Shown: in pieces, positions 1 through 64,000 of the stretch
How the letters are laid out: each line of letters begins with the position of its first letter
How positions within the stretch are numbered: the first letter of the stretch is position 1
From: Chloroflexota bacterium
GTDB lineage: Bacteria; Chloroflexota; Anaerolineae; Anaerolineales; Anaerolineaceae
Assembly (NCBI GenBank): GCA_021825925.1
Contig: JAKAFP010000010.1
Span: 1 to 64,000, forward strand
Direction: 5' to 3'
DNA length: 64,000 nucleotides
Position numbers and translations under genes: made by a program
The notes under the pieces: model-generated
What the model was told of the DNA's origin: nothing
Databases searched by the model: none
What the model saw: the letters and a program-made list of their open reading frames with translations, nothing else

Positions 1-60
1 AGAGACTTGAACAATCACTATTCTAGCAATCTAGGTGATTTGTGGTTTAACCTCGGGTCA

Positions 61-79
61 CCACCCGCATAGCGGGTGG
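61..79. repeat. 8-bp GC-rich hairpin, possibly the edge of a mobile or REP-like element
   Basis: CCACCCGC and GCGGGTGG pair perfectly across a 3-base loop. It sits at the window edge, followed by a T-rich stretch, with no gene visible in bases 1-178. Hairpins of this kind occur at the ends of IS200/IS605-type and REP elements, but no transposase is visible, so the origin is open. It could also be a terminator of a plus-strand gene lying before the window. Confidence 0.4.
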
Positions 80-124
80 TTGCTTGTTTCGTTCGCTTCG
101 CTCTCTCAACAGGCTAAAGCCCAT

Positions 125-160
125 TAAAAAAAAGAGTCCGGTAAAAATACCGGACTCTTT
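125..160 (-). terminator. Intrinsic terminator of the glucokinase gene
   Basis: AAAGAGTCCGGTA (131-143) pairs with TACCGGACTCTTT (148-160) around a 4-base loop. On the minus strand the stem is followed by eight T residues. It lies just past the stop codon of the ROK kinase gene. Confidence 0.88.
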
Positions 161-178
161 GCGTAAAATGAAAAATGA

Positions 179-1147
179 CTACCCTTTTGCCAATACCATG
201 GCACCCACCAGACCAGCCTGGTCGCCCAATTTGGCGTAGCAGATTTGCAGCTGCTCAAGGTAAGCCGGGGTCATAACGCTGTTATCAATAGTGCGTTTGA
301 CCGGATTCAACAACAGGTCACGAGCATTGGTAACTCCACCGCCCAACACGATCACGGTCGGATTGAAGATGTGCAGCAAATCGGTGATGGCACGTCCGAG
401 GAAGGTGCCGGCGTATTCAAAGGCTTCGATCGCCAGCGGATCTCCCTGGGCGCCTGCTTCAGCAATTTGTCTGGAAGTTGGTTTTTGTGGTTCGAGTGAC
501 AATGAAGATTTTGCGCCTTCTTTTAGTCTACGCTCGACATAATTGGCAATTCCGGTGCCAGATGAAACGGATTCCAAATGGCCCCGCCGTCCACAACCGC
601 AGAGCGGGCCGTCTGGCAAGACTGTGATGTGCCCCACTTCACCGGCGATCCCTTGAGGACCAACCAGCATGCGATCGTCAACAATGAAACCACCGCCGAT
701 GCCGGTGCTGATGGTGAGGTAGATCACGTCGTGATGTCCCACGCCGGCGCCATAGCGCCATTCACCCAAAGCTGCCAGGTTGGCATCATTGCCGAGGATG
801 ACGGGGGTATTGTGGCGTTTTTGAACCAACGGTCCAAGGGGGATGTCAATCCAGCCTCGTACGTTTGAAGCCTTGTAAACAACACCATTTTTGGGGTCCA
901 CCGGGCCAGGGACGGCAATGCCAATGCGTTCAACACCACCCTCATCAGGCCAGATCTCACCAATCAAATCATTTAAACGATCTTCCGGTTTTTCATCGCC
1001 ATTGTGAGTGGCAATGATCTTCTTTTTAATAGGTTCTATCCCTTCTTCAGGGTAAAGCGCTGCACGCAGTTGTGTGCCACCAATATCAATGCCAATGTAT
1101 TTCTTGTCTTTCGCCAAAGTACCCTCAAATTCCACCGGGGAGAACAT
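179..1147 (-). CDS. glcK: ROK family glucokinase
   Basis: ROK-type sugar kinase, most likely phosphorylating glucose with ATP in the cytoplasm at the entry to glycolysis. The N-terminal phosphate-binding loop DIGGT is at residues 21-25. The catalytic aspartate lies in GNDAN near residue 120. The ROK zinc region reads CGCGRRGHLE near residue 185, with His where many members have the third Cys. Length (322 aa) is normal for the family. The ATG at 1147 has a poor ribosome site; a TTG at 1117 preceded by GAGG is an alternative start giving 312 residues. The gene stands alone with its own terminator. Glucose preference is inferred from family resemblance; N-acetylglucosamine, mannose or fructose cannot be excluded. 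Confidence 0.88.
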   Translation of the reverse strand: MFSPVEFEGTLAKDKKYIGIDIGGTQLRAALYPEEGIEPIKKKIIATHNGDEKPEDRLNDLIGEIWPDEGGVERIGIAVPGPVDPKNGVVYKASNVRGWIDIPLGPLVQKRHNTPVILGNDANLAALGEWRYGAGVGHHDVIYLTISTGIGGGFIVDDRMLVGPQGIAGEVGHITVLPDGPLCGCGRRGHLESVSSGTGIANYVERRLKEGAKSSLSLEPQKPTSRQIAEAGAQGDPLAIEAFEYAGTFLGRAITDLLHIFNPTVIVLGGGVTNARDLLLNPVKRTIDNSVMTPAYLEQLQICYAKLGDQAGLVGAMVLAKG

Positions 1148-1268
1148 CTCAACGGTATAATAAAAATAATATCATGACTATACAATTGCGCATGAATTTT
1201 ACCAATAAAAACCATTATTGTGGTTTGGAAAATTGACATAGGAATTCCCCTTTTTTTGAGAAACCTTG

Positions 1269-1277
1269 TGGTATAAT
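1269..1277 (+). promoter_or_regulatory. Extended -10 promoter for rplS
   Basis: TGG immediately followed by TATAAT (1272-1277) gives an extended -10 element. No good -35 hexamer lies at 16-18 bp; a TTGACA at 1233-1238 is too far away. Predicted start of transcription is near 1284, giving a leader of about 45 bases before rplS. Confidence 0.6.
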
Positions 1278-1328
1278 TTTGCTTCGCGCCGTTAAAACGG
1301 CAGGAAAATAAAAGGTCAGGTGTAGAAA

Positions 1329-1676
1329 ATGAGCGATTTATTAAAAGCCTATGATGCCCCCGTTAACCCGAACATTCCGGAACTCCGCACCGGTGATTCC
1401 GTTAGCGTTCATGTGAAAATCAAGGAAGGCACCCGCGAACGTATTCAGGAATTCAAGGGTGTTGTCCTCTACATGCACAATTGTGGAAACAATTCCACAT
1501 TTACTGTGCGCCGTGTTGCCAGCAATGGTATCGGAGTGGAACGCACCTTCCTGCTTCGTTCACCCCGCATTGATAAAGTGGTGGTGGAACGTCACAGCAA
1601 GGTTCGCCGCGCCCGCTTGTACTTCCTGCGCGAACGCTCTGGCAAGGGTGCTCGCCTCAAACAGAAATTCAGCTAG
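1329..1676 (+). CDS. rplS: 50S ribosomal protein L19
   Basis: Ribosomal protein L19, a large-subunit protein at the interface with the 30S subunit. The 115-residue length and the core are typical: the first half carries [13 protein letters not shown] and the second half [13 protein letters not shown] followed by the basic [14 protein letters not shown] segment. It is monocistronic here, with its own extended -10 promoter upstream and a hairpin terminator 24 bases after the stop. In many bacteria rplS follows trmD; here it does not. Confidence 0.97.
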
Positions 1677-1699
1677 TTTTTTACCCGTTGATTTTTTCA

Positions 1700-1736
1700 G
1701 GGTGCAACCAACGCCGAGGTTGCGCCCTTTGTTCTT
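1700..1736 (+). terminator. Intrinsic terminator after rplS
   Basis: GGGTGCAACC (1700-1709) pairs with GGTTGCGCCC (1718-1727) with one G-T wobble, followed by TTTGTTCTT. Confidence 0.8.
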
Positions 1737-1759
1737 AAGCGGATGTAATGGAGATAATA

Positions 1760-2479
1760 ATGACTCTTCCCATTATTGGCATCACAGTCAGTCGAAGTTT
1801 CAGAAAAAATCGTTGTTACAATCAAAATCCATCGGCATACTCAGAAGCTATTGTGCGGGCAGGTGGCTTGCCCATTCTAATTCCCATTGAATTTCCCATA
1901 ATCAATCTTTCGTCACTAATGGATCGAATGGACGGATTACTTCTCTCCGGCGGGGATGATATTGACTACCATCTCTACAATGGCAAAGCCCATCCATCTG
2001 TGGGAGGAATATGTGCCGAACGTGATTCATTGGAAATCAATTTGTTTAAAAACGCCATCCTGATGAACAAACCGGTGCTTGGCATCTGTCGCGGCATGCA
2101 GTTGATCAATGTTGCGCTGGGGGGAACACTTTATACCGATATTCCCGATCAATTCATATCGCCGCTGCAACACAATTCTCCCAGAGAATTGGGGCGCGCC
2201 AGCCTGGTCCATGAAATAACCCTTTCGCCAGACAGTAGACTTGGTAAGATCATTGGACAAAGCCGATTTTCTGTGAATAGTTTTCATCATCAAGCCATAA
2301 AAATACCTGCTCCAGAATTAGTGGTGACAGCAAACGCAACTGATGGTTTAATAGAAGCAGTGGAATTGCCAGGAGATCCTTTTGGCGTGATCGGGGTGCA
2401 GTGGCATCCTGAGAACCTGATTTTCATTAAACAACAGCTTCGGCTGTTTGAAGCTTTTGTGGCTGCCTGCCAAAATTAA
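1760..2479 (+). CDS. Class I glutamine amidotransferase, gamma-glutamyl-GABA hydrolase family (peptidase C26)
   Basis: Cytoplasmic class-I amidotransferase-fold hydrolase of the peptidase C26 family, which cleaves gamma-glutamyl amide bonds such as gamma-glutamyl-GABA. Visible landmarks are LLLSGGDDID, the nucleophile elbow GICRGMQ containing the catalytic Cys, the substrate-loop NSFHHQAIK, and the catalytic His/Glu in GVQWHPE. The start is set at ATG 1760 because GGAG lies 6 bases before it; an in-frame ATG at 1748 has no ribosome site. It is 12 bases upstream of murI, so a shared role in glutamate or gamma-glutamyl turnover is possible. The exact substrate cannot be told from the sequence. 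Confidence 0.85.
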   Translation: MTLPIIGITVSRSFRKNRCYNQNPSAYSEAIVRAGGLPILIPIEFPIINLSSLMDRMDGLLLSGGDDIDYHLYNGKAHPSVGGICAERDSLEINLFKNAILMNKPVLGICRGMQLINVALGGTLYTDIPDQFISPLQHNSPRELGRASLVHEITLSPDSRLGKIIGQSRFSVNSFHHQAIKIPAPELVVTANATDGLIEAVELPGDPFGVIGVQWHPENLIFIKQQLRLFEAFVAACQN

Positions 2480-2491
2480 CCGGGAGTTGAA

Positions 2492-3301
2492 ATGGTCACA
2501 ACTATTGGAATGCTTGATTCAGGCGTCGGAGGGCTCACCATACTGCGTGCCATCCGAGAACAATTACCCGGACAACCGGTAGTTTATCTTGCCGACCAGG
2601 CGCATGTTCCTTACGGCGTCCGTAAGATCGAAGAAGTACGTGGCTTTACCAAAGAAATCACCCGGTTTTTACTAGCGCAGGGAGCAAAGATCATCGTGGT
2701 GGCTTGCAACACCGCCTCAGTTGCGGCGCTTGGTTATCTGCGCGCTGAGTTCCCCGAGACACCCTTTGTCGGCATGGAACCAGCAGTCAAACCTGCCGCC
2801 GAACAAACCAAAACCGGTGTAGTGGGGGTGTTGGCGACCTACGCGACTTTCCAAACCGATGTGTACAATTCGGTGGTTGAACGTTTTGCCAAAAACGTCA
2901 CCATTCTTCAAAACCATTGCCCCGGCCTGGTCAACCAGATCGAAAAAGGGGATCTCTCTGGATCGGAAACAAGAAGAATCCTTGAGAGCGCATTGCGTCC
3001 CATGCTCGCACAGGGGATTGATACTGTGGTGTTGGGCTGCACCCATTATCCTTTTGTGATTCCATTGATCCAGGAAATTGTCGGCCCTGGCGTGCGCGTT
3101 ATTGATCCAGCCCCCGCCATTGCCCGACAGACCCAACGCCTGATGACCGAAAAAGGCTGGCTTGCCGACGGGATCATAGGATCAGAAATTCGTTTGATCA
3201 CCACCGGCAATGCCCAAAACATTGAAAACAACCTACCCCTGTATCTGGGCTATCACCTTCCAATCGCCTCCATCCAGTGGCAGGATGGTAAATTGGGATA
3301 A
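2492..3301 (+). CDS. murI: Glutamate racemase
   Basis: Cofactor-independent glutamate racemase that supplies D-glutamate for peptidoglycan. The N-terminal MLDSGVGGLT is diagnostic. The two catalytic cysteines are in VVACNTAS and VVLGCTHYPF, in the two pseudo-symmetric halves. Length (269 aa) is typical. It is preceded by GGGAG 8 bases before the ATG and follows the C26 hydrolase by 12 bases, so the two are probably co-transcribed. Its presence implies a D-Glu-containing cell wall, which is informative because some Chloroflexota lack a full wall. Confidence 0.95.
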   Translation: MVTTIGMLDSGVGGLTILRAIREQLPGQPVVYLADQAHVPYGVRKIEEVRGFTKEITRFLLAQGAKIIVVACNTASVAALGYLRAEFPETPFVGMEPAVKPAAEQTKTGVVGVLATYATFQTDVYNSVVERFAKNVTILQNHCPGLVNQIEKGDLSGSETRRILESALRPMLAQGIDTVVLGCTHYPFVIPLIQEIVGPGVRVIDPAPAIARQTQRLMTEKGWLADGIIGSEIRLITTGNAQNIENNLPLYLGYHLPIASIQWQDGKLG

Positions 3302-3359
3302 TCGCATTAAATAGTATTCAGTTGTAAAAAGTTAAGTGAAACACCAGGAAGGGAACAAT

Positions 3360-4391
3360 ATGAAGGAAGTCAAACTGGCTTTGGTGGGATTTGGCAACGT
3401 TGGTAAAGCACTGGTTCAACTGTTGGATACCAAACGGGAAATTCTTTTTCAGGAATTTGATTTTGACCCAAAAGTGATTGGTATTGCCACCGGACGTCAC
3501 GGCATGGCGATCAACCCATCCGGATTGGTTACCCATGAAGCAGTAACGCTTTCTGAATCAGGCAAAAACCTGGATTCTCTTTCGACCGTTCCGCAACCAA
3601 AATCCATCATTGAGTTCATCCAAAACTGTAAAGCGGACGTTTTATTTGAAAATTCACCGGTGAACCATCACACCGGGCAGCCGGCCACAGACCACATCAA
3701 AACTGCACTCCAATCGGGGATGCACGCCATCACAGCCAACAAAGGACCTGTGGCTCACGCTTATAAAGATCTGACCAAGCTCGCGAATGAAAAACAGCGG
3801 CGTTTTCTTTTTGAATCCGCGGTAATGGATGGCGCGCCCATCTTTTCATTGTTCCGTGGTCCGCTGCCAGCAATTGAGCTGAAGGGTTTTCAAGGCATCT
3901 TGAACTCATGCACCAATCTGTTGATCGAATTGATGGAACAGGGCAAGGATTTTGAGGAAGCCGTTGATTACGGACAATCCATTGGTATTACTGAAACTGA
4001 CCCGGCCGCAGATATCGAGGGCTGGGATGCCGCCATAAAAGTCGCTGCCTTGTGCAATGTTTTAATGGATGGAACCGTTACACCCAACCAAGTCAAACGG
4101 ACGGGGATTAGCGGATTAACGCCCGCCATGATCCAGGAGGCATTAAGTGCCGGAGAACGCTGGAAGCTGGTATGCACCGCCAAACGCACAGCAACCGGTC
4201 TTGAAACCTCCGTTGAACCCCAACGCGTCGCTGCGATCAGCCCGCTTTACAGCGTCAATGGCACCAGTTCCTTTGTCCAATTTGAAATGGATACCCTGCC
4301 CGGTCTGGGTATTCTCGAAAGCAACCCCGGACCAAAAACAACTGCTTACGGTCTGTTGGCGGATCTTATAAATGTCATGCGCGGAGCCTGA
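3360..4391 (+). CDS. hom: Homoserine dehydrogenase (short form without ACT domain)
   Basis: NAD(P)-dependent homoserine dehydrogenase converting aspartate semialdehyde to homoserine for threonine and methionine synthesis. A Rossmann loop GFGNVGKAL sits at the N-terminus. The catalytic region contains TANKGPVAH, the EGWDAAIKVAALCN segment and GISGLTP. The ATG at 3360 follows GGAAGGG at good spacing; a GTG at 3336 would add eight residues. At 343 aa it ends after the catalytic domain and lacks the C-terminal ACT regulatory domain, so feedback control by threonine through ACT is not expected. The stop is 2 bases before folK. Confidence 0.9.
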   Translation: MKEVKLALVGFGNVGKALVQLLDTKREILFQEFDFDPKVIGIATGRHGMAINPSGLVTHEAVTLSESGKNLDSLSTVPQPKSIIEFIQNCKADVLFENSPVNHHTGQPATDHIKTALQSGMHAITANKGPVAHAYKDLTKLANEKQRRFLFESAVMDGAPIFSLFRGPLPAIELKGFQGILNSCTNLLIELMEQGKDFEEAVDYGQSIGITETDPAADIEGWDAAIKVAALCNVLMDGTVTPNQVKRTGISGLTPAMIQEALSAGERWKLVCTAKRTATGLETSVEPQRVAAISPLYSVNGTSSFVQFEMDTLPGLGILESNPGPKTTAYGLLADLINVMRGA

Positions 4392-4393
4392 AC

Positions 4394-4891
4394 TTGGCAA
4401 CCACTGATCAAACATGTGTCTATTTGGCACTCGGAACCAATCTAGGAGACCGATGTGACAATCTGCGCCAGGCATTGGAATTGATCTCTGAAAAAGTTAG
4501 GATCCTCAAAGTCTCAAGCATCTACGAAACGCCACCCTGGGGATATACTGAGCAGCCTGTTTTTTACAATCAGGTGCTGCACGGAAAAACGGCCCTTACC
4601 CCTTTGGATTTATTGACTTTTGTAAAAGAGATTGAATCTGATATGGGCCGGGTGAAGAATTTTCAAAACGGTCCCAGGTTGATTGACATTGATATTCTTC
4701 TTTTTGGCGAACAAATAATAACCACCGAAAGACTGGTGATTCCACATCCGCGCATGACGGAACGCGCTTTTGTGTTGATTCCACTTTCTGAAATCGAACC
4801 CGACCTGGTCATCCCTGGAATTAGTAAAAACGTAGCAGAACTTTTGCGTAAAGTGGATCAAACTGGCATAAAAATATTGCCATTAATATGA
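4394..4891 (+). CDS. folK: 2-amino-4-hydroxy-6-hydroxymethyldihydropteridine pyrophosphokinase
   Basis: HPPK transfers pyrophosphate from ATP to 6-hydroxymethyl-dihydropterin, the step before dihydropteroate synthase in folate synthesis. Recognised by YLALGTNLGDR near the N-terminus, ETPPWG, the FVKEIESDMGR segment, GPRLIDIDILLFG with the metal-binding Asp pair, and IPHPRMTERAFVLIPL. The apparent start is TTG 4394, preceded by GGAG in the end of hom. It lies between hom and folP with gaps of 2 and 11 bases, so translation is likely coupled. Length (165 aa) is normal. Confidence 0.94.
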   Translation: MATTDQTCVYLALGTNLGDRCDNLRQALELISEKVRILKVSSIYETPPWGYTEQPVFYNQVLHGKTALTPLDLLTFVKEIESDMGRVKNFQNGPRLIDIDILLFGEQIITTERLVIPHPRMTERAFVLIPLSEIEPDLVIPGISKNVAELLRKVDQTGIKILPLI

Positions 4892-4902
4892 TGGAGTGAA
4901 GC

Positions 4903-5766
4903 ATGGAAAAAGTTGTGGGTTTTTCTTCCAAGACGCTGATCATGGGAATTCTCAATATTACTCCGGATTCGTTCTCGGGTGATGGGATGCTGCAAGATGG
5001 GAATACCATGGCTGCGGTATTGGATCGCGCCGAGAACATGATCAAAGAAGGTGCGGATATTCTGGACGTGGGAGGCGAAAGCACCCGCCCGGGAGCACAA
5101 CTCGTCACTCAACAAGAAGAAATGGACCGGGTGATTCCGGTGATTGAGGCATTGCATCAAAGATTTGACGTACCTATTTCCATAGATACCTATAAAGCGG
5201 ATGTAGCTGAAGCGGCTTTGAAGGCTGGTGCTGCATGGCTAAATGATGTTTGGGGATTACGTGCCGATCCGCGAATGGCGGCTATGGCGGCCAAATTCAA
5301 GTCTCCTATCGTGATAATGCACAACCGCAGCAAACCCTCCCAGGCTGACCTTCAGCAGCGGCTTGGCGGCCGCTATATTGGGGTGCCCTACGAAAACCTG
5401 CTTGAAGACGTAAAACAGGAATTGCTTGAAAGTGTTAAAATCGCCCACTCGGCAGGGGTGAATGATGAACAGATCATCCTCGATCCAGGCATCGGATTTG
5501 GCAAAACCGTGGAACAGAATCTTGAACTGATCAACCGACTGGATGAGATCAAGGACCTAGGCTACCCTGTGTTGTTAGGCGTGTCGCGAAAGTCATTCAT
5601 TGGCTATACGCTTAACTTACCACCAGAAGAAAGACTTGAAGGGACGGCAGCCGCGTGTACCATTGGCATATTACGGGGCGCGAACATCCTGCGGGTTCAT
5701 GATGTAAAATTCATGGCGCGCATTGCAAGTATGACAGATGCCATTATCCGCAGTAAGAGGAAGTAA
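4903..5766 (+). CDS. folP: Dihydropteroate synthase
   Basis: Condenses hydroxymethyl-dihydropterin pyrophosphate with p-aminobenzoate to dihydropteroate; the target of sulfonamides. Conserved signatures are MGILNITPDSFSGDG at residues 10-25, DVGGESTRPGA, DTYKADVA, DPGIGFGKT and LLGVSRKSFIG, with the terminal RVHDV. It is a full-length single-domain enzyme of 287 aa in a TIM-barrel fold. It follows folK directly and its stop codon overlaps the start of the next gene by one base (TAATG). Confidence 0.96.
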   Translation: MEKVVGFSSKTLIMGILNITPDSFSGDGMLQDGNTMAAVLDRAENMIKEGADILDVGGESTRPGAQLVTQQEEMDRVIPVIEALHQRFDVPISIDTYKADVAEAALKAGAAWLNDVWGLRADPRMAAMAAKFKSPIVIMHNRSKPSQADLQQRLGGRYIGVPYENLLEDVKQELLESVKIAHSAGVNDEQIILDPGIGFGKTVEQNLELINRLDEIKDLGYPVLLGVSRKSFIGYTLNLPPEERLEGTAAACTIGILRGANILRVHDVKFMARIASMTDAIIRSKRK

Positions 5767-7571
5767 TGAGAAAACAAAGGCCTGAACTATTTTTTTCCAT
5801 TTTAATTTTGATCATCGGTATGATCCTGGTTTTGATCACCCCGGCAGGCGCCAATTTCGATGAAGACACTTACGTGGCCAGAATTTGGGAAATGGCCTTG
5901 GGGCACGCAATCCCCAACTCGTATCTCGGCACCCCTGAAAAACTTCCTAGCGGGTTCTACACTATTTCATACCGCAGACACATCAATCTACCAGCTATTG
6001 ATATCGAGACCCTGAGACAACAATTAAAACTGAAAATTGATGACTATGATCTGATGACCTATCAAACCCGCGCAAAGTACTTTCCTACTTTGTTCATGGT
6101 GCAAGCAGTCATTATGCGGTTTTTTGGTCCCCACTTGCGTTTTCCCATCTTAGTCCTTTATTATTTGCTGCGGTTATCTTACCTTTTGATGTACTGCCTG
6201 TTGATATACATCACCATAAGGGTGCTTCCTTTTGGAAAATGGGTATTTGGCACTTTGGCAGTGATGCCCATGTGCCTGATCCAGGCTGCGGCCGTGTCAG
6301 CTGATTCGTTGATTTTCGGCATATCCTTCCTGTTCATTGCCTGGGTCATCAGAATGGCCGCTAATGAAAAGGAATCATTATCAAAAAAAGAACTGGCCGT
6401 CCTTTGTTTACTCATCCTGGCATTGGGAACCCTAAAACCCAATGCAGTTTTTTTACTTCCCTTGTTAGTCATTATTCCATTTAGATTGTTGAAGAAGAAC
6501 AAAGCCTGGATTCCCATTCTGATCGCGAGTCTGGCAAGCCTTTCCATTCCTGTAATTTGGAGTTATTTGGCACCTGAATTGTTGGAAAACCCGGGCATTG
6601 AGCCTGCCAGACAATTGGCGAATCTATTCACTAAACCTCAAATTTTTCTGCAAAGCTTATGGACGATGCTTTCTGGCAGTCTGCCGATCTACTACAAACA
6701 GGTCATTGGCGTCGCCGGTTATGGCTATTGGAACATGCCCGGATTCATATACTGGCTAATGCCTTCTGCATTGGTCCTGGCTCTGTTTTCAGAATCTTCC
6801 AAAGTTACTTTAAAAGCCAGACAACGAGCTTTGATCGCGCTGGTTGGATTATTCAATCTTTTGATGGTATTTCTGGTTTTCTATGTGGTGATCACCCCGG
6901 TGGGTGTTACCAGGATTGATGGCCTTCAAGGGCGGTACTTTGAACCATTTATCCCATTGTTTATCATTCCCTTCCTGTTTACCCCCAAACTTCAAGTAAA
7001 TAAGCTTATCATCGGCACAGTACTATCCCTTAGTTCAATTGTATGTGCTGCAAGTCTCTTTTTAAGCTACCACGTGGTTTGCGGATATGCGATGGCGACC
7101 AACCAGCCCTGCAGCCTGCCATATTACAAAAACTGGGATCCATCAACCTTTATGGGTATTACTCTGGATAAGAACACTTCCATCAAACAAAGCGAAGTGA
7201 TCACATGTAAACAATTAACTGGTATTCAGGTGTGGGTAGGCAAGAACAACGCCCCCGCCGGTCAAAAAGAATTCTTTGCTTTGGAAACCTTGGAAGGTAA
7301 TACGTTGCGATCGAGTTGGATCGAATCAGAGACGCTGCCACAAAACGGTTGGGCAACCATACCCATTGACCCGCCTTTAAGTGCGCTGAATTATGAGCTT
7401 CAGTTCGAAATTTTGCCAGATGATGGCATCGGAATTCCGGGGCTTGAATTGGGACGCTTCCCGACCAGTGAATTCAACCGTGGAGCGCTTTGGCTCAACG
7501 GCAAGGAAACCGAGAATGATCTGGTCTTTAGGTACAGCTGCGCAGACGACTTCTCAACATTATTCAAATAA
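5766..7571 (+). CDS. DUF2142 family polytopic membrane protein
   Basis: Large integral membrane protein (601 aa) resembling the DUF2142 family, often found among cell-surface polysaccharide genes and thought to be GT-C-like glycosyltransferases. A signal-anchor helix spans residues 9-28 and is followed by an acidic motif FDEDTY, like the catalytic loop of GT-C enzymes. About ten further hydrophobic helices follow to residue 430. The final 150 residues form a soluble, probably external, beta-rich domain. Transcription appears to continue from folP (1-base overlap), an odd pairing for an envelope protein. The convergent GT2 and GT87 genes next door support a role in glycan assembly. The donor and acceptor are unknown. 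Confidence 0.72.
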   Translation: MRKQRPELFFSILILIIGMILVLITPAGANFDEDTYVARIWEMALGHAIPNSYLGTPEKLPSGFYTISYRRHINLPAIDIETLRQQLKLKIDDYDLMTYQTRAKYFPTLFMVQAVIMRFFGPHLRFPILVLYYLLRLSYLLMYCLLIYITIRVLPFGKWVFGTLAVMPMCLIQAAAVSADSLIFGISFLFIAWVIRMAANEKESLSKKELAVLCLLILALGTLKPNAVFLLPLLVIIPFRLLKKNKAWIPILIASLASLSIPVIWSYLAPELLENPGIEPARQLANLFTKPQIFLQSLWTMLSGSLPIYYKQVIGVAGYGYWNMPGFIYWLMPSALVLALFSESSKVTLKARQRALIALVGLFNLLMVFLVFYVVITPVGVTRIDGLQGRYFEPFIPLFIIPFLFTPKLQVNKLIIGTVLSLSSIVCAASLFLSYHVVCGYAMATNQPCSLPYYKNWDPSTFMGITLDKNTSIKQSEVITCKQLTGIQVWVGKNNAPAGQKEFFALETLEGNTLRSSWIESETLPQNGWATIPIDPPLSALNYELQFEILPDDGIGIPGLELGRFPTSEFNRGALWLNGKETENDLVFRYSCADDFSTLFK

Positions 7572-7591
7572 TGCTTGATTTTTGAAAAAGA

Positions 7592-8617
7592 TCATGCAAT
7601 AGTCACCTGGTTATTGGTAACCAGGTCTTTGATATATCCGCTCATCAGATCATCATTGATCAAACGGCTTGTTTGAACTTTTGTGGGGATATCCGAAATA
7701 TCCAGAGAGATCGCCTGGATCAATAACTGAAATCCTAGAATAATTGGCAAAACTGCGATCAGTACAGTGCCGGTCGTTGCTGGAATCCCTGCCTGTGAAG
7801 CTTCACTCCATTTAACAAGACCCCAGATGCCGCCAAACAAACAAAGCAATGTGCCAATAATGATATAGAGCGATACTGCGGTGAAATCATAGAGAAAATA
7901 GCGTGTAAAAACACGGTCAATTATGCGTGAGATCAAGTTTGTTGAAAAAACGACTATTTCACGCGGCACCTTCACAGAACTGCGTTCGCTTTGATAAATG
8001 GCCGGCATGGAAATATCCATCACGACTGCATCCAACTTGCGCAACTCACAAAGCATGGAAGTCTCAAAAAAATAACTGTGCGCGATATTTTTAGGATCAA
8101 GACTGACAAGCTTGGATGTTGAAATTGCTGTATAGCCGTTGGCCGGATCAAAAATGTTCCAATATCCGCTGGCAATTTTGGAAAGAAATGTGAGTCCCAG
8201 GTTGCTAATTTTGCGCCCAATCGGCATTTTTTTCAAAGCCACAGAGTGTAAAAAGCGATTGCCTTTCGTGTATTCCGCCTCACATTTTTCGATGGGTTCA
8301 ATTAAGGTAGGTATGAACTTAACATCCATCTGGTCGTCACCATCCAGCTTGACCACTATATCCACCCCCAAACCAAGCGCATAAGAATAACCGCTCAGCA
8401 TGGCTCCGCCGACCCCCCGGTTCTTGGTATGGTTGATCAAGGTCACCCTGGGATCTTTGACACTTTTTACTTTTTCAACAGTGTCATCCTTGCTGGCGTC
8501 ATTCACCACAATGATAGCTTCCACACTTTTAGGAATGCCGGTGATCACTTTGACAATGGTATCCGCAACATTGTAAGCGGGGATGACCACCGCAATTTTG
8601 GAATGTGAATTATCCAT
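7592..8617 (-). CDS. Family 2 glycosyltransferase with C-terminal membrane anchor
   Basis: Inverting GT-A glycosyltransferase of family GT2, similar to polyprenyl-phosphate hexose synthases. The N-terminal VVIPAYN strand begins the nucleotide-sugar fold. VVNDASKDDT binds the nucleotide, and KLDGDDQ carries the DxD-like metal site near residue 95. About residues 240-310 contain two hydrophobic helices that anchor it in the membrane. It probably loads a sugar onto a lipid carrier used by the neighbouring GT-C-type enzymes (GT87 upstream, DUF2142 convergent). The gap to the upstream GT87 gene is 154 bases, with no recognisable promoter. Confidence 0.85.
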   Translation of the reverse strand: MDNSHSKIAVVIPAYNVADTIVKVITGIPKSVEAIIVVNDASKDDTVEKVKSVKDPRVTLINHTKNRGVGGAMLSGYSYALGLGVDIVVKLDGDDQMDVKFIPTLIEPIEKCEAEYTKGNRFLHSVALKKMPIGRKISNLGLTFLSKIASGYWNIFDPANGYTAISTSKLVSLDPKNIAHSYFFETSMLCELRKLDAVVMDISMPAIYQSERSSVKVPREIVVFSTNLISRIIDRVFTRYFLYDFTAVSLYIIIGTLLCLFGGIWGLVKWSEASQAGIPATTGTVLIAVLPIILGFQLLIQAISLDISDIPTKVQTSRLINDDLMSGYIKDLVTNNQVTIA

Positions 8618-8771
8618 GCAAGCTCCAGATCAGTTTGTTTTATTCTTTTGCCAAAATATCATTGCAAAAAATGAGTACTTCGGGGTTACCTGTAAATTGT
8701 AATTCATTATTCAGAAAGCATTGATGCGTACCTGAGATATTATCGTTATCCATAATCAGACATTTTCAAGT

Positions 8772-10130
8772 TCAGGGTAAAACAGCCGTCACTGGACCGG
8801 CTGGATCGGTTTCTGGTTGGGCCCTTTTTTTCTTATTGCGCAAGATATTCACACACATAATTACTTCCAGCAGCAGCACCCAGATATATTTATTGCGGAT
8901 GAATGGCAGGTCCTGACTGATATAAGCAGGAGAACGGCTCAGCATGATCAGTACACCGATCAAAAGTAAAACCTGGATAAGGTCAAGCCAGGAAAATTTC
9001 TGCAGAAATTGTCTAATGACCAACCCAAACAGAAGGATGATCGCCACTCCGAAAATCACCAATTTGTAATCAATGCTCACAGTAGGCAACAGGCTCATCA
9101 AAGGTACGGTGACCATAAAAAATAAAACCGCATTCGGGGTGGTGTATTTTCTTAAAACAATACTGATGCAGGTAATCCCCCACATCACTAAAGGAAGCAG
9201 GAATGTAGTCGCCCACATGACGAAGAACGTACCTGATAGGTATTTGTCATCAGTTTTATCAATACCTACAGTAAACGAATAAGCTGAATGGTTGCCCGCA
9301 CTGGAATACGCATTTCCGAGCCCCGCACCACCCCCACCTGCGGTAAGTGATTTGAAGAACTCCCAGGCCATGTTCGGCCCCAAACAAAAAAGGAAAGCAA
9401 CGTTGACCAATATGGCGGGCAAAATAAGCTTTTTGCCATGTTTGAACAATAACAGAGGAAACAAGACCAGAGGGTAAATTTTTAAATGTACTGCAACAGA
9501 CAAAACGATCACTTGCAGCCAGACGTTATTTGGGCGCTTGGTTAATAGCCACAGCGTCAACACACATAAAAACATGACCAGAATATCAGTATTTCCACGT
9601 TCAATGCCATAAAGGAAGAAATAACTGCTAAAAATATAAATGGCTGTGAAAAAAAACAGGCATAAAGAAATGATGTTTACCGTGGTTTCAGCCAGACCCA
9701 GATCTGATAACAGGTAACGTTTCACCATTAAAACCGCCATTAATAAACAGGCAAGGTTTGCAATGATCAAAATCACAACGTGGATGGCGTATGCCGTTGA
9801 AAATTTAAAGAGAACAAAGGGAACATAAAGAAGTGCCACCAGGGGTGGATAAAAACTGTCATAATTGCCGGTTTCGCCGATGCTGGTGAAATGGCTTTGA
9901 ACCAGGTAATAAGCCGGACGGTAATATCCAACTCGAAAATCATTGCCCGATGGGGGGTAAGTAGGAAATATTCTGGCATCATGATAAGACCAGGTGCCTG
10001 GTTCGAAATGCGACGTGACGTTGTTTAATATAAAAACCAATAAAAAACCCGCCATGAGTAGGGTGATCATGACGAAAACCCTGTAATTGGGATCTGTTTT
10101 CAGTTTTTCGATCACGCTGTTTTTTTTCAT
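8772..10130 (-). CDS. GT87 (DUF2029) family membrane glycosyltransferase
   Basis: Polytopic membrane protein of 452 aa resembling the GT87/DUF2029 family, the polyprenyl-phosphate-mannose-dependent mannosyltransferases known from actinobacteria. Residues 21-40 form the first helix. A periplasmic loop with several aromatic residues and acidic positions follows (YHDARIFP, RVGYYRP). The signature region GIERGNTD and then LKIYPLVLFPLLL are seen mid-protein. About eleven helices are predicted by eye, with a short polar C-terminus. The adjacent GT2 gene could supply its lipid-linked sugar donor. The acceptor glycan is unknown. Confidence 0.75.
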   Translation of the reverse strand: MKKNSVIEKLKTDPNYRVFVMITLLMAGFLLVFILNNVTSHFEPGTWSYHDARIFPTYPPSGNDFRVGYYRPAYYLVQSHFTSIGETGNYDSFYPPLVALLYVPFVLFKFSTAYAIHVVILIIANLACLLMAVLMVKRYLLSDLGLAETTVNIISLCLFFFTAIYIFSSYFFLYGIERGNTDILVMFLCVLTLWLLTKRPNNVWLQVIVLSVAVHLKIYPLVLFPLLLFKHGKKLILPAILVNVAFLFCLGPNMAWEFFKSLTAGGGGAGLGNAYSSAGNHSAYSFTVGIDKTDDKYLSGTFFVMWATTFLLPLVMWGITCISIVLRKYTTPNAVLFFMVTVPLMSLLPTVSIDYKLVIFGVAIILLFGLVIRQFLQKFSWLDLIQVLLLIGVLIMLSRSPAYISQDLPFIRNKYIWVLLLEVIMCVNILRNKKKRAQPETDPAGPVTAVLP

Positions 10131-10197
10131 AACAACCGCATTCCTGATATTGGTTTACTAATTTTATACTGATTATGGTCTTTCCCGGCGGTCAAAT

Positions 10198-12156
10198 TCA
10201 ATCCACAAACACGGTCATGCTGGACTTGCCTCGATTTGCCCATAACATATACGGAATGAACACGAGCGGCGCCCCGTTAACATCTTCTCCGCGGATCACC
10301 CAGGTGCCATCAAAAATGTCTGGGGCAAACATCGGCTGCAGACTTTCTGGTTTCACATTCACTGACATGATATCAATGGAGTGATCAATACTTTCAAGAC
10401 AGTAAACGATTGGTCCCCGCGTCACGGCAAATTTTCCACCACACTTTGGTAAGTGTTCATTCTGCTTGATCAACCTGATGGGCATGCCAAAGTTCAAATC
10501 AATTTCATCGTTCGCATTGAATTTTCTTGAGAGCCGCATCCATCTTGCGGAAAATAGATTCAGCCCGTTCGCGGAGGGTACTGCCGGTAGCAATGAAGAG
10601 ACGTGCACCTCAGGCTCCTGCCCATTAACCAAGATCTTACATCCTTCCGCCCAAGCCGGCAGGCGCATGACCAGGTCAAAAGTGGCGGAGTTTTCCATGG
10701 AGAAGCGCAGCTTCACCCTGTTACCCCATGGGAGTTCAGAATCCATATGTAAAATTATCTGAGGGTGTGAATCAATATTGATCTGGCTGCTCAAGTATTG
10801 GTTGATGTGGATCTCAGCATGGTCAAAACTGCAAACGTGTTTGCCAAGTGAAGCCCAGGTTCGCGAAAGGTTGGAAGGACAGCACGGAATGTCATACCAT
10901 TCTGCACGGCTGATCTTGCCATGACTGGCCAATGGATTATTGTAAAAATAAGAACAGCCGTCCCTGGCAATACCTACCGAAGCGGCGTTGTAAAGCTGCC
11001 ACTCAAATAGGTCTTCAAAAGGAGCCTCGCCGGTCAGGTTTGCCATTTCATGGCTCCAAAACATGCTGCCGAGCGCGGCACAGGTTTCAGCATAGGCCAC
11101 TTCGGGATCCAATTCATAGTCGCGTCCAAAACCCTCAGAGAGCGGCAGTGAACCGATGCCGCCGGTCACATACATGCGGCGGGTTACCATTTGCCTCCAG
11201 ATCTCGCGCAGAGGTTTTATCCGGTTCTCCTCCCCGGGGATCTGCGCCAGCATGGCTTCTGCGGTCTTCAGGTAGCAAAACCGGACGGCATGACCTTCGG
11301 CTCTTTTTTGCTCTGCAACCGGTTCATGCTGCTGGTTATATTTTCCGCTTAAGGCGCTGATCGCAAAACGCGGTCCAGCCCAAAACGGCACCACATTCTT
11401 ATTGCGTTCCGGGAGTTTGAAAGTCCCATGGTCCGGATGTTCCTGAAGCCAAATCTGGCGTTTCTTTGCCACCAGCTTCATTCGTCTGCCAGAATCCAAC
11501 ACCTGCTTGAGCATTTTAAACGGAAAAAAACGGATGGTTCCACGCCGTTCAAGAAAAGCCTTGGCTAACGCCAGATACTCGATGCGGTCCGTCACCTTCC
11601 ACAATTTGATCAATGCAATTTCAATTTCTTCATGTCCATCGGTAAATTCAGGCACAGAGTCGCTAAAATCGGTCACCAGCAGATCGGCTGCTTTTTCAGC
11701 AATCGCAAGTAATTTAGTTTCAGTGGTAGCTTCAAAATGTGAAACCGCTGCTTCAATGAGGTGTCCCAGGCAATAAAACTCGTGCTCCACCTGCAAGTCA
11801 ACCCATCTTTGGTTGGGGAAATGGATCTGGTTATAGGTATAAAGATATCCGTCAGGCTGCTGAGCCTGAGCAAGCAACTCAATAAAGTCATCCACAAGTT
11901 TTTTTAAATCCGGGTTTGAAGAATGAAACATTATGCGCGAAGCTGCATCCAACCATTTGTAGGCGTCAGAATCCGAGAAGAAAAACCCTTCTCGGAATCC
12001 GGTTTTCAAACCTGCGGCAATGCGAAAATTATCAATACAGCGTGTGGATTCGAGCATTTTCCACTGATAAAAAATGGCTTGCTCAGCATTCAGTTTTTGT
12101 TTGTCAGCCCAAAATCCACCGGTAATGGTCACGTCATTAAGCTTCGGTTCTCTCAT
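10198..12156 (-). CDS. Glycoside hydrolase family 127-like (DUF1680), putative beta-L-arabinofuranosidase
   Basis: A 652-residue (alpha/alpha)6-barrel hydrolase of the DUF1680/GH127 type; characterised members are zinc-dependent, cysteine-nucleophile beta-L-arabinofuranosidases. The key region is present: RRMYVTGGIG, then GRDYELDPEVAYAETCA with the catalytic Glu and first zinc Cys, and IPCCPSNLSRTWASLG with the Cys-Cys pair that contains the nucleophile. No signal peptide is seen, so it acts in the cytoplasm on imported oligosaccharides or on internal glycans. It is upstream of the GT87/GT2 genes on the same strand, 67 bases away. Substrate may differ from arabinose because the family is diverse. 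Confidence 0.85.
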   Translation of the reverse strand: MREPKLNDVTITGGFWADKQKLNAEQAIFYQWKMLESTRCIDNFRIAAGLKTGFREGFFFSDSDAYKWLDAASRIMFHSSNPDLKKLVDDFIELLAQAQQPDGYLYTYNQIHFPNQRWVDLQVEHEFYCLGHLIEAAVSHFEATTETKLLAIAEKAADLLVTDFSDSVPEFTDGHEEIEIALIKLWKVTDRIEYLALAKAFLERRGTIRFFPFKMLKQVLDSGRRMKLVAKKRQIWLQEHPDHGTFKLPERNKNVVPFWAGPRFAISALSGKYNQQHEPVAEQKRAEGHAVRFCYLKTAEAMLAQIPGEENRIKPLREIWRQMVTRRMYVTGGIGSLPLSEGFGRDYELDPEVAYAETCAALGSMFWSHEMANLTGEAPFEDLFEWQLYNAASVGIARDGCSYFYNNPLASHGKISRAEWYDIPCCPSNLSRTWASLGKHVCSFDHAEIHINQYLSSQINIDSHPQIILHMDSELPWGNRVKLRFSMENSATFDLVMRLPAWAEGCKILVNGQEPEVHVSSLLPAVPSANGLNLFSARWMRLSRKFNANDEIDLNFGMPIRLIKQNEHLPKCGGKFAVTRGPIVYCLESIDHSIDIMSVNVKPESLQPMFAPDIFDGTWVIRGEDVNGAPLVFIPYMLWANRGKSSMTVFVD

Positions 12157-12188
12157 CGCAGCGTCCTTTTTGTGAAAATTGCATTGCC

Positions 12189-12215
12189 TTGATTTTAGTC
12201 ATTTTACAATATAAT
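12189..12215 (+). promoter_or_regulatory. Probable promoter of lpdA
   Basis: TTGATT (12189-12194) and TATAAT (12210-12215) are separated by 15 bp, slightly short. It lies in the divergent gap between the GH127 gene and lpdA. The start codon is 36 bases downstream. Confidence 0.5.
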
Positions 12216-12250
12216 CAAAATCAAAATAGAATCCAAAAGTGGAGGGATCC

Positions 12251-13648
12251 ATGGAAGAATTTGATGTAGTGGTGATCGGTGCAGGCCCGGGTGGATATGT
12301 GTCTGCCATACGCTGCGCCCAACTGGGTATGACTGTAGCCATCGTGGATAAACAATGGCTGGGCGGAGTGTGTCTGAATGTGGGCTGCATTCCCTCCAAA
12401 GCACTGCTCAAGAATGCGGAAGTCGCTCATACCCTGCGCGAACGCGGAAAAGAATTCGGCTTTTCATTCGAGAACCTGAAACTGGATTACGCTGCCGCGG
12501 TAAAACGCAGCCGCCAGGTTTCTGACCGCCTTACCCGCGGCGTTGGCTTTTTGATGAAAAAGAATAATATCACCGTCATCATGGGGACAGCCAAAATTGA
12601 CCCTACTGGTAAAGTGATCGTTACCGAAACTGAAGGCGCCATCCGAGAGTTGGAAGCCAGAGACATCATTGTGGCGACCGGATCGCATCCTTCCAGCATC
12701 CCCGGCGTGGTGGTGGATGGTGAAAAAGTACTTACCTATCAACATGCCATCCTGCAAGAAAAGCTGCCTGCCTCGGTGATCATCATCGGCGCCGGCGCCA
12801 TTGGGCTGGAATTCGCCACCTTGTGGAATGCCTACGGCAGCCAGGTAACCCTGGTTGAAATGCTCGCCAACATCGCCCCCCTGGAAGATGCCGAAGTCAG
12901 TGCGGAACTGGCCAAAGCCTTTAGCAAACGCGGCATTGGGATGCATGTAAATACCCGGGTGAAATCCGTTGAAGCGACCCCCACCGGTGTTAAAGTGACC
13001 GTTGAAGGTGAAGACGGCAACCAGGTTTTGGAAGCAGAACAAGCGCTGGTCGCAACCGGATTCAAACCAAACACTTCAGATCTCGGCCTTGAAGAATTGG
13101 GCGTCGAATTGACCGAACGCAAGTTCATTGTCGTTGAAGATGATATGTCTACCAGTGTTGAGCATGTTTGGGCTATTGGCGACGTCACCGGCGAACTACT
13201 GTTGGCCCATGTGGCCTCCAGACAGGGCATCATTTGCGCCGAAGCCATTGCGCTTGAAGAGATCGAACCGATCAATTATTTATATGTGCCGCGGGCGACG
13301 TACTGCCAGCCACAAGTTGCCTCCTTTGGTCTTACTGAAGCCCAGGCTCGTGAGCGCTTTGAATCTGTCAAGGTTGGCAAGTTCCCCTTCCAGGCAGCGG
13401 GCAAAGCGCTGGGTCTTGGCGATTATGCCGGGTTTGTGAAGATCGTCATGGATGGAATGGACGATACAATCCTGGGTGCCCACATGATCGGCCCTGAAGT
13501 GTCTGAACTGCTGCCTGAATTGACCCTGGCGCAGCAAAACGGTATGACCGTTGAAGATATCGCGCGCAACATCCACGCCCACCCAACCTTGAGTGAAGCG
13601 TTGATGGAAGCAGCCGAGAGCGCTTTGGGGCGCGCCATTCACCTGTAA
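12251..13648 (+). CDS. lpdA: Dihydrolipoyl dehydrogenase
   Basis: FAD flavoprotein that reoxidises dihydrolipoamide in 2-oxoacid dehydrogenase or glycine cleavage complexes. FAD-binding GAGPGG is at residues 10-15. The redox-active disulfide pair is C41/C46 in CLNVGC. The NAD-binding loop GAGAIGLE, the second FAD strand VWAIGDVTG, and the C-terminal active-site HAHPTLSE are all present. ATG 12251 is chosen because GGAGGG lies 4 bases upstream; an in-frame GTG at 12239 overlaps that ribosome site. No E1, E2 or GCV gene is in the window, so the partner complex is encoded elsewhere. A mercuric reductase is unlikely because the C-terminal CC motif is missing. Confidence 0.94.
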   Translation: MEEFDVVVIGAGPGGYVSAIRCAQLGMTVAIVDKQWLGGVCLNVGCIPSKALLKNAEVAHTLRERGKEFGFSFENLKLDYAAAVKRSRQVSDRLTRGVGFLMKKNNITVIMGTAKIDPTGKVIVTETEGAIRELEARDIIVATGSHPSSIPGVVVDGEKVLTYQHAILQEKLPASVIIIGAGAIGLEFATLWNAYGSQVTLVEMLANIAPLEDAEVSAELAKAFSKRGIGMHVNTRVKSVEATPTGVKVTVEGEDGNQVLEAEQALVATGFKPNTSDLGLEELGVELTERKFIVVEDDMSTSVEHVWAIGDVTGELLLAHVASRQGIICAEAIALEEIEPINYLYVPRATYCQPQVASFGLTEAQARERFESVKVGKFPFQAAGKALGLGDYAGFVKIVMDGMDDTILGAHMIGPEVSELLPELTLAQQNGMTVEDIARNIHAHPTLSEALMEAAESALGRAIHL

Positions 13649-13675
13649 AAAAGATTAATTCTTAAGTTGTATTTC

Positions 13676-13725
13676 AATCCTCCTGAATGGATAATGATAA
13701 TATCGTCATCGTATTCAGGAGGATT
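13676..13725 (+). promoter_or_regulatory. Perfect 13-bp inverted repeat masking the ribosome site of the next gene, with a promoter between its arms
   Basis: AATCCTCCTGAAT (13676-13688) and ATTCAGGAGGATT (13713-13725) are exact reverse complements; the right arm contains the Shine-Dalgarno AGGAGG of the gene at 13727. Between the arms lies GATAAT (13690-13695) with a weak TTGTAT 17 bp upstream (13667-13672). RNA reading through from lpdA would fold and hide the ribosome site; RNA started from the internal promoter would lack the left arm and stay open. The pairing is seen; the regulatory consequence is inferred. Confidence 0.65.
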
Positions 13726-13726
13726 T

Positions 13727-14008
13727 ATGTATACAGATCAGGATATCGCCAATCTGGTAGCCAGAGTGCAACAACTTGAAATGCAGGCCGCCACCCGCCA
13801 GGCCGCAGGGACACCCAACATAAAAATGCTCTCTCAAAATTTTCTAACGAGAGCCTTTGCAGTGTGGGGCCACAACTTTGTCGCCAGTCTGTTGATCGGG
13901 ATTGCCATCTCTTGTGTCATGACTGTCATCGGATTGATCCTTGGTGCAGCAGTGGGTACCACTGTCATCAATTGGATCAATCAATTGATGGGATCTCTTC
14001 CACAATAA
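13727..14008 (+). CDS. Small membrane protein of unknown function
   Basis: Unrecognised 93-residue protein. The ATG at 13727 follows a strong AGGAGG; the longer frame from 13667 runs through the inverted repeat and is not favoured. Residues 1-25 look like a short amphipathic or coiled-coil segment (DIANLVARVQQLEMQ). A basic/aromatic stretch leads into one or two hydrophobic segments over residues 46-90 that are rich in Gly and Ala, ending in NQLMGSLPQ. It lies between lpdA and secA and may be co-transcribed with lpdA. The unusual leader hairpin suggests regulated translation. A role near the Sec machinery is only a guess from position. Confidence 0.65.
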   Translation: MYTDQDIANLVARVQQLEMQAATRQAAGTPNIKMLSQNFLTRAFAVWGHNFVASLLIGIAISCVMTVIGLILGAAVGTTVINWINQLMGSLPQ

Positions 14009-14065
14009 TTAATAAAAGTCATATAGTCGCTATGCTATAATCACCTTTTGATAAAAGAGGTGACT

Positions 14066-17000
14066 ATGGTTTTAAAGAAAATTGCAGGTGTTTTTGGGGG
14101 CGACCCACATAAACGCGAGATCGAGAAACTCTCTGAGATCGTGGATGAAATCAACTCATACGAAGCCGCCTATGAAGCGCTCAGTGATGAGCAGCTCAAG
14201 GCTAAAACGGATGAATTTAAAGCGCGTCTTGAGGCGGGTGAAACTTTGGACGATCTTTTGCCCGAAGCTTTTGCAGTTGTTCGCGAAGCCGGCAAACGCA
14301 CCATCGGCTTGCGTCATTACGACATCCAAATGATCGGCGGGATGACCCTGCATAAAGGTCGGATCGCGGAAATGCGCACCGGTGAAGGCAAGACCCTGGT
14401 GGGCACCCTGCCTGTTTACCTCAACGCCTTGACCGGCCGCGGCGTCCACGTGGTCACCGTCAATGATTATCTTGCCCGACGTGATGCCCGCTGGATGGCA
14501 CCGATCTACCAGTTTCTCGGCATGAGCGTGGGTGTGCTGCAAATGGCCACCCGTACCGAGAATGGCAAGAAAGCGTTCATCGTAGACCTTGAAAAAGAAA
14601 ATGCACGCGAGGACCTGCACCAGCTTACTCTGGTGGACCGCGCTGAAGCCTACAAAGCGGATATCGTTTACGGCACCAACAGCGAATTCGGTTTTGATTA
14701 TCTGCGCGACAATCTGACCATGAGCCTGGCTGAACGTGTTCAGCGCGGCCATTACTTCACCATCGTGGATGAGGTGGACAACATCCTCATTGATGAAGCC
14801 CGAACCCCGCTTATCATTTCAGGCCCTGCCTCGGATGATACCGAAGGCTATGTCAAAATGGCGCAGGTGGTACGAGCCTTGAACCCTGAAGATTATGAAG
14901 TCAATGAAAAAGACCGTCAGGTCAGCCTCACCGAGATCGGTGAAGCCCATGTGGAAGAGATCCTCGGCGAAACACTACGCGACCCTGACCGACCCGAAGA
15001 TATTACCCCCGAACAAGCCCGCTGGCTGGGCTTTCTCGAACAAGCCCTGCGCGCCCAGCACCTTTTCCGCAAGAACAAAGATTACATCGTTCAAGGCGGC
15101 AAGGTGGTCATCGTGGATGAATTCACCGGCCGTTTGATGCCCGGCAGACGCTGGTCCGAAGGCTTGCATCAGGCCGTGGAAGCCAAGGAAGGCGCTCACA
15201 TTGAACCTGAAAATGTGACCTACGCCACCATCACCATCCAGAATTATTTCCGCATGTACGAAAAACTATCCGGCATGACCGGTACGGCCCTCACCGAGGA
15301 AGAAGAGTTCCACAAGATCTACAAACTCGACGTGCTGCCCATTCCGATGAACTTGGAATACGTGGCTTCCAAGCAAAACTCGCCCCTGACCATCGTGGAT
15401 AAAAAAGATGCCAAGGGTTACAGTGTGCAGTACTACGCCAAGCGGGACGACCCCGAGAAGAAACCGGTATTCTGGAAGCGTCAGGATTTTCCAGACATGG
15501 TGTATCGCAGCGAAGAAGGCAAAATCCGCGCCATCATTCGCGAAGTGGTGCATTATTACGCGCTCGGACGCCCCCAACTGGTGGGTACCACCTCAGTGGA
15601 ACACTCTGAACGTCTCTCGATCAGACTTGGAGCAGAGAGCCTTCGCCGCTTAGCCCAAACCCTCATCATCCGCGATGCCTGGATCGAGAAAAACGACAAA
15701 TCACCGGAACTTGAGATTGCTGAACTGCAATTCCTCAACCGTCCGCTGGATGAATTGAATATTGCTGAACTCCGCCCCATTGCCAGGCAGGCAGGATTGG
15801 TCTCGACCAACCCGGAAGACCCCGAAAATCTGAAACGTTTGCTGGACATCCTTGACCTGGATGCCTCGTACGCTGAGCGGGTGAAAACAGTCCTTCAAGC
15901 CGGTGTTCCGCACAAGGTGTTGAATGCCCGCAAGCATGATGAAGAATCCCAGATCATTGCCAAAGCCGGCGCTTACGGTTCAGTGACCATTGCCACCAAC
16001 ATGGCAGGTCGTGGTGTGGATATTAAACTCGGCGGCGAACTCTCTGAAGAGATCCTGGCCGACGTTATTCGCGTGCTTGAGAAGAACGGGGTTACCGAAC
16101 CCTGGGAACTTACCAACCAGGTCAGGCTCGATCACCTGCGTGGTTTTAATGCCGATCAAATCGGTATTTATGATGAATCCGTTAAAGCCTTTATCAGTTA
16201 TTTTGACGATATGGAAAAAGTGCGTGAATTGGGCGGTCTGCACGTGATCGGCTCGGAACGCCATGAAGCCCGCCGCATTGACAATCAGTTGCGTGGACGT
16301 GCCGCCCGCCAGGGTGATCCCGGATCTTCCCGTTTCTACCTGTCGCTTGAAGATGAATTAATGCGCCTGTTCGGCGGCGTGCAGATGGAATCGCTGATGG
16401 GCCGTCTCAAGGTTGATCAGAGTCTTCCGATCGAGAGCGGCATTCTGGGCAGAATGGTCGAACAAGCCCAGGAGCGGGTTGAAGGTAACAACTTTGACAT
16501 CCGCAAGCACTTGCTGGAATATGACGATGTGTTGAACGCTCAGCGCAACCGCATCTACGGCGAACGCAACCGAACCTTTGAAAAGACCGACCTTCACGAC
16601 GATGTGATCGAACTGCTGCGTGTCGAACTTCAGGAGCGTATTCCAAAAGCCCTCAAAGACGATGAAGGCCCCTGGAAACTGCTGGCTTATCTTGAAGAGG
16701 TACAACCCTCGATGGCTTTTGAACAGGAAGGTATTAAAGCGCCTTCCTTTGGACTGCATTTGATCATCCAGGACATCCTAAACCAGCTCACTGACTTGAA
16801 TGATGAAGAAAAAGTCAAAGAAGTCTTACTCAAGATTGCAGGTGAAGGCCTTGAGACTGAAAAAGAGCACATCTTAAAGACCGCTCAAATGCTGCTTGAC
16901 AAGACCGACATGAGCATTGACCAGATCAAAGCAGAACGACTTGAGACCCTGGATACTTATTTCGAGGGTTTGGAATCTGGTGAAGTGGAAGAAGGCACCC

Positions 17001-18109
17001 AGCCGCGCCGTCCGCAGGATATTTTGGATGAATTAGCCAACCTGGTGCACACTCCGCTGCGCCTGCCCACCGATCTGCTGCGCCAGCTCCCCTCAGGTGA
17101 CGAAGATGTAAAAGCCGCAATCTCAAACCAGATCACCACCACGCTCAAATTGCTGGCCATCACCCGCACCCTGGGCGCCATCGAACGGCGTGTGGATGAC
17201 AGCCTTGAACTTAGGCCCAATCAGCTCATGGAACTGGAATGGTTTGAAATCTCCAACGGCATCATGCAGGCGGTCAGCAGTCTGCTCGAACGCCGCAACG
17301 AAAACCTGCTTTCCCCCCAAGGCCAGATCAGTCAGAACCTTGATGCCCTCTTCAGCAAGCTTGCACCAAATGATGACGACGAATATCGTTTATCAGACCT
17401 TTTGATGTTGATGGGCACCGGCAACAAAATGGGAATTGATCCACGCACCCACCAACGCGTCATGCGCAAGGTGAACTACATCAACTATACCTTCCTGGTG
17501 GCACGCATGATCCAGGATACGCCCGTAGCAGAGATCACCAACCAGATCCTCGACCACCTTGAAGAAACCCGTGAACGGCTTGAAGTTGCCTGGGGCAAGA
17601 TGGAATATGACCGCTTCAGACTTGCCGGTGTTCCGTTGATGCAGTTGGATGGCAGGATCAAAGCATCATTGATCGAAGAGTTCGGACAAGAGTATTTCGA
17701 TTTCATTGAACCCAAGATGCCTGACGAACTGAGTGATGAAGATCGCGAAGGCTTGACCGTCATCCTTGGCAAAAGGATCCAGAACGATATTTACCGCCAT
17801 ATTCTGGTGAGTGTGATCTCTGAACTGTGGGTTGAATACCTGACCCGTGTGGACGCCCTGCGTGTTTCAATCGGCCTCGAGGCCTACGCCCAGCGCGATC
17901 CGTTGGTGCAGTACAAGAGCCAGGCAGCCGAAATGTTCAAAAACCTGCTCAGCGACATCCGCGCCGGAGTGATCAGCCGCATGTTCCGCTTCCAACCCAA
18001 GCGGGCAAGTACCACCATTGACAAATCTACGCCACAGGTTGCCAGTAAAAATGCTGCCGTGATCAATGTGCAAGCCACAGATACAAAAAAGAAAAGAAAG
18101 AGACATTAA
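14066..18109 (+). CDS. secA: Preprotein translocase ATPase SecA, unusually long
   Basis: Motor ATPase that drives proteins through SecYEG. Walker A MRTGEGKT is at about residues 103-110, the DEVD box near 235, the PPXD domain follows, then MTGTALTEEEEF, NMAGRGVDIKLGG near 645, GRAARQGDPGSSRF near 745, and YDDVLNAQR near 815. The terminal conserved block YLTRVDALRVSIGLEAYAQRDPL appears only near 1257. E. coli SecA is 901 aa; this one is 1347. The extra length lies in the helical scaffold/wing region (roughly residues 830-1250), plus inserts of about 70 residues in the second motor (near 535-610) and about 50-60 after the NMAGRG motif. The C-terminus ends in KKRKRH and lacks the zinc-binding Cys motif. 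ATG 14066 follows AGAGGTG; TTG 14048 is an unlikely start. Confidence 0.96.
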   Translation: MVLKKIAGVFGGDPHKREIEKLSEIVDEINSYEAAYEALSDEQLKAKTDEFKARLEAGETLDDLLPEAFAVVREAGKRTIGLRHYDIQMIGGMTLHKGRIAEMRTGEGKTLVGTLPVYLNALTGRGVHVVTVNDYLARRDARWMAPIYQFLGMSVGVLQMATRTENGKKAFIVDLEKENAREDLHQLTLVDRAEAYKADIVYGTNSEFGFDYLRDNLTMSLAERVQRGHYFTIVDEVDNILIDEARTPLIISGPASDDTEGYVKMAQVVRALNPEDYEVNEKDRQVSLTEIGEAHVEEILGETLRDPDRPEDITPEQARWLGFLEQALRAQHLFRKNKDYIVQGGKVVIVDEFTGRLMPGRRWSEGLHQAVEAKEGAHIEPENVTYATITIQNYFRMYEKLSGMTGTALTEEEEFHKIYKLDVLPIPMNLEYVASKQNSPLTIVDKKDAKGYSVQYYAKRDDPEKKPVFWKRQDFPDMVYRSEEGKIRAIIREVVHYYALGRPQLVGTTSVEHSERLSIRLGAESLRRLAQTLIIRDAWIEKNDKSPELEIAELQFLNRPLDELNIAELRPIARQAGLVSTNPEDPENLKRLLDILDLDASYAERVKTVLQAGVPHKVLNARKHDEESQIIAKAGAYGSVTIATNMAGRGVDIKLGGELSEEILADVIRVLEKNGVTEPWELTNQVRLDHLRGFNADQIGIYDESVKAFISYFDDMEKVRELGGLHVIGSERHEARRIDNQLRGRAARQGDPGSSRFYLSLEDELMRLFGGVQMESLMGRLKVDQSLPIESGILGRMVEQAQERVEGNNFDIRKHLLEYDDVLNAQRNRIYGERNRTFEKTDLHDDVIELLRVELQERIPKALKDDEGPWKLLAYLEEVQPSMAFEQEGIKAPSFGLHLIIQDILNQLTDLNDEEKVKEVLLKIAGEGLETEKEHILKTAQMLLDKTDMSIDQIKAERLETLDTYFEGLESGEVEEGTQPRRPQDILDELANLVHTPLRLPTDLLRQLPSGDEDVKAAISNQITTTLKLLAITRTLGAIERRVDDSLELRPNQLMELEWFEISNGIMQAVSSLLERRNENLLSPQGQISQNLDALFSKLAPNDDDEYRLSDLLMLMGTGNKMGIDPRTHQRVMRKVNYINYTFLVARMIQDTPVAEITNQILDHLEETRERLEVAWGKMEYDRFRLAGVPLMQLDGRIKASLIEEFGQEYFDFIEPKMPDELSDEDREGLTVILGKRIQNDIYRHILVSVISELWVEYLTRVDALRVSIGLEAYAQRDPLVQYKSQAAEMFKNLLSDIRAGVISRMFRFQPKRASTTIDKSTPQVASKNAAVINVQATDTKKKRKRH

Positions 18110-18262
18110 TCTGGCGTAAACTTAATGCCATTAATGCCAAGCAAATCTTGGATTAATGATGTATAATAAAAAATCTATACAAGCCCATGGCAATGTTATT
18201 TTAATTGCCAGTATATAAAAGGTTTAATGGGCTAATCTCATCCATCGGAGTACAAAGATCGT

Positions 18263-19492
18263 ATGGACACAAATGATGCCCAACTCGAGAATGGGGTAAA
18301 TCCCGAGAACAATTCAGCGGAAAACAATATGGCTTCTCTGCTCGAAGCAGAAGGATTAGCCATTGATTTCCCCACTCAAGGCGAAATCCGTCAAGGTGTG
18401 ATCGCCAGCATGACCCCCGGACAAATATTAGTTAGCGTCGGAACCAAATCCGAGGGAATTATCAGTGGTAAGGAATATGAGCTCATCCCGACTGATGAAT
18501 TAGCCAACCTGAAACTAGGTCAGGAAATTCCCGTCTTCGTGGTGAATCCAGAAGACTCAAATGGCAACCTCGTGCTTTCTTATATGCGCGCACGCGAAGA
18601 AGAAGGCTGGCAGATCGTTGAAACCATGGTCTCCAAGAAGGATTCCTACCACAGTTCCGTGATCGGCTACAACAAGGGCGGTTTGATCGTCCCCGTTGGC
18701 GGCCTGCGCGGATTTGTTCCTGCCTCACAGATCAGCTTTACCCGCCGCGCCGGCATGACCGGGGATACCCCCGAACAACGCTGGAGCCGCATGATCGGAC
18801 AGGAAATTGATGTTTGCGTGATCGAAGTAGACCGCGAACGCCGCCGCCTGATCCTCTCTGAGCGCCAGGCCAGCAGCGAAACCCGCGATTCACTCAAAGA
18901 ACGTGTGATTGACGAATTGAAGGAAGGTCAGATCGTGACCGGCCGCGTAACCAGTCTGGCAGAGTTTGGCGTGTTCGTAAACGTCAACGGCGCCGATGGC
19001 CTGGTTCACCTTTCCGAAATTTCATGGGACCGCATCACCCATCCCAACGAAGTTCTCAAAGTCGGACAGGAAGTCAAAGTCAAAGTCATCAGCATTGACC
19101 GCGAAAAGAAGCGTATTGGCCTCTCCATCCGCCAACTGCTTTCTGATCCGTGGGATAAGAAAGCTGCAGAGTTCCAGGTGGGTCAACTCGTGGAAGGTAC
19201 CATCACCCGTCTGACCAAGTTTGGTGCTTTCGCCCGCCTCACTGACGACATTGAAGGTTTGATCCACATCTCTGAGATCAGCGAAAAACGCATTGAACAC
19301 CCCAAGGAAGTCTTGAAAGAGGGCGATTCCTGCACTCTGCGCATCATCAAGATTGACAACGATAATCACCGCATCGGTCTGAGCCTGCGCCGTGTTGATT
19401 CAATGGCCTACGCCGACATGGACTGGGAAAGCCTCGAAGGCATTCTCACCACTGATGGCGACGAAGCTGCGAAATCAGACGACAAAGAATAA
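18263..19492 (+). CDS. rpsA: S1 RNA-binding domain protein, ribosomal protein S1-like
   Basis: Four-repeat S1 protein (409 aa), the short form of ribosomal protein S1, which helps mRNA bind the 30S subunit. S1 repeats cover about residues 36-105, 118-190, 212-285 and 298-370. Repeats 3 and 4 are the most canonical (GRVTSLAEFGVFVNV with GLVHLSEISW; GTITRLTKFGAFARL with GLIHISEIS). The first 30 residues and the last 25 are acidic and probably disordered. The ATG at 18263 is preceded by GGAG 12 bases away, rather far. A TATAAT at 18162-18167 may be the -10 of its promoter, without a clear -35. A strong terminator follows. Confidence 0.9.
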   Translation: MDTNDAQLENGVNPENNSAENNMASLLEAEGLAIDFPTQGEIRQGVIASMTPGQILVSVGTKSEGIISGKEYELIPTDELANLKLGQEIPVFVVNPEDSNGNLVLSYMRAREEEGWQIVETMVSKKDSYHSSVIGYNKGGLIVPVGGLRGFVPASQISFTRRAGMTGDTPEQRWSRMIGQEIDVCVIEVDRERRRLILSERQASSETRDSLKERVIDELKEGQIVTGRVTSLAEFGVFVNVNGADGLVHLSEISWDRITHPNEVLKVGQEVKVKVISIDREKKRIGLSIRQLLSDPWDKKAAEFQVGQLVEGTITRLTKFGAFARLTDDIEGLIHISEISEKRIEHPKEVLKEGDSCTLRIIKIDNDNHRIGLSLRRVDSMAYADMDWESLEGILTTDGDEAAKSDDKE

Positions 19493-19510
19493 TCAATAAG
19501 ATACAAGTGA

Positions 19511-19538
19511 GCGCGCCCGCAGGGGCGCGCTTTTTTTT
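19511..19538 (+). terminator. Intrinsic terminator after rpsA
   Basis: GCGCGCCC (19511-19518) pairs with GGGCGCGC (19523-19530), followed by eight T residues. Confidence 0.95.
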
Positions 19539-19727
19539 ATTCACACGTAAGAACATTTTTGAAGATATTTGATACAATTATCATCTGAAGTAAACACCCT
19601 TAACAACTTTTTTAATTTCAATCAAGAAGCCCTGCGGCTTAATATTCACTTTACCTTGATCGTTTGCAAACCCGTTTTTTAAAAATGAGATATACTCGTA
19701 AACATCCGCGCTGAAACAATAAGACTG

Positions 19728-20252
19728 ATGACTAATGGAGATTATCCAGACGTAATGACGAGTCCAAAAGAAAAATCCACGCAATCAGCGAAACAAATGG
19801 AAATCAATATTGAAATTCCCCTGCCGCCATTACAGCGCGCCAGAATTCGGTTTTCATTATCTGTCGCCTTTGTGGGATTTGTTTTCTTTTTGGTCGGCGC
19901 CCAACCTGGCTGGTTTTTCCTGGATCGCAGCCCTGTGGTTGGTTTTGTTCAAATTGCAGTCATGCTCATTGGGTTGGCCATCATGTGCCTGGGAGGATAT
20001 GTTGCCATCCATGCCTTGTGGCGTAAACAAACGCCCAGCATCCCTGCAGACATCGGTCTGAGATTTGTTAGCACTGGTTACGTGGTGGCAGTATTCTCTG
20101 GCATGGCTGACATCTTTGGCATCGGGTCGCATCCCCTGCCCGGGGTACCCCTGTTTGGAGTTTGGCAGGCGCGAGGCATGGAGATCGGTCTGGCCATCAT
20201 CGCCATTGGGTTCGTCATGATGTTCCCCTTCAGACCCTCCACAAAGAAATAA
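19728..20252 (+). CDS. Four-helix membrane protein of unknown function
   Basis: Unrecognised 174-residue protein. The first 38 residues are polar and cytoplasmic-looking. Four hydrophobic helices follow at about 43-60, 72-95, 112-130 and 148-167, with the polar tail PSTKK. The loop between helices 3 and 4 (GIGSHPLPGVPLFG) is Gly/Pro rich. It is convergent with the FprA gene; the two stop codons are only 2 bases apart, leaving no room for a terminator between them. The start at ATG 19728 has no clear ribosome site; an in-frame ATG at 19755 is the alternative. Confidence 0.65.
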   Translation: MTNGDYPDVMTSPKEKSTQSAKQMEINIEIPLPPLQRARIRFSLSVAFVGFVFFLVGAQPGWFFLDRSPVVGFVQIAVMLIGLAIMCLGGYVAIHALWRKQTPSIPADIGLRFVSTGYVVAVFSGMADIFGIGSHPLPGVPLFGVWQARGMEIGLAIIAIGFVMMFPFRPSTKK

Positions 20253-20254
20253 GC

Positions 20255-21598
20255 TCAAGAATCCATTTTCAAACCCATCGTTTTTAACATCACTTCGTTG
20301 GTGGAATATTTGAATTCTTCCAATCCAAGTTTCTCAGCCTGAATTGTCTCTTCAGCTTCAAGTAATTTTAATTTTTTATTGGTCACATAATTGACACCCA
20401 AGGCATCCAGGTGCTTTCGAAGATCCTCAGATGTGATTGAAGTATTATGCTCTCTTGAAGCCAAAAATTCGCCAATGGCGGTGGCCGCGAATACCCCGTC
20501 ACGACGGGCAATGCCAGCCAGCCCGGTACTCGGATTCCGCGACCAGCCGGCATAGAAGATGCCTGGTAACGGGTCGCCGGTGGATGGATTGCCTACTTCA
20601 AAGGTAATGCCCTCCACCAGGTACCTGGGGTGAACAGCGCTGGCAATTTGACTCTGCCGCATGGGCAATTCAAGATCGTCATTGACACTGTCACCGATGG
20701 CAAAGATCACGGTATCCACCTCAATTTTAGAGAGTTCCCCCGTTCCTCTGGCGGTTACCACCTCATCATCGCGCAGGAGCATGTTATGCTCAAGTTTTAC
20801 GGCAGCCGCGGCACCATTTGAGTCTGCAATAATTTCCCTGGGGGACAGGAGGAAACGCAGCAAAATTCTGCCATCGTTTTCTTTTGGACAGGCTTTCTCG
20901 AGGCCTGCCAAGATCCAGTGCTCGGCTGCTTGAGGGTCCTGCCCAATGGCAAGCATTGCGGGTGAAACCCGTTTCATTTCGGCTTTAAAATCTTCCAGAT
21001 CAAGATTGGCGATGATGGGCAGCATCTCTTTTTGATCGAATTTCACTTCGTCGGGTCCACGGCGAATGACCACAACGATCTCATCCACGTTGCGATACTT
21101 TAGCAGGTAATGGGCAATATCGGTCATGACATTGCCGGCCCCCACGATCATCACTTTTTTACCGATCGGGAAATCATATCCGCTGAAAGGCGGCAGTTTA
21201 TTGTAGTGGTAGACCAGATCCTTGGCGTGATAGACCCTTTTGAGGGTTTCTCCCGGCAGATTGATCAACTTGGTGCCCTGTGCACCGCAGGTCACTAAAA
21301 CCGCCGAAAAACCCCAGTTAAGCAGGTCTTCGATGCGGATCTTGCCGTTTTTACCGATGGTGACATTACCAAAATAGCTGACGTTTTCAAGATCAAGGAT
21401 CTGCCGAAATTGAGCACGGAAACCGTTCTTGATCTTGTGTTTATCCAAAAAGATGCCGTATTCCACCAATCCACCTGGTTTAATATCCCGGTTGAAAATG
21501 GCAACGCCATATCCTTGCGTGGATAGTTTCTGGGCAGCATAAAGACCTGCAGGGCCGGCACCAATAATTGCGACATGACGATCATTTTGATTACTCAT
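20255..21598 (-). CDS. fprA: Ferredoxin/adrenodoxin-type NADP reductase (FprA-like)
   Basis: FAD and NADP-binding oxidoreductase of the adrenodoxin-reductase/FprA group, which passes electrons between NADPH and ferredoxin. The N-terminal FAD loop IGAGPAGLYAA is followed by PGGLVEYGI. The NADP-binding loop is GAGNVMTDIAHYLL near residues 150-165 with the basic cluster VIRRGPDEVKF. The C-terminal FAD/NADP contact FYAGWSRNPSTGLAGIARRDG is the family signature, in a variant form. About 60 residues after this form a helical tail. The second Met (21598) has a GGGA ribosome site and is preferred; 21610 is an alternative start. The ferredoxin partner is not in the window. Confidence 0.85.
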   Translation of the reverse strand: MSNQNDRHVAIIGAGPAGLYAAQKLSTQGYGVAIFNRDIKPGGLVEYGIFLDKHKIKNGFRAQFRQILDLENVSYFGNVTIGKNGKIRIEDLLNWGFSAVLVTCGAQGTKLINLPGETLKRVYHAKDLVYHYNKLPPFSGYDFPIGKKVMIVGAGNVMTDIAHYLLKYRNVDEIVVVIRRGPDEVKFDQKEMLPIIANLDLEDFKAEMKRVSPAMLAIGQDPQAAEHWILAGLEKACPKENDGRILLRFLLSPREIIADSNGAAAAVKLEHNMLLRDDEVVTARGTGELSKIEVDTVIFAIGDSVNDDLELPMRQSQIASAVHPRYLVEGITFEVGNPSTGDPLPGIFYAGWSRNPSTGLAGIARRDGVFAATAIGEFLASREHNTSITSEDLRKHLDALGVNYVTNKKLKLLEAEETIQAEKLGLEEFKYSTNEVMLKTMGLKMDS

Positions 21599-21713
21599 TT
21601 TTAATCCCATCCAAATGATTTGGCAGTGTAGACCCTTTAATCATGGTTACCTACCCTTAGTGATTGGCTTATGCTATATTTAACGAATAATTATACAGTT
21701 GATATGAGGTTGC

Positions 21714-23000
21714 ATGACCGATCAAATCGTAAGTTTTAACCTGAATAATGGTTTAAAGATACTGTTGAAAGAAATTCACACCTCACCCATCATCAGCCAT
21801 TGGGTGTGGTATCGGGTGGGTTCACGGTATGAGACAGCCGGAAAAACCGGCATTTCGCATTGGGTGGAACATATGCAATTTAAGGGGACCCCTTCCTTTC
21901 CGGCCGGGGTGCTTGATCGTGCAATTTCACGTGACGGCGGAATGTGGAACGCTTTCACTCATTTGGATTGGACCACCTTTTTTGAAACCATGCCAGCCGA
22001 CAAGATTGACCTTTCGTTAAATCTTGAAGCCGACCGCATGGTCAACAGCGTTTTTGATGCCGAGGAAGTGGCATCTGAACGCACCGTGATCATCTCTGAA
22101 CGGGAAGGCAGCGAAAACGACCCGCTGTTTAAGCTTGAAGAAGCCATGCAACTGGCCGCCTTTAAATCACACCCGTATCGCAATGAAGTGATCGGCAGCA
22201 TTGAAGACCTGCGCGCCATCACCCGTGATGATCTGTATCAACATTACCGTTCTTACTACAACCCGGCCAATGCTGTGGTTGCCGTGGCTGGCGACTTCAA
22301 GACCGATAAAATGTTTGACAAGCTGCGCCAGCGTTATGAAAACATCCCGGCACAAAAAGTGCCACCCACGGGTGACCTACGTGAACCACCTTTGCAAAAA
22401 GAGGAACGCATCGAAGTCACCGGTCCGGGTGAAACCACCTATATTGAAATGACCTGGCGGGCTCCTGCAGCATCCGAGGAAGATTTCTTTATCTTTACCG
22501 TTCTCGACAGCCTTTTCACCGGACCTTCAGGACTTAACATGTTCGGTGGCGGTGGCATATCCAACAAGACCAGCCGCCTCTACCGCGCCCTGGTGGAAAA
22601 GGAAGCTGCCGTCAGTGTCAACGGGTCACTGCAAGCCACTCTTGATCCGTATCTCTATGGCATTACCATCACGGTACGTCCAGACAGCAGCCCTGAGACA
22701 GTGCTGCAGAAACTGGATGACGAGATCGCCCGCCTGTTGGACAGCCCGGTGACTCAGATCGAAATAGACAGGGCTGTGAAACAAGCCCGTGCCATGTTTG
22801 TTTATGGCAGTGAGAACATCACCAACCAGGGCTTCTGGCTTGGATACTCGGAAATGTTCAGCCATTATTCCTGGTTCCTGGAATATGTAAAGAACCTTGA
22901 ACAGGTCACCGCTGAAAAACTGCTCGTCAAGGCGCGAGAGTACCTGACCCCGCAAAGAAGAGTGCTTGGCATTTATCGCCCCGAGGAGAACCAATCATGA
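21714..23000 (+). CDS. M16 family zinc peptidase, catalytic subunit
   Basis: Insulinase-fold (M16B) metallopeptidase. The inverted zinc motif HxxEH is intact as HWVEH at residues 49-53, and the distal metal Glu is expected in the SEREGSEND segment near 130. Length (428 aa) is that of bacterial single-half subunits that work as heterodimers. It overlaps the next gene, an M16 homologue without the zinc motif, by 4 bases (ATGA). That is the usual arrangement of an active/inactive pair forming a closed chamber that degrades short peptides. No signal peptide is seen, so it is probably cytoplasmic. GAGG precedes the ATG. Confidence 0.92.
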   Translation: MTDQIVSFNLNNGLKILLKEIHTSPIISHWVWYRVGSRYETAGKTGISHWVEHMQFKGTPSFPAGVLDRAISRDGGMWNAFTHLDWTTFFETMPADKIDLSLNLEADRMVNSVFDAEEVASERTVIISEREGSENDPLFKLEEAMQLAAFKSHPYRNEVIGSIEDLRAITRDDLYQHYRSYYNPANAVVAVAGDFKTDKMFDKLRQRYENIPAQKVPPTGDLREPPLQKEERIEVTGPGETTYIEMTWRAPAASEEDFFIFTVLDSLFTGPSGLNMFGGGGISNKTSRLYRALVEKEAAVSVNGSLQATLDPYLYGITITVRPDSSPETVLQKLDDEIARLLDSPVTQIEIDRAVKQARAMFVYGSENITNQGFWLGYSEMFSHYSWFLEYVKNLEQVTAEKLLVKAREYLTPQRRVLGIYRPEENQS

Positions 23001-24292
23001 GCACCCCCATCATCAACACCTCCATTCCAGGGCCGCACGATATACACCGCAAGGTGCTCTCAAACGGCATCACCCTTTTGGTACGCAGCAACTTTAACAG
23101 TGCATCAGTAGTCATTGCAGGCATTCTGGGAGCCGGCAGTCAATTTGACCCACTTGAGAAACTGGGGTTGGCACACTTCACCTCCATGTCACTCATGCGC
23201 GGCACTAAAAATGCCGATTTTCAAGCCATTTTTGAACGGCTTGAATCCGCCGGCGCCAGCCTCGGATTTGGCGCCAGTGTACATAACACCAGTGTTGGCG
23301 GCCGGGCTCTTTCTGAGGATCTGCCCATGCTGGTCAGCACACTTGCCGACAGCCTTTTGAATCCCATCTTCCCTGAGCTTTACTTTGACCGGCTGAAGAA
23401 ACAACTGCTGACTGGGCTGGCCATCCGCGCCCAGGATACCTCCGACAGGGCGTCTCTTGCTTTTGACAGCCTGCTTTTCCCCGGTCATCCCTACGGTTAT
23501 CCTGAAGATGGATATACTGAGACTATTTCTGCCATCTCGAGACAGGACCTGGTGGATTTTCATGCCACGCATTTTGGTCCCAATAACATGGTGGTCGTAG
23601 TAGTGGGCGCCGTGAAACCTGAAGAAGTCTACGCCCTTTTTGAAAAAGAACTTGGCGGATGGAAAAACCCGAATCTTGTTTCAGTAAAAGCTTTCCCGGC
23701 GATCAACCCGCCACAGAAGACCCTGCGCGAACATATTTCCTTGTCAGGCAAAAGCCAGACGGATATTGTCATGGGCACCCTGGGTCCAAAACGTAATGCT
23801 CCTGAATACCTGGCCGCCTCATTGGGCAACAACATTCTTGGCCAGTTCGGCATGATGGGCAGGATCGGCGATGTGGTACGCGAAAAAGCCGGTCTGGCAT
23901 ATTACGCCTCCACCAGCGTCAACTCATGGATTGATGGCGGTTCCTGGGAAGTGGCTGCCGGTGTCAACCCGGCCAACACCGAAAAGGCCATCAAACTGAT
24001 TATCCAGGAACTTGAAAGATTCCGCAGCGAACCTGTACTGCAATCCGAGCTGGATGACAGCCAGGCCAACTACATCGGCCGCCTGCCTTTGTCTCTGGAA
24101 TCGAACTCAGGGGTGGCCAATTCCATCCTCAATCTTGAACGCTTCAACCTGGGTTTGGATTATTTCCAACGCTATCCTGACCTCGTACGGGAAGTCACCC
24201 TTGATCAGATCCTTAAAGCGGCCCAAAAATACATTGATCCTGAACGGCTGGTGATTGCCTCTGCCGGTCCTGGCAAGGGTAAGAAAAAATGA
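22997..24292 (+). CDS. M16 family peptidase-like protein, non-catalytic partner
   Basis: M16 fold of 431 aa in which the zinc motif is lost: the HxxEH position reads HFTSM at residues 60-64. The C-terminal half keeps the GLAYYASTSV substrate-binding strand containing the Tyr used by M16 proteins to orient the peptide. It is expected to pair with the catalytic subunit encoded just upstream and shape the substrate cavity. It overlaps both neighbours by 4 bases (M16 upstream, acpS downstream), so the three are translationally coupled. Confidence 0.9.
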   Translation: MSTPIINTSIPGPHDIHRKVLSNGITLLVRSNFNSASVVIAGILGAGSQFDPLEKLGLAHFTSMSLMRGTKNADFQAIFERLESAGASLGFGASVHNTSVGGRALSEDLPMLVSTLADSLLNPIFPELYFDRLKKQLLTGLAIRAQDTSDRASLAFDSLLFPGHPYGYPEDGYTETISAISRQDLVDFHATHFGPNNMVVVVVGAVKPEEVYALFEKELGGWKNPNLVSVKAFPAINPPQKTLREHISLSGKSQTDIVMGTLGPKRNAPEYLAASLGNNILGQFGMMGRIGDVVREKAGLAYYASTSVNSWIDGGSWEVAAGVNPANTEKAIKLIIQELERFRSEPVLQSELDDSQANYIGRLPLSLESNSGVANSILNLERFNLGLDYFQRYPDLVREVTLDQILKAAQKYIDPERLVIASAGPGKGKKK

Positions 24293-24672
24293 ACGCAATT
24301 TCCACCGGTGTGGATCTGGTAGAAGTGGATCGTTTTTTAAACATCAATCCGCGTATCAAGGAACGTTTTTTTCGCCGGGTTTTCACCCTGCAGGAATTAA
24401 GCGATCCTGACCAATCCATGCAGCATCTGGCGGGCAAGTTTGCCGCCAAAGAAGCCGCCGCCAAAGCCCTGGGCTGCGGCATCGGCATCGTAAGCTGGCA
24501 GGAACTGGAAATCCTAAATGATGCCAATGGGAAACCCGAACTGATCCTTCACGACCATGCTCAGCAGGTGGCCACTCAATCGGGGTGGAGCACCTGGTCG
24601 CTTTCGATCTCTCATACCCGCACCCATGCACTGGCGTTTGTCACTGCACTGATCAATTCACAAGGATATTAA
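24289..24672 (+). CDS. acpS: Holo-[acyl-carrier-protein] synthase
   Basis: Transfers 4'-phosphopantetheine from CoA to the conserved Ser of acyl carrier protein, activating fatty acid synthesis. The first conserved block ISTGVDLVEVDRF carries the metal-binding Asp at residue 8. The second block FAAKEAAAKALGCGIG contains the second metal-binding Glu. SWSLSISHTRTHALAFV closes the fold. At 127 aa it is a normal trimer-forming AcpS. Its start overlaps the M16 stop by 4 bases and it is followed 12 bases later by a phosphoesterase gene. Confidence 0.94.
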   Translation: MNAISTGVDLVEVDRFLNINPRIKERFFRRVFTLQELSDPDQSMQHLAGKFAAKEAAAKALGCGIGIVSWQELEILNDANGKPELILHDHAQQVATQSGWSTWSLSISHTRTHALAFVTALINSQGY

Positions 24673-24684
24673 GGGTATGTTGCG

Positions 24685-25341
24685 ATGAAGATACTGGCAG
24701 TCAGTGATGCGGAAATCGGCTTTATTTACAGCCCGATGATCGTTGAAAAATTCCCGGACATAGATCTGGTGATCTCATGCGGCGACCTGCCCTATTTTTA
24801 TCTCGAATACATCATCGGCATGTTGAACGTGCCCATGTATTACGTCCGCGGAAACCACGCCAGCAAAGTGGAATACACTGAATCCGGTGCTTTTCGCACC
24901 TCACCTTGGGGCGCTTATGATCTGCATCAAAAGGTGCATGAAGATGACACTGGCCTGCTGCTGGCCGGTCTTGAAGGCAGTGTACGTTACAATCGCGGAC
25001 CCTACCAATACACCCAATCGGAATACTGGATGAAAGTTTTCCAATTGGTGCCGGGGTTGCTGATCAACAAAGCCCGCATGGGGCGCTACCTTGATGTTTT
25101 CGTCACCCATGCCCCGCCTTACCACATCCACGATATGGATGACCGTCCCCATCAAGGGATCAAGGCTTTCAATTGGCTGATCAAGGTGTTCCAACCCAAC
25201 CTTCACCTTCACGGCCATATCCACGTTTATAGACAGGATACAGTGATGATGACCTGTGTTGAAAAGACAAAAGTGGTCAACACATATGGATACCGCGTAC
25301 TGGTCATTGACACTCCTCAAAAAAGATCCTGGCACAAGTAA
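24685..25341 (+). CDS. Calcineurin-like metallophosphoesterase
   Basis: A 218-residue two-metal phosphoesterase. Metal ligands appear in order: D8 in VSDAE (the usual DxH is here DxE), SCGDLP, the GNH motif YVRGNHAS, FVTHAPP, and LHGHIHV. The DxH to DxE change is a noteworthy deviation in the first metal site. The substrate could be a nucleotide, phospholipid or phosphoprotein and cannot be told from sequence. It is separated by only 14 bases from a ParB-like gene and the pair seems to form one unit at the end of the M16-acpS operon. Confidence 0.85.
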   Translation: MKILAVSDAEIGFIYSPMIVEKFPDIDLVISCGDLPYFYLEYIIGMLNVPMYYVRGNHASKVEYTESGAFRTSPWGAYDLHQKVHEDDTGLLLAGLEGSVRYNRGPYQYTQSEYWMKVFQLVPGLLINKARMGRYLDVFVTHAPPYHIHDMDDRPHQGIKAFNWLIKVFQPNLHLHGHIHVYRQDTVMMTCVEKTKVVNTYGYRVLVIDTPQKRSWHK

Positions 25342-25355
25342 TATGCGAGGTTTTA

Positions 25356-26294
25356 ATGTTCAAGAAATTTTCATCGTACATGGATAGTCCCTACCAACAC
25401 TCAAGAAGTGATTTCTCGCGCGCCTACCGCAGAGGTTTTTGGCGTTCCATCTTCAGTTTGATCCGCAATACTGACAACCACCTGCTGCCCTTTGACGAGG
25501 TCATGCAGCATATTCCCCTGCGTGGAGAACACTCACTGGGGGTCAAGCAAATTGAAACCAGCAAGATCATCGGAACCGTCAACCGGTTCCATGATTTCGA
25601 CCGCGCCTTTTTACCGCGCCAGACGAATACGCGCTCACGCTGGGAGAGTGTCAATTCCGCCTATTTCAGAGACATCATTCTGCCCCCCATTGATGTATAT
25701 AAGGTGAGTGACGTTTACTTTGTAAGAGACGGCCACCACCGTGTTTCGGTCGCACGCGAACGCGGACAGGCTTTTATGGATGCCTACGTCATTGAAATTG
25801 ATGTGCGCGGCAAATTGGATGAGACCACCAGCATCCAAGACCTGGTGATGGCGCATGAATATGCCATTTTCCTGACCCGCTCAAAATTGGATCTGGTCGT
25901 CCCCGATGTGGATTGCCGCTTCTCGATCCCTGGCCAATATGACCGGCTGCTTCAGCATATCAGTGTTCACCGCTGGTACATGGGTGAAAAATTGAACCGC
26001 CCCATTACGGATGAAGAAGCAGCCCTCGGTTGGTACAAAGAAGTCTATATGCCGCTGGTCAAGATCATTCGCAAGCACAAGATCCTGAATGAATTCCCAC
26101 AGAGGACCGAAACGGATCTTTATTTGTGGATCATTGAGCATCGTTGGTACCTGGCAGAAGAATCGAAAGAAAAAATCAGCCTCGAAAAGGCTGCCACGCA
26201 CTTCATGAACCGTTTTTCGAACCGCCCTTTTAGACACATCAGGCAATTCTTTAAGTGGATGAAGAAAAAGATCTTTAAAAAGAAAAAGGCCTGA
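25356..26294 (+). CDS. ParB/Srx-like domain protein of unknown function
   Basis: A 312-residue protein whose middle resembles the ParB N-terminal/sulfiredoxin-like fold. The run IETSKIIGTVNRF is followed by ILPPIDVYKV and then YFVRDGHHRVSVARERG near residue 130, the equivalent of the ParB DG(N/E)HRxxAA box. The N-terminus (1-45) is basic and the C-terminus ends in a lysine-rich tail (KWMKKKIFKKKKA) that could touch nucleic acid or membrane. No helix-turn-helix of chromosomal ParB is obvious, so it is not a partition protein in the strict sense. The GHHR box suggests nucleotide (CTP/ATP) binding or hydrolysis. GAGG lies 6 bases before the ATG. Confidence 0.6.
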   Translation: MFKKFSSYMDSPYQHSRSDFSRAYRRGFWRSIFSLIRNTDNHLLPFDEVMQHIPLRGEHSLGVKQIETSKIIGTVNRFHDFDRAFLPRQTNTRSRWESVNSAYFRDIILPPIDVYKVSDVYFVRDGHHRVSVARERGQAFMDAYVIEIDVRGKLDETTSIQDLVMAHEYAIFLTRSKLDLVVPDVDCRFSIPGQYDRLLQHISVHRWYMGEKLNRPITDEEAALGWYKEVYMPLVKIIRKHKILNEFPQRTETDLYLWIIEHRWYLAEESKEKISLEKAATHFMNRFSNRPFRHIRQFFKWMKKKIFKKKKA

Positions 26295-26318
26295 AGCAGT
26301 GCTTCAGGCCTTCATTTT
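26286..26318. terminator. Bidirectional terminator between converging genes
   Basis: AAGGCCTGAAGCA (26286-26298) pairs with TGCTTCAGGCCTT (26300-26312). It is followed by CATTTTTG on the plus strand and by a T-run (complement of the AAAAAG stretch) on the minus strand. It overlaps the stop codon of the ParB-like gene. Confidence 0.88.
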
Positions 26319-26326
26319 TGTTGAAA

Positions 26327-26578
26327 TCAGACTGACAGAGAAGCCTGTTTAACACCCAACCAGAAGTGATTGGGCAGGATCATTTGATTGACCTGAACAT
26401 CCACACCGATCGATTTGGAAGGGATCTCCACTTTCATACTGGGATGCACGAAACAAACATCGGGGATCTGTCCGTATTTTTTTTGATAATAGTCAGCAGC
26501 GCGCATAATTTTGACGTAAAACTCTATCTTGGGGTCATTATCGAACCAAAGCATTCCAGTATTCATGTCATTCTCCAT
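26327..26578 (-). CDS. Small conserved protein of unknown function under a GAAC-N4-GTTC box promoter
   Basis: Unrecognised 83-residue protein beginning MENDMNTGMLWFDND. It is soluble with aromatic-rich segments (AADYYQKKYGQIPDVCFVHPSM, then NQMILPNHFWLGV). The start is set at 26578 because AAGGAG (26588-26593) lies 9 bases before it; an upstream in-frame ATG at 26602 precedes the ribosome site. It has its own consensus promoter about 65 bases upstream, which overlaps a GAAC-N4-GTTC palindrome of the type bound by Gram-positive LexA. That suggests, but does not prove, induction by DNA damage. It is monocistronic and shares a terminator with the convergent ParB-like gene. Confidence 0.65.
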   Translation of the reverse strand: MENDMNTGMLWFDNDPKIEFYVKIMRAADYYQKKYGQIPDVCFVHPSMKVEIPSKSIGVDVQVNQMILPNHFWLGVKQASLSV

Positions 26579-26630
26579 TAGTCTCTGCTCCTTAATATGC
26601 AAGTTACGCGCCAGTTAAATTAGATATTTT

Positions 26631-26670
26631 GTTCTATTTCAATTATAGAACTTTAGTTCTTGTTTGTCAA
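26631..26670 (-). promoter_or_regulatory. Consensus promoter with GAAC-N4-GTTC operator between -35 and -10
   Basis: Read on the minus strand, TTGACA (26665-26670) and TATAAT (26642-26647) are both perfect and 17 bp apart. The spacer holds the palindrome AGAACTAAAGTTCT (26647-26660, minus-strand reading), i.e. GAAC-N4-GTTC. A second half-site GTTCTAT at 26631-26637 forms an inverted repeat with ATAGAAC (26645-26651) around the transcription start. A repressor bound here would block RNA polymerase; LexA is the natural candidate from the motif shape, an inference. Confidence 0.75.
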
Positions 26671-26699
26671 GCGGGCAAATAAGAATCCTTTATGGTCAT

Positions 26700-26723
26700 T
26701 CCATCCATGTGATGGATTTTTTT
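26700..26723 (+). terminator. Small hairpin with T-tail upstream of frr
   Basis: TCCATC (26700-26705) and GATGGA (26711-26716) are followed by seven T residues. It lies 70 bases before frr on the same strand. It could be an attenuator in the frr leader or chance; the stem is only 6 bp. Confidence 0.35.
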
Positions 26724-26792
26724 AGCTTTTTAAGGTATCCTTAATCAGTTCAGCTTTAAAACAAATCGACATTCTTCTTTTTGGAGGATCCA

Positions 26793-27350
26793 ATGATCAA
26801 AGAGACCGTAAAAGATGCCGAACATCACATGAAGGGTGCACTTACTTCCCTCGAAGAAGATCTGACCGGCATTCGTACAGGCCGTGCCACCCCGGCGTTG
26901 GTTGAAAAACTCCCCATTGATTACTATGGGATGCCGACTCCTCTCATGCAACTGGCTTCCATTTCCATTCCTGAAGCACGCGCCATTCTGATCAAACCCT
27001 TTGACCCGACCTCTCTAAAAGCCATCGAGAAGTCCATTTTAGCTTCAGATCTAGGCCTGACCCCCAATAATGACGGCAAAGCCATCAGATTGAACCTGCC
27101 CCCATTAACCGAAGACCGCCGCCGGGACCTGGTTAAAGTGGTCCATACACGCCTTGAAGAAGCGCGCGTTGCCATCCGCAATGTTCGGCGAGACATCATC
27201 AAAGACCTAAAAGAATTTGAAAAAGAGAAAATGATCTCCGAAGACGAATTAAAGATCGGCGAAGAAGAAATTCAAAAACTGACTGATCATATGGTTTCAG
27301 AAGTGGATGTGATTGGCCACAGGAAAGAAAAAGAGATCATGGAAGTCTGA
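26793..27350 (+). CDS. frr: Ribosome recycling factor
   Basis: RRF splits post-termination ribosomes together with EF-G. The three-helix bundle is recognisable: the N-terminal MKGALTSLEEDLTGIRTGRATPALVEKL contains the conserved RTGRA, then DYYGMPTPLMQLASISIPEAR, then GLTPNNDGKAIRLNLPPLTEDRR. The heptad-rich C-terminal helix carries RRDIIKDLKEFEKEK. ATG 26793 has GGAGG 5 bases upstream; the longer TTG form from 26781 overlaps the ribosome site. 185 aa is standard. In many genomes frr follows pyrH; here pyrH is 17 kb away with rpsB-tsf, and frr instead heads uppS-cdsA. Confidence 0.96.
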   Translation: MIKETVKDAEHHMKGALTSLEEDLTGIRTGRATPALVEKLPIDYYGMPTPLMQLASISIPEARAILIKPFDPTSLKAIEKSILASDLGLTPNNDGKAIRLNLPPLTEDRRRDLVKVVHTRLEEARVAIRNVRRDIIKDLKEFEKEKMISEDELKIGEEEIQKLTDHMVSEVDVIGHRKEKEIMEV

Positions 27351-27365
27351 TTCCATGAAAAGAAA

Positions 27366-28067
27366 ATGAGCGAAACTCAAAAAAAGATCCCTGAGCATGT
27401 TGCCATCATTATGGATGGCAACGGCCGCTGGGCTGAATCACGCGGGTTACCCCGTTTCGAAGGTCACAAAGCCGGCACTGAGAATCTTAGGCAGATCATC
27501 AAAACCTGTGTCGAGTTTGGTGTGAGGCATTTAACCATCTACGCCTTTTCCACTGAAAACTGGGGACGGCCGAAAGATGAAGTCAATGGCTTGATGACCA
27601 TCCTCGAAACGGTGATCGACCGCGAATTGAACGAGTTGAATGCTGAAGGCGTAAAAATCTGCCATATTGGGCGGCTTGAAGCCATGCCCAAACGGGTGCG
27701 CAGTAAAGTGGAACACGCGGTGCAATTGACCGAAAGGAATGACAGGCTGATATTGAACGTTGCCTGGAACTACGGTGGCCGGGACGAGATCGTTCATGCC
27801 ATCCAGGAAATCGTAAAAGCGGGAATCCCCGCCGAACAAGTAACTGAAGAATTGGTCAGCCAGCACATGTATACTCAATGTTCTCCTGACCCTGATCTGA
27901 TCATCCGTACTTCTGGTGAGATGCGTCTTAGCAATTTTTTGATCTGGCAATCTGCCTATTCAGAATGGTACGCCACAGCCACTTTATGGCCGGATTTTGA
28001 CAAGGAAGAATTTCAAAAGGCGATTGACGCATATGGACAGCGTAAAAGACGGTTTGGCAAACGCTAA
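27366..28067 (+). CDS. uppS: Isoprenyl (undecaprenyl) diphosphate synthase
   Basis: cis-Prenyltransferase making the C55 lipid carrier for wall and surface glycans. The catalytic Asp is D17 in IIMDGNGRW; FEGHKAGTENLR and TIYAFSTENW follow, and the C-terminal signature is LIIRTSGEMRLSNFLIWQSAYSEWYAT. Length (233 aa) fits a long-chain enzyme. It begins 15 bases after frr and its end overlaps the start of cdsA. Confidence 0.95.
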   Translation: MSETQKKIPEHVAIIMDGNGRWAESRGLPRFEGHKAGTENLRQIIKTCVEFGVRHLTIYAFSTENWGRPKDEVNGLMTILETVIDRELNELNAEGVKICHIGRLEAMPKRVRSKVEHAVQLTERNDRLILNVAWNYGGRDEIVHAIQEIVKAGIPAEQVTEELVSQHMYTQCSPDPDLIIRTSGEMRLSNFLIWQSAYSEWYATATLWPDFDKEEFQKAIDAYGQRKRRFGKR

Positions 28068-28899
28068 AACACCTCCCGTTTCGACTGACAAATCATTTCG
28101 CACACGGCTTCTCGTTGCGGATATTTTCGTGCCCATCACAGCCTTTTTTGCCATCCAGGGGGGCACGGCTTTTGTAGTCTTTGTCACCGTGGTGCTGGGT
28201 GTGGCGGCCTGGGAATTCTGGCGCATTTTTCAAAAGGGAGGGTATGCTCCTTCTTTATCCGTATTGCTGGTTTTTTCGACCAGCGCGGTGGTCATGCGTT
28301 CGATCTGGGGTATGCAATACTTCGAATTCTGGATTGGAGCATTGCTGTTGATCTCATTGTTTATGCACGTACTGCAGCAGCAGCGTGGTAACGACAAAGC
28401 CGCCTCCAACCTGGCTTTAACGGTCTTCGGCGCCCTGTACCTGGGCTTCCTGGGCAGTTATGCCATATCCGTCCGTTTTCTCGAACAAGGGCTTTATTGG
28501 GTCATGCTGGTCTTTCCGATCATCTCATTGGCAGATTCAGGCGCCTATATTTTTGGTCGTCCTTTTGGCAAGCACAAAATGCTCACCGTTGTCAGTCCCA
28601 AGAAATCCTGGGAGGGATATATTGGCGGTGTCATTGTTGGTGCCCTGGGTGGATGGGGCCTCGCAGCATTATGGCATATCGGCTCCTCTGCCATCCTGCC
28701 CATCCATGGATTGATCCTGGGCTTCGCCATCTCCATTGTTGCCCCATTGGGTGATTTTGGTGAAAGCATGATCAAACGGCAATTTGAAATCAAAGATTCC
28801 AGCAATTTACTGCCCGGCCATGGCGGCTTTTTCGACCGCATTGATTCATCCTTGTGGGCGGCCATTCTGGGTTATTATCTGATCCTACTTATTCGTTAA
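28033..28899 (+). CDS. cdsA: Phosphatidate cytidylyltransferase
   Basis: Integral membrane enzyme making CDP-diacylglycerol from phosphatidic acid and CTP. Several hydrophobic helices precede PKKSWEGYIGG. The C-terminal family signature GESMIKRQFEIKDSSNLLPG, followed by HGGFFDRIDS, is complete. ATG 28033 gives 288 aa and overlaps uppS by 35 bases; a TTG at 27997 would add 12 basic residues. The frr-uppS-cdsA order is a widely conserved arrangement linking translation, lipid carrier and phospholipid synthesis. Confidence 0.93.
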   Translation: MDSVKDGLANAKTPPVSTDKSFRTRLLVADIFVPITAFFAIQGGTAFVVFVTVVLGVAAWEFWRIFQKGGYAPSLSVLLVFSTSAVVMRSIWGMQYFEFWIGALLLISLFMHVLQQQRGNDKAASNLALTVFGALYLGFLGSYAISVRFLEQGLYWVMLVFPIISLADSGAYIFGRPFGKHKMLTVVSPKKSWEGYIGGVIVGALGGWGLAALWHIGSSAILPIHGLILGFAISIVAPLGDFGESMIKRQFEIKDSSNLLPGHGGFFDRIDSSLWAAILGYYLILLIR

Positions 28900-28932
28900 C
28901 AATTCCCCATTTCAATACCAACAGAGGACTCC

Positions 28933-29919
28933 ATGATCAACAACCCACCGACTAAAAACTTGGCACTTGATCTGGTAAGAGTAACCGAAGCGGCAGCCCT
29001 GGCAGCCGGCAGACACATGGGCCGCGGCGACAAGATCCAGGCGGATCAGGCTGCCGTGGATGCCATGCGCCTGATGCTCAATTCCATTGAGATGGACGGC
29101 GTCATCGTGATCGGCGAAGGCGAAAAAGATAAAGCTCCCATGCTGTTTAACGGTGAAAGATTGGGCACGGGTGAAGGTCCAATTCTGGACATAGCCGTGG
29201 ACCCGATTGACGGCACCCGCCCCCTCGCCCACGGACTGCCGAACTCCATCGCCACCGTGGCACTGGCCCCCCGCGGCACCATGTTCAACCCCGGTGTTTT
29301 TTATTACATGGAAAAAATCGCCACTGGTCCGCTGGCCAAGGATGTGGTGGATATCAATGCCCCTGTCGCAGACAACCTGAACAAAGTCGCCAAAGCCAAG
29401 GGGGAGAAAGTTGAAGACCTGACCGTCGTGGTGCTGGATCGTCCCCGGCATGACAAATTGATCAGTGAAATTCGCCGGGCTGGTGCTCGCATTAAATTGA
29501 TCCCCGATGGCGACATTGCCGGGGCGATCATGAGCGCCATGCCCGAAACCAACATTGACCTGTTGATGGGTATTGGAGGCACCCCTGAAGGTGTGATTGC
29601 AGCCGCAGCCATGCGCTGCCTGGGCGGTACCATCATGGGCAAACTGCATCTTCACCGCCAGGATGAAATGAACCAGGCAAAACAGCTTGGCCTTGACCTC
29701 AATAAACCGATCCTAATGGATGACCTGATCTCATCTGAAGATGTATTCTTTGCCGCCACAGGCATTACCACCGGCGATCTTTTGGATGGTGTTTCCTATT
29801 TTCCGAACGGCGCGAAAACAGACAGCCTGGTCATGCGCGGATTAACAGGCACCATCAGGCGCATCACAGCCACTCACCGTTTGAACAAACTTTCCGAGAT
29901 CAGTACCATCCCTTATTAA
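28933..29919 (+). CDS. glpX: Fructose-1,6-bisphosphatase class II
   Basis: GlpX-type fructose bisphosphatase, a gluconeogenic (or Calvin-type) enzyme using divalent metal and related to inositol monophosphatases. The metal-binding Asp/Glu motifs are VIGEGEKDKAPML and AVDPIDGTRPLAHG. Later motifs include RPRHDKLI, GDIAGAI and MGIGGTPEGVIAAAAMRCLGG. Length is 328 aa. The ATG follows GAGG by 6 bases. It is separated from cdsA by 33 bases and ends at a strong bidirectional terminator. Some family members also hydrolyse sedoheptulose bisphosphate. Confidence 0.95.
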   Translation: MINNPPTKNLALDLVRVTEAAALAAGRHMGRGDKIQADQAAVDAMRLMLNSIEMDGVIVIGEGEKDKAPMLFNGERLGTGEGPILDIAVDPIDGTRPLAHGLPNSIATVALAPRGTMFNPGVFYYMEKIATGPLAKDVVDINAPVADNLNKVAKAKGEKVEDLTVVVLDRPRHDKLISEIRRAGARIKLIPDGDIAGAIMSAMPETNIDLLMGIGGTPEGVIAAAAMRCLGGTIMGKLHLHRQDEMNQAKQLGLDLNKPILMDDLISSEDVFFAATGITTGDLLDGVSYFPNGAKTDSLVMRGLTGTIRRITATHRLNKLSEISTIPY

Positions 29920-29923
29920 CCAA

Positions 29924-29958
29924 AAAGAGCATCGGTTTAAGCCGATGCTCTTTGTTTT
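29924..29958. terminator. Bidirectional terminator between glpX and the SIMPL gene
   Basis: AAAGAGCATCGG (29924-29935) pairs with CCGATGCTCTTT (29942-29953), followed by GTTTT on the plus strand and by TTG on the minus strand. Confidence 0.85.
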
Positions 29959-29969
29959 AGCAACCTGAT

Positions 29970-30689
29970 TTACTTGATTTCGTAGGTCATGCTTGCGCTG
30001 GCACTGATCACCAATTGGCCGGCTGAGATGGGCACATTGACCGCTGCGGACATGCTTCCACCCTTGGCGTCGTACATGGGAACAGGTACGTTGTTGGTGT
30101 AAGCACTCACATATTGCAGATCACCCAACTTGACACCTGAGGCTTTGGCGATTGATTCAGCTTCTGCTATCGCATTGGCAATTGCCAGGTCACGCGCTTG
30201 AGCCATCGCATCAGCTTTATCTTGAACATCAAATGAAATGCTGTTGATGGTATTGGCACCAGATTTCACCACTGCGTCAAGAAGGGTGCCGAGTTTGGTC
30301 AAATCACGCACAGTGATGTAAACCGTATTCTCGACGACAAAGTAGCTGCGAGAGACGGTTCCGTCAGGGGCATAATCCTGCATGGGATAAACATTGAAGC
30401 TGGTGGTTTGAATATCCTTGGCTTCAACACCCTGGTCTTTAAGGGCGGTTGCCACAGCGTTTGCCTGGGTGTTGTTCTTGTTGAGTGCATCAGAAACATT
30501 ATCTGCGTCGGCTTTGACACCCACGTAAATGTATGCCACATCAGGTACCAGATAAACTTCACCTGTACCAGAAGAACTCAAGGTACGAACAACGGGTGCA
30601 TTTCCTGCCGCGGCGGGCGTGGTGCTGCATGCGACCAGGGATCCAACGATCAAAATACTTGCCAAAACAACCAAAAAGTTACGTTTCAT
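29970..30689 (-). CDS. SIMPL domain (DUF541) lipoprotein
   Basis: Predicted surface lipoprotein of 239 aa. The signal sequence ends in the lipobox LVAC, making Cys21 the lipidated residue. The rest is one SIMPL/DUF541 domain: SSSGTGEVYLVPDVAYIYVGV, the NNTQANAVATALKDQGVEAKDIQT helix, and the late block MAQARDLAIANAIAEAESIAKASG. Bacterial relatives are periplasmic or surface proteins sometimes linked to oxidative or envelope stress. GGAG precedes the ATG at good spacing. It lies downstream of the LiaF/PspC-like cluster on the same strand after a 164-base gap holding a large hairpin. Confidence 0.87.
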   Translation of the reverse strand: MKRNFLVVLASILIVGSLVACSTTPAAAGNAPVVRTLSSSGTGEVYLVPDVAYIYVGVKADADNVSDALNKNNTQANAVATALKDQGVEAKDIQTTSFNVYPMQDYAPDGTVSRSYFVVENTVYITVRDLTKLGTLLDAVVKSGANTINSISFDVQDKADAMAQARDLAIANAIAEAESIAKASGVKLGDLQYVSAYTNNVPVPMYDAKGGSMSAAVNVPISAGQLVISASASMTYEIK

Positions 30690-30758
30690 TTTTTCTCCTT
30701 TTGTTTTACTCTACAGGTAAGACGTATGAATTGCATAAAAGTTCCCGAATTAATATAG

Positions 30759-30796
30759 TACTCGTAAGAGCAATTCATTAATTGTCCTTACGAGTA
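30759..30796. repeat. Long interrupted hairpin between the toast-rack and SIMPL genes
   Basis: TACTCGTAAG (30759-30768) pairs with CTTACGAGTA (30787-30796). Inside, CAATT (30771-30775) pairs with AATTG (30780-30784), leaving a symmetric 2x2 internal loop. Plus-strand reading continues into TTTTTAG, terminator-like although no plus-strand gene ends here. On the minus strand it could separate the stress cluster from the SIMPL transcript. Confidence 0.5.
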
Positions 30797-30853
30797 TTTT
30801 TAGTAACAACAAATCTACAAGTTGTACCTTTAATAAAACATCAAAAGTACTAC

Positions 30854-31915
30854 CTATTCAATTTCTTCTATGTCTATACTGCCGATCGCCAGATCCACCT
30901 GGATGGTGATCTTATCTGCCCCGGCCTTGGCTTCAGGTGATGAGATGGTGTCACCATCTCTGACATACCCATCAGGGATGCTGGAACCTACGATAGCCTT
31001 GTCAGTCGTGATGACCACCTCGGCACCTTTTGGCACACGGATGACGAGTTCGCCAACAGCGCCACTGACTTTGGCATCCACGTCCATGCCAGAGGGAAGG
31101 GTCAGGATGGTTTGTCCAACACCCATTTCAGTCGCAATTTCGTTGACATGGGTACCGGTCAGATCAATTCGCATCTGGCCAACACCCATCTCGGAGCATA
31201 ATTCCATCGGGATCTCGGAATTCAGATCAAAGATCCATGGGCTGATATTGGTGTTGATCGGAACGATCACCACACCGTTGCCTTCCAGCAACAGGGAGCT
31301 TTTGCCGTTCACGGGAGCCGTATAACTCGGCTCAAGTGTCATTTCTTTAGGCAAGCCGGCAGATCCACTCACCAGCATATCCTTATCCGCGCCGCCCGAA
31401 AGCTTCATTTCGCCCACGGCCATGGCAAAACGGACATCAGAAGATGTGGCTTTATCAAGCGCTTGTTCAAAATCCACGGATTTCACGCCCACGCTGAAGA
31501 AGGGCGAAAGCGTGGCCAACCAGACTATACCGCCAACCAGCGCCAAACCGATCACCACTCTGAACAGGTTGCTCCAGACAGAACCACGGTGCCCGAAGAT
31601 CACGTCAAGACCGATGGCCACCAACAGGATGGGCCAGAGCCGCAGGAACAATGCAAATCCGCCGAATTCAAGATAGTGCAGGTTGCCAAGCAGCATGATG
31701 GTGCCAAGACCCAACAGTACCATGGGTCCCACCCAACCATCGCGGCGGTAAAGACCATCCAAACCGGCGATGATCAAGATCACCGGCCAGTATTGCATCA
31801 GGTTTTCCCAAAGCGTGCCAGATACTGTTCCAATATTGATCAAAAAGATGAACACACCCAGGGCAACCAACAACAACGGAAAGAATAAACTTCCGGGTTT
31901 CTTTTTCTCTTCCAT
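30854..31915 (-). CDS. LiaF-like membrane protein with C-terminal toast-rack domain
   Basis: A 353-residue envelope protein. Four hydrophobic segments in the first 140 residues include the DUF5668/LiaI-LiaF motif WENLMQYWPVILIIAGLDGL and a repeat LWPILLVAIGLDVIFG. The remaining 200 residues form a beta-helical toast-rack domain with recurring strands (EMKLSGG, MGVGQMRIDLTG, EMGVGQTILTLP, GAVGELVIRVP). In Bacillus, LiaF represses the LiaRS envelope-stress system; here no sensor kinase is adjacent. It is last of five tightly packed genes (33 bp or less apart) that probably form one operon starting at 34381. Confidence 0.8.
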   Translation of the reverse strand: MEEKKKPGSLFFPLLLVALGVFIFLINIGTVSGTLWENLMQYWPVILIIAGLDGLYRRDGWVGPMVLLGLGTIMLLGNLHYLEFGGFALFLRLWPILLVAIGLDVIFGHRGSVWSNLFRVVIGLALVGGIVWLATLSPFFSVGVKSVDFEQALDKATSSDVRFAMAVGEMKLSGGADKDMLVSGSAGLPKEMTLEPSYTAPVNGKSSLLLEGNGVVIVPINTNISPWIFDLNSEIPMELCSEMGVGQMRIDLTGTHVNEIATEMGVGQTILTLPSGMDVDAKVSGAVGELVIRVPKGAEVVITTDKAIVGSSIPDGYVRDGDTISSPEAKAGADKITIQVDLAIGSIDIEEIE

Positions 31916-31917
31916 CG

Positions 31918-32376
31918 CTAATCCTTCTTTGTTCCTCGGATCACCAGTGCAACACCTGCCAACAGGATCAATCCTGCCCAGAGCACACCGCTATCCAGCC
32001 AGCTCAACCAGGGGATGTTCAACTGCTTGAGCAGGAAGAATCCACCTGCCAGCACGAGCGCAATGCCGATGTAACGGGCAGTGTTCTGGTTGGGTTGTTT
32101 GACTGCACTGATAAAATCGTCCCGCACCATTTCGGCACGTTCTTTAATGTCTTCCCCATCAAACCGTTCGGGGTGAGTGTCGGTATAAACATGGTCTTCA
32201 AGCGGGATCACGATCCACATGATCAGATAGATCACGGGGCCAAATCCACCCAGCAATGTAAGCACCACGAAAAAGAGCCGGGTAATGGTGAGGTCAATAT
32301 TGAGATACTTGGCCAGGCCGCCGCAAACCCCACCCAACATACGATCCTTTTGACTGCGATACAATTTATTAGTCAT
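31918..32376 (-). CDS. PspC domain membrane protein
   Basis: A 152-residue protein with an N-terminal PspC domain: KLYRSQKDRMLGGVCGGLAKYLNIDLTITR then a membrane helix ending in YLIMWIVIPLED. A cytoplasmic linker (about 65-110) leads to two more helices near the C-terminus. PspC proteins signal envelope stress in the phage-shock response, usually by sequestering PspA or by activating a regulator; no pspA is in the window. Two bases separate its stop-side from the toast-rack gene, so the two are co-expressed. Confidence 0.88.
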   Translation of the reverse strand: MTNKLYRSQKDRMLGGVCGGLAKYLNIDLTITRLFFVVLTLLGGFGPVIYLIMWIVIPLEDHVYTDTHPERFDGEDIKERAEMVRDDFISAVKQPNQNTARYIGIALVLAGGFFLLKQLNIPWLSWLDSGVLWAGLILLAGVALVIRGTKKD

Positions 32377-32385
32377 GGCGAGCCT

Positions 32386-33030
32386 CTACTCTTTCTTCAT
32401 GAAAGAACGAACGACAAGGTAAACACCAGCGGCCACGAAAGCGATCGCCCAAATCCAGCCGAAAACGGAATCCACAAGGGCTCCGGACCCGATCAAGATC
32501 AAGGTTCCAAGAACGAAACAAACTGCTGCCGGAATCCAGGGCCATTTTTCAGTCTTAAGGTTGGGAAGCAACCCGAGTGCGGCAAATGTGGCGCCGATGC
32601 CCAAGAAGAAAACACCGCCTTGCAGCATACCGTGTCCGTTCTGAATGCCGGCCACCAAAGCGATGGTTGCCACTGCTCCAGCCGGGATGACCGCCCACCA
32701 ATTGGAAGGTTTAAGCAGGTAAACGCCTACAAATCCCAACGCGATGGCACCCAGGAAAATAGTACCGCCGAATTTACTGGCAAAGTGAGGAGCCAAATCG
32801 CCAGTGGCAATTAAAACTGCCAGACCCACCAGGGTGCTTCCAGGGATCAAAGCCCACCAATGTTCCTTGTTTTTCAGGACCACATAGAGGAAAACAAGTC
32901 CGCCGGCCAGGAAGAACATGGATACAAACAATCCGCCGATGGGCAGGTGGAAGATCTGCTGCACCAAGAAGACAACACCTGCCAGAACCAGTAAAGTGCC
33001 AAACAACGCCTGTTTTGATAAGTTTTTCAT
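32386..33030 (-). CDS. Polytopic membrane protein of the LiaI/DUF5668-like type
   Basis: A 214-residue protein made almost entirely of hydrophobic helices, starting MKNLSKQALFGTLLVLAGVVFLVQQ. Seven or eight helices in short hairpin pairs resemble duplicated LiaI/DUF5668 units. The start is set at 33030, where GGAG lies 8 bases before the ATG; the frame is open to 33210 but that extension runs through the neighbouring gene. It probably acts with the LiaF-like and PspC proteins around it. Function is unknown. Confidence 0.75.
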   Translation of the reverse strand: MKNLSKQALFGTLLVLAGVVFLVQQIFHLPIGGLFVSMFFLAGGLVFLYVVLKNKEHWWALIPGSTLVGLAVLIATGDLAPHFASKFGGTIFLGAIALGFVGVYLLKPSNWWAVIPAGAVATIALVAGIQNGHGMLQGGVFFLGIGATFAALGLLPNLKTEKWPWIPAAVCFVLGTLILIGSGALVDSVFGWIWAIAFVAAGVYLVVRSFMKKE

Positions 33031-33043
33031 AAGGTTACTCCAA

Positions 33044-33841
33044 TCAATTAATTTCGACGGAACCAACGCCGCCTTCGTAGGAAATTTCAACTTTGTTGGC
33101 CGCCGTGTTGTAATCAGCGGATTGATACGTGTGGCCGTCCTGCGGGAAGCGGTTGGTATCCACTTTGATGCCTGAAAGGCCGCTTGATTCATGGATGGAA
33201 GCCGCCACACCTTGAGGGATGTGCAGCTTCACTTCTGCTGCACCAGATTTCACCACCACACGGGTAAAACCGGCAGCTTGCGGAAGTTTGACATCGGTTG
33301 AACTGGCACCGGTTTCGATGGTCAATTCGGTCACCTTAAGGTCGGTCAGGTCAAGCCTGGCTTCACAGGCACCGGAGTGCACGCGCAGCTGCAGCGGAAT
33401 TTCGTTAGTCAGGTTGACGTTCCAATTAAAACCCTGCTGACCTGCCGCCCAGACACCCGGGAAAATAAAATCGGACGGGGTGTTGATCTTCAAGAAAGCC
33501 TTGCCATTTGAACGGTGCAGTTCTTCAGTGATGCCGCCTGTGAAGGAACCACCCAGTAATTCCTGCGGTTTGGCTCCCGGACCTACAACAAGCCGGCCAG
33601 CGCCATAATTGAAGTGAATCTCGGCTTCGGTGTCATTCATCATTGGAATCGAACGTTCCACTGACTCAAGCGTGCCCTTTGAAAGGTACGGTCCCAGCAA
33701 AAACCAGACGCCCAGCAGAACGAGCACCAGAGGCCAGAAATAACGCCAAACGCGATGATCCACTACCCCAAGGTTGATACCCAGAAGGACGACGCCCAAC
33801 AAGATAATTGCAGTGCCAAAAAACAATGCCGATCTTTTCAT
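33044..33841 (-). CDS. LiaF-like protein with toast-rack domain
   Basis: Second protein of the same architecture as the one at 30854-31915, without the PspC-side helices: two N-terminal membrane helices (MKRSALFFGTAIILLGVVLL and YFWPLVLVLLGVWFLLGPYL), then about 195 residues of beta-strand repeats (ELTIETGASSTDVKLP, RVVVKSGAAEVKLHIP) of the toast-rack type. The ATG at 33841 is preceded by GGGAG; a TTG at 33853 is not favoured. The paralogous pair in one operon suggests a surface-facing heteromer or two sensors of different stress. Confidence 0.78.
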   Translation of the reverse strand: MKRSALFFGTAIILLGVVLLGINLGVVDHRVWRYFWPLVLVLLGVWFLLGPYLSKGTLESVERSIPMMNDTEAEIHFNYGAGRLVVGPGAKPQELLGGSFTGGITEELHRSNGKAFLKINTPSDFIFPGVWAAGQQGFNWNVNLTNEIPLQLRVHSGACEARLDLTDLKVTELTIETGASSTDVKLPQAAGFTRVVVKSGAAEVKLHIPQGVAASIHESSGLSGIKVDTNRFPQDGHTYQSADYNTAANKVEISYEGGVGSVEIN

Positions 33842-33862
33842 TTTTTCTCCCAAACCCAGGAA

Positions 33863-34381
33863 TTAAGACTTGCGTGAACGCAGCAGGGTGCGCAGGCCGA
33901 TCAAGACACCGGCGGCAATCAGCAGCAAAGGCCAATAATCGCCAAAGGCTTTGAACGCGCCAAAGAATGCACCAAAGATGATGAACATCACCAGGCTTGT
34001 ACCAATCGTATCCAGTGCGGAGCCAAGAGAGTAGCGGTCGCGGGCGCCTAAAAAGTGCGCCAGGATCATACCGATGCCCGAAAAGCCGGGGATTAACGCC
34101 CACATATAGGCCCAACTACCCCAATTACCGGTAATATTTTGATAATAAAGAATACCGCCGATACCGCCCACGATCACAGCAGGTACGGCCATATCCGGTG
34201 CTCCGATGATTAAGCCAAGCACCAACAACGCAGCAGCCACAGCCAGAATGATGGTCGGCCACGAATAGCTGATGTTCAGCCATTGATTGAATTGAGGAAC
34301 CATATTGGCCAGAATGAAGTACACACCCACCAAAACAAGGATGACTCCCACGGCCAAGCTGGAACGCTGTGAACGATTCAT
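33863..34381 (-). CDS. Polytopic membrane protein, first gene of the envelope-stress cluster
   Basis: A 172-residue protein with helices at about 9-28, 38-62, 65-80, 90-110, 122-142 and 148-165. The first helix pair carries a LiaI-like motif (SLAVGVILVLVGVYFILANMV then ISYSWPTIILAVAAALLVLG). The C-terminal pair DYWPLLLIAAGVLIGLRTLLRS also fits the DUF5668 pattern. GGAGG is 7 bases before the ATG. It leads a minus-strand run of five genes with 2-21 base gaps. No specific function is recognised. Confidence 0.72.
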   Translation of the reverse strand: MNRSQRSSLAVGVILVLVGVYFILANMVPQFNQWLNISYSWPTIILAVAAALLVLGLIIGAPDMAVPAVIVGGIGGILYYQNITGNWGSWAYMWALIPGFSGIGMILAHFLGARDRYSLGSALDTIGTSLVMFIIFGAFFGAFKAFGDYWPLLLIAAGVLIGLRTLLRSRKS

Positions 34382-34517
34382 AATTACCTCCGATTAAATA
34401 CAAGTTTATTTAGACAATATACGGATGAAAATTATTAAAGTTGCATTAACAAAATGAATAGACCGTTTTGTTTATGCAATCATCTGCGAGTACTTAATTC
34501 AGAAATTACTTCAGGGC

Positions 34518-34682
34518 TTACTTCCCCAAAATGGGGGTAGTGATGGGCGGCCAAATCGGTAAGGGAGTCGGCGTCAACAGTAATGTTGGTGTGGGAGTCA
34601 CTAATTGAGGTTGAACACCAAACTCCGGACAGGTCGGATCCTGGTCGGACATGCCATAAAGAATGCGTTCGTCAACACTCAT
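34518..34682 (-). CDS. Small Pro/Thr-rich ORF, possible gene remnant
   Basis: A 54-codon frame in the 392-base gap between the stress cluster and the HD-RyR gene. It reads MSVDERILYGMSDQDPT with a single Cys, then a TPTPT-type linker, ending ILGK. The ribosome site (GGTAGTG) is poor. The composition looks like the C-terminal linker of a surface protein, so it may be the tail of a decayed gene rather than a complete one. Apart from this and a TATTAT extended -10 at 34723-34728 pointing to the next gene, the gap holds nothing recognisable. Confidence 0.35.
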   Translation of the reverse strand: MSVDERILYGMSDQDPTCPEFGVQPQLVTPTPTLLLTPTPLPIWPPITTPILGK

Positions 34683-34773
34683 GTCACTACCCAGAAGTGT
34701 AATAACTCAAGCAAATAGCTGGTATTATCTAATTACTTTTCCTGTTGCGATTTGAGAGGAGATCACATCAAGT

Positions 34774-36525
34774 ATGAATAATTTACGTGCTTATTCTGAT
34801 TTATTCTTCGATGATCTTGAAATCTTTGAAGATATCCAGCGTGGCCATTCTTATAAAGCGTTTATCCGCCAGGCTGTGCGGGAGTTCCTTGAAAATGAAA
34901 CCAAAGAAACAGCTTTTGCAGTATATGAATCCTTCTTTGATAGCTATCGCATCACAATTGAAGGAAAGAAAGCCACATTCATTGATCTGTTGGATATGCT
35001 GCGGGCTTATGAAGAAAACGCCGCGACCCTTATAGACAAACAAAGGGACCATTTCATCCACTCGGTGAACGTATTCATTCTTGGGTTATGTATCTATTCC
35101 CGGAATACTAACTTCAGGGCGGCTTTTGATAACATAAACCTGAATAAATCAGAATATCCTAATTCCTACGACACCAAACATGAAGAGTTCTTTTACCGCT
35201 GGGGTCTCGCTGCCTTGTTTCATGATGTGGGCTATCCGGTCGAGATCATTTGTAAGCAAATAAGCAAATTCATGGCGTTTGCCTCCGAGGTGGACGGCGA
35301 TCGCAAAGTAAATGCACACCTTGAATTTGAAAACTTTGAGGTTTTAAACTCCGTAGCCGAGATTGTTCCAAAAATCGAGTTTACCCGTTCGCATATCGAA
35401 AAATATGCCTCATCCGTTGAAGTGGATCTTTTAAAACCCATTGATCTGCTCTCACACAAATTGCACCTGGCGTTTGGCGTGGATTTTAAAACCATTAAAC
35501 GCGATCTTGACAGCTTTGTCAGTCTCATGGCAAAAAATGGATTTGTGGATCATGGTTTTTACAGTGCTCTTATCGTATTGAAATGGTATGGATATCTGAT
35601 CCAGGTTGCCAAATACAAGCCCGATTACTTTTTCAATCCTGTTTTGGATAGTGCAAGTGCCATCCTTCTTCACAATTATTATCGCAATGTGTTGATGAAA
35701 TCACCGTACATCCTTGAGGCGCTCTCACCGCAGCAACACCCCATTGCCTATTTGTTGATCCTGTGTGATGAATTGCAAGAGTGGAACCGCGAGGCATACG
35801 GAATAGTGGATAAAAAGCTTAATCCGGTGGGAGAAGCCTCCATCGCGATCACCGACAAACGCATGGATATTACCTACCTGGTCAAAAAAGGAACCATTCC
35901 AAATCAGTTTTCTATTGAAAAAGAGAGTTACTTGAACAAAGTTCTAAAAATGGACTCCGTCTTCACGGGCGGTTTTTCGATCGGCTGCGAAATTGTCGAA
36001 CATTTAACCACCCTGGCCGGGGATTTAAAAAAAGACTCCGCAATCACCCCTCGCCCGTTACTCGACAACCTTGAAAAATTGGCCATTGCCATCCACGAAA
36101 AGTTCAACCAGAAACAAATCGAAAGGCATCCTGAACAACCGCTGGACTACCCCAGATTCACTGATCTGCCTGATATTTTAAAATACTCCAATTTACGCCA
36201 AGCCCGGCATATCCTGACAATACTGGACTTAATGGATTGGGAGATGCGCCCTCTCAACTCACAAGGTGAAATTATTGAGAAAATATCACCTGAGGTCGTG
36301 GAAGTGCTGGCGAAAAAAGAACATGAAGCATGGATGAAGGAGCGATACTCCACAGGTTGGATTTATGGAAAAACAAAGAACGTTGATCAAAAGGTTAGTC
36401 CTGATCTCATACCGTACGAACAACTAAGTGAAGCATCAAAAGATAAGGACCGTGATTCGATCAATAACATTCCTGAATTGCTGGCCATGATCGGAATGGC
36501 TATCTATCGGAAGAACCGTTTTTAA
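34774..36525 (+). CDS. HD-domain protein with C-terminal RyR domain
   Basis: A 583-residue soluble protein joining two recognisable parts. Residues about 88-345 look like an HD phosphohydrolase fold: H93/H96 in RDHFIHSVNV, the H150-D151 pair in LAALFHDVGYP, H260 in VDHGFYSALIVL, and D332 in LILCDELQEWNR, in the usual order. Residues about 508-580 match the RyR repeat of ryanodine receptors: EHEAWMKERYSTGWIYG, then SPDLIPYEQL and DRDSINNIPELLAMIG. Prokaryotic RyR domains are associated with nucleotide-signalling and conflict proteins and are thought to bind small ligands. The gene is isolated, with an extended -10 (TGGTATTAT, 34720-34728). A role in hydrolysing or sensing a nucleotide signal is inferred. 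Confidence 0.7.
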   Translation: MNNLRAYSDLFFDDLEIFEDIQRGHSYKAFIRQAVREFLENETKETAFAVYESFFDSYRITIEGKKATFIDLLDMLRAYEENAATLIDKQRDHFIHSVNVFILGLCIYSRNTNFRAAFDNINLNKSEYPNSYDTKHEEFFYRWGLAALFHDVGYPVEIICKQISKFMAFASEVDGDRKVNAHLEFENFEVLNSVAEIVPKIEFTRSHIEKYASSVEVDLLKPIDLLSHKLHLAFGVDFKTIKRDLDSFVSLMAKNGFVDHGFYSALIVLKWYGYLIQVAKYKPDYFFNPVLDSASAILLHNYYRNVLMKSPYILEALSPQQHPIAYLLILCDELQEWNREAYGIVDKKLNPVGEASIAITDKRMDITYLVKKGTIPNQFSIEKESYLNKVLKMDSVFTGGFSIGCEIVEHLTTLAGDLKKDSAITPRPLLDNLEKLAIAIHEKFNQKQIERHPEQPLDYPRFTDLPDILKYSNLRQARHILTILDLMDWEMRPLNSQGEIIEKISPEVVEVLAKKEHEAWMKERYSTGWIYGKTKNVDQKVSPDLIPYEQLSEASKDKDRDSINNIPELLAMIGMAIYRKNRF

Positions 36526-36569
36526 AAACAGCGATGGAATATTTTATACAAATCTAATAAATATTACTA

Positions 36570-36597
36570 TTGACTTTCTCAATTAATCCGATACAAT
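36570..36597 (+). promoter_or_regulatory. Promoter of the cysK-cysE leader
   Basis: TTGACT (36570-36575) and TACAAT (36592-36597) with 16-bp spacing. The expected start is near 36604, giving a leader of about 200 bases before cysK, which contains the cysteine leader peptide. Confidence 0.78.
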
Positions 36598-36629
36598 AAG
36601 ACAAATTAAGTCTAATATTTGGAGTATCA

Positions 36630-36671
36630 ATGAAACAAACTTGCTTGTGTAGAAGGCGGGGCACGATCTAA
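36630..36671 (+). CDS. Leader peptide MKQTCLCRRRGTI, putative cysteine attenuator
   Basis: A 13-codon ORF with GGAG 5 bases before its ATG, starting about 26 bases after the predicted transcription start of cysK-cysE. It has two Cys codons (TGC and TGT, codons 5 and 7) followed by a run of three Arg codons (AGA AGG CGG). The encoded biosynthetic product (cysteine) matches the codons, as in classical amino-acid attenuators and the Cys-rich leader ORFs of mycobacterial sulfur genes. Ribosome stalling on these codons when Cys-tRNA is low would change folding of the following RNA. Expression is not demonstrated. Confidence 0.6.
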   Translation: MKQTCLCRRRGTI

Positions 36672-36758
36672 CACCGCCAGAGTCTAATCCTCACGGTCAA
36701 CTTTTTCTGGCGGCGGTAGACGTCCCCGCACGTATGTCGTGCAGCGCTCTCCGTCGCT
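36655..36758 (+). promoter_or_regulatory. Competing RNA hairpins in the cysK leader
   Basis: Several mutually exclusive pairings are visible. CCGCCAGA (36674-36681) pairs with TCTGGCGG (36706-36713). GCACG (36728-36732) pairs with CGTGC (36738-36742). GCGGGG (36657-36662 region, inside the leader ORF) can instead pair with CCCCGC (36724-36729), and GCACGA (36661-36666) with TCGTGC (36737-36742). A short AGCG/CGCT stem (36743-36758) ends in TTTT. The set fits an attenuator or a translational switch, since the leader ORF covers one strand of the long-range pairings. Confidence 0.5.
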
Positions 36759-36803
36759 TTTGATTTAAGTTGGCCGTATTTTATTTAAACATAGGATATT
36801 AAA

Positions 36804-37736
36804 ATGAAAATCGCAAATGATGTCACCGAACTGATCGGCAATACCCCACTGGTTAAATTGAACCGGCTGACCAAAGGCAGTGTCGCCACGGTTGCCGCAA
36901 AACTGGAATATTTCAACCCCTCCCACAGCGTAAAAGACCGCATCGGAGTATCCATGATCAACGCCGGAGAAAAAGCCGGATTGATCACCAAAGATACTGT
37001 GTTGATCGAACCCACCAGCGGAAACACCGGTATCGCACTGGCTTTCGTGGCCGCCGCCCGCGGCTATAAACTGGTGCTGGTCATGCCAGACACCATGAGC
37101 AAGGAACGCCGCATGCTGCTGCGTGCTTATGGTGCAGAACTGATCCTCACCCCAGGCAGCGAAGGCATGCCCGGCGCCATCCGCAAAGCGGAAGAGATCG
37201 CGGCTTCTGACAAGAAGTATTTCATGCCGCAGCAATTTAAGAACGGAGCAAACCCCGAGATCCATCGCAAGACCACCGCGGAAGAGATTTGGCGTGATAC
37301 TGACGGTAAGGTGGATATTGTAGTAGCCGGCGTTGGCACCGGCGGCACCATCACCGGCATCGGTGAAGTGTTGAAATCGCGCAAACCCGGTGTCAAAATG
37401 ATCGCTGTTGAACCGGATGCTTCGCCAGTGCTTTCAGGCGGCGCAAAAGGTCCCCATGTCATCCAGGGTATCGGCGCCGGCTTTGTGCCTGATGTACTCA
37501 ACACCCAGATTTATGACGAGATCATCCGCGTCAAGAACGATGATGCACTCGGAACTGCACGCGAAATGGCCACCCGCGAGGGGCTGCTGGTGGGTATCAG
37601 CTCAGGTGCAGCCACCTGGGCAGCCTTGCAGGTGGCTGCAAGACCAGAGAACAAGGGCAAGCTGATCGTAGTGATCATCCCCTCTTTCGGTGAACGCTAT
37701 CTCAGTACTGCTCTGTTTGCCAACCTGACCGACTAA
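36804..37736 (+). CDS. cysK: Cysteine synthase A (O-acetylserine sulfhydrylase)
   Basis: PLP enzyme making L-cysteine from O-acetylserine and sulfide. The PLP lysine is in [11 protein letters not shown] near residue 44. The substrate loop [13 protein letters not shown], the phosphate-cup [16 protein letters not shown], and the C-terminal [12 protein letters not shown] are all canonical. Length is 310 aa. It is followed 23 bases later by cysE, with which it can form the cysteine synthase complex. Expression is probably controlled by the cysteine-codon leader peptide upstream. A short plain ribosome site (AGGATATTAAA) precedes the ATG. Confidence 0.96.
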
Positions 37737-37759
37737 GGACGCATCCAATGGAGGGAACT

Positions 37760-38491
37760 GTGTCTTACTCACTTTTTCGTTACATTCGCGAGGACATCCG
37801 TTCGGTCTTTGAACGCGATCCGGCGGCACGATCCACACTTGAGTTGTTACTGTCCTATCCCGGTCTGCAAGCCGTGTGGGCACACCGCACCGAACACTGG
37901 ATGTGGGTTCACGGCCTCAAGCTATTGGCCCGTTGGTTCTCACAGATCACCCGCTTTTGGACGGGGATCGAAATCCACCCGGGGGCCAAGATCGGTCACA
38001 GTTTCTTCATTGACCACGGCATGGGAGTGGTGATCGGTGAGACCGCTGAAATTGGCGACCGCGTCACGCTTTATCACGGGGTGACCCTGGGCGGAACAAG
38101 CCTGCAAAAAGGCAAACGGCACCCAACCCTCGAAGATGATGTAGTGGTCGGTGCCGGCGCCAAAGTGTTGGGAAACATCGTGATCGGCGCTCACAGCCGG
38201 ATCGGTGCCAACGCCGTGGTGGTCAAACCCGTGCCCCCCAACTCGGTGGTGGTGGGTGTACCAGGCCAGGTGGTCAGCCGCAGCCAACCTGCCGCCAACG
38301 GGCCGGACCTTGAACACGGACGTCTGCCGGACACCATCGGCGACTCGGTGGCCTCCTTGATGCTAAGGCTCGAAGCCGTTGAAACCCGCCTGAAAACACT
38401 GGACAAACACAAGCACGATGAACAGCTTGAACATGTCTCCGTGCACAAACCGACTGACGGCGTTTGGCATGGCGAAGATTTCATGATCTAA
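37760..38491 (+). CDS. cysE: Serine O-acetyltransferase
   Basis: Acetylates serine with acetyl-CoA, the committed step of cysteine synthesis. An N-terminal helical region is followed by a left-handed beta-helix of hexapeptide repeats ([66 protein letters not shown]). The catalytic His is in DHGMG. About 70 residues beyond the usual end form a charged tail (residues 175-244). GTG 37760 follows GGAGG by 5 bases and is preferred over ATG 37748, which overlaps that site. The short N-terminal domain (compared with E. coli) is like that of Bacillus CysE. Confidence 0.93.
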
Positions 38492-38506
38492 AACTTGACG
38501 TAAGAA

Positions 38507-38634
38507 TCCGATTTCTTTAAAAGAAATCGGAATCTTGTCCTTCACCCCACGCGGTTTTAAAAACCGCGGGAGTCTTATCAATAATTCATTTTTTATAAAT
38601 CCCCGCAGATTTAAATCTGCGGGGATTTTTGGTT
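38507..38634. terminator. Array of three hairpins between cysE and the convergent CAP gene
   Basis: Three near-perfect palindromes in a row: TCCGATTTCTTT/AAAGAAATCGGA (38507-38531), CGCGGTTTT/AAAACCGCG (38550-38568), and a 32-bp palindrome AAATCCCCGCAGATTT/AAATCTGCGGGGATTT (38598-38629) followed by TTTGG. The last is a bidirectional terminator because both flanks are A/T rich. Confidence 0.85.
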
Positions 38635-38651
38635 AAGCAAATAAATCGTGA

Positions 38652-39653
38652 TTATTTTTTAAACCTGGGTCTGATAAAGAAGAAGAACAACACCACAAAC
38701 AATCCAACCGCACTTAAGACCAGCAGCCCAAAGCCGAGATACTGGCGGTCAATTTTCTGAAAAACGCTGACCTTGGTTGGTGTTGGTGTTGGGGTGAGCG
38801 TATGGGTCGGGCTGGGCGTGGTGGGCATGAGCGTCTGCGTCGGCGTCCGCGTGGGCATCATCACGGTTGCGGTACGGGTGGGAGTGATGGTGGGTGTGGG
38901 TTTGAGACTGATCTTGAGCGTCTGTCCCGGTATGATTTGGTCAGAGGTCAGATTGTTGAGCGTTTTGATCGCTCCGATGGTGGTACCGTAATTAACAGCA
39001 ATGGTATAGAGCGTATCATTGGCCTTGACGACATGCCAGATCGTCCCATCCAGATCAGGGGTGGAGGTGGGAAAAGAAACCACATAATTGTTCGTCACCG
39101 GTGTGCTGCCTTCAGGCACGTCCGTGGATGAGGAGCCCGAACTGACTGTTGTGCCAGAACCGGAATCACCTGCGATGGCACCCGCCTGAAGCACATAATA
39201 TGTTCTTCCATCCGAACTGGAAGCAATACCTACCCCAACATAACGGTATTGTTTTTCAGTTGCAGGCAGCATATGGGCTGAGTCAGCCCAATAACCTGCG
39301 AGCATATCTATGGTCATGGCGGTGTCCATGGCCCAGTTTTCGGTGACAAACACAGTACTTCCACCACCGAAACCAAACCCGGCACATCGGACACTTGCCG
39401 AAGTATAACCGTAGTAGGTTAAATGACCTGTTGCGCCCATGCCGGCCATTTCTTCTGCCGTCCATTGGGCGCAGCTATCCAACGCGGAGTCTTCTATCAA
39501 CGCATTGGACCAGTAGCCGGCACGCCAACCATTGATCAAGGCGATCATATCGGCGCCCGTCACAGAACCGGCTGCCTGCACCTTGTTGAGTGGCAACACC
39601 AACAAACCGGCAAGTAAAATGACTATTAGTGAGAGATAAAAATATCGGCGCAT
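38652..39653 (-). CDS. Secreted CAP/SCP domain protein with LysM domain and C-terminal membrane anchor
   Basis: Surface protein of 333 aa. A signal peptide covers residues 1-27 (cleavage after VQA). Residues about 35-160 form a CAP (SCP/PR1) domain with ALIEDSALDSCAQWTAEEMA, GHLTYYGYT, ENWAM and YRYVGVGIA. A Ser/Gly linker leads to a LysM domain at about 205-250 (WHVVKANDTLYTIAVNYG through GQTLKI) that can bind peptidoglycan or chitin-like glycan. A Pro/Thr-rich stretch (252-298) and a transmembrane helix (about 307-328) with basic tail FIRPRFKK anchor it. The start codon sits only about 10 bases after a TATAAT box, so the mRNA may be leaderless. Confidence 0.87.
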   Translation of the reverse strand: MRRYFYLSLIVILLAGLLVLPLNKVQAAGSVTGADMIALINGWRAGYWSNALIEDSALDSCAQWTAEEMAGMGATGHLTYYGYTSASVRCAGFGFGGGSTVFVTENWAMDTAMTIDMLAGYWADSAHMLPATEKQYRYVGVGIASSSDGRTYYVLQAGAIAGDSGSGTTVSSGSSSTDVPEGSTPVTNNYVVSFPTSTPDLDGTIWHVVKANDTLYTIAVNYGTTIGAIKTLNNLTSDQIIPGQTLKISLKPTPTITPTRTATVMMPTRTPTQTLMPTTPSPTHTLTPTPTPTKVSVFQKIDRQYLGFGLLVLSAVGLFVVLFFFFIRPRFKK

Positions 39654-39690
39654 CGTTGGGTTATTATAACCGATGCGCCGAGAGTGGCAA
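39646..39690 (-). promoter_or_regulatory. Promoter of the CAP gene embedded in a 10-bp inverted repeat; probable leaderless start
   Basis: On the minus strand TTGCCA (39685-39690) and TATAAT (39663-39668) are 16 bp apart. The ATG at 39653 begins 10 bases after the -10, leaving a leader of about 2-3 bases and no ribosome site. CGGCGCATCG (39646-39655) and CGATGCGCCG (39671-39680) form a perfect inverted repeat around the -10, with the start codon inside one arm. The repeat could be a repressor operator, or could fold in read-through RNA from the CBS gene. Confidence 0.65.
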
Positions 39691-39708
39691 TTCTATAAAT
39701 GTCAAGAA

Positions 39709-40131
39709 TTAATGGAGGCTGCGTTCCTCAAAGTTGGTGCCCATGGCTTCTGCGATCACCAAAAAGTCAGTGGCCGAGATCATGCCCACGATCATACCCT
39801 GGTCATCTGCAACCGGCAGATGATGTACGCGAAGTTTTTTCATCAACGCTGCGCATTCAGAAACCTTCATGTCAGTCGGGACGGTGACGACAGGAGACAC
39901 CATGATCTCGCGAATTTTTGTCTTTGAGGGATCATTTTTCTGTGCGACAATTTTGTCACAAATATCTATGGACGTCACAATGCCGTATTCGGGGTTTGTG
40001 GGGGTTTTGTTGACGATGACACTGTTCAAATAGCGGTGGCGCATGAGGGATAATCCCTCGTTGACGCTTGCATCTGGATCAATAAAAATCACAAGGTCTT
40101 TCATCCAGTTCTTGACGGTCAAAAGCTTCAT
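39709..40131 (-). CDS. CBS-pair domain protein
   Basis: Stand-alone tandem CBS protein (140 aa) forming one Bateman module. CBS1 begins KNWMKDLVIFIDPDASVNEGLSLM and ends at IVTSIDICDKI. CBS2 begins REIMVSPVVTVPTDMKVSECAALM and ends HLPVADDQGMIVGMISATDFL. Such modules bind adenine nucleotides (AMP, ATP, SAM) and regulate partners in trans. Both partial nucleotide sites show the typical (G)(I/M)xT/SxxD motif. It lies just upstream of the CAP/LysM gene on the same strand but that gene has its own promoter. The partner protein is unknown. Confidence 0.85.
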   Translation of the reverse strand: MKLLTVKNWMKDLVIFIDPDASVNEGLSLMRHRYLNSVIVNKTPTNPEYGIVTSIDICDKIVAQKNDPSKTKIREIMVSPVVTVPTDMKVSECAALMKKLRVHHLPVADDQGMIVGMISATDFLVIAEAMGTNFEERSLH

Positions 40132-40269
40132 GCATCTCTCCTTGAGTCATTCTAAAATGGATCGAACAAGAAAATTGTCAACGAACGATAATAATAATTT
40201 AACGTTTTCTGAGATAAAAGTCAAATGTGATTTGTCAGACAAATTTTGGTACAAACTTCGTAATTGCAA

Positions 40270-41043
40270 CTATTGGTTTGGCCACTGCCAATTTTGTAAG
40301 TCTTCGAGGACTTTGTAGGCGGTCATATCCAACTGAATGGGGGCGATCGAAACATACCCCGCTTTAAGGTCGCCAAAATCGGTGCCAGTTTCATCCACTC
40401 CTGTGGGCGCCTCGCCGCCGATCCAGTAGTAGGGTTTACCACGCGGATCTTCACGGCGGATCAATTCATCACGGTAAATACGCATCCCCTGCCGGGTGGG
40501 TCTGAATCCCTTTAATTCGGTTTCAGACAGGTAAGGCACATTAACATTAAGCAAGATATCACGCCCAAAGGGATGTTTGAACATTATTTCAACGACCTTG
40601 CGGGCGGCTGAAGCCGCAGATGAATAATCCAGCACACCACTGAAATGTTCAGGGGCATCGAGCGAGACGGCTACCCCAGGAACACCATTGATGACCGCTT
40701 CCATCGCAGCTGTCACCGTGCCTGAATAGGTGATGTCGTGTCCGATATTGGCGTTGGGATTGATCCCTGAGACCACCAGGTCAATCGGTTTTTCGATCAC
40801 GCCCATCAAGGCCAGCGCCACACAATCTGAGGGGGCGCCGTCACTGGCGAGTGCCGGGCTGCCATCCGCAAGGGTGACCGGTTTTGCACGCAGCGGACGG
40901 TGGAGCGTTTTAACATGGCCTGATGCTGACCAGTTGTGGTCTGGAGCAAGCACGCTTACCTCACCCACCTTGCGCATCTCTTTTACCAGCGCCAGCAAAC
41001 CCGGGGCTGTCACACCATCATCATTGGTAACCAGAATGTGCAT
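40270..41043 (-). CDS. surE: 5'/3'-nucleotidase SurE
   Basis: Metal-dependent survival protein SurE that dephosphorylates nucleoside 5'- and 3'-monophosphates. N-terminal MHILVTNDDGVTAPG carries the DD metal pair. GAPSDCVALAL, VSGINPNANIGHDITYSGTV and AMEAVINGVPGVAVSL are the characteristic active-site blocks. The ATG at 41043 has GAGG 6 bases upstream; the open frame to 41064 adds only MIEDEVI. Length 257 aa. It is monocistronic and divergent from the TetR gene; the 140-base gap between them holds the TetR promoter. Confidence 0.95.
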   Translation of the reverse strand: MHILVTNDDGVTAPGLLALVKEMRKVGEVSVLAPDHNWSASGHVKTLHRPLRAKPVTLADGSPALASDGAPSDCVALALMGVIEKPIDLVVSGINPNANIGHDITYSGTVTAAMEAVINGVPGVAVSLDAPEHFSGVLDYSSAASAARKVVEIMFKHPFGRDILLNVNVPYLSETELKGFRPTRQGMRIYRDELIRREDPRGKPYYWIGGEAPTGVDETGTDFGDLKAGYVSIAPIQLDMTAYKVLEDLQNWQWPNQ

Positions 41044-41115
41044 TATGACCTCATCCTCAATCAATAAGTTGTACCTGTTTATTTTAGCATCTCTCAGCCT
41101 TCAATCCAATTTACA

Positions 41116-41170
41116 TTGACATAATGAACAATGTTCAGTAAGATTAGGTTTATTATGAACATGGTTCATA
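41116..41170 (+). promoter_or_regulatory. TetR-type promoter with two operator palindromes
   Basis: TTGACA (41116-41121) and TAAGAT (41139-41144) are 17 bp apart. TGAAC-AAT-GTTCA (41125-41137) fills the spacer. A second, better palindrome TATGAAC-ATG-GTTCATA (41154-41170) covers the transcript start and ribosome region. Centres are 31 bp apart, about three helical turns. This is what an autorepressing TetR dimer pair would need. Confidence 0.8.
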
Positions 41171-41183
41171 TAAAGAGGCTGAC

Positions 41184-41777
41184 ATGCCAAAAATACTGCC
41201 CGATATTCAAAACACCATCTTAACCATTGCCGAAAAACATTTTAAAGACCATGGTTTTGAGAAAACCGACATGCGTGAGATCGCACTCGAATCCAACATT
41301 GCCGTTGGAACGGTCTATTTACACTTCCACAACAAAGAAGCGCTTTATCAACAAGTGATCAAAAACAATTGGACGAAAACGCTGGAGAAAATTAGCGCCA
41401 TTGCTCAAACCCCTGATAACCCGGAGACGCTTCTCGAAGAGATCCTGGATGTGCTGGTGAAGGAAATGTCCAACCGAAAATCGCATGAAAGTCTATGGAT
41501 GGAAATCGGTTCATTTCATCATCACGAGTTTGCCAAAAAGCCGCCCATGGACCATTTCTCTGGCATGCGGGACCCCATCACCAGCATCCTGAGCGATTTG
41601 ACCCAAAAAATGGCGACCCAAGATGGAAAACAAATGGATGAAAGCATCGGCAGCCAACTGGGAAGTTTTGCCTTCATCATGACCGTGGATCTATGCATGC
41701 AGGGTTCTGTCCCCACCGGGCAGCAAACCCAATTGATCCGTCATCTGCTTGCTTCCTATATAAATCAATTAACCTGA
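41184..41777 (+). CDS. TetR/AcrR family transcriptional regulator
   Basis: A 197-residue TetR-type repressor. The N-terminal helix-turn-helix is typical: AEKHFKDHGFEKTDMREIALESNIAVGTVYLHFHNKEALY at residues 15-54. The C-terminal ligand domain is helical and not assignable to a substrate. It is almost certainly autoregulated through the two TGAAC-N3-GTTCA palindromes in its own promoter. The only gene immediately following is a small frameshifted membrane protein 76 bases downstream, so its target may be elsewhere. The convergent-divergent neighbour surE starts 140 bases away and could share the operator, though no surE promoter was identified. Confidence 0.9.
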   Translation: MPKILPDIQNTILTIAEKHFKDHGFEKTDMREIALESNIAVGTVYLHFHNKEALYQQVIKNNWTKTLEKISAIAQTPDNPETLLEEILDVLVKEMSNRKSHESLWMEIGSFHHHEFAKKPPMDHFSGMRDPITSILSDLTQKMATQDGKQMDESIGSQLGSFAFIMTVDLCMQGSVPTGQQTQLIRHLLASYINQLT

Positions 41778-41853
41778 TGATCCAAAAAAGCCAACTGTAA
41801 AACACACGCCCCCAATGGATGGCGCGATAAATCAATATTGATCGGAGACAAAA

Positions 41854-42074
41854 ATGAAAATCCTCAAAGCAGTATGGAATTACCTCAAAGACTGGAGAAA
41901 CCTTCTCACTCACGGACTGATCGGAGTGGCAATTGTGGTGGTTGCCCTGGTGATTCCCGTCGCTCCCATCTATCGGGTAGGAATTTTAGTGTCGTGGTTG
42001 GGTTCAACTTGATCCGCATGAATCACGCGAAACGCTTTCTCCACCAGAAGAATGACCCAACCATAGAATCTTAA
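41854..42074 (+). pseudogene. Small one-helix membrane protein, apparently frameshifted
   Basis: From ATG 41854 (GGAG 6 bases upstream) a frame encodes MKILKAVWNYLKDWRNLLTH, then a hydrophobic helix (GLIGVAIVVVALVIPVAPIY), and stops at 42012 after 52 residues. The plus-1 related frame then continues sensibly as VVGFNLIRMNHAKRFLHQKN up to 42074. Joining the two frames in the stretch GGAATTTTAGTGTCG gives a coherent 73-residue protein with one helix and a basic tail. It is either a real frameshift mutation, programmed slippage or a sequencing error in a homopolymer run. Confidence 0.5.
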
Positions 42075-42083
42075 ATTCACAAG

Positions 42084-42111
42084 TTTGATTTTTAGGGATT
42101 TATGATATAAT
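42084..42111 (+). promoter_or_regulatory. Extended -10 promoter of rpsB-tsf
   Basis: TGA directly followed by TATAAT (42106-42111) forms an extended -10; TTTGAT (42084-42089) at 16 bp is an acceptable -35. The predicted start near 42118 leaves a leader of about 138 bases. Confidence 0.7.
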
Positions 42112-42117
42112 TCACCG

Positions 42118-42255
42118 GCTTAGGTAATGTCCAAACAATGGATGGAGCCTGGCCTATCCCACACGTGCCCCGATCTTGTCTGCGTGCTGTCAAAAAAAAA
42201 CAGTGATGACAGGGCTAAAGGGTGCGGAAGAATAAAACGCAAAGGAGTACTACCC
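42118..42255 (+). promoter_or_regulatory. Long 5' leader of rpsB
   Basis: About 138 untranslated bases before the rpsB start. A stem CTGTC (42187-42191) with GACAG (42208-42212) encloses a run of nine A residues, followed by a G-rich stretch. Ribosomal protein S2 operons are often controlled by such leaders, bound by S2. The exact structure was not resolved. The open frame from 42127 through this region has unlikely composition and is not considered coding. Confidence 0.35.
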
Positions 42256-43125
42256 ATGAGTTCCGTAATTTCAATGAAAGCTTTGCTCGAAAGCGGTGTC
42301 CATTTCGGCCATCGCACCAACAAATGGAATCCGTTGATGCGCCCCTACATCTTCACCGAGCGCAACGGCATCCACATCATTGACCTGCAGCAAACCGTCA
42401 AACTTTTGAACACTGCCTACAACCTGGTTCGTGACACTGTCGCCAAAGGCGGCGTGATCATGTTCATCGGCACCAAACGCCAGGCTCAGGAAACCATCGC
42501 TGAAGAAGCCATCCGCTGCGGTATGCCCTATGTGACCGAACGCTGGCTGGGCGGCATGCTGACCAACTGGTCCACCATGCTGGTTCGTATTTCAGAACTT
42601 GATCGTCTCGAAAAAATGACCGAAACCGGTGACATTCACCGTCTGACCAAAAAAGAAGGCCTGCTCATCGGACGCAGCGTCAAGAAACTTCAGACCCGCC
42701 TCTCTGGTGTGCGCACTCTCAAACGTGTTCCCGATCTGGTCTTCGTCATTGATACCGTCCGCGAACACACGGCCGTACATGAAGCCAACTTGAAAGGCAT
42801 CCCCGTGGTTGCCCTGGTGGATACCAACTGCGACCCCCGTGTGGTTGATTATGTGATCCCCTCCAATGATGATGCCATCCGCGCCATCAAACTGCTGGTT
42901 GGTAAGATCGCCGATGCAGTCATCGAAGGCAAGACCATGTACAAAGACGAAGACCAGGATGTCGTTGCTGGAGCCGAAGTTCCCCAGAGCCGGCCTGTTT
43001 CTGCAACCCCCCGTCCCCGCATGGATGAAGAATCAGACATGGACGATACCGACCTTTTGGGCGCTGCAACCCTCGCCAAAATGGGCGGCAAGGCTGACGA
43101 AGTAGAAGAAGCCACCGAAGCCTAA
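42256..43125 (+). CDS. rpsB: 30S ribosomal protein S2
   Basis: Ribosomal protein S2, required for 30S assembly and for holding S1. The N-terminal [20 protein letters not shown], then the blocks [33 protein letters not shown], and [19 protein letters not shown] through ALVDTNCDP are canonical. ATG 42256 has GGAG 8 bases before. The length, 289 aa, exceeds the usual about 250 by an acidic and Pro-rich tail after residue 240 ([16 protein letters not shown], then [12 protein letters not shown]). It heads rpsB-tsf with a terminator between tsf and pyrH. Confidence 0.96.
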
Positions 43126-43214
43126 GACCGATCAATACTTTCCTGAAAATGGAAAATAAGACTAATACGCCTGATTTGAGCGACTGAGACTGATTAGAAA
43201 AGGAACCTGAAGCA

Positions 43215-43832
43215 ATGGCAATTACAACTGAAATGATCAAAACTTTACGTGAAAGCACCGGTGCCGGCATCCTCGACTGCCGCAAGGCTCTTGAGCAATC
43301 CAATGGCGATATGAATGCCGCCCTGGATTTCTTGCGCGAAAAAGGTCTGGCCACCGCCACCAAACGATCTGCACGTGCAGCCTCTGAAGGTGTTGTTGAA
43401 CTTTATTCACACGGCAACGGCCGCGTGGGTGTCATGGTTGAACTGAACAGCGAATCCGATTTCGTCGGCCGCTCTGAAGTTTTCCGCACCCTGGCCCACG
43501 AACTTGCCCTGCAAATCGCAGCCACCTCACCCGAATTCGTTGCCGAAGCTGACATCCCCGCTTCTGTGATCGAACGTGAGACCAAGATCGCAACCGCCAA
43601 AGCCAAAGAAGACGGCAAACCGGATGCCATCATGCCCAAGATCGTTGAAGGCGCCATCAAGAAGTTCAAAGATGAATTCGTGCTTTTGAATCAAAAATAC
43701 ATCCGCGATGAATCCATCACCGTTCAAGAATTGATCAATCAAAAGATTGCCGCTTTGGGTGAAAACATCATCGTCCGACGGTTCGCCCGTTGGGCTCTCG
43801 GTGAAACCACCTCCGAAGCATCTGAAGAATAA
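43215..43832 (+). CDS. tsf: Elongation factor Ts (main copy)
   Basis: Guanine-nucleotide exchange factor for EF-Tu. The UBA-like N-terminus MAITTEMIKTLRESTGAG ILDCRKAL is standard, and the core motif is close to the canonical TDFVAR (here SDFVGR in NSESDFVGRSEVF), which inserts into EF-Tu to eject magnesium. The C-terminal part ends DESITVQELINQKIAALGENIIVRRFARW. At 205 aa it is the short bacterial form with a single core subdomain. It is 89 bases after rpsB, in the usual rpsB-tsf operon. A second, diverged copy lies at 52512-53114. Confidence 0.96.
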   Translation: MAITTEMIKTLRESTGAGILDCRKALEQSNGDMNAALDFLREKGLATATKRSARAASEGVVELYSHGNGRVGVMVELNSESDFVGRSEVFRTLAHELALQIAATSPEFVAEADIPASVIERETKIATAKAKEDGKPDAIMPKIVEGAIKKFKDEFVLLNQKYIRDESITVQELINQKIAALGENIIVRRFARWALGETTSEASEE

Positions 43833-44600
<768 letters not shown>

Positions 44601-44632
44601 GAGTTGATCGTTTTGCACATGTAATCTATTTC

Positions 44633-44668
44633 AAGCCCCCGAACTCTAAAAAAAGGATTCGGGGGCTT
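44633..44668. terminator. Terminator after pyrH, shared with the convergent DinB-like gene
   Basis: AAGCCCCCGAA (44633-44643) pairs exactly with TTCGGGGGCTT (44658-44668). The 14-base loop is A-rich. The downstream T-tract is short. Confidence 0.75.
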
Positions 44669-44673
44669 CTATG

Positions 44674-45102
44674 TTAAATCTGGTGCTCCTCGTAATGGCC
44701 AACGACATCCATGCTGAGCTGGCGCTTGATCGGGTCACTCATCAGATCCACTTCAGTGAGTGATTTGACCAACTCAAGCATTTGAAGCCGCCTGCCCTCA
44801 TAATGGGCGATCACTTCAGCCTCAGAAAGAGCCCTGACACTTGCAACGGCCTCTGCATTGAACGCATCCACATCCACATCAGGGGGTTGAAAACTCGAGT
44901 CGCGCTGGTAGACCATGATCAGCTGCATGCCGCGCTGCCACCAGGCTGCCACATGCGCCAACAAATCCGCCAACCGGGCGTACCCCTGATCTTCCAGATA
45001 TTGACGTTGTCCCTCCGCCTTGAGAGCGTTGTAACGTTCCACATAAGTTCCCCACTGCTTCGTCAAACACTTTTTTACAGTTACCAGTGAAAATTCATCC
45101 AT
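44674..45102 (-). CDS. DinB/ClbS-like four-helix protein
   Basis: A small helical protein of 142-149 aa (start at 45102 or at 45120) resembling the ClbS/DfsB and DinB superfamily. Helices contain LADLLAHVAAWWQRGM (the family's His-x-x-x-Trp position) and the C-terminal MDVVGHYEEHQI, where His residues could complete a metal site. Members act as thiol S-transferases or, in ClbS, as cyclopropane hydrolases protecting DNA; here the function is unknown. It is convergent with pyrH. Both starts have moderate ribosome sites (GGGA before 45102, GGA before 45120). Confidence 0.65.
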   Translation of the reverse strand: MDEFSLVTVKKCLTKQWGTYVERYNALKAEGQRQYLEDQGYARLADLLAHVAAWWQRGMQLIMVYQRDSSFQPPDVDVDAFNAEAVASVRALSEAEVIAHYEGRRLQMLELVKSLTEVDLMSDPIKRQLSMDVVGHYEEHQI

Positions 45103-45216
45103 AATGTTATCCCATGCCATCAAAGTCCACTGATTTTACTCCAAAACGGTACGATTATTGCACTAAAATGCAAGGTATAATAGCGCCTCATCATCTCATT
45201 TTTGGATAAATCATTC

Positions 45217-45984
45217 ATGATCCCTTTGGAAATAGAAATACTGATCGGCCTGGCGACCGGACTTGTGGTTGGAATCACTGGAGCCAGTGGTGTATTGCTG
45301 GTTGTGCCCCTATTGACAATTATACTTAACGTTCCGATGCACACAGCTGTCGGTACCAGTCTTTTCGTGGATGTGATCACCCCCCTGGTGGTGGCCTATT
45401 CCTACTATCGGCATGGTAATGTGAACCTGAAAGCCGCTTTATGGCTGGCTGTGGGAGCCATCATCGGCGCCCAGGCAGGCGCACTTGTGGCCAATGAATT
45501 TGTTCCCAGCGATCTGATGAGCAAAGGCTTTGTCTTGTTCATGATCGGCATGGCCGTTTCATTGTGGATCAAAAGCTACCGTCCGAAACGTGAAAATGCA
45601 CGGGTACGTTTGTCGGAAATGAACCACAAAAACAGGCTGATCACCTTTGGCATCGGCCTTTTGTTGGGCATCAGCAGCGGACTTTTTGGCGCGGGCGGCG
45701 GATTAATGTTCCTGCTGGTTCTGATCGTGATCCTCAAGTACCCCACCCGCCTGGCGATCGGAACCTCCTCATTGATCATGGCCATGACCGCTGCTTCAGG
45801 CACAGTCGGTTATGCCATCCAGGGTAACGTGGATTTCCAGACCGGCATCATCATAGCCATCGCTGCAGTTGGCAGCGGTCTATTGGGCGCAAGGATCGTC
45901 AATAAAGTGGATGAGAAAATCCTCAACCGCATCGTCGGCACGGTTTTCGGTGTGATCGGGATTGCCATGTATTTCTTGAAGTAA
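45217..45984 (+). CDS. TauE/SafE family anion permease
   Basis: Integral membrane protein (255 aa) of the sulfite exporter TauE/SafE family. Two homologous halves each start with a glycine-rich helix: LATGLVVGITGASGVLLVVPLL (N) and LLLGISSGLFGAGGGLMFLLVLI (C). About eight helices are seen. Members move sulfite, sulfoacetate or other organic anions; the substrate is not predictable. A TTG at 45202 is upstream; ATG 45217 (MIPLEIEILIG) is the better start. It may link to the cysteine/sulfur genes at 36.8 kb only by theme. It ends with a strong terminator. Confidence 0.85.
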   Translation: MIPLEIEILIGLATGLVVGITGASGVLLVVPLLTIILNVPMHTAVGTSLFVDVITPLVVAYSYYRHGNVNLKAALWLAVGAIIGAQAGALVANEFVPSDLMSKGFVLFMIGMAVSLWIKSYRPKRENARVRLSEMNHKNRLITFGIGLLLGISSGLFGAGGGLMFLLVLIVILKYPTRLAIGTSSLIMAMTAASGTVGYAIQGNVDFQTGIIIAIAAVGSGLLGARIVNKVDEKILNRIVGTVFGVIGIAMYFLK

Positions 45985-46007
45985 ATTGTTTCAGTAAATC
46001 CACATGG

Positions 46008-46034
46008 AGCCGGGTTTTGGAACCCGGCTTTTTT
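46008..46034 (+). terminator. Intrinsic terminator after the TauE gene
   Basis: AGCCGGGTT (46008-46016) pairs with AACCCGGCT (46021-46029), followed by TTTTTT. Confidence 0.93.
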
Positions 46035-46104
46035 GTTACTATTTTTATAGGCCGTTATATACTTAATATGCGATTTATTCCTTAGTCTCAGAAAGGATTT
46101 CAAT

Positions 46105-46773
46105 ATGCCACTTCACCTCTTTCTTGTACCGGTGAACATTATTCTGATTGTCATCTATCTGATTGCGCGTAATCGCGAAAACCTGAGATTGACAGCCTGG
46201 ATTCAACCTCTTACCACTTTTCTTTCCATCGGAATTGCCGCATTAAGTTTGCTTAACCGTGACACTAATACAGCTTATACGGTCTGGATCCTGATCGGGT
46301 TGGCACTTTGTTTTGCGGCTGATATTTTCAATATTGACATGAACAATGACAAAATTTTCTATGCCGGGATTGCCTGTTTCATCGTGGCATACCTGGAATA
46401 TGCCATCACCTATACCCGCTTTAATAACGGTTTTCATCGCCAAGACATCATGATCGGGATTATTTTTGTTGCCATTTATGGACTTTTGATAGCTATATAT
46501 TGGAAAGGTCTAGGGAAATACAAATTGCCAGTCATGATCTATGGTTTGTTCATGCCATTCATGGTCACCCGAGCAATATCCACCCTCTCGGGAGGAGTCT
46601 TCCCATTAACCGCTGCAGTTCTGGTGACCGCAGGCAGTTTGATGCTATTTTTAGGCGATGTTGAATATGGCATGCAGCGTTTCTATAAACCGGGCAAATT
46701 CACAGTCGGCCCCATTTGCTATGCCGGCGGACAATTGTTGATCGCATTAAGTTGCGCTTACTTCATTTCATAG
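46105..46773 (+). CDS. YhhN family membrane protein (TMEM86/lysoplasmalogenase-like)
   Basis: A 222-residue membrane protein with seven or eight helices matching the YhhN/TMEM86 family; the animal members hydrolyse lysoplasmalogens. Typical traits are the polar residues in helices 2-3 (WIQPLTTFLSIG), LALCFAADIFNID with the acidic pair in the membrane, and a late LFLGDVEYG. The KPL signature of the family is replaced here by QPL. AAGG lies 8 bases before the ATG. The adjacent transporter gene overlaps in another frame if its longest form is used, but its better start (46788) lies 14 bases beyond this stop. Confidence 0.78.
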   Translation: MPLHLFLVPVNIILIVIYLIARNRENLRLTAWIQPLTTFLSIGIAALSLLNRDTNTAYTVWILIGLALCFAADIFNIDMNNDKIFYAGIACFIVAYLEYAITYTRFNNGFHRQDIMIGIIFVAIYGLLIAIYWKGLGKYKLPVMIYGLFMPFMVTRAISTLSGGVFPLTAAVLVTAGSLMLFLGDVEYGMQRFYKPGKFTVGPICYAGGQLLIALSCAYFIS

Positions 46774-46787
46774 TGACGGAGCAAAAA

Positions 46788-48140
46788 GTGAATAATAAAC
46801 TTTCTTTTAGATCGAAACTTGGATTTGGCGTAGGTGAATTCAGCAGCAGTATCTTTTTTACGTTAACGTCCTTTTGGTTGATGAATTTCTTGACAGATGA
46901 AGTGCGCATCAGCGCAGCCATCGCCGGAACCGCTTTACTGGTTGGAAAAATATGGGACGCAGTGATCGATCCGTTCATCGGATATTTCTCTGATAAAACC
47001 AAATCTCGCTGGGGACGCAGGCGACCTTACCTGTTGTTTTTCGCCATCCCCTTTGGCGCAGCGTTTGTATTGATGTTCCGCAATCCCGATATTGCCAGCC
47101 AGGGTGGAAAATTCGTTTGGGCAATGCTGACCTACATCTTTTTCTGCACAGTTTATTCCTTCACCAACATTCCCTATAACGCCCTTCTGCCTGAGATGAC
47201 CACGGATTATAACGAACGTACCAACATCTCGGGGTTCAAGCAATTGTTTGCGGTCATCGGCACCCTGCTGGGAGCCGGTGCCGCCATGCCCATTATGGCC
47301 ATGTTTGCGGGCCGCACTGCTGGATTCATCGGCATGTCTGCCATCTTTGGTTTTCTCGCTTCCCTCTCATTGATCATCACCTTTTTTAGTGTCAAAGAGC
47401 CAAAGGTCCAGGAGAGTCAAAAAAACGGAAACGTGATCGGCTCACTTAAAGACGTCTTTTCAAATAAACCCTATCTCCTGATCTTGACCACCTGGTTCGC
47501 AAACTCCACCGCAGTGGCCATCATGCAAACCATGTTGATCTATTACTACAAATACCTGATCGGCAATGCCGATTCCGTCACCCTGGCAATGATCACCTTG
47601 TTGATCATGACCATGGTCACCATTCCTCTGTGGGTATGGTTATGCAAGAAAATCGGCAAGAAAGTCGCCTACATCAGCGGCATGACCCTGACCCTCGCGG
47701 CCGTGTTAACCTTCGCGTTTATCGCAGATAAACTGGGCCACATTCCCGCCCTGATCCTGATGGCGTTGGCAGGTATCGGTTTTGCTTCTCATTACGTCGC
47801 ACCCTGGGCGATCGTACCCGACACAATGGAACACGGCTATGCTGAAACCGGTAGACGCAGTGAAGGTGTTTATTACAGTGTATGGACCTTTGTGATCGCA
47901 CTGGGCGGCGCCCTGGCTGGGTTCCTGGTTGGGCAAGGTCTGGATCTTTTTGGTTATGTACCAGATGTCACGCAATCAGTGCAATCCGTTTTAGGGATAC
48001 GCCTTTTGATCGGCGTACTGCCCGGATTTTTCATCCTGATCGCCAATATTGTGCTATTGATCTATCCCCTCAATAAAAAGAAGTATGAGCAGGTGCTTGA
48101 GAAGATCAAAGTGATGGAAGCAGGCAAGGAGGTGCAATGA
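46788..48140 (+). CDS. GPH-type (MelB-like) MFS transporter
   Basis: Twelve-helix cation-coupled symporter of the glycoside-pentoside-hexuronide family (450 aa). The first half carries LTDEVRISAAIAGTALLVGKIWDAVIDP and then FSDKTKSRWGRRRPYLL, the MelB cation/sugar region. The second half includes YSVWTFVIALGGALAGFLVG. GTG 46788 with ACGGAG 6 bases upstream is the likely start; the frame from 46716 extends into the yhhN-like gene. It overlaps the next gene by 4 bases (ATGA), so transporter and FAD oxidoreductase are translated together. The cargo could be a lipid or sugar; MFSD2-like lipid carriers belong to the same family. Confidence 0.87.
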   Translation: MNNKLSFRSKLGFGVGEFSSSIFFTLTSFWLMNFLTDEVRISAAIAGTALLVGKIWDAVIDPFIGYFSDKTKSRWGRRRPYLLFFAIPFGAAFVLMFRNPDIASQGGKFVWAMLTYIFFCTVYSFTNIPYNALLPEMTTDYNERTNISGFKQLFAVIGTLLGAGAAMPIMAMFAGRTAGFIGMSAIFGFLASLSLIITFFSVKEPKVQESQKNGNVIGSLKDVFSNKPYLLILTTWFANSTAVAIMQTMLIYYYKYLIGNADSVTLAMITLLIMTMVTIPLWVWLCKKIGKKVAYISGMTLTLAAVLTFAFIADKLGHIPALILMALAGIGFASHYVAPWAIVPDTMEHGYAETGRRSEGVYYSVWTFVIALGGALAGFLVGQGLDLFGYVPDVTQSVQSVLGIRLLIGVLPGFFILIANIVLLIYPLNKKKYEQVLEKIKVMEAGKEVQ

Positions 48141-49648
48141 GAATAGCCGTTATCGGTAGCGGAATTGCCGGGTTGACTGCAGGCCTGACTCTGGCGAAAA
48201 AGGGTTGCCAGGTGGAGCTTTTTGAACAATCCGCACGGATAGGCGGCGTCACCGGCGGAATGGAAGCCGAGGGCTTCGAGTGGGACTACGGACAGCTGGT
48301 GGTCGAAGGTTTTGGCAAGGATGAACCCATTGGGAGGATCCTTGACGAACTTGGCGTGCTGGATAAACTCCAAATGGTGCATGACGAACGCGAGTATGAT
48401 TTCCCCGATTTCAAAATCAGGGTGCCCGAAGAATACGGTGGCATCCAATGGCGCATGGACCTGCTCAAACAGATGTTCCCGGAAGAATCTAACGGGTTGG
48501 ATGCCTATTGGAAGGATTATGTGCGCTTCACGCGCCTGGTTACACTGGGTGGCCGCATGGAAAAAGAAGGGCTGGGCACCAAGATCGCTTTTTATCTGAC
48601 ACTACTACCCTTCCTGCCCAAAATGAACTGGAGCGCGGAAAAGTTGATGGGGCATTATTTCAAGTCGGAAAAATTGAAGTGCGTGTTCATGTCCATTCTG
48701 GCAGATTTTTTTACTCCCCCCTCTAAATTTCCCGGTCTGGGAATATTCACCCTCAACGGTGAGATCACCTTCGAAAAGCGAATGCCCCCGCAGCTAGCCA
48801 AAAACGCGGTCATGACCCGTTTCTATTCGCTCATCGGTGGATTAAAGACGCTGATCAATGCCTTGGCCGACGAGATTGAATCCGCAGGTGGAAAGATCCA
48901 TACCCAGTGTGCCATAGAAAAGATATTGGTCAAGGACGGAAAAGCCTGCGGAGTCATAGACCAGAACGGAATCTTGCATGAATGCGACCAGGTGATCGCC
49001 TCTGGGGGAGCAAAAGAGCTCTTTACGCAACTGCTGCCTGCCAACTGCCTGCCGGATGGATTTGTTGACAAGGTGCTCACCATTCCGCTGATGGACTCAG
49101 TCTTCATGATCCACCTGGGTGTGAACTACGACCCCTCAGATGTATTGAACACTGTCTGCACGTATTTCTACGGCTCATATGACATTGAAGGCGAGGTCAT
49201 CCGCGCCAAGCAGGGGCTTTACCACGAAGGCGCTGCCGGTTTTGTCGTTCACTTCCCAAGTTTGCGGTCGCCGCGGATGGCGCCTGAAGGCAGGCACGCA
49301 CTGACCATCTATACCATCTGCCCTGACAAACTGGCTTCAGGCGATTGGGAGGCTGATAAAGAAAAATATGCCGACAGCCTGCTGGCTTGCGCCGAGAAAA
49401 AGATGCCCGGCTTGCGCAGCCACATCGTCACCCAACGCATTTTGACCCCGGTGGATTTTCGCAAGCTGACACATCTGGATCATCACGCCTTTGGCGGATT
49501 GGCTCCGGTGATGAACGCCTGGAAGATCCCGCACAAGACCCCTGTGCAGGGGTTGTGGTTCATTGGTGCCCAAAGTGAAAGCGGCGGCGGGATCAACAAC
49601 GTGCTGCCAAGCGCATATAAAATTGCTAAACGAGTGATTAGGGATTAG
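48137..49648 (+). CDS. FAD-dependent oxidoreductase of the phytoene desaturase/RetSat type
   Basis: A 503-residue flavoprotein with the N-terminal dinucleotide site IAVIGSGIAGLTAGLTLAKKG and the GGVTGGM loop. The C-terminal family block GLWFIGAQSESGGGINNVLPSAYKIAKRV is the amine-oxidase/CrtI-type FAD contact. The middle is lipophilic, as in carotenoid desaturases/isomerases and retinol saturase. It probably oxidises or saturates a hydrophobic polyene or lipid. Together with a GPH transporter and a YhhN-like protein it suggests a small lipid-processing unit. No carotenoid synthesis gene is nearby, so the substrate is open. Confidence 0.75.
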   Translation: MRIAVIGSGIAGLTAGLTLAKKGCQVELFEQSARIGGVTGGMEAEGFEWDYGQLVVEGFGKDEPIGRILDELGVLDKLQMVHDEREYDFPDFKIRVPEEYGGIQWRMDLLKQMFPEESNGLDAYWKDYVRFTRLVTLGGRMEKEGLGTKIAFYLTLLPFLPKMNWSAEKLMGHYFKSEKLKCVFMSILADFFTPPSKFPGLGIFTLNGEITFEKRMPPQLAKNAVMTRFYSLIGGLKTLINALADEIESAGGKIHTQCAIEKILVKDGKACGVIDQNGILHECDQVIASGGAKELFTQLLPANCLPDGFVDKVLTIPLMDSVFMIHLGVNYDPSDVLNTVCTYFYGSYDIEGEVIRAKQGLYHEGAAGFVVHFPSLRSPRMAPEGRHALTIYTICPDKLASGDWEADKEKYADSLLACAEKKMPGLRSHIVTQRILTPVDFRKLTHLDHHAFGGLAPVMNAWKIPHKTPVQGLWFIGAQSESGGGINNVLPSAYKIAKRVIRD

Positions 49649-49670
49649 TGATTAGGAATTAGCGGATCAA

Positions 49671-49725
49671 TAATGAGTAATCAGGTCTGAGGTTTTCCTC
49701 ATTACTGATTACTCATTACTTTTTA
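49671..49725 (+). terminator. Long terminator-like hairpin built from the AGTAATCAG repeat
   Basis: TAATGAGTAATCAG (49671-49684) pairs perfectly with CTGATTACTCATTA (49705-49718). An inner GAGG/CCTC stem with loop TTTT (49689-49700) extends it, and CTTTTTAA follows. The left arm belongs to a dispersed repeat also found near 52357 and 58932. It separates two convergent genes. Confidence 0.8.
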
Positions 49726-49731
49726 ATTGGT

Positions 49732-51288
49732 TTACTTCATCAAGGAATAAGTCAACATGCCGTCGTCAAATTGGACGGGACGCGGGCCATTGGTGTCATC
49801 ACGGCCATACCAGACCGTCTGGCTGCCCAGGGTTTGCTTCCAGGTCTTGAACTCGCCAGCAGGCAGATTGAGGGTTTCTTCGCCGATCAGGTGGATAACC
49901 TCATCCTGCACAAGGGTGACGCTCTGCTGCGCGTCATTATCCCATCGGGATAGATATACGTAAGGCGACTTGAAGAAGGGTCCGCCTGTGCCGTCTAAAG
50001 CGTTGACCTTCCAAGCCCACTCCCAATCCATCAGGTATTTGTCAGGCAAAACCGCGGACTTTTCAATGCCGGAAGCAGAAGTCACCAGGCTGCCGTCTTT
50101 GAGGAAAGCTGAGAAAGTTCCACCGCTGGAGCTGATCATCTCGTAGGAATACGCTTGAAGATCAAAGGCATCGCTCCAGGTGACGGCCAGTTTGGCCGTG
50201 TGGCCTTCATCAATCCACGTGCTGTTGTCTTTTTTGACTTCGTAGGCCTCAATCTCGCTGTCACAGGCCAGGGTAAAAGTCTCACCCTGCGGGGTGATGG
50301 TGCAATCCATTTCCCCAACCACATCTCCGGCACGGTTGACGGCCTGGTAACGGCTCTCAACGGGGGCGGTGATCATGGGCGGGTTGAACTTGAGGGTGGT
50401 GTTAGCTGTGGCGCCGGATAACTGGGCTGCCAGGGTGGCGCCAACCACAACGGCATACAGGATGCCGGCCACGATCAGGGTCCAGTATTTCTTGAACCAA
50501 CCGGCAGGCGCTTCTTCTACGGGTTCATAGGCTTCGGGTTTGGTCTGCAAGCGGATGAAGATGAAGAGCAGCACGAGGGTGACGGCCAGTCCTCCCCCAA
50601 GGATCCAGTAGTTGCTCAACAACGTGGTGGGGAATTTGCTGCCACTAAGTGCCAAAATGGTTATGGTGGCAGCAAAGCCATTCATACCAAAATGGACCAG
50701 CATGGTGCTGAAGATGGAACGGGAGCGCCAGGCGATATAACCGATCAGGAAGGCGACCGGCAGCAGACCGGGCAGGCCTGAGAGACGGAAGTGGTAGAAG
50801 GCAAACATCAGCGCGGGAACCGCAATGGCAAACCAGGTGGATTTGCGCTGCTCATACGAACTCTGGATGGCGCCGCGGAAGAGGATCTCTTCACAAATGG
50901 GCGCGGAAATGGCGATGGCCACAAAATAAAGCAGGTATTGCAGGGTGCTTTGCGGCATGGCGGCCTGCCCAAGATCCACGGAGGGTAAACCGGTAAGGTT
51001 GGCCATGACCAGTTCGATCAATACGCTGAAGAGGTAGGTAAACACACCCAGGAGCAGGCTGACCACGGCTACCGGCAGGCTAATGCGGTTGAGGCGCAGG
51101 CCTTCCTTGAGGGGGACTTTTCTGGCACGTAAAAAGAGGATGGCAGGCAGGGCGATCAGCACCACTTCGGTGGCGATCAATCCCCATGAGAGATGAAGCA
51201 TTTGAACAGTGGAGCCAACGAGGATGACTAGCAGCATGGTCACCAAATAGAGCAGGTTGGCGGAAGTAATGGAAAGCGACTTTTTCAT
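49732..51288 (-). CDS. CPBP (CAAX-like) membrane protease fused to a soluble DUF3108-like domain
   Basis: Two-part protein of about 518 aa. The first 270 residues form eight or so helices with the CPBP/Abi motifs: EEILFRG (EExxxR), FAFYHF (FxxxH) and HFGMN (HxxxN), the glutamyl intramembrane protease active site. The last 230 residues, after a ninth helix (YWTLIVAGILYAVVVGATLA), are extracellular beta-rich and end WYGRDDTNGPRPVQFDDGMLTYSLMK, like DUF3108/LolA-type sheets that handle lipids. The start is put at 51288 (MKKSLSITSANLL); 51345 would add 19 residues. It is alone in its orientation and may act on surface lipoproteins or peptides. The fusion is uncommon as far as I recall. Confidence 0.75.
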   Translation of the reverse strand: MKKSLSITSANLLYLVTMLLVILVGSTVQMLHLSWGLIATEVVLIALPAILFLRARKVPLKEGLRLNRISLPVAVVSLLLGVFTYLFSVLIELVMANLTGLPSVDLGQAAMPQSTLQYLLYFVAIAISAPICEEILFRGAIQSSYEQRKSTWFAIAVPALMFAFYHFRLSGLPGLLPVAFLIGYIAWRSRSIFSTMLVHFGMNGFAATITILALSGSKFPTTLLSNYWILGGGLAVTLVLLFIFIRLQTKPEAYEPVEEAPAGWFKKYWTLIVAGILYAVVVGATLAAQLSGATANTTLKFNPPMITAPVESRYQAVNRAGDVVGEMDCTITPQGETFTLACDSEIEAYEVKKDNSTWIDEGHTAKLAVTWSDAFDLQAYSYEMISSSGGTFSAFLKDGSLVTSASGIEKSAVLPDKYLMDWEWAWKVNALDGTGGPFFKSPYVYLSRWDNDAQQSVTLVQDEVIHLIGEETLNLPAGEFKTWKQTLGSQTVWYGRDDTNGPRPVQFDDGMLTYSLMK

Positions 51289-51405
51289 TTCGAGAAACCC
51301 CAATGGTATGGAATGTGACGGCATGACGCCAATATAAATACGCAAATCAGGGCAATTAGTTGCGATTTACAACCTGACCGCTCATTCGAGCGGTCAGGAG
51401 TGTGT

Positions 51406-52332
51406 CTAGGCTTTGCGGTGATACTGGACGAACTCGCGGGTGCGGCTCATGCCGCTGCGCTCATAAAACTCCACGGCCTTCGGGTTGAGCGAGACCACGC
51501 CCAGCGCCACGGTGGGGATATCCTTCTGCCCAGCCAGGGCGAAAACCTGCTTCAAGAGCAGCGAACCGATCCCCTGCCCCTGCAGCTCTTTTGAGACCGC
51601 CAGCTCTTTGAGCCAGATGCGCGATTCTTCGTCGTAGCAGATGGCGGCGCCTACAAGTTTGCCCTCCAGATGCAGCATCAAGAACAGTTCGGGGTCGTAC
51701 CGGCCGCCGCGGAAGATCTGTTTGTGCCAGTCTTCAAAGGAGAGCGGCTGCACACCCTGCCAGTCGAAGGCCGCGGTGATCAGGTCATGCAGTGGGTGTT
51801 CGTCCGCGGGGGTGATGGGGGCAAGGGTGAACCCTGCCGGCCATTCAGACGCCGGGTGGGGTTTTGTGAAATCCATCTGCATGCGGTAGTGGAACTTTTC
51901 GACCGTGAAGCCGCGCGATTCATAGGCAGCACGGTTGCTTTGGTTCAACCCGTTGGCAAAGGCGGTGAGAATGCAATCCGGCTGGCTGGCGCCTGAGCGG
52001 ACGAGTGTGACAAAACACTCCACGGCCAGATCGAGCAGGGCTTCTGCCAGCCCCTGAGGGGAACGGCCGGTATGCAGGTAAAGGTCAAGATAGCGCCGGT
52101 CGTTGAACTCATCCGAGAGCAACGCGTAGCCGGTCAGTTCGCCGGCATCATTGGAGGCGATCCAGGCGTCGGCGGCAAGATCCGCCTCGGACCATTGGTC
52201 AGCCAGGTCGTCTTTATCTGAATCCTCTTCGCCGTACTCAGCAATGTCAGATTCGATCATGAAGTTGAAAACCCGGTCGAGATCGTCGGGGGAGGGATGT
52301 TGCAGATTAAAAGATAAAGAATCCGCTTTCAT
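51406..52332 (-). CDS. Tandem GNAT acetyltransferase
   Basis: A 308-residue protein with two GNAT folds. The N-terminal half is degenerate (FMIESDIAEYGEEDSD). The C-terminal half (about 165-308) keeps the acetyl-CoA site: KELAVSKELQGQGIGSLLLKQ with the QGQGIGS loop, then ALGVVSLNPKAVEFYERSGM. This two-GNAT layout resembles mycothiol synthase and related small-molecule acetyltransferases. It sits at the edge of the repeat-rich region; the ATG follows AAGGAT. The substrate is unknown. Confidence 0.78.
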   Translation of the reverse strand: MKADSLSFNLQHPSPDDLDRVFNFMIESDIAEYGEEDSDKDDLADQWSEADLAADAWIASNDAGELTGYALLSDEFNDRRYLDLYLHTGRSPQGLAEALLDLAVECFVTLVRSGASQPDCILTAFANGLNQSNRAAYESRGFTVEKFHYRMQMDFTKPHPASEWPAGFTLAPITPADEHPLHDLITAAFDWQGVQPLSFEDWHKQIFRGGRYDPELFLMLHLEGKLVGAAICYDEESRIWLKELAVSKELQGQGIGSLLLKQVFALAGQKDIPTVALGVVSLNPKAVEFYERSGMSRTREFVQYHRKA

Positions 52333-52344
52333 GGGGCATCCTTT

Positions 52345-52392
52345 CAGGGATAATCGGTGATTAGTGAAAAGTAATGAGTAATCAGGGATAAT
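52345..52392. repeat. AGTAATCAG-type repeat flanked by 10-bp direct repeats
   Basis: GTGATTAGTG (from 52357) leading to GAGTAATCAGG (ending 52386) repeats the motif seen at 49671 and 58932. It is bracketed by two copies of CAGGGATAAT (52345-52354 and 52383-52392), which could be a target-site duplication or a copy-number slip. Confidence 0.6.
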
Positions 52393-52480
52393 GCGAAAGG
52401 GTTACAGAACCATTGGAGGATCCTTTTGTTAGTCGGAATGAAATGATTATAAGGGAGAATTGTGCGGAATGTAATGCTGC

Positions 52481-52501
52481 GGGCAGGTCATGGACCTGCC
52501 C
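52481..52501. repeat. Palindrome of the GGGC...GCCCCTAC repeat family
   Basis: GGGCAGGTC (52481-52489) pairs with GACCTGCCC (52493-52501) and is followed by the constant CTACA tail. Same family as the palindromes between 53.9 and 55.8 kb. It lies just past the stop of the second tsf gene. Confidence 0.75.
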
Positions 52502-52511
52502 CTACAGTAGA

Positions 52512-53114
52512 TTACTCTTCTTCAGGAACGATCTCCCAGCGCAGAAAGCGGCGGATGACGATGTTCTCGCCGATCTGGGCGACGGTCTGCTGCTGCAGTT
52601 GGGCGATGGTGATGCTCTCGTCGCGGATGTAGGGCTGGCGCAGCAGCACGTTCTGATTCTTGAATTTCTCAACAGTACCCTCCACGATGCGATCAATGAT
52701 GGCCTGGGGCTTACCGGCTGCCCGCGCGGCGTCGGCGGTTTCGGCTTCCAGGCCGCTGATCACGCCGCAGGTGAGATCCGCGTCGGAGACGAAGAGCGGG
52801 TTGGACGAGGCGATCTGCAGCGCGACCTCGTGGGCAAAACGCCGAAAGACCTCGGAGGAGCTGGCAAATTCGGTCTCGGTGTTGACCTCGACCATCACAC
52901 CGATGCGCCCGTTGGCATGGTTATACAGTTCGATGATGCCTTCAGTGGCTTCATGGCTGGATCGCATGCGCGCATTCTCGGCGGCCTGCTCCCGCAGCAG
53001 TTCAAGCGCTTGGGGGTAATTCCAGTCGCTGGTCTCAAGCGCACGGCGGCAATCCATGACCATGGCGCCGGTCTCTTCGCGGAGTGTTTTGATTGTTTCG
53101 ATTGTGGTTTGCAT
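52512..53114 (-). CDS. tsf: Second elongation factor Ts, diverged orphan copy
   Basis: A 200-residue EF-Ts homologue. The N-terminal UBA-like part MQTTIETIKTLREETGAMVMDCRRAL and the end DESITIAQLQQQTVAQIGENIVIRRFLRW align well with the main copy at 43215. The core TDFV motif, SDFVGRSEVF in the main copy, is here TEFASSSEVF: Asp becomes Glu and Val becomes Ala in the residues that contact EF-Tu. The middle is more diverged (GIIELYNHANGRIGVMVEVN). It is not next to rpsB but 87 bases after a PadR gene, within repeat-rich DNA. It may be a conditional or specialised exchange factor, or be drifting; its reading frame is intact. ATG 53114 follows AAAGGTG. Confidence 0.88.
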   Translation of the reverse strand: MQTTIETIKTLREETGAMVMDCRRALETSDWNYPQALELLREQAAENARMRSSHEATEGIIELYNHANGRIGVMVEVNTETEFASSSEVFRRFAHEVALQIASSNPLFVSDADLTCGVISGLEAETADAARAAGKPQAIIDRIVEGTVEKFKNQNVLLRQPYIRDESITIAQLQQQTVAQIGENIVIRRFLRWEIVPEEE

Positions 53115-53134
53115 TTTATTCACCTTTTTATGAT

Positions 53135-53200
53135 GGGTGGGTCGCCCACTCGGTCTCAAAAATCGAGACTTCGGGGGCGCAAAGTTCGCGGGACCCACCC
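53135..53200. repeat. Long inverted repeat with TCGGGGGCGCAAAG insert, between PadR and second tsf
   Basis: GGGTGGGTC (53135-53143) pairs with GACCCACCC (53192-53200); inside are GTCTC/GAGAC and the conserved block TCGGGGGCGCAAAG (53171-53184). The same block occurs at 55571, 60252 and, nearly, at 63074. The constant CTAC follows the stem. Confidence 0.7.
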
Positions 53201-53743
53201 CTACAAATTACCTTCACTTATCGCCTTGCGCGTTTCGCTCGTCCACTGCAGTTCGGTCTGGGTGGCGAGGATGAAGTTGTCGGCGATGCGCCGCCAGAGG
53301 TAGGCTTCACGCGCTGTGCGGTGCGGACTGTTCTCGCGGCGCTCCGCTTCACCCTGCAGCAGTGAGAGGTGCGAGATCAGCTCCTGCTCGTAGAAATTGA
53401 GCAGGTCAAGCACCTCGTCGTCGGTCAGACAATCTGACCAGGCGAGCTGGATGAGGAAGCTCTTGGGCCAATCGGAGACCTGGGGCTTTTGCAGCAGACT
53501 CTGGCGCAGCACGGCGCGTCCCTGGTCGTTGATGGAGTAGATCTTCTTGGCCGGCAGGCTTTGCTGTTGCTGCACCTCGAAGCTCACCAATCCGTCGCGC
53601 TGAAGTTCGAGCAGCACCTTGTAGATCTGGTTGTTGTTGCCCGACCAGTAGAAGAGGTTGGAGTCCGAGATGATACCCTTGAGGTCGTAGCCCGAGAAGG
53701 GCTTCCAGCTCAGCAGGCCGAGGATGGTGGAGTGAAGGTCCAT
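53201..53743 (-). CDS. PadR family transcriptional regulator
   Basis: A 180-residue PadR-type repressor. The winged helix-turn-helix fills residues 1-85: STILGLLSWKPFSGYDLKGII, NNQIYKVLLELQRDGLVSFEVQ, then the wing KKIYSINDQGRAVLRQ. The remainder is the helical dimerisation/ligand region of the longer (Vir-type C-terminal) PadR class. A perfect 20-bp palindrome with the PadR consensus ATGT-N8-ACAT lies 35-54 bases before the start, so autoregulation is likely. The second tsf follows it on the same strand and may be co-controlled. The inducing compound is unknown. Confidence 0.9.
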   Translation of the reverse strand: MDLHSTILGLLSWKPFSGYDLKGIISDSNLFYWSGNNNQIYKVLLELQRDGLVSFEVQQQQSLPAKKIYSINDQGRAVLRQSLLQKPQVSDWPKSFLIQLAWSDCLTDDEVLDLLNFYEQELISHLSLLQGEAERRENSPHRTAREAYLWRRIADNFILATQTELQWTSETRKAISEGNL

Positions 53744-53777
53744 TTATTAGCGCGCCTTTATGTGGGTTATGTCGTAC

Positions 53778-53797
53778 ATATGTTATTAATAACATAT
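53778..53797 (-). promoter_or_regulatory. PadR operator palindrome
   Basis: ATATGTTATT (53778-53787) and AATAACATAT (53788-53797) form a perfect 20-bp palindrome containing ATGT-N8-ACAT, the published consensus for PadR and LmrR. It lies in the promoter region of the PadR gene. Confidence 0.8.
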
Positions 53798-53894
53798 TAA
53801 ACGGTTTAGGTCAAGAGCAATCTCACGCAGGCCGCTCGTAAAGGCAACTCGCGGCCGCAGAGGACGCAAAGAAAACCATTTTAAAAAGGATTTA

Positions 53895-54322
53895 GATAGC
53901 TATGGTAGGGGCAGGTCCGCGCGATCGTTGCGCCCCCAAGCTGTTTTTGTGAGAGGGGTGACCTGCCCAATAACGGTGCCGTAATGAAGAAATATAGATT
54001 CTGTGCGGTTTGTTGTGAACGAAGGCGATTCATCCCGTAAAGGGACACAACAACCGTGTGAATCACCCCTACCAGCCCCCCATTGCAGTAATTTGAACAC
54101 GACACATGATAGCCATGGTAGGGACACGGCGTGCCGTGTCCCCTAACGACGCCATGATGCTTGCATTTGGACGCGGTACGATTTGGTGTAAAGGCGGGCG
54201 AATGACTATTCGCCCCTACCAGCCCCCTATTGCAGTATTTTGGACACGACACATAATAGCCATGGTACGGGCGTCCTGCAGGACGCCCGTACAAGAAATT
54301 AAATTAGGTATTGTGGACTGGG
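53895..54322. repeat. Array of hairpin repeats with constant linkers, left block
   Basis: No gene is present between 53744 and 54380. Five palindromes are seen: GGGCAGGTC/GACCTGCCC (53909-53968, long loop), GGCGATTCA/TGAATCACC (54024-54068, one mismatch), GGGACACGGC/GCCGTGTCCC (54121-54142), GGGCGAAT/ATTCGCCC (54196-54215) and a perfect 28-bp one from GTACGGGCGTCCTG (54265-54292). The linkers between pairs (54069-54120 and 54215-54264) are nearly identical: CTACCAGCCCC, then TTGCAGTA, ACACGACACAT and TAGCCATGGTA. Stems differ from one another yet each is self-complementary. The frames open in this stretch are low-complexity artefacts. Confidence 0.8.
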
Positions 54323-54380
54323 ATCATTGAAAAAGTCGTATAATGTTTTTACGAATTTGTATCGTTAAGGAATGGTAAAA

Positions 54381-54590
54381 ATGGATGTTTCAACCTTATC
54401 TTCCAAGTTTCAAATTGTGATCCCCAAGGCGGTGAGAGAAAAGTTGAACCTGACCCCCGGTCAGAAGGTGGTGTTCATCCCCTACCGCAACAGTGCTCGC
54501 ATGGTGATCGTCCCAAGTGCGGAAGAGGCCTTCGGGTCGCTCAAGGGCATTGATACGACCATCGAACGCGACGAGGACGAACAGCCATGA
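54381..54590 (+). CDS. vapB: AbrB/MazE-type antitoxin
   Basis: A 69-residue SpoVT-AbrB swapped-hairpin DNA-binding protein: MDVSTLSSKFQIVIPKAVREKL then LTPGQKVVFI is the canonical double-psi hairpin. The acidic C-terminus (TTIERDEDEQP) is the toxin-binding tail. ATG 54381 is preferred, with AAGG 10 bases upstream; ATG 54372 is too close to it. It overlaps the PIN toxin gene by 4 bases (ATGA) and is expected to neutralise the toxin and autorepress the operon. The promoter lies in the hairpin-repeat block. Confidence 0.9.
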   Translation: MDVSTLSSKFQIVIPKAVREKLNLTPGQKVVFIPYRNSARMVIVPSAEEAFGSLKGIDTTIERDEDEQP

Positions 54591-54958
54591 TCGTGATTGA
54601 TTCGTCAGGGTGGATGGAGTTTTTTGCCGGGTCCGAGGTGGGGAGAAAGCTGCTGCCGTTCATTGAAAAGCCGCAGGAACTGGTGGTACCGGCGACCACG
54701 ATCTACGAGGTGTTCAAAAAGATTTTGCAGCAGCGCGACGAGGAAGAGGCATTGAGAGCCGCGGGTTTGATGTCCGCGGGGGAAGTGGTGGATCTGACGC
54801 GCGATCTGGCGATAGAGGCGGCGCTGATCTCAGCCGAGCACAAGCTGCCCATGGCCGACAGCATCATTTATGCCACCGCGCGCAACCATGATGCCGAAGT
54901 GTGGACGCTGGACGCGCATTTCAAAGGGCTGCCAGGGGTGGTGTGGTTGGAGAAATAG
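54587..54958 (+). CDS. vapC: PIN-domain toxin, VapC-like
   Basis: A 123-residue PIN ribonuclease. The acidic metal-binding residues are all in place: D5 in IVIDSSGW, E41 in IYEVFKK, D91 in LPMADSIIYATA and D109 in VWTLDAHF. VapC toxins cleave tRNA or rRNA when antitoxin is degraded. It is directly coupled to the AbrB-type antitoxin by a 4-base overlap. The pair is bracketed by two near-identical copies of a roughly 108-bp repeat (54213-54322 and 55394-55502). Confidence 0.92.
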   Translation: MIVIDSSGWMEFFAGSEVGRKLLPFIEKPQELVVPATTIYEVFKKILQQRDEEEALRAAGLMSAGEVVDLTRDLAIEAALISAEHKLPMADSIIYATARNHDAEVWTLDAHFKGLPGVVWLEK

Positions 54959-55292
54959 GGTTTTTTCTCGCAAAGACGCCAAGAGCGCAAAGAAAACCTT
55001 TAATGAAAAGAATAAAACGTTTGCATAAAAATTCGTTATTCGTTTAAATGCACGAATCGCCTTTTTAGGCAAAAGCCCATCTCAAAACGGATGACATTTT
55101 ATTCGTATTCGTTTCAGAAAAAAATTGGAAACAAAGAAAACGAATCACTTGTTAGTCGTTTTAGAAAAAACAATTAAAAACAATTCCATAAAAACGACTC
55201 GGACATGTTCAGCGCAATGGTATTCAGCTATTAAAGAACTGAAAACCGATAACACACCGATAAATTGGACGCACCTTTATTGGGAGATATAA
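54959..55292. other. Gene-free stretch with A/T-rich low-complexity DNA
   Basis: Starts with CTCGCAAAGACGCC followed by AAGAGCGCAAAGAAAA, a short repeat also seen in part at 53860. The rest is AT-rich with scattered TTCGTTTT-type half-repeats on either strand (55020-55200). No ORF longer than 20 codons on the transcript from the minus-strand promoter at 55293 looks convincing; a 14-codon frame reading MELFLIVFSKTTNK is open (minus strand, near 55190) without a clear ribosome site. The 80-codon minus-strand frame over vapC is a shadow. Confidence 0.4.
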
Positions 55293-55321
55293 ATATTAGA
55301 ATATATGTTCTGTTTTGTCAA
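55293..55321 (-). promoter_or_regulatory. Consensus promoter with GAAC-like box, no gene found downstream
   Basis: On the minus strand TTGACA (55316-55321) and TAATAT (55293-55298) are exactly 17 bp apart. The spacer contains AGAACATATATTCT (55298-55311), a GAAC-N4-ATTC palindrome one base from GAAC-N4-GTTC. Spacing of box, -35 and -10 is the same as in the promoter at 26631-26670. The transcript would run into the AT-rich stretch before vapC, antisense to it. Confidence 0.68.
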
Positions 55322-55370
55322 GGGTGGAAATATCCATGAGGAAGATTTTGGAGTAAAGCCTACTTAATGT

Positions 55371-55502
55371 TACCGAGGGCACAGCGCACTGTGCCCCTAC
55401 CAGACCCTCGTTGCAGATTTTTGGACACGACACATAATAGCCATGGTACGGGCGTCCTGCAGGACGCCCGTACAAGAAATTAAATTAGGTATGTGGACTG
55501 GA
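55371..55502. repeat. Array of hairpin repeats, right block (copy of the left one)
   Basis: GGGCACAG/CTGTGCCC (55377-55396) is followed by the constant linker (55396-55445) and then the same 28-bp palindrome as at 54265 (55446-55473). The tail with AAATTAGGTAT and GTGGACTGG repeats that after 54292. Over about 108 bases this block matches 54213-54322 with few differences. Confidence 0.82.
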
Positions 55503-55529
55503 TTACCAAAAAATCAAAAAGGCAAACCT

Positions 55530-55740
55530 GGGTGGGGATTCGCCCGACGCTCCGCATTCACTAAGATTGTTCGGGGGCGCAAAGGACGCGTCGCACCCTT
55601 CATTTAACCGTAATAGTCTGGGGCCTTGGCGGCTCGCAATACTGGCACCTGCTGCCTGTGCAGGTGTGACAGTTTAGGTGTAGGGTTATGGACGCCGTGC
55701 GGTTTGGCGTAAACGCGGGCGAATTGCCATTCGCCCCTAC
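55530..55740. repeat. Further hairpin repeats and TCGGGGGCGCAAAG block
   Basis: Contains TCGGGGGCGCAAAG at 55571-55584, CACCTGC/GCAGGTG near 55653-55675, and GGGCGAAT/ATTCGCCC (55717-55736) with the constant CCCTACCAGACCC. The hairpin is like the one at 54196 but with loop TGCC instead of GACT. No gene is seen up to 55914. Confidence 0.7.
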
Positions 55741-55851
55741 CAGACCCGTGTTGGGGATTTGTGGACTGTATTGCCAAAATATCAAAGATAGGTGCATCAA
55801 GTAAGCTTACAACGACCAAGATTTCACGACTCACTCTTAATATTCAGAAAT

Positions 55852-55860
55852 TGCTATAAT
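55852..55860 (+). promoter_or_regulatory. Extended -10 promoter of the AT-rich cassette
   Basis: TGC then TATAAT (55855-55860) forms a TGN-TATAAT extended -10, with no clear -35. The first cassette gene starts 55 bases further on, with AAGGGG as ribosome site. Confidence 0.6.
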
Positions 55861-55914
55861 GAATAATAAATATAGTAAAAATCACTAATTTTTAGTATTA
55901 AGGGGAAGATCATT

Positions 55915-57477
55915 ATGTCATATAAATATTCCGAACTTGATAACAGAAACTTACGATGGTTCCCCAGCGACGATACCCGTGCCACATTATTAACTATACA
56001 TGTCGATTCCGGAAAAATTCGTGGATTACAAAATCTAAGGATTGACTTTTCTTACCCTATTACCGCAATTGCTGGTAGAAACGGTTCAGGTAAGACCACT
56101 ATCATTGAACTTGCAGCTTGTGCATATCACAATACTGGAAAAGGTTTTAAATTATCTGGTCGGAAATACCCTTACTATACCTTTTCAGACTTCTTTTTTC
56201 AAACTTCTACAGAAGGTTCATTATCAGGCATAAAAATTAGATATCAATTTATTCACAATAAATGGCGTTCACCAAAAAATCCAGCAGGACGAATTGGACC
56301 AGGATGGCAAGAACGAATTAAAAGGCATGGCGGACGTTGGAATGATTATGATGGAAGAATTAAAAGAACTGTTGTTTACTTAGGGATCGATAGAACTGTT
56401 CCTCACTCAGAAAAAAGTGTAGCAAAGAGTTATAGAAAATTATTCGAACCAATGGTAGAGCGAGGTTGGGAATTAGAAGTAAAAGATGTAGTAGGTAGAA
56501 TTATGGGGAAAGATTATTCCACTTTTACATATATGGAACACTCAATTTACAGAATACCCATTGTTTCTAATTCAAATTTTACTTATTCAGGATTTAATAT
56601 GGGGGCAGGTGAAGGATCAATATTTGAACTCTTTTCAATTATTAGAGAGTGCCCAGATGGAACATTAATAGTAATCGACGAAATTGAACTTGGATTACAC
56701 GAAGATGCACAAACTCGATTAATTAATGAATTGAAAATAATTTGTGAACGAAGGAAATTTCAAATAATCTGCACTACACATTCACCTCGTATACTAGAAA
56801 GCCTACCTCCAGAAGGAAGGATATATCTAGAACCTATTGGTGAACAAACAAATGTAATAAAGGGTATTTCACCTGAATATGCAACCGGAAAACTCTCTGG
56901 GCGTAAATATTCCGAATTAGGTGTTTTTGTTGAGGATGAAACAGCAAAATTAATTGTTGAAAATTGTTTAACTGCAGAAATGAGATCTAGAATAGATATT
57001 ATTCCAATAGGCTCGGCAATTGGAGTAATGCGACAACTTGCAGCACGGTACAAAGAAAATGAACAATCAAAGATTTGTGTTCTCCTTGATGGAGATAAAC
57101 GCGTTACACATAACGACCAAGTTAGAGCATTTATTAATGCAACTGAAAAACCACAAAGTGAGATATTAACTGGTTGGGTTGAAAACCGAACAAATTATTT
57201 ACCAGGAACCGAATGGCCTGAACTATGGGTAATCAGGCAACGCAATGAAGAAATATATAAAAAACTTGCTGTTGAGTTTGGACTGGAATTCGAGAGACTA
57301 ATAGAAATTTTAGAATCCGCAGAACGAGCAGGGAAACACAATGAGTTTCACGAAGTAGCTCGCATCATTAATTTCAATCAAATTGTAGTCTCTTGCAGTT
57401 TAATAAAAGCAGCTCTTGAAACCAACCCAGAAGAACCTAAGATAATATTTAAATGGATTAACTCATTCTTAAATTAG
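55915..57477 (+). CDS. OLD-like ATPase with C-terminal TOPRIM-type nuclease domain
   Basis: A 520-residue ABC/SMC-like ATPase. Walker A GRNGSGKT is at 54-61, the ABC signature NMGAGEG near 228-234, Walker B LIVIDE at 251-256, and the H-loop TTHSP near 287-291. The C-terminal third starts ELGVFVEDETAKLIVENCL with E340 and contains CVLLDGDKR with D392/D394, the Glu and DxD of a TOPRIM domain. This is the layout of OLD-family nucleases (as in Gabija GajA) and of fused PARIS proteins. The DNA is AT-rich, unlike the housekeeping genes. No UvrD helicase follows, so it is not a standard Gabija pair. A DNA- or tRNA-directed nuclease triggered by phage is inferred. Confidence 0.78.
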   Translation: MSYKYSELDNRNLRWFPSDDTRATLLTIHVDSGKIRGLQNLRIDFSYPITAIAGRNGSGKTTIIELAACAYHNTGKGFKLSGRKYPYYTFSDFFFQTSTEGSLSGIKIRYQFIHNKWRSPKNPAGRIGPGWQERIKRHGGRWNDYDGRIKRTVVYLGIDRTVPHSEKSVAKSYRKLFEPMVERGWELEVKDVVGRIMGKDYSTFTYMEHSIYRIPIVSNSNFTYSGFNMGAGEGSIFELFSIIRECPDGTLIVIDEIELGLHEDAQTRLINELKIICERRKFQIICTTHSPRILESLPPEGRIYLEPIGEQTNVIKGISPEYATGKLSGRKYSELGVFVEDETAKLIVENCLTAEMRSRIDIIPIGSAIGVMRQLAARYKENEQSKICVLLDGDKRVTHNDQVRAFINATEKPQSEILTGWVENRTNYLPGTEWPELWVIRQRNEEIYKKLAVEFGLEFERLIEILESAERAGKHNEFHEVARIINFNQIVVSCSLIKAALETNPEEPKIIFKWINSFLN

Positions 57478-57570
57478 TCCATAACGGATAAAACTATTGC
57501 AGTGTTTGGTTTTAGCTATTGTAAACATACTTATTCGGCGTGAATTGGTTCAGATTTATTTGAAGTTATT

Positions 57571-57777
57571 ATGGCTACTTACAAAGAAATTCAAGCATGG
57601 ATGAAAGATAAATACTATTTTGTACCAAAAACTTGTTGGATTGCCCATGTAAAAAAATTATCAGGATTACAAGTTCGAAGAGCCCCAAACCGGATTGGTG
57701 ATCAACAATTAAATCCTTGCCCAGAAATTCATCTAGAACCAATAAAAGGGGCATTAAGATATTTTCACATGATTTAA
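57571..57777 (+). CDS. Short conserved basic protein of unknown function
   Basis: A 68-residue protein, MATYKEIQAWMKDKYYFVPKTC..., with the fragment TCWIAHVKKLSG and an end LEPIKGALRYFHMI. I recognise this as a widespread short family with pattern KTCWIAHxKE(L)xG then RxAPNR and NPCP, met near or fused to restriction or DNA-modification genes; this is from memory and unverified. No nuclease or methylase motif is visible in it. It follows the OLD-like gene by 93 bases and precedes the AbiU2-like gene by 60. There is no strong ribosome site, which fits the AT-rich foreign style of the cassette. Confidence 0.65.
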   Translation: MATYKEIQAWMKDKYYFVPKTCWIAHVKKLSGLQVRRAPNRIGDQQLNPCPEIHLEPIKGALRYFHMI

Positions 57778-57837
57778 TATAATGAATTGATAAACAATTT
57801 TGTGTTAATTATCAAGAAATGGAAAATAAAATAATCC

Positions 57838-58752
57838 ATGAATGATACAAAATCAGCTACTATTGAGGAATGTTGGATAATATGGAAAGATTGTCTCGGG
57901 GGTTCAGACAATAATTCAATTATTAATCAAATATTGTCTATGGTTTGGGATACTGGTGTTTATAAATTAATACTCGAAAGTCGCCAATTACGTATTAATG
58001 AGGAACCAAGAAACCCAAAAATCAATAATTCATTCCATTCATTTATTGATCGTAACTATTTTCAAAGCCTTGCTAGTTCAATCAGAAAAATAACAGATGA
58101 TCGATACTGCGTTTCAGGAAAGCGTGGAGTTTTTTCACTCTTATCATTAGTCTCAGACTTGAAAAAGCATAGATATGAAATAACCCGAGCAAAGTACTTT
58201 GAGTTAAGAGGATTAGAATATGATATCGAAATACTCAAAGAAAAAGAGTCAAAATACATTCGAGAAAATATTGAACACAGCTCAATGGCAATCAGCATTC
58301 CTCAAGAAATAACACCAGAAAGAAGTATAGAAGCCCATTGTTTGTTTGATAAATTTTGTGCCATCAATTTTGGGGATCGATCTCCATATGATCAAATAGA
58401 TCTTGAATTCCTAGAAAAATTAGAAAAACGGTTAAGTTCGAGTAAGAAAATATCAGGATATGTTGATAAATTTATTGCACATGCATCTAGCCCTGAAAGT
58501 AGACTTTTGGATGCTTATGAATCCTCAGTAATATTTATTAGTCAATGTTGGAAAATTCAAAAAGAAATTTGTGAAATTACTGACATTCTTGCATCATTTT
58601 TATTAGGTGTGAAATTCATGTTTTTGCCTTTAGAATCACCACACTACTTAAAATATATGGATATTCCATTAGTAGAATCTAAAAACATTAATCACATTCG
58701 GAATTGTTTTGAAAAATATCGCACTGAAACCGAACAATGGAAATTTGAATAA
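57838..58752 (+). CDS. Helical protein, possibly AbiU2/HEPN-like
   Basis: A 304-residue, all-helical, AT-rich gene product. SFHSFIDRNYFQSLASSIRKITDDR followed by RGVFSLLSLVSDLKKHRYEI resembles the AbiU2-type HEPN proteins, where an IRxLTDR-like helix precedes a second helical pair and a late K/DxxIAHA segment; here it reads VDKFIAHASSPESR. The canonical HEPN RxxxxH is not evident. Its two cassette neighbours suggest anti-phage function. The assignment is tentative; it could equally be a cassette-specific protein of unknown family. It ends 42 bases before the promoter of the pheS leader. Confidence 0.45.
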   Translation: MNDTKSATIEECWIIWKDCLGGSDNNSIINQILSMVWDTGVYKLILESRQLRINEEPRNPKINNSFHSFIDRNYFQSLASSIRKITDDRYCVSGKRGVFSLLSLVSDLKKHRYEITRAKYFELRGLEYDIEILKEKESKYIRENIEHSSMAISIPQEITPERSIEAHCLFDKFCAINFGDRSPYDQIDLEFLEKLEKRLSSSKKISGYVDKFIAHASSPESRLLDAYESSVIFISQCWKIQKEICEITDILASFLLGVKFMFLPLESPHYLKYMDIPLVESKNINHIRNCFEKYRTETEQWKFE

Positions 58753-58794
58753 AAACCACTCTTTGTTTTAAGTTATTTTAAGAAACAATACTGA

Positions 58795-58800
58795 TATAAT
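58795..58800 (+). promoter_or_regulatory. Promoter of the pheS T-box transcript
   Basis: TGA followed by TATAAT (58795-58800), an extended -10; no clear -35. The T-box RNA begins a few bases later. Confidence 0.65.
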
Positions 58801-58806
58801 ACCCAC

Positions 58807-59120
58807 ACAGGCAGTGACGGAGGAAAGTAGGCCGGACGAAACCGACAGGAACGCAGTTCATTAGCTGAGAGAGCTGCACGGTGGATAACGGGTGAAGTTC
58901 CCTCCTGAGTTGCTCGGGTGAAACCCTCGCGGTAATCAGTGATTAGTAATTAGTAATCAGGAAAAGCAAGGGCAAGTAGTCCGAGACGCATTATCCAGCG
59001 TTAGAGGGATGGCCAGTTTCGAGTGATGAGATTGGGTTAAGTGGGCCTCATTGAGGCCAAGCCGGGTGGTACCGCGGGAAATGTCTCCCGTCCCGATTTT
59101 TGGGATGGGTTTATTTTTTT
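58807..59120 (+). promoter_or_regulatory. T-box riboswitch leader controlling pheS-pheT
   Basis: Begins with the typical GACGGAGGAAAGTAGG, has stem-I features (GAACGCAG, GAGAGAGCTGC) and a candidate Phe specifier TTC at 58898-58900 in GGTGAAGTTCCC. The T-box core GGGTGGTACCGCGG lies at 59064-59077. The terminator is CCCGTCCC (59087-59094)/GGGATGGG (59102-59109) followed by TTTATTTTTTT. CGGGA (59075-59079) can pair with TCCCG (59086-59090) as part of the antiterminator. Uncharged tRNA-Phe should bind and allow transcription. A dispersed repeat is inserted at 58932-58961. Confidence 0.92.
58932..58961. repeat. AGTAATCAG-type repeat inside the T-box leader
   Basis: GTAATCAG at 58932-58939 and 58953-58960 flank TGATTAGTAATTA. 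It matches the repeat at 52357-52386 and the arms at 49671-49684. It sits between the stem-I region and the T-box core. Confidence 0.65.
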
Positions 59121-59138
59121 AATGTGCAGGAGACAAAA

Positions 59139-60209
59139 ATGGCAGAAGAAAATGTGCTGCAAGAACTTGAAGCCGCGCAGGCGGCCGGGCTGGCAAGCCT
59201 GAGTTCGGTTGAAACAGAAGAGGCGCTGCTGGCCTGGCGCAATCAATACCTGGGCAAGAACACGGCCATCACACAAGCCTTCCAGGCGATGGGCAGGCTC
59301 TCCGCGGAGCTGCGTCCGCAGGTGGGGCAGGCCGCCAACCGTGTGAAGGTGGCGCTGGAGACGGCGTTGGCCGAGCGTACCGAAAGCATCAAAGAGTCCG
59401 CGCTGGCGGCCTCGATCGCCAAGGAGAAGCTGGATGTGACCCTGCCGGGTCGTCCGCTCAACCCCGGGCGGCTGCACCCCGACACGCAGATGCTGCGCGA
59501 ACTCTATCGCGTCTTCGGCGAGATGGGCTTTCAGGTCTATCGTTCGCGCGAGGTCGAAACGGACGAGTATAACTTCCAACTGTTGAACTTCCCCGTCGGG
59601 CATCCCGCCCGCGACATGCAAGACACTTACTTTGTGGAGGCCGGCGAGCGCGGTGACAATCCGATCGTGATGCGCACGCACACCTCCCCGGGTCAGGTGC
59701 GTTCGATGCGCGAGTATGCGGCCACCAACCCCGAGAATCCCCCCGCCATCCGCCTGGTGCTGCCAGGCATGTGCTACCGCTACGAACAAACCGACGCGCG
59801 CCACGAGACCCAGTTCGACCAGATCGAAGGCATCGCGGTGGGCGAAGGCATCACCTTCAGCAACCTGAAGGCCACGCTCTCCGACCTGGCCCGCCGCCTT
59901 TTCGGACAGAACGTGCGCACCCGCTTCAGGGCGAGCTTCTTCCCCTTCACGGAACCCTCCGCGGAGTTCGATGTGGAGTGCTTCTTGTGCGGCGGCAAGG
60001 GCTGCCCGGTGTGCGGTGGCGGCTGGCTTGAGATCGGCGGCTGCGGCATGGTCAACCCCAACGTGCTGCGCAACGGCGGCTACGACCCCGAGCGCTACAG
60101 CGGTTTCGCCTTCGGCCTTGGTCCGCAGCGCATCGCCATGCTGCGCTACGGCATCAACGACATCCGCTATTTTTGGGATAATGATCTGAGATTTTTGGAA
60201 CAATTCTAA
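59139..60209 (+). CDS. pheS: Phenylalanyl-tRNA synthetase alpha subunit
   Basis: Catalytic subunit of the (alpha-beta)2 PheRS. An N-terminal coiled-coil tRNA-binding arm covers about residues 1-90. Class II motif 1 region LPGRPLNPGRLHPDTQMLRELYRVF, motif 2 PGMCYRYEQTDARHETQFDQIEG and motif 3 GFAFGLGPQRIAMLRYGINDIR are present. The FGQNVRTRFRASFFPFTEPSAEFDVEC block is diagnostic. ATG 59139 follows AGGAG by 7 bases; the frame open from 59100 lies in the T-box terminator. 356 aa. Expression is set by the T-box. Confidence 0.97.
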   Translation: MAEENVLQELEAAQAAGLASLSSVETEEALLAWRNQYLGKNTAITQAFQAMGRLSAELRPQVGQAANRVKVALETALAERTESIKESALAASIAKEKLDVTLPGRPLNPGRLHPDTQMLRELYRVFGEMGFQVYRSREVETDEYNFQLLNFPVGHPARDMQDTYFVEAGERGDNPIVMRTHTSPGQVRSMREYAATNPENPPAIRLVLPGMCYRYEQTDARHETQFDQIEGIAVGEGITFSNLKATLSDLARRLFGQNVRTRFRASFFPFTEPSAEFDVECFLCGGKGCPVCGGGWLEIGGCGMVNPNVLRNGGYDPERYSGFAFGLGPQRIAMLRYGINDIRYFWDNDLRFLEQF

Positions 60210-60224
60210 GTAACGAGAGCAGAG

Positions 60225-60290
60225 AACTGACCCCTCTCGCCGTTTCACGGCTCGGGGGCGCAAAGGTCGCGGAACCGAGAATCGTCAAAA
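60225..60290. repeat. TCGGGGGCGCAAAG repeat between pheS and pheT
   Basis: CTGACCCCTCTCGCCG followed by TCGGGGGCGCAAAG (60252-60265) and GTCGCGGAACCGAG. A close relative begins at 63050 after pheT. The 290-base gap between pheS and pheT also has an inverted GAGAAT/ATTCTC-rich segment (60395-60430) but no gene or terminator. Confidence 0.6.
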
Positions 60291-60499
60291 TCTGACGGTT
60301 GATATTGAAAAGTGATGAAAATTGAGTTATGAAAAAAGTAAACAAAAAAACGGATCAATCGGAAGTGGAGAGAAACGAATCGAAAAACTAACCGGTTTTG
60401 ACGGTTCTCTATTCTCTACTCACGGTTCTCATATAAATTACGAATGCCCTTAAATTCATAGGCTCATGAAATGAAACTCGAGCAAATTGGAGTAAACAA

Positions 60500-63040
60500 A
60501 TGAAAGCCCCTTTATCCTGGATCAAAGAGTTTGTTGACATTGACCTTCCGCTGGCGGAACTGGCGCACCTGATCACAATGGCCGGCATGGAAGTTGAGGA
60601 AGTAAAGATCATCGGTCTGCCCATGCCCGCACCCGGTACGCTGGACGCCAAGGTTACGGGTCTCGCGTGGGACCGCGAGAAGATCGTGGCCGCCTCCATC
60701 AGCGAGGTGCTGCCCCACCCCAACGCGGACCGGCTGACGCTGTGCAAGCTGTTTGACGGCGAACGCGAGCACCTGGTGCTGACCGGCGCGCCAAATTTAT
60801 TCGAATATAAGGGCATCGGTCCGCTGGCCAAACCGCTGATCGTTGCCTATGCGAAAGAAGGCGCCCAGATCTACGACGGACACGCCGAAGGGCTGGTGCT
60901 GACCACCCTCAAGCCCGCCAAGATCCGCGGCGTGGACTCGTACTCGATGGTGTGCTCCGAGAAGGAGCTGGGCATCTCTGACGAACACGAGGGCATCATG
61001 TTCCTCGCGGATGACGTCAAGCCCGGCACACCGCTGGTGGATGTTTTGGGCGACGCGGTGATCGAGGTCAATTTGCTGCCCTCCTTCGCACGCTGCGCCT
61101 CAATGCTCGGGTTGGCGCGCGAGATCGCGGCCATCACCGGCAAACCGCTCAAGCTGCCCAAATGGGATGAACAGCCGCCCGCCGGTAAAGCGGATTTCTG
61201 CAGCATTGAAATTACCGAACCCAAGAATAATCCGCGCTTCATGGCAGGTCTGGTGCGCAACGTCAAGATCGGCCCCAGCCCTGAAGTTGTGCAGCGCCGG
61301 TTGAAGATGTACGGCATGCGCCCGATCAACAACATCGTGGACGCCACCAACTATGCCATGCTGGAACTTGGGGAACCGCTGCATGCCTTTGATTACGACA
61401 AACTCGTCAAGCGGGCTGGCGGCAAGCCGGTCAAGATCATCACCCGCGCCGCCCAAAAAGGCGAATTGATCAAGACCCTGGATGGCGTGGAACGCAAGCT
61501 CGACACCTTCTCGACATTGGTGTGCGACGAGGCGGGGTCACTCTCGATCGCCGGCATCATGGGCGGTGAAGAAACCGAAGTGACCGAAGCCACCACCAAC
61601 GTGCTTCTGGAAGGCGCCGTCTGGAACATGATCAACATCCGCAAGACGGCCAAAGCACAAAACCTGAACTCCGAAGCCTCCTACCGCATGTCGCGCGGGG
61701 TGCACCCGGTGATGGCGGAACACGGCCAAAGGCGCTGTCTGGAATTCATGCGTGCCTGGGCGGGCGGCGAAGTGGCTCCCGGCCTGGCGGATTCGTATCC
61801 GCTGCCGGTGAAGAACCCGACTGTGGAAGTGACCGAAAAAGACGTGAAACGCTGGCTGGGGATTGACATCCCGGCCTTGAAGATGGCCGAGTTGTTGGCC
61901 CGACTTGAGTTCAAGGTGGAAGTGAGCGGCACATCCGTCAAGGCGACCTGCCCTGATCACCGTCTGGATATCAACGAGGGCGTGGTGGGCAAGGCCGACC
62001 TGGTGGAAGAGATCGCCCGCGTCTATGGTTACGATAACATCCCCGAGATGCGCATGGCCGATACCCTGCCCCCGCAGATCGGTAACCCTGTGCTGGTCAA
62101 GGAAGAACGCATCCGCGACCTGCTGGTGGCAATGGGGCTGCAGGAAGCCATCAGCTACCGCTGGTCCACGCCCGAGCGCGAGGCAAAACGCCTTTCGCCC
62201 GATGCCGAACAGGATAACAAACCTTACGTAAAGATCGCCAATCCGTTGGCGTATGAAAAAGCCTTTTTGCGCCACAGTGTGCTGGCGAGTGTGATGGACG
62301 TGGCCGAGCGCAATTCGCGCATCCGCGAACGGCTGGCCTTTTTTGAAATAGGCCCGATCTTTTTGGCCGGCGAGGACCCCAGCGGTCTGCCGGACGAGTT
62401 GAAACGCCTGGCGGTGGTGCTGGGCGGCGCACGCTCCGTATCAGGCTGGCAGCCTGCCGACACCACCGCCATGGATTTTTACGACCTGAAGGGCGTGGTG
62501 AACGGTCTGCTGCAGGGCCTGCGCCTGCCGGGCGTTAAATACGAAGCCGGCGAGCATCCCAGTTATCACCCGGGCAAGTGTGCGCGGGTGTTGGTGGGCG
62601 ACAAACAGATCGGCGTGATGGGCGAGCTGCACCCCAAGGTGAAGGGCAATTACGACTTCCCCGCCACGTTCAAGGCGCCGGTGCTGGCGGCCGAGTTTGA
62701 CCTCGACCTGCTGATCGAGCTAGTTCCTGCCCTTTACCAAACCGTGGATGTGCCGGTATTCCCACCAGTGATCGAAGATCTAGCCTTCATCCTGGATGAG
62801 GACCTGGCTGCCGAGAAGGCCGAAGCTTTGATCCGTCAGACGGGCGGCAAGCTGCTTGCAGATGTGAAGCTTTTCGACATCTTCCGCAGCGAGCAGATCG
62901 GGGCGGGCAAGAAGAGCCTGGCCTACAAACTGACCTACATCGCCCCCGATCGCACCCTCGAGGCCGCCGAGGTGGCCACCCTGCGCAACAAGATCATCAA
63001 GCGCATGGAGTACGAGTTCAAGGCGAAGTTGAGGGGATAA
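60500..63040 (+). CDS. pheT: Phenylalanyl-tRNA synthetase beta subunit
   Basis: 846-residue PheRS beta subunit. The N-terminal tRNA-binding EMAP/B2 domain is present (residues about 45-160), followed by B3/B4 editing region (GLVRNVKIGPSPEVVQRRLKMYGMRPINNIVDATNYAMLELGEPLHAFDYDKL), the B5 fold, then the catalytic-like core with SYRMSRGVHP and the C-terminal anticodon-binding (FDX-ACB) domain from about 755. GGAG is 8 bases before the ATG. It is 290 bases after pheS, separated by a dispersed repeat, unusual because most pheST pairs are nearly contiguous. Confidence 0.96.
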   Translation: MKAPLSWIKEFVDIDLPLAELAHLITMAGMEVEEVKIIGLPMPAPGTLDAKVTGLAWDREKIVAASISEVLPHPNADRLTLCKLFDGEREHLVLTGAPNLFEYKGIGPLAKPLIVAYAKEGAQIYDGHAEGLVLTTLKPAKIRGVDSYSMVCSEKELGISDEHEGIMFLADDVKPGTPLVDVLGDAVIEVNLLPSFARCASMLGLAREIAAITGKPLKLPKWDEQPPAGKADFCSIEITEPKNNPRFMAGLVRNVKIGPSPEVVQRRLKMYGMRPINNIVDATNYAMLELGEPLHAFDYDKLVKRAGGKPVKIITRAAQKGELIKTLDGVERKLDTFSTLVCDEAGSLSIAGIMGGEETEVTEATTNVLLEGAVWNMINIRKTAKAQNLNSEASYRMSRGVHPVMAEHGQRRCLEFMRAWAGGEVAPGLADSYPLPVKNPTVEVTEKDVKRWLGIDIPALKMAELLARLEFKVEVSGTSVKATCPDHRLDINEGVVGKADLVEEIARVYGYDNIPEMRMADTLPPQIGNPVLVKEERIRDLLVAMGLQEAISYRWSTPEREAKRLSPDAEQDNKPYVKIANPLAYEKAFLRHSVLASVMDVAERNSRIRERLAFFEIGPIFLAGEDPSGLPDELKRLAVVLGGARSVSGWQPADTTAMDFYDLKGVVNGLLQGLRLPGVKYEAGEHPSYHPGKCARVLVGDKQIGVMGELHPKVKGNYDFPATFKAPVLAAEFDLDLLIELVPALYQTVDVPVFPPVIEDLAFILDEDLAAEKAEALIRQTGGKLLADVKLFDIFRSEQIGAGKKSLAYKLTYIAPDRTLEAAEVATLRNKIIKRMEYEFKAKLRG

Positions 63041-63045
63041 GGGCC

Positions 63046-63130
63046 GAAAGCTGACCCCTCTCGCAAAGAACGCTCGGGGGCGCCAAACCCGCGGAATAGA
63101 GAACCGAGAACAGAGAATCGTCAAGAACAG
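63046..63130. repeat. Second copy of the pheS-pheT repeat, after pheT
   Basis: GCTGACCCCTCTCGC then CGCTCGGGGGCG (63072-63083) and a run of AGAGAACCGAGAA-type units. It resembles 60230-60290 with deletions. No gene is present. Confidence 0.55.
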
Positions 63131-63175
63131 TTATTTAACGAGTTTTCTACTTTGCGTAGATCAAAAGAGAGAGCA

Positions 63176-63200
63176 AAGGCCACCCGGTTGAGGTGGCCTT
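63176..63200. terminator. Terminator between pheT and the CDGSH gene
   Basis: AAGGCCACC (63176-63184) pairs with GGTGGCCTT (63192-63200), followed by GTGTTTTC on the plus strand. On the minus strand the tail is TGC, so it best serves the plus-strand transcript. Confidence 0.75.
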
Positions 63201-63206
63201 GTGTTT

Positions 63207-63941
63207 TCATTTCTTCGCGTTCTTGAGTGCTTCTTCCTGGATATGACGGTGGGTGCCGTCGCAGAGGGGTTTCTTGCCGGATTCGCCGCAGTTGCACAGG
63301 GTGACGCGGTTGCGGGTCTCGAAGGGCTTGCCATCCGCGCGCTCGACAGGGATGTTGCCGGTGACCCACAGCGACCCCTCAATGGGGCCTTCAGAGGTGA
63401 TCTCGGTGGTGACGGCGATCTGCACGGGATAATCCGCTTCGATGTCTTCGCTGTCTTTATCCATGGCGTAGCTGTAGGTGCCGGAGGGGCAGCGGTCAAT
63501 CATGGCCATGATCTCGGCTCTCACCTTGGGTTCGGCGGTGTCGGCCAGCATTTTCTTGATGTTGGTCAGGCGGTTGCCGCAGAAGCCTGAATCCATGCAC
63601 AGGGTGAAATCCGTTTTGACCACGATGCCGGTGCCTTTGTCATGGATCTTTTGGCGCTCGGCGAAGGTATCCGTGGGGGCAGTCTCGGTGCCCATGAAAT
63701 CACACTCACAATGCGTGGAATCGCAGAAGGGTTTGTCGTGCGACTGTCCGCAGCGACAGAGTTCGTAAGGACCTTCGGTCTTGAGCACTTCGTCGGTCTT
63801 CCAGTTTAAGGGTTCTCCGTACTCCGAAACGATCTGGGTCTTGTGCACCAGCGGAATGTCGCCCTCCACCAGGTAGGAACCGTAGGGTTGAACAGTGATC
63901 TTGCCTTTAGTGGTCTTTTTCGCTTGGTTTTCAGCGGTCAT
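63207..63941 (-). CDS. Iron-sulfur protein with two CDGSH motifs and a central ferredoxin-like Cys cluster
   Basis: A 244-residue cytoplasmic protein. The first CDGSH-type 2Fe-2S site is C62, C64, C73, H77 (CRCGQSHDKPFCDSTH), the second is C216, C218, C227, H231 (CNCGESGKKPLCDGTH). Between them C115, C121 and C151 in CMDSGFCGNR and RCPSGTY resemble the divergent 4Fe-4S ferredoxin-like domain (DUF1271/Fer4_19) that is often fused to CDGSH in bacteria. It is likely an electron carrier or redox sensor. It is just 2 bases after the end of the next upstream gene on the same strand, so it is a distal operon member. Confidence 0.87.
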   Translation of the reverse strand: MTAENQAKKTTKGKITVQPYGSYLVEGDIPLVHKTQIVSEYGEPLNWKTDEVLKTEGPYELCRCGQSHDKPFCDSTHCECDFMGTETAPTDTFAERQKIHDKGTGIVVKTDFTLCMDSGFCGNRLTNIKKMLADTAEPKVRAEIMAMIDRCPSGTYSYAMDKDSEDIEADYPVQIAVTTEITSEGPIEGSLWVTGNIPVERADGKPFETRNRVTLCNCGESGKKPLCDGTHRHIQEEALKNAKK

Positions 63942-63943
63942 TT

Positions 63944-64000
63944 TTACTCCTGGTAATTGGCGAGACAGGCAAAGATGCGATCAATGTCCATTTCGGTGAA
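63944..64000 (-). CDS. C-terminal end of an unidentified gene (partial)
   Basis: The last 18 codons of a minus-strand gene entering from the right edge: reads FTEMDIDRIFACLANYQE then TAA. It is too short to identify. It ends 2 bases before the CDGSH gene, suggesting a shared operon. Confidence 0.65.
   Translation of the reverse strand, partial: FTEMDIDRIFACLANYQE

Follow-up and report, generated by a model that had tools for sequence, protein, structure and literature searches.

Three consecutive genes at 55915-58752 of a 64,000-nucleotide stretch of a Chloroflexota contig (hereafter the window) quite probably belong to the accessory DNA of a hotspot for defence genes that precedes the pheS T-box, where three separately travelling genes have come to lie side by side, the first of them a solitary gene of the IbfA/HEC-04 type. 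We prefer this explanation because of the motifs, the profile membership, the lack of a conserved partner, the change of neighbours at the site and the AT-rich composition. Genes 1, 2 and 3 would be unrelated mobile genes that landed beside the housekeeping gene pheS, and their head-to-tail arrangement may reflect a local regulatory link. A sequence-only reading had taken the cassette for an undescribed three-gene anti-phage module; an apparent new multi-gene system is here reassigned to a known single-gene type, and a wrong module is avoided.

All three open reading frames lie on the + strand, and the ORF listing and translations bear out the coordinates first proposed for them. Gene 1 (55915-57477, 520 aa) encodes an ABC ATPase-TOPRIM protein of IbfA/HEC-04 type, predicted to be a single-gene OLD-like defence protein of class 1 context; gene 2 (57571-57777, 68 aa) encodes a small protein of the phrog_27283 family, with a three-helix model and a weak HTH-like match; and gene 3 (57838-58752, 304 aa) encodes a distant relative of HEPN_AbiU2 in which V-D-K-F-I-A-H replaces the RxxxxxH motif. 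The gaps between them measure 93 nt (genes 1 and 2) and 60 nt (genes 2 and 3), so that tight translational coupling is not evident. The AT-richness noted at the outset is pronounced: the segment has the lowest GC content of 306 windows of 2838 bp (0.333, against 0.495 for the whole window; 0.353, 0.333 and 0.311 for genes 1, 2 and 3, respectively), and the lowest value among non-overlapping windows of that size elsewhere is 0.428. The cassette had further been credited with its own promoter and weak ribosome sites. An extended -10 element can indeed be read by eye (TGCTATAAT at 55852-55860), but promoter-like sites are not enriched, with 14 observed and 13.4 expected from shuffled DNA. Gene 1, with AGGGGA 8 nt upstream of its ATG, does not have a weak ribosome site.

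The flanks are also as first described, with a repeat block on one side and a T-box on the other. The left side of the cargo is occupied by diverged repeats of ~80-100 nt and two copies of a 28-nt palindromic element (54065-55766, no strand assigned). These repeats and palindromes flank on both sides a gene pair for a MazE-fold antitoxin and a PIN-domain (VapC-like) toxin (54372-54958, + strand; Pfam MazE_antitoxin 1.9e-10, PIN 4.4e-18), which is further cargo of the same pheS-upstream site. The right edge of the cargo (no strand assigned) falls within 58753-58795, since homology with the three closest relatives restarts at 58785-58795, coinciding with the -10 box of the pheS promoter. It is followed by the fixed right flank of the site, the pheS T-box leader (58805-59098, + strand; Rfam RF00230, 96.6 bits), and by pheS itself (59100-60209, + strand), the core gene that marks the site.

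The identification of gene 1 as an OLD-like ATPase-TOPRIM protein was confirmed and made more precise by profile searches. Its best match is PADLOC HEC-04 (E = 6.9e-56, residues 32-517 aligned to positions 32-487 of 494), ahead of the retron ATPase-Toprim_I-B profile (4.6e-32) and of the AriA and PtuA profiles, and Pfam AAA_21/AAA_15 exceed the gathering score. The motif positions given initially are correct (Walker A GRNGSGKT at 54-61, Walker B ending in D255-E256, E340 and D392xD394), and Walker A and B, the H-loop and the TOPRIM glutamate and DxD are all intact. We collected 52 loci with gene 1 relatives, 44 from reference genomes and eight from viral contigs, and 48 of them were aligned with the window protein (49 rows; four were dropped, their ORF not exceeding 450 aa). 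K60, E256, H289, E340 and D392 are invariant in 49 of 49 rows, and D394 is kept in 48. On these sequence grounds, gene 1 is a predicted new, diverged member of the IbfA/HEC-04 single-gene type.

Identity to gene 1 amounts to 41-61% in 41 of the 44 genome loci and to 32-35% in the remaining three. The nearest relatives are nine cyanobacterial loci (53-61%), and in the maximum-likelihood tree of the 49 rows the window protein groups with eight cyanobacterial rows with a support of 100/100. Gene 1 is present in one of 16 same-genus genomes and in four of 249 genomes of the class, the window's own being counted in both; the other three in the class are partial matches at 30-36%. From its placement among cyanobacterial rows and its occurrence in a single genome of the genus, gene 1 appears to have been transferred, which is in line with the AT-rich, foreign composition and with the horizontal transfer already suspected from the cassette. 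Against viral contigs, gene 1 as a single query found no relative, and relatives appeared once the alignment was used as query: 52 gene 1-like loci, of which eight are close (43-45%, covering at least residues 1-447) and 44 more distant or short. No match was obtained in the phage collection at 1e-10, and E. coli genomes contained nothing close to a prophage-borne copy. In the plasmid collection, 868 records matched gene 1 at 1e-5, including 543 of Escherichia and 212 of Salmonella, and one IncI plasmid displays the ibfA-like gene order of two small ORFs, ATPase and ProQ, its ATPase sharing 28% identity with gene 1 over residues 47-426.

Gene 1 has no constant company. None of the 52 loci carries a credible relative of gene 2 or gene 3 nearby (~5 kb per side, less at contig ends, by which some loci are truncated). 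The genes adjoining it, 88 proteins from 47 loci after omission of five near-identical prophage copies, yielded 86 Pfam families, the commonest occurring in four proteins. An integrase adjoins gene 1 in seven near-identical prophage-like copies, and seven of the eight viral-contig loci are near-identical; the integrase-adjacent copies fit the prophage cargo positions described in the relevant part of PMC9122126. Beside the window's own copy, ORF reading and Pfam revealed neither a helicase nor a reverse transcriptase nor a second, separate gene for a TOPRIM protein. Since a conserved partner is missing in 52 loci, we regard gene 1 as a solitary gene and, by context, as a putative class 1 OLD (cf. 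the class descriptions excerpted from PMC10568477).

The studied member of this type is IbfA. According to PMC12111858, the product of ibfA on an IncI1 plasmid is an ATPase-TOPRIM protein of 518 aa with homology to HEC-04; ibfA cloned alone makes a P22-like phage plate less efficiently, and HEC-04 is active on T4 and T5 and inactive on T7 and lambda. A role in phage defence, proposed from the start, is likewise the likeliest one that we can infer for gene 1. The ABC-type ATPase head would serve as the sensor of a signal linked to infection, for instance DNA ends, nucleotides or some phage protein; once ATP is bound or hydrolysed, the two-metal nuclease of the TOPRIM domain would be free to cleave nucleic acid; and this cutting would lower the phage yield or bring the infected cell to a stop. 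Both trigger and substrate are our suppositions. Even for IbfA such a sensor-nuclease mechanism is hypothetical, and PMC12111858 itself contains a statement against ATPase activity.

The three genes do not appear to travel together. Among the 249 class genomes, none besides the window's own has more than one of them, and among 128 collected loci more than one is present only in the window's own locus and its overlaps. In the 44 genomes that contain a relative of gene 1, a relative of gene 3 occurs once and a relative of gene 2 once, in different genomes and each on a contig other than that of gene 1. The sequence-only reading had itself named the absence of the triplet elsewhere as what would speak against a module, and as far as this check reached the triplet is absent elsewhere (0 of 52 gene 1 loci). 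A conserved three-gene module is therefore not supported by the loci compared. A pairing of genes 1 and 3 was also considered and rejected, no joint locus having been seen. Two short matches were set aside as chance: a piece of the Sphingomonas relative of gene 3 in L131 (39 residues, E = 0.005), which lies antisense inside an alaS-like ORF, and a piece of gene 2 in L149 (17 residues, E = 0.25).

The neighbourhood of pheS changes from relative to relative. Thirteen of the 15 other genomes of the genus gave a pheS match, and nine sites were read (G250, G253, G257 and G260 being left out; the contigs of several relatives end near the site). Five of the nine carry accessory genes within ~5 kb upstream of the T-box, all different, and it is these five whose pheS is most similar to that of the window (77-94% identity). 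The comparison of relatives suggested by the sequence-only reading spoke against its module: G249 has an orthologue of gene 2 at the same site (65% identity) with a different follower, an unrelated AT-rich 355-aa gene starting 46 nt further on, while gene 1 is absent from the G249 genome. This 355-aa gene has no Pfam, PADLOC or NCBIfam match; by eye it carries a stretch NPDFEF...IIIEAKTF, which we take to be PD-(D/E)XK-like. The site of G261 holds a gene for a DUF4236 protein and two larger, AT-rich genes of unknown kind, together with repeats related to those of the window's 54065-55766 block. G256 has a SLFN_AlbA_2-NB-ARC-TPR (Schlafen/NB-ARC/TPR) protein at the T-box. G258 has an AT-rich 782-aa gene at the T-box and, ~3 kb upstream, a PD-Lambda-2 A/B-like pair (1.1e-40, 2.7e-135); PD-Lambda-2 defence requires a third component, according to the excerpted text of PMC9519451, and none was recognised at this site. 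G263 has a HigBA-like pair (antitoxin HTH by profile, toxin part by reading) ~1.5 kb upstream of the T-box, with a 327-aa ORF in between; neither this pair nor that of G258 lies directly at the T-box. Of the other four sites, three (G252, G254 and G259) show rpsB-tsf-pyrH-like genes instead of cargo, and one (G262) other genes that do not look defence-like, all named by reading. To judge from these gene contents, the pheS-upstream locus is probably a small defence hotspot, a core-gene site at which the defence-like genes differ from one member of the genus to the next, several being unannotated.

The family of gene 2 is widespread and unannotated, and occurs in phages, in plasmids and as fused domains. 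Gene 2 is present in three of the 249 class genomes and two of the 16 genus genomes, the window's own counted both times. In G074 it stands before aspS; in G145 its domain is joined within one ORF to a ParE/RelE toxin domain (PF05016, 1.7e-6); and in a streptococcal phage record it is fused to the C-terminus of the rRNA methyltransferase RumA. As with gene 1, a single query found no relative in viral contigs and an alignment query did; in the viral loci listed, gene 2 lies near terminase-region, tape-measure, portal or S-adenosylmethionine synthetase genes, and no toxin was recognised beside it in those loci, both by eye. Its three-helix model weakly resembles LacI-type HTH heads. Foldseek returned 32 matches, all above an E-value of 0.001, and no solved structure matched. 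Going by the model and these contexts, gene 2 would be a small HTH-like protein of phage origin and the obligate partner of neither gene 1 nor gene 3.

The AbiU2 likeness noted for gene 3 holds at a distance. Gene 3 matches Pfam HEPN_AbiU2 with 21.2 bits (E = 2.3e-4), below the gathering cut-off of 26.8, as does its relative on a Sphingomonas plasmid (21.0 bits). A second relative, L177 of Pseudomonas violetae, found with a two-sequence profile of gene 3 and the Sphingomonas protein in the 44 gene 1-bearing genomes, exceeds the cut-off (40.4 bits) and matches gene 3 at 4e-12; it lies between an integrase gene and a gene for a TOPRIM-domain (primase-like) protein. The two relatives show 20-23% over the alignment; the best relative of gene 3, given as 26%, is cargo beside an integrase; two relatives are a poor basis for judging the partners of gene 3. 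It was found in one of the 249 class genomes and, by profile search, one of 301 phylum genomes, the window's own both times, and neither single nor alignment queries found a relative in viral contigs. The HEPN catalytic motif is Rx4-6H. At the corresponding place gene 3 reads V-D-K-F-I-A-H, the Pseudomonas protein A-D-K-V-F-A-H and the Sphingomonas protein R-H-K-I-I-A-H, so that the arginine is missing in the first two and retained in the third. AbiU2 belongs to the HEPN families, and motif-less variants may use other residues or merely bind nucleic acid, as stated in the section of PMC3710099 concerned. In the proposed check of a HEPN fold, the single-sequence model is all helical, but its pLDDT of 35.5 makes it unusable for structure search, and the best match among solved structures for gene 3 (E = 0.18) was regarded as chance. 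Gene 3 is a predicted HEPN-like AbiU2 relative, probably either an abortive-infection effector or an RNA-binding variant that lost the canonical catalytic arginine.

The rival that we take most seriously, while still holding it unlikely, makes gene 2 a small HTH-type antitoxin or repressor of the gene that follows it, genes 2 and 3 forming a toxin-antitoxin-like pair independent of gene 1. The PD-(D/E)XK-like follower of gene 2 in G249, the ParE/RelE fusion in G145 and the LacI-like model agree with it, as does the Sphingomonas relative of gene 3, whose gene overlaps an ORF of 146 aa on its upstream side, annotated as coding for a DNA-binding protein. It sits poorly, however, with the position of gene 2 before aspS, with the viral loci listed, where no toxin was recognised by eye beside it, and with the Sphingomonas and Pseudomonas relatives of gene 3, neither of which adjoins a gene 2. 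A broader and similarly doubtful idea is that gene 2 is a portable HTH-like regulator or antitoxin module, placed by mobile elements before, or fused to, varied effectors, the pheS-upstream site being a swap locus where gene 2 was kept and the effector exchanged. If this were true, its effectors would be gene 3 here, the nuclease-like gene in G249, the ParE toxin in G145 and the RumA C-terminus in the phage; in any case, this 68-aa, unannotated family is a question of its own.

That genes 1-3 are one co-selected anti-phage module, captured once so far, we regard as very improbable: they share strand, AT-richness and short gaps, yet no two of them are adjacent in any other genome seen, no other class genome has a second one, and in G249 the gene behind gene 2 at this site is a different one. 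We give just as little credence to the possibility that they are functionless remnants of a degraded prophage or satellite. Relatives of gene 1, gene 2 and the Pseudomonas relative of gene 3 all occur in phage-like elements, but the three ORFs are intact, gene 1 keeps every catalytic residue checked, and reading the ORFs of 52000-62000 (five of them scanned with Pfam) disclosed no integrase or structural phage gene.

Comparison with known systems places gene 1 closest to IbfA/HEC-04 (IncI plasmids and a Hma-embedded candidate), with a whole-length profile match, the same domain order and a similar size (518-523 aa, against 520 aa). IbfA is reported to act alone, and gene 1 likewise has no conserved partner; the IncI protein is, however, only ~28% identical to it, and the closer clade (41-61%, 41 of 44 genome loci) resides on chromosomes or in prophages. 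Many natural solitary copies of this close clade of a little-studied kind are now at hand. Class 1 OLD proteins (P2 Old, T. scotoductus OLD 6P74) also combine an ABC ATPase with a C-terminal TOPRIM in a single gene, the sequence match to 6P74 being confined to the Walker B region (residues 221-294, 4.4e-8). GajA of Gabija has a related ATPase, but its helicase partner was not seen next to gene 1, whose neighbours are instead gene 2, gene 3 and the MazE/PIN pair. The retron I-B protein (class 3 OLD) is a related ATPase-TOPRIM, but no adjacent ORF here fits a reverse transcriptase, and the T-box is the sole Rfam match at gathering scores in 54000-60500, with no retron ncRNA. PARIS AriA is a related ATPase too, but genes 2 and 3 match neither TOPRIM nor AriB. 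As to AbiU2, gene 3 has a homologue above the Pfam cut-off, but itself falls below it and lacks the motif arginine. The site has a parallel in cDHS1 of P. aeruginosa, presented in the part of PMC10250203 that covers it as a core defence hotspot near pheS/pheT, where defence genes likewise change at a fixed core locus. The shared pheS/pheT vicinity may be a coincidence. cDHS1 has other flanking genes (merR side), another size and another host organism; the window's site occupies the few kb that precede the pheS promoter.

At the accessory-gene site upstream of pheS, several same-genus relatives carry cargo, different in each. In one same-genus relative, the position immediately upstream of pheS is occupied by a gene of GC content 0.35 encoding a 785-aa protein with SLFN_AlbA_2, NB-ARC and TPR domains (L049:1478-3835), which is a bacterial NLR-like architecture. 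The pheS sites of other relatives (L047:1648-3996 and L045:1817-4910) encode AT-rich proteins of 782, 323 and 202 aa without a clear family, together with a DUF4236 protein of 489 aa; by eye, an RNRFVH stretch in the 323-aa protein resembles a HEPN motif. Four same-genus pheS matches (L026, L027, L030 and L032) were reported with one or two in-frame stops within the matched stretch, which may reflect alignment ends or assembly errors.

The diverged repeats of approximately 80-100 nt at the left side of the cargo in the window are also present at the site of the same-genus genome G261. Within them lies a perfect 28-nt palindrome in two copies (window 54265-54292 and 55446-55473), and these palindrome-bearing repeats possibly represent a MITE- or REP-like family.

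The domain of the 68-aa gene 2 product also occurs in larger proteins: it forms the C-terminus of a RumA-like methyltransferase in the phage YS162 record (L006:1423-1635) and, in another genome, shares one ORF with a ParE/RelE-type toxin (L020:4705-5361). At other loci too, genes for tRNA synthetases were seen next to relatives of gene 2 and of gene 1, with aspS, named by reading, adjoining the gene 2 relative of genome G074 (L021:5003-5206), and alaS-like upstream ORFs adjoining relatives of gene 1, the ATPase-TOPRIM gene, in several cyanobacteria (L129, L131).
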